From NCBI GenBank assembly GCA_021160245.1, contig JAGHCW010000179.1:1-8126 (forward strand): a stretch of DNA of 8,126 nt, written 5' to 3'. Both the position numbers and the translations under genes were made by a program. Numbering within the stretch: the stretch's first letter is position 1; each line of letters opens with the position of its first letter. Shown here one piece after another: positions 1 to 8,126 of the stretch. Source of the DNA: a bacterium. GTDB taxonomy: Bacteria; B130-G9. The notes under the pieces were generated by a model. The model made no database searches. It saw nothing but the letters and a program-made list of their open reading frames with translations, and had not been told where the DNA came from.

Positions 1-484
1 AGTTCTCCGAAAGCAGCGCGAACCCTCGCGTCAAGAGCGAGACAGCAACCAAAATCGCCGTCGCCTCGTCGAACTCACTGTGCAGCGAGGGTTTCTCGCG
101 CCTCGTCTGAGAGTTGTCCATGCAGGGAAGGTCATCAAGTATCAGGGAGCTTGCGTGAACACACTCCACGGCGCACGCGGCCCTTATGAACTTCATCGGG
201 TCCCGTCCGAGCATTGCCGCGACGAAAAAGAGGAGGCATGGGCGAAGTCGCTTCCCACCGGAGAGAGCATATTCCTGAGCCTTGAGTAGTCTCTCCGAGT
301 TATTGCCCAGAGGATTGTCTTGCCCGCTAGGTCCGGGCGCAATCAGGCCGGCGCCACCAGGGACGGGTTGGAATCCTTCATCGGGAAAGCCATCGCCCGC
401 TTGATGCCCACCCCGGATGACATGAAGATCAAGCGCGGAATTGACGATCGCCCGGCAATCCTGAAGCTCTTTGAAATATCCCAT
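1..484 (-). CDS. Polyprenyl synthetase (FPP/GGPP synthase family), N-terminal part, cut by window edge
   Basis: The reading frame is open from the ATG at 484-482 to base 1 (161 codons, no stop), so the gene continues to the left. The family condenses isopentenyl diphosphate with allylic diphosphates to make FPP or GGPP in the cytoplasm. Visible motifs are GGKRLRP (residues 76-82, isopentenyl diphosphate binding) and the first aspartate-rich motif DDLPCMD (117-123), followed by RR..KPS.H (128-135). The FEATAIL-like helix follows. Chain length cannot be fixed; the small Ser five residues before the first Asp would fit a product longer than FPP, which is inference. Two oddities: residues about 25-62 form a Gly/Pro-rich stretch longer than in IspA, and the usual Ala-Gly-Asp-Ala after EATAIL reads Val-Ala-Val-Ser. 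The second Asp-rich motif lies outside the window. The ATG overlaps the valS stop by one base (TGATG), indicating coupling to valS. Confidence 0.87.
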   Translation of the reverse strand, partial: MGYFKELQDCRAIVNSALDLHVIRGGHQAGDGFPDEGFQPVPGGAGLIAPGPSGQDNPLGNNSERLLKAQEYALSGGKRLRPCLLFFVAAMLGRDPMKFIRAACAVECVHASSLILDDLPCMDNSQTRREKPSLHSEFDEATAILVAVSLLTRGFALLSEN

Positions 485-3192
485 CAATCAGCGACGAACT
501 TAAGCGCTCGCTCTATTTTCGCTCTTTGCTCAGTCGATTCCCGATGCCGCTTTTTTACCATCTCGATGATGTCACGAGGCGCATTTGAGATGAACTCTCG
601 GTTTCGGAGCTTGCGCTCGTCCGCATTGATGTTCTTGTCGATCTTCTTGAGCTCTTTGCCCAGTCGCGCCCGCTCCAGCTCAAAGTTGATTATCCCCTCA
701 AGCGGGACGAAAATCTCGCAGTCGGCGCCCACGGCCGTAGCGCAGTGTTTTCGCTCAGGTTCGCTATCTGTAACCGTCAGGCTTTCCGTCTTGGCCAGAG
801 ACATGATGTATTTTGAGCCATCTCGAAGGAGCTCTCTTAAGGAAGCGTTGGCGGTATAGACAATAACGGGGGCCTGCCTGGATGGCGGCACGTTCATCTC
901 GCTCCTCATGGTTCTGACTTTCGTTATGATTTCCATAACAAGGGACATCGAACGCTCCGCATCATCGCTGACAAGCGATTTATCGGACTCTGGCCAATCG
1001 CAAAGCGCTATGCTTATGGGGCTGTCGTCAGACCTCGGGAGGTGCTGCCAGAGCTCCTCGGTAATGAACGGCATTATCGGATGAAGCAACCGGAGAATGA
1101 CGTCAAGCGATCCGCAGAGAATCTTCGTGCATCGCTCCTTCAATTGCGGGTCGTCGTCCTGATACAGGTCGAGCTTTGCTAGCTCCAGATACCAGTCGCA
1201 ATACTCGTGCCAAACAAATTGATAGATAACGTCGCAGGCCTCGTAAAACTTATACTCCTCGAGGTCCTCTGTGACGTCGATGACTAGCCGAGCGAGCCTG
1301 CTCAGCATCCAACTGTCCGCAAGGCCTAATGGTCGTTGCTCGTCGCCCAGCGTCGCAAGGTCCGAGAGCTTCGTAACGCCCGCTGCCGGCATGCTGCCAT
1401 TCCCCTCTTCAGCGGACGGCGTGTTCATCAATATGAACCGGGCAGCGTTCCATATCTTGTTCACGAAATTGCGGTAACCAGCGACGCGACCCTCTGAAAT
1501 CGGCAAGTACTGTCGTCCGGGAATCGACTGAATCGCGAGCGCGAACCTGACCGCATCGGTGCCGAACTCGGAGATGAGGTTCCTCGCATCGACCACGTTG
1601 TCCTTGGACTTGGACATCTTCTGGCCCTTCTCATCGCAAATGAGCCCGTTGAAATAGACGACCTTGAATGGGACCTCGTGCATCACATAGAGTCCCATCA
1701 TTATCATCCGAGCAACCCAGAAGAAGATAATGTCGAATGCGGTAACGAGGCAGGAGGTCGGATAATAAGTTCGCAAGTCCTCGGTGTCGTCTGGCCAACC
1801 AAGCGTCGAGAAAGGCCACAGCGCGGAACTAAACCAAGTGTCGAGCACGTCCTCGTCCTGAACTATCTCTGTTCCGCCGCATTTGGGGCAATTCGAAGGC
1901 CGCTCCTCGCTAACGATCTGCTCGTCACAGCCCTGACAATAGTAGGCGGGGATTCTATGGCCCCACCAGAGCTGCCTCGATATGCACCAGTCGCGGATGT
2001 TCTCCATCCAGTCGAAGTAGAGATTCTCCCAGGCGGGCGAGATGAACTTGACATCACCATTCTTGACAGCGGCAATCGCGGGCTCAGCAAGCGGCTTCGT
2101 CTTCACAAACCACTGCTGCGATAGATATGGCTCGATCACCGTGTCGCATCGCTGGCAGTGCGCTACTTTGTGGCTGTGTGGCTCGATCTTCTCAAGCAGA
2201 CCGTTCTCCTTCAGGTACTTCACAAGGCGCCGCCGGCATTCCATCCGCTCAAGTCCCTGATATTCACCGGCGTTCTGATTCATCGTCGCATCTTTGTTCA
2301 TGACCGTTATCCGAGGCAGACCGTGCCTGTTGCCTATCTCAAAGTCGTTCGGATCGTGCGCAGGTGTGATCTTCACGATGCCGGTTCCAAACTCGGGATC
2401 GACCGCGTCGTCCTCCACGACAGGGAGCTCGCGCCCGACGACCGGGAGAATAATAGTCTTGCCCCTGAGATAATCCGCCTTGGGATGAGACTTGTGGATT
2501 GCCACGCCCGTGTCGCCGAGCATCGTCTCCGGCCTCGTTGTGGCGACGACAATATGGTCAACAGTGTCCTTAATTGGATACTTGATATGGTATAGGTTCC
2601 CCTCCGTCGGGCGATATATCGCCTCAAGATCGGAAATCGCCGTCTGGCACCTGGGGCACCAATTTATGATGTAGAATCCGCGATAGATCAGGCCATCATC
2701 GAAGAGCTTGACGAACGCCTTGGTTACCGCCTTGCACAGACCCTCATCCAGAGTGAAGCGCTCCCTTGACCAGTCTAATGAGGCGCCAAGCCTCTTTAGT
2801 TGGTCGGTTATGCCATCGTGCGATCGCTCTTTCCACTCCCAGACCCGTTTAACAAATTCCTCGCGCCCTATTTTCTCTCGGGTGAGGCCCTCTTTGGCAA
2901 GCTCCCGCTCGACAACATTCTGCGTCGCAATGCCCGCATGGTCAGTGCCCGGCAGCCAAAATGTGTCCGCCCCACGAGCCTTCTTGAACCTGATTATCAA
3001 GTCCTGAAGGACCATCGGCAAAAGATGACCCGTATGAAGGATGCCCGTTATGTTAGGAGGAGGTATTACAATGCAAAAGGGCTCCTTATTCGACTTGGGT
3101 TCAGCCTTGAAAAGCTCGTGCGCCTCCCAAAAGCGATACCACTTCTCCTCGTACTCCGCCGGTTCGTATCTCTTCTGAAGTGTCGTGGTCAT
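484..3192 (-). CDS. valS: Valine--tRNA ligase
   Basis: Class I aminoacyl-tRNA synthetase, 902 residues and apparently complete, that charges tRNA-Val with valine in the cytoplasm. The catalytic domain shows PPPNITG followed by the HIGH-type motif HTGH (53-56) and the KMSKS motif exactly (525-529). The inserted CP1 editing domain shows TTRPET (218-223) and HDPNDFEIG (279-287). Two zinc knuckles are visible: C179/C182 with C346/C349, and C419/C422 with C435/C438. The anticodon-binding domain begins near NKIWNAARF (578-586). A charged C-terminal coiled coil (about 835-902) is the arm typical of ValRS and absent from IleRS and LeuRS. Length lies between the Thermus (about 860) and E. coli (951) enzymes. 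A Ser/Gly-rich loop at 591-625 looks like a local insertion. The ATG lies 3 bases after the stop of the receiver-protein gene with no strong Shine-Dalgarno, so translation is probably coupled. Confidence 0.98.
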   Translation of the reverse strand: MTTTLQKRYEPAEYEEKWYRFWEAHELFKAEPKSNKEPFCIVIPPPNITGILHTGHLLPMVLQDLIIRFKKARGADTFWLPGTDHAGIATQNVVERELAKEGLTREKIGREEFVKRVWEWKERSHDGITDQLKRLGASLDWSRERFTLDEGLCKAVTKAFVKLFDDGLIYRGFYIINWCPRCQTAISDLEAIYRPTEGNLYHIKYPIKDTVDHIVVATTRPETMLGDTGVAIHKSHPKADYLRGKTIILPVVGRELPVVEDDAVDPEFGTGIVKITPAHDPNDFEIGNRHGLPRITVMNKDATMNQNAGEYQGLERMECRRRLVKYLKENGLLEKIEPHSHKVAHCQRCDTVIEPYLSQQWFVKTKPLAEPAIAAVKNGDVKFISPAWENLYFDWMENIRDWCISRQLWWGHRIPAYYCQGCDEQIVSEERPSNCPKCGGTEIVQDEDVLDTWFSSALWPFSTLGWPDDTEDLRTYYPTSCLVTAFDIIFFWVARMIMMGLYVMHEVPFKVVYFNGLICDEKGQKMSKSKDNVVDARNLISEFGTDAVRFALAIQSIPGRQYLPISEGRVAGYRNFVNKIWNAARFILMNTPSAEEGNGSMPAAGVTKLSDLATLGDEQRPLGLADSWMLSRLARLVIDVTEDLEEYKFYEACDVIYQFVWHEYCDWYLELAKLDLYQDDDPQLKERCTKILCGSLDVILRLLHPIMPFITEELWQHLPRSDDSPISIALCDWPESDKSLVSDDAERSMSLVMEIITKVRTMRSEMNVPPSRQAPVIVYTANASLRELLRDGSKYIMSLAKTESLTVTDSEPERKHCATAVGADCEIFVPLEGIINFELERARLGKELKKIDKNINADERKLRNREFISNAPRDIIEMVKKRHRESTEQRAKIERALKFVAD

Positions 3193-3195
3193 GGG

Positions 3196-4116
3196 CTAGG
3201 ACTTCTTTATGTCCGTTTTGAACATCTCGTTGACTAGCCTCTCGGATAGTCGTGGGAGAATGTCCTTGACAGCCCGGCTCGTCATATCGCCAATCCTGTC
3301 GCGCATAATCTGTTTCAGAGAATCTTTTAGCTCGACACTTACTCGCTTCAATATACCGTCCACAAGCGCATCGATCTCGTTGTCCAGAAACGTCTCGCCC
3401 TCAAGCTTGCCGTCTTGAATTCCTTCAGTTTCCTCTGCCAATGCCATTGCCTCCTGTGGTTCGCCACGTTCCTCTAAAACTTCTTTGTCCCCTGCAGTAG
3501 TCGATGCTTGGAGAAGCTCGTCTGCCTCCTCCCTGCGGACGCCTTCCTCCGTATAGACTATATCGCGCAACTCCCCATCAACTGTCGTAAGTTCCGCGGG
3601 ATCAACTGCCAACTCTCGCTCATCGGACTCATCTGAGCCAACCAACAAATTCCCAATCGCCTCCTCCAGAGCCGCATCAAGGCGTTCCTCTGACAACGCG
3701 TAAGCCTCGGCCTCGGCCACCCCGTTGACCGACGCTGCCTCGGCCGCCGGATGCCCCTCGCAAACCTGCGTCAGCTTTTGCCTAAGCGATTCTTCCGTAA
3801 ATGGCTTGAGAAGTGTTGCGTCAACGGCAGTCTCAAGATGTCTTGTCGATTCATCCTCCTCAAATGCCCCACGCAACAAGAGTATCGGTGTTCCCGAGAG
3901 AACCTCATCTTGCTTCAACCTCTCGCTGAGCCCAACAACATCGCTCAAGCGCCTCGGCATATCGAGTATTATGATATCTGGCGACATCTCCGAAACGCTC
4001 TCGACCGTCATCTGGCCATATTCCGCCGGAACAACATCGTAACCGACCGCCAGGCTAGATGAAATCGAAGATATAAGAAAGCTCATGTCCGACCATACAA
4101 CCACTCTTTTATTCAT
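3196..4116 (-). CDS. CheY-like receiver-domain protein with acidic linker and helical C-terminal tail
   Basis: 306 residues. Residues 1-119 read as a response-regulator receiver: hydrophobic VVVWSD (5-10), a candidate phosphoacceptor Asp52 in IIILDMP, PILLL (78-82), and the conserved Lys104 in LLKPF. Two features are weaker than in classical receivers: the acidic pair near the N terminus is reduced to Asp10, and the usual Thr/Ser after strand 4 is not evident. Phosphorylation is therefore uncertain. Residues about 120-243 are Glu/Asp/Ala-rich and low in complexity, probably a flexible linker. Residues 244-302 form amphipathic helices ending in a LPRLSERLVNEM segment, resembling tails on deltaproteobacterial receiver proteins (recollection, not searched). 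There is no DNA-binding or catalytic output domain. The start ATG overlaps the lolA stop by 4 bases (ATGA). The output and any partner histidine kinase are unknown; a protein-interaction role is inferred. Confidence 0.8.
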   Translation of the reverse strand: MNKRVVVWSDMSFLISSISSSLAVGYDVVPAEYGQMTVESVSEMSPDIIILDMPRRLSDVVGLSERLKQDEVLSGTPILLLRGAFEEDESTRHLETAVDATLLKPFTEESLRQKLTQVCEGHPAAEAASVNGVAEAEAYALSEERLDAALEEAIGNLLVGSDESDERELAVDPAELTTVDGELRDIVYTEEGVRREEADELLQASTTAGDKEVLEERGEPQEAMALAEETEGIQDGKLEGETFLDNEIDALVDGILKRVSVELKDSLKQIMRDRIGDMTSRAVKDILPRLSERLVNEMFKTDIKKS

Positions 4117-4898
4117 TCAGAGACTCGCCCCTCTCCCGATTTGCTCTTGCTAGATGATGTTGAGCCGTCGCCTCTTGATGAGATGTAGTTGGGAATCGAA
4201 TTGCCCGCAGAGTCCATCACGGCAACGCCCGTGGGCAGATCGAGCCGGAAGAGATTCTTGTCGAAGCTCTTTGGCATGGAGATATTCGAGAAGGTGACAC
4301 GCGTCTTATTGCCATAGACATCGAAATAATCTGTCCCCCGAACCAGCAGTGTTTTTTTATCAATAGAGAGAACAAGCCTCAAAAGCGCCCCCATGGGCTC
4401 TCTCGGAACGATCCCAATCTTATATTCCCCGCCTTCATCTTTCGACGCCGCGCTCTTGTCCAGCCTCGCTTTGAATCGCTCCATTACGTTCTTCTTGCCG
4501 CCTAGAAGGTCCAAGACAGCCTTCATCTCCTCCACCTGACTAGCATCGTTCACAACCAGTTGCTTATCCTGGGGAACGAAGAACTCGACCTTGCCGGCAA
4601 CCACTAGCAAATACTGTGGTTCAGGCTTTTTGTAGTCCCACCGAACCTTGCCAGGGCGTTCTGCGTAATATACGCCGGATGCCGTTTGCTCCTTGCCCAT
4701 CGTGGCGTTGAACGTAACTTGGGTAAAATCCGCCTTGATCCTCAGAATGGTCCGATAGCGTTCCTGCACCTTCGCCAGTATCGTCCCCGCTGTCGGGACG
4801 TTCTCACCGGCCACCAGAACGGCTGAAAAGACCAGCAAGACACCCGACAACGCGCCCAACGCTACTGCTAATTTGAGCCTTCTCTCGAATAATCGCAT
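4113..4898 (-). CDS. lolA: Outer-membrane lipoprotein carrier protein LolA-like
   Basis: 261 residues from the ATG at 4898. LolA-family proteins accept lipoproteins from the LolCDE transporter and carry them across the periplasm to the outer membrane. An N-terminal signal peptide is clear: MRLFERRLK (basic), a hydrophobic core at about 10-29, then VAG with likely cleavage near residue 31. The mature part has the family pattern: ADFTQ (56-60), a RPGKVRWDY strand (81-89), then KPEPQYLLV. Near the C terminus, TRVTFSNI (199-206) and LFRLDLPTGVAVMD (216-229) match the LolA ending. A Ser/Gly/Lys-rich tail (about 230-261) extends beyond the usual fold. A start 13 codons upstream (ATG at 4937) is possible. 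I prefer 4898 because a TATAAT box covers the upstream ATG, GGGGA precedes 4898 at suitable spacing, and the signal peptide then begins properly. It is the first gene of the minus-strand operon. Confidence 0.88.
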   Translation of the reverse strand: MRLFERRLKLAVALGALSGVLLVFSAVLVAGENVPTAGTILAKVQERYRTILRIKADFTQVTFNATMGKEQTASGVYYAERPGKVRWDYKKPEPQYLLVVAGKVEFFVPQDKQLVVNDASQVEEMKAVLDLLGGKKNVMERFKARLDKSAASKDEGGEYKIGIVPREPMGALLRLVLSIDKKTLLVRGTDYFDVYGNKTRVTFSNISMPKSFDKNLFRLDLPTGVAVMDSAGNSIPNYISSRGDGSTSSSKSKSGEGRVSE

Positions 4899-4935
4899 AA
4901 AAATCCCCAAGTCTAGAATCTGCTGATAGACAACC

Positions 4936-4961
4936 ATTATACCTTCTCATCTTCTTGTCAA
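4936..4961 (-). promoter_or_regulatory. Candidate sigma-70-type promoter for the lolA operon
   Basis: On the minus strand TTGACA occupies 4961-4956 and TATAAT 4941-4936, both exact consensus hexamers. They are separated by only 14 bases rather than the usual 16-18. Transcription would start near 4929, giving a leader of about 30 bases before the ATG at 4898. The position, directly upstream of the first gene of a four-gene operon, supports the call. The short spacer weakens it, and the true -35 may be a less perfect sequence a few bases further upstream. Confidence 0.45.
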
Positions 4962-5205
4962 CCTGACTCTGGGGAGTAGTTTTTGTATTTATCTTTTGCC
5001 GACACGAGGCCCCCCTCCTAGACTTACGCTTCGAAGATGAGTTCACGGGGATCTTCGGAATATCTGCCCTCGGATTGATGATTAGGGTGTTTGGCTTTGA
5101 ATCGCTGATGATTGACGCCCTCCCAAGTCATGTCTTGTTAAGAATCCATACGAGGGTCTGCGAAATTGGTTGCAAGCGATTATTCATTGCCTTAGTTTAC
5201 TTTGC
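4962..5205. other. Divergent intergenic region between the lolA operon and tRNA-Ser(CGA)
   Basis: No convincing gene lies here. It separates minus-strand lolA from the plus-strand tRNA genes, so it should hold a promoter for each direction. I see only weak matches for the tRNA side, for example TTGCAA at 5170-5175 followed 17 bases later by TAGTTT. An inverted repeat lies at 5030-5059 and is listed separately. Confidence 0.5.
5030..5059. repeat. Short inverted repeat in the divergent intergenic region
   Basis: CGAAGAT (5032-5038) and ATCTTCG (5051-5057) are perfect inverted copies, extended by one G-T and one T-A pair, around a 12-base loop. No T-run follows, so it is not an intrinsic terminator. 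It could be an operator or chance; a 7-base match of this kind is not rare in a region of this size. Confidence 0.3.
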
Positions 5206-5297
<92 letters not shown>

Positions 5298-5367
5298 TCC
5301 CCTCGGGTATGGCCGATGAGCGCGAGATAATCTGCGAGTCGCATGGAATGGCGAGGCAAAGAAGATA

Positions 5368-5532
5368 ATGAAAGAATCCAACTATGGAAGAGGCGCGATT
5401 AAGACCGGTATCGGCTTCGGCTCTGCGTTGGCAATGGTCATATCCTGGTCGGTCAACAAGTCGATTCTCTGGGCGATAATCCACGGCTTGCTTTCTTGGC
5501 TATACGTGATCTACTTCGCCTTCACTAGATGA
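5368..5532 (+). CDS. Small two-helix membrane protein (54 residues), unknown function
   Basis: The reading frame is ATG at 5368 to TGA at 5530-5532. The protein has a short polar N terminus (MKESNYGRG), a first hydrophobic segment at about 14-28, a turn at Asn30-Lys31, and a second hydrophobic segment at about 32-52 rich in Trp and Tyr (SILWAIIHGLLSWLYVIYF). A hairpin in the inner membrane is likely. The pattern Gly-Phe-Gly-Ser-x-Leu-Ala followed by Ser-Trp-Ser-x-Asn-x-Ser-Ile-Leu-Trp and a His-Gly pair resembles short conserved hypothetical proteins I recall from several diderm phyla; no function is known to me. An AAGAAG sequence just upstream could be a ribosome-binding site. It sits between two serine tRNA genes, 35 bases before the second. 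It could be chance, but the clean two-helix composition and stop placement argue for a real gene. Confidence 0.72.
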   Translation: MKESNYGRGAIKTGIGFGSALAMVISWSVNKSILWAIIHGLLSWLYVIYFAFTR

Positions 5533-5567
5533 GATTGTACTTACCGCACAGATGACGTGCAGCTATT

Positions 5568-5952
<385 letters not shown>

Positions 5953-6417
5953 TTGATCAACAACAAGACTTTAGATGATCTCACTGTTGCTGACGTGCGT
6001 CATCTGCTGGTCGAGCATGCGACGGTCATCAAGCAGCACCAGCCGATGAGGATGCTGCTCGAGAAGCTGATAGAGGACCCCCGCAAGAGGAACGTCTATG
6101 TTGTGGACGATGAGAATGTTCTGATTGGTTCAGTGAGGATGAATGCAGTTGTAGAAAGCCTGTTCCCGCTGTCAGCAGTTCTCGAGTATAGCGGCCTGCT
6201 GACGATGGAGAGCTTTCACTTAGTTGGGTCCACAGTAGATGACATCATGGATGAGAAGCCGTGTTTCGTAAGTGAGTCGACGTCCCTGTCCGACATGGCC
6301 CGGATTCTAATGCGGGAGAAAATTGATGAGCTACCTGTGCTCGATGGCCAGCACCGAGTTATTGGCCAGATAAACGTCTATGAGGTGATTGCGGCTTACC
6401 TCAAGACATCTTTGTAG
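5953..6417 (+). CDS. Stand-alone CBS-domain pair protein
   Basis: 154 residues forming two CBS domains and nothing else. The first covers about 15-72 (VYVVDDENVLIGSV at 48-61). The second covers about 94-151 (VDDIMDEKPCFVSEST, then KIDELPVLDGQHRVIGQINVYEV). CBS pairs (Bateman modules) usually bind adenine nucleotides or related ligands and regulate enzymes, channels or transporters. No ligand can be assigned from sequence alone. The start is TTG at 5953; GGAG at 5944-5947 sits at normal spacing, and the protein begins sensibly with MINNKTLDDLTVADV. No in-frame ATG gives a comparable start. It ends 12 bases before the EIIA-CBS gene and is followed by a permease gene, so it is probably a soluble regulator of that cluster. 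Confidence 0.85.
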   Translation: MINNKTLDDLTVADVRHLLVEHATVIKQHQPMRMLLEKLIEDPRKRNVYVVDDENVLIGSVRMNAVVESLFPLSAVLEYSGLLTMESFHLVGSTVDDIMDEKPCFVSESTSLSDMARILMREKIDELPVLDGQHRVIGQINVYEVIAAYLKTSL

Positions 6418-6429
6418 GATTGACTTAGG

Positions 6430-7368
6430 TTGGAGAACGAGCAGGGTACCAGTCTGGTCCAATACCTTTCCCCAGGGCAGATACTTGTGGGTGTAGAGGC
6501 CAAGGATAGCTACGACCTGATGAGTCAGATGTTGGATGCGCTGGTGGAGAGCGATAGCTTCCGGGCTCAAACGAACATCTCCCGGGATCAGGTTTGGCGA
6601 CTTCTTATCGAGCGCGAGAAGAAGCAATCAACAGGGATTGGCGACGGTGTGGCGTTCCCGCACGGCCGCATTCCCGGCTACAAGGGATTAAGCATCTGCC
6701 TCGCGATACTCAAGCGGCCAGTTGATTACGGTTCGTTTGACGGCAAGCCGGTCCAGATAGCCTGCATGACGCTGACACCTGAGGAGCAGCCGGCGCTCGC
6801 TTTGCGGCTGTACTCCAAGGTTGCAGAGCTCCTGGCGGATGAGGCCATACGGAGCTTCTTCCTTTCGGCCGCGGATGCCCGCCTCATCTACAACTACTTG
6901 AGAAAGAAGGAGTTCACGGTCGAGACGATCCTCACCGCCAGGGACATCATGCGCCCACAGCTCTTGAGGATACCGCCTGAAATGCCACTTCGTGACGCCG
7001 CCCACCTAATGATGCGCCACCGGGTCGAGGCGGCTGCCGTGCTCGAGAAGGACGGGAGGATTGTCGGGATGATCACGTGCGACGACATCTTTCGGTATGG
7101 CGTGCCAGAGTTTTTCAGCCATTTGCAGAGTGTTGCGTTTATCAGGGAGTTCGATCCCTTTGAGAAATACTTTCTCAATGAGAGGAAGGCCTGTGCCAGG
7201 GACTTGATGTCAAAGGATTTTGCTGCCCTTCCCCCGGAAACAACGATGCTTGAGATAGTGTTTGCCCTCACTATTCAGAATTATCCGAAGGTCTATGTTG
7301 TGAAGGCCGGCCAATGCATCGGGGTAATCGACCGGGCAGTAGTTTTAGACCGGATCATTAACTTCTAG
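6430..7368 (+). CDS. PTS EIIA (fructose/PtsN type) fused to a CBS-domain pair
   Basis: 312 residues. Residues about 8-158 are an EIIA domain of the mannitol/fructose/nitrogen type: KKQSTGIGDGVAFPHGR (64-80) holds the phosphorylatable His78, followed by RPVDYGSFDGKPVQI (96-110) and a helical end LADEAIRSFF. Residues about 168-223 and 253-310 are two CBS domains (ARDIMRPQLLRIPPEMPLRDA; ARDLMSKDFAALPPETTMLE). No EIIB or EIIC is present, so the role is likely regulatory rather than sugar uptake. By my alignment, the second histidine usual in PtsN (HL.xL after the TP.EQ segment) is Ala124 here, which may affect phosphotransfer. The start is TTG at 6430, with AGGA ten bases upstream and AGG immediately before it. 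Twelve bases separate it from the CBS gene and 29 from the permease gene, so one operon is likely. The fusion joins phosphoenolpyruvate-PTS signalling with nucleotide sensing (inference). Confidence 0.9.
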   Translation: MENEQGTSLVQYLSPGQILVGVEAKDSYDLMSQMLDALVESDSFRAQTNISRDQVWRLLIEREKKQSTGIGDGVAFPHGRIPGYKGLSICLAILKRPVDYGSFDGKPVQIACMTLTPEEQPALALRLYSKVAELLADEAIRSFFLSAADARLIYNYLRKKEFTVETILTARDIMRPQLLRIPPEMPLRDAAHLMMRHRVEAAAVLEKDGRIVGMITCDDIFRYGVPEFFSHLQSVAFIREFDPFEKYFLNERKACARDLMSKDFAALPPETTMLEIVFALTIQNYPKVYVVKAGQCIGVIDRAVVLDRIINF

Positions 7369-7397
7369 TTTTTCGATACAAAATCGTCTGGAGAGAG

Positions 7398-8126
7398 ATG
7401 CTTGCCGCTGCAGTGGTTTTCGTCGTAGTTTACGTGCTGATAGCCTCCGAGAAAGTTGACAAGACTATCGCAGCCATGCTGGGCGCCGCCGTGGTTGTAT
7501 TCAGTGGCCTGATTCCGTATGAGCAGGCATTGCATCAGGTTGACCTGAATGTCATCTATCTTTTGATCGGGATGATGGTCATTGTGAACATCCTAAGCAC
7601 AACGGGCGTATTTGAGTGGCTGGCCATCATTGCAGGTCAAAAGGCGAGGGGCAATGGCGCAGCCTTGCTTGTGCTCCTGCTAGCTGTAACAGCGGTGGTC
7701 TCAGCCTTTCTTGATAACGTAACGACGATCATCCTCATTGCACCCGTGACAATCCTTATCACCCAGATACTCGAAATCGAAACCGTCCCATTCCTGATTC
7801 TGGAAGCAGTTTTCTCGAATATCGGGGGCGCAGCAACGCTGGTAGGGGACCCGCCTAATGTCCTGATAGGGTCAAGAGCGCACATCCCCTTCAACGATTT
7901 TCTGCTCCACCTAGGACCCATCATTGCCGTTGTTATGGTGCTGTCTCTCTTGGTCATTCTCCGCTTCCTGAGAAAGGGCATCAGGCCCACAGAAGAGGCC
8001 AAGTTGAGACTGATGCGCGCAACGCCCCGAAAGGCCATCGTTAAGCCAAAGCGATTGATGCGCGCGAGCGTTATATTCTTCACGGTGGTCGTAGGCTTCT
8101 TCCTGAGTCACCTCTTGCATGTTGAG
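7398..8126 (+). CDS. ArsB/NhaD-type ion transporter permease, N-terminal part, cut by window edge
   Basis: The frame is open from ATG at 7398 to the last base (243 codons, no stop); related proteins are about 420-430 residues. It is an inner-membrane secondary transporter of the ion transporter superfamily. Family hallmarks are SAFLDNVTTIILIAPV (102-117) and NIGGAATLVGDPPNVLIGS (141-159), the re-entrant loop signatures of the ArsB/NhaD and citrate-transporter-like group. Hydrophobic segments lie at about 3-16, 25-40, 52-69, 88-105, 108-123, 171-190 and 222-240, with a basic cytoplasmic-looking loop at 191-221. GGAG at 7390-7393 gives a good ribosome-binding site. Substrate cannot be set from sequence: sodium/proton exchange, arsenite or an organic anion are all possible. 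The neighbouring CBS and EIIA-CBS genes suggest regulated ion homeostasis rather than arsenic resistance; no ars genes are visible. Confidence 0.9.
   Translation, partial: MLAAAVVFVVVYVLIASEKVDKTIAAMLGAAVVVFSGLIPYEQALHQVDLNVIYLLIGMMVIVNILSTTGVFEWLAIIAGQKARGNGAALLVLLLAVTAVVSAFLDNVTTIILIAPVTILITQILEIETVPFLILEAVFSNIGGAATLVGDPPNVLIGSRAHIPFNDFLLHLGPIIAVVMVLSLLVILRFLRKGIRPTEEAKLRLMRATPRKAIVKPKRLMRASVIFFTVVVGFFLSHLLHVE

Follow-up and report, generated by a model that had tools for sequence, protein, structure and literature searches.

An EIIA-CBS fusion protein encoded beside an IT-superfamily permease in many bacterial phyla: a candidate regulatory subunit for ion transport

Why should a bacterium encode a soluble protein that joins a PTS EIIA domain to a pair of CBS domains directly ahead of an ion permease, and what would such a protein do to its neighbor? 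This question is raised by contig C36 of a 3.43 Mb draft genome, the whole of which (8126 bases) was analyzed and is referred to here as the window. Three open reading frames (ORFs) on the + strand (5953-6417, 6430-7368 and 7398-8126) are separated by 12 and 29 bases, and the third, encoding the permease, is still open at the contig end. ORF coordinates and Pfam matches agree with the domains and the spacing given in a preliminary description of this DNA. The features are as follows.

5953..6417, + strand: separate CBS-pair protein, 154 aa, TTG start (Pfam CBS, 2.9e-13)
6430..7368, + strand: EIIA-CBS-CBS fusion, 312 aa, TTG start (Pfam PTS_EIIA_2, 7.1e-22; CBS, 1.3e-21)
6463..6906, + strand: PtsN-type EIIA domain of the fusion, residues 12-159 (1a6j: Z 21.9, rmsd 1.7, 148 aligned)
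6661..6663, + strand: codon of the predicted phospho-accepting His78, invariant in 43/43 fusions
6937..7098, + strand: CBS1 of the fusion, with the canonical motif GMITCDD
7099..7203, + strand: conserved inter-CBS segment, a candidate docking segment (G-x-P-[DE]-[FY] ... F-D-P-F-E)
7204..7362, + strand: CBS2 of the fusion, in which the canonical motif is not kept
7398..8126, + strand: ArsB/CitMHS (IT superfamily) permease, N-terminal 243 residues (Pfam CitMHS, 8.3e-55; ArsB, 1.7e-8)

The permease continues from residue 244 on another contig of the same genome (C115:3-584), the first eight letters of which, ATGTTGAG, are the last eight of the window, and the reading frame runs on across the joint. 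Downstream of the permease on C115, the next large ORF is encoded on the other strand, and the permease gene thus apparently closes the operon. A purine-rich stretch, ggagag, precedes the first gene (5944-5949) and the third (7390-7395) and is weak for the second. No terminator-like sites were found between the three genes, and promoter and terminator scans yielded nothing beyond chance. Two serine tRNA genes lie upstream of the module, at 5206-5297 (anticodon CGA) and then 5568-5658 (GGA); the − strand at 2-4937 encodes a polyprenyl synthetase (cut), a valine-tRNA ligase, a divergent receiver-domain protein and LolA. The explanation favored here, to which we give somewhat better than an even chance as a whole, is that the three genes form one operon, in which an IT-superfamily ion permease is accompanied by a soluble regulator of its own: EIIA-CBS would act in trans as a regulatory subunit of the permease.

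The construction of the fusion is clear. Its AlphaFold model has a mean pLDDT of 89.6, and a fold search with this model matched residues 7-160 to EIIANtr (1a6j) and residues 167-312 to CBS pairs, such as those of AcuB and DarB (Z 16-17); both folds are known, and none of the chains listed spans the joint architecture. The EIIA domain scores 78.4 bits against PF00359 (cut-off 27), with its active-site histidine within PH-x-R, and 61.2 against the PtsN equivalog model TIGR01419, below the cut-off of 138.7; it is, therefore, PtsN-like rather than PtsN. His78, Arg62 and Arg80 are identical in all 43 fusions compared. The genome encodes HPr and a 584-residue EI side by side on contig C188, in that order, with HPr cut at the contig start, and no EIIC of family PF02378, the one EIIC family searched, was found in it. 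The invariant active histidine and the presence of EI and HPr genes support the earlier claim of a phosphotransfer input, and a phosphorelay input to EIIA-CBS is well supported. The EIIA domain would take its phosphate from HPr at His78, and the unphosphorylated protein is more likely to be the inhibitory form, by analogy with PtsN and YcgO in Escherichia coli.

EIIA domains also occur in other proteins of this lineage and of related loci. Contig C195 of the same genome encodes, in tandem, two proteins that resemble amino-acid permeases and carry an EIIA domain at the C terminus (L003:1462-3327 and L004:1462-3327), and in a relative (G002) a CPA2 antiporter-EIIA fusion lies 128 bases after the permease (L180:4255-6126, − strand); these proteins suggest that EIIA control of transporters is a theme of the lineage. 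Shortly upstream of EIIA-CBS and permease, five loci encode an EIIA domain behind an N-terminal helix-turn-helix (L094:681-1367, L098:1236-1895, L099:877-1593, L104:2618-3328 and L134:2810-3517), which is HTH_17 (Pfam) in L094 and looks alike by eye in the other four. It is possible that these are phosphorylation-controlled DNA-binding proteins.

The second input proposed for the system, gating by an adenine nucleotide, fares less evenly. A nucleotide-binding CBS pair was taken to need the canonical nucleotide-ribose motif, G-h-h-[ST]-x-x-[DN], at least once. Of the four CBS domains encoded in the window, only CBS1 of the fusion has it (GMITCDD), and through this domain the fusion qualifies. 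The separate CBS protein does not qualify, having the motif in neither of its domains (GSVRMNA and GQINVYE). Gating by adenine nucleotides is, thus, an inference: nucleotide input at CBS1 of the fusion is plausible, and input through the separate CBS protein would be a weak proposition. Across the 43 fusions, the motif is found in CBS1 of 19 and in CBS2 of 13, a variation that suggests that ligand binding may differ between lineages. In the favored explanation, the CBS pair of the fusion would act as a ligand sensor, with an adenine nucleotide the probable occupant of its one canonical site.

One refuting condition set by the preliminary description, adjacency of the genes in this genome only, is contradicted by the neighborhoods examined, in which EIIA-CBS and permease recur together across many phyla. 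The phylum of the window is small; in three of its four genomes examined the order of the three genes is unchanged. Their starts, too, are conserved in two relatives, in which the fusion is 81% and 63% identical; neither fusion nor permease was found in the fourth genome. A profile of the fusion, searched against 386 genomes drawn from across the domain, gave 22 full-length matches outside the phylum (one split in two ORFs); in 13 of these the permease is the immediate neighbor and has the same orientation. The other nine, one of which is at a contig end, have no adjacent permease in view, and the fusion is, therefore, not dedicated to the IT-superfamily permease alone. A second, independent set consisted of 80 named loci fetched with a permease query, which are closest matches rather than a random sample, and in counts from which a divergent permease on a very long branch (L089) and a duplicate (L077/L170) are to be discounted. 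The pair of EIIA-CBS and permease occurs in at least seven phyla in this set. EIIA-CBS lies directly upstream of the permease in Kiritimatiellota, Lentisphaerota, Verrucomicrobiota, Omnitrophota, Auribacterota, Spirochaetota, Cloacimonadota and one Dependentiae genome, and a separate CBS pair adjoins the permease in Nitrospirota, Acidobacteriota, Pseudomonadota, Thermodesulfobacteriota, Myxococcota and Actinomycetota, in the first three of which it holds that position alone. Among the same 80 loci, Bacillota have many close permeases, with neither regulator gene adjoining, a point against the favored explanation. Fusion and permease are separated by −8 to +30 bases in 33 of the 39 cases.

The type of regulator follows the permease closely. 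On a tree of 105 permeases it requires 11 changes, versus a mean of 48.5 with shuffled labels. Distances between fusions are correlated with those between permeases (r 0.765, n=35; 0 of 2000 permutations as high), which fits joint inheritance but would also follow from shared ancestry alone. At one locus (L069:4651-8230) the EIIA-CBS gene has permeases of this family on both flanks. Permease-less fusions are found directly after rnfC, with rnfD nearby (L084:5998-6909), and flanked by DUF502 and a Na/Ca exchanger-like gene (L070:5995-6897; the layout of L079:5995-6900 is the same by eye).

What the permease carries is less evident than its family. It scores 186.7 against PF03600 (CitMHS/IT superfamily), well over the cut-off of 31.9, and in sequence ArsB and DASS/VcINDY are its closest matches among solved structures. 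It shares a superfamily with MamN, ArsB and NhaD, as well as the conserved motifs DNVTT and GDPPN, but scores under every curated family cut-off: 47.1 versus 577.1 for the NhaD Na+/H+ antiporter model, 182.3 versus 500 for MamN and, with a full-length relative (L007), 101.6 versus 457 for the NCBIfam ArsB model; it is also below the NhaB and DASS cut-offs. The neighbors of related loci include Na+/H+ exchangers (L101 and L098) and a 20-kDa subunit of NADH oxidoreductase (L106), and the cation antiporters and ion-pumping complexes near such loci favor a Na+/H+-type role, without settling the substrate. The module would probably serve to keep the balance of Na+/H+ (or of other ions) in step with the energy state of the cell. 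The permease might instead move an anion, such as arsenite or a dicarboxylate, the module then coupling carbon or oxyanion transport to the state of the PTS. The best Pfam match, CitMHS, and the nearest solved structures point that way, but the curated ArsB and DASS models fall below cut-off just as those of NhaD and MamN do, the recurrent neighbors are of the cation-linked kind, and no arsA- or arsR-type genes were noticed nearby in an unsystematic look, so that an anionic substrate appears rather unlikely.

It must also be asked whether the permease is the main target of the fusion at all. Regulator and permease could be co-expressed while EIIA-CBS acts mainly elsewhere, on transporters, enzymes or transcription, as a general output protein of the PTS. 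PtsN has several targets in other bacteria, and this idea gains from the permease-less fusions, the surroundings of which include DUF502 with a Na/Ca exchanger gene, an rnf operon, and homologues of sucD and ndk (these two named by eye). It is nevertheless judged improbable given the close adjacency to one permease family in many phyla, the clustering on the permease tree and the segment between the two CBS domains, which is best kept in permease-linked fusions: Pro243 of this segment is found in 35 of 36 of these versus four of seven unlinked ones, the latter being the only seven compared. If EIIA-CBS is a regulatory subunit of the permease, this segment, a candidate docking site suggested by its pattern of conservation, would touch the permease and set its activity.

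The first gene of the window stands apart from this core. Considering all loci examined, the combination of CBS, EIIA-CBS and permease genes is found only in the phylum of the window (3/3) and in one Kiritimatiellales genome (L098, gap of 10 bases), a distribution so restricted that the conserved core is the EIIA-CBS/permease pair, to which the separate CBS gene is an addition. The interpretation in the preliminary description is, thus, partly supported: the pair recurs, and the separate CBS gene lies outside the recurring core. Derivation of this gene as a recent copy of the CBS pair of the fusion was considered and is unsupported, since it groups with separate CBS genes of other operons: in a CBS-pair tree, the CBS proteins of three-gene loci cluster with these rather than with fusions, with moderate support (83), and the placement of the L098 gene beside that of the window is weak (long branch, support 80). 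The separate CBS protein may be an additional partner peculiar to this lineage, one that perhaps pairs with the CBS module of the fusion. The idea that its gene is a degenerate remnant that plays no part in the module, as the missing canonical motif and narrow distribution might suggest, is very doubtful, because the gene is intact and in place in three species, 2-12 bases from the fusion, and its product is 77% (L007) and 53% (L008) identical in the relatives.

In a broader reading, which we hold tentatively and at a little under an even chance, these loci represent a widespread and undescribed form of control, in which soluble EIIA-CBS integrates a phosphorelay and a nucleotide signal and matches ion exchange to cell energy, the regulator being swapped between lineages in a series of none, CBS alone, EIIA-CBS, and CBS plus EIIA-CBS. 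Few cases are known in which PTS proteins control ion transporters, and most of these are proteobacterial. If the reading is true, the principle would prove far more general, with a dedicated EIIA-CBS subunit encoded beside one permease family across many phyla, including several uncultured ones. Cultured test systems exist, such as Victivallis vadensis, which is among the loci found, and with the whole series placed on a single permease tree, the evolution of transporter regulators can be tested directly.

No description of an EIIA-CBS protein with an IT-superfamily permease was found in open-licence papers searched for EIIA, CBS and ArsB combined, in keeping with the initial remark that no characterized system has exactly this gene set. 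The module is real, recurrent and uncharacterized, and it is built from known parts. CBS domains and EIIA proteins or domains are counted as separate modes of transporter control in a review of the subject (PMC10710835). In E. coli, unphosphorylated PtsN (EIIANtr) binds and inhibits the K+/H+ antiporter YcgO (PMC11808508); the likeness lies in a PtsN-type EIIA, a regulatory phosphorelay, an ion transporter as target and a regulator acting in trans. YcgO, however, is a CPA1 antiporter with RCK and CorC regions of its own (PMC11808508), whereas here the EIIA domain is fused to a CBS pair and encoded in the same operon as its presumed target, an IT-superfamily permease. LacS resembles the module in having an EIIA domain devoted to one transporter and phosphorylated in an HPr-dependent manner (PMC10710835), but that domain is EIIAGlc-like and fused to the transporter, whereas the EIIA considered here is of another family, resides in a separate CBS-bearing protein and accompanies a different transporter family. 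In MgtE, CorB and OpuA-type ABC importers, a CBS pair likewise serves as a nucleotide-responsive regulator of transport (PMC10710835); here, by contrast, the CBS pair belongs to a separate soluble protein, in which it is joined to EIIA.
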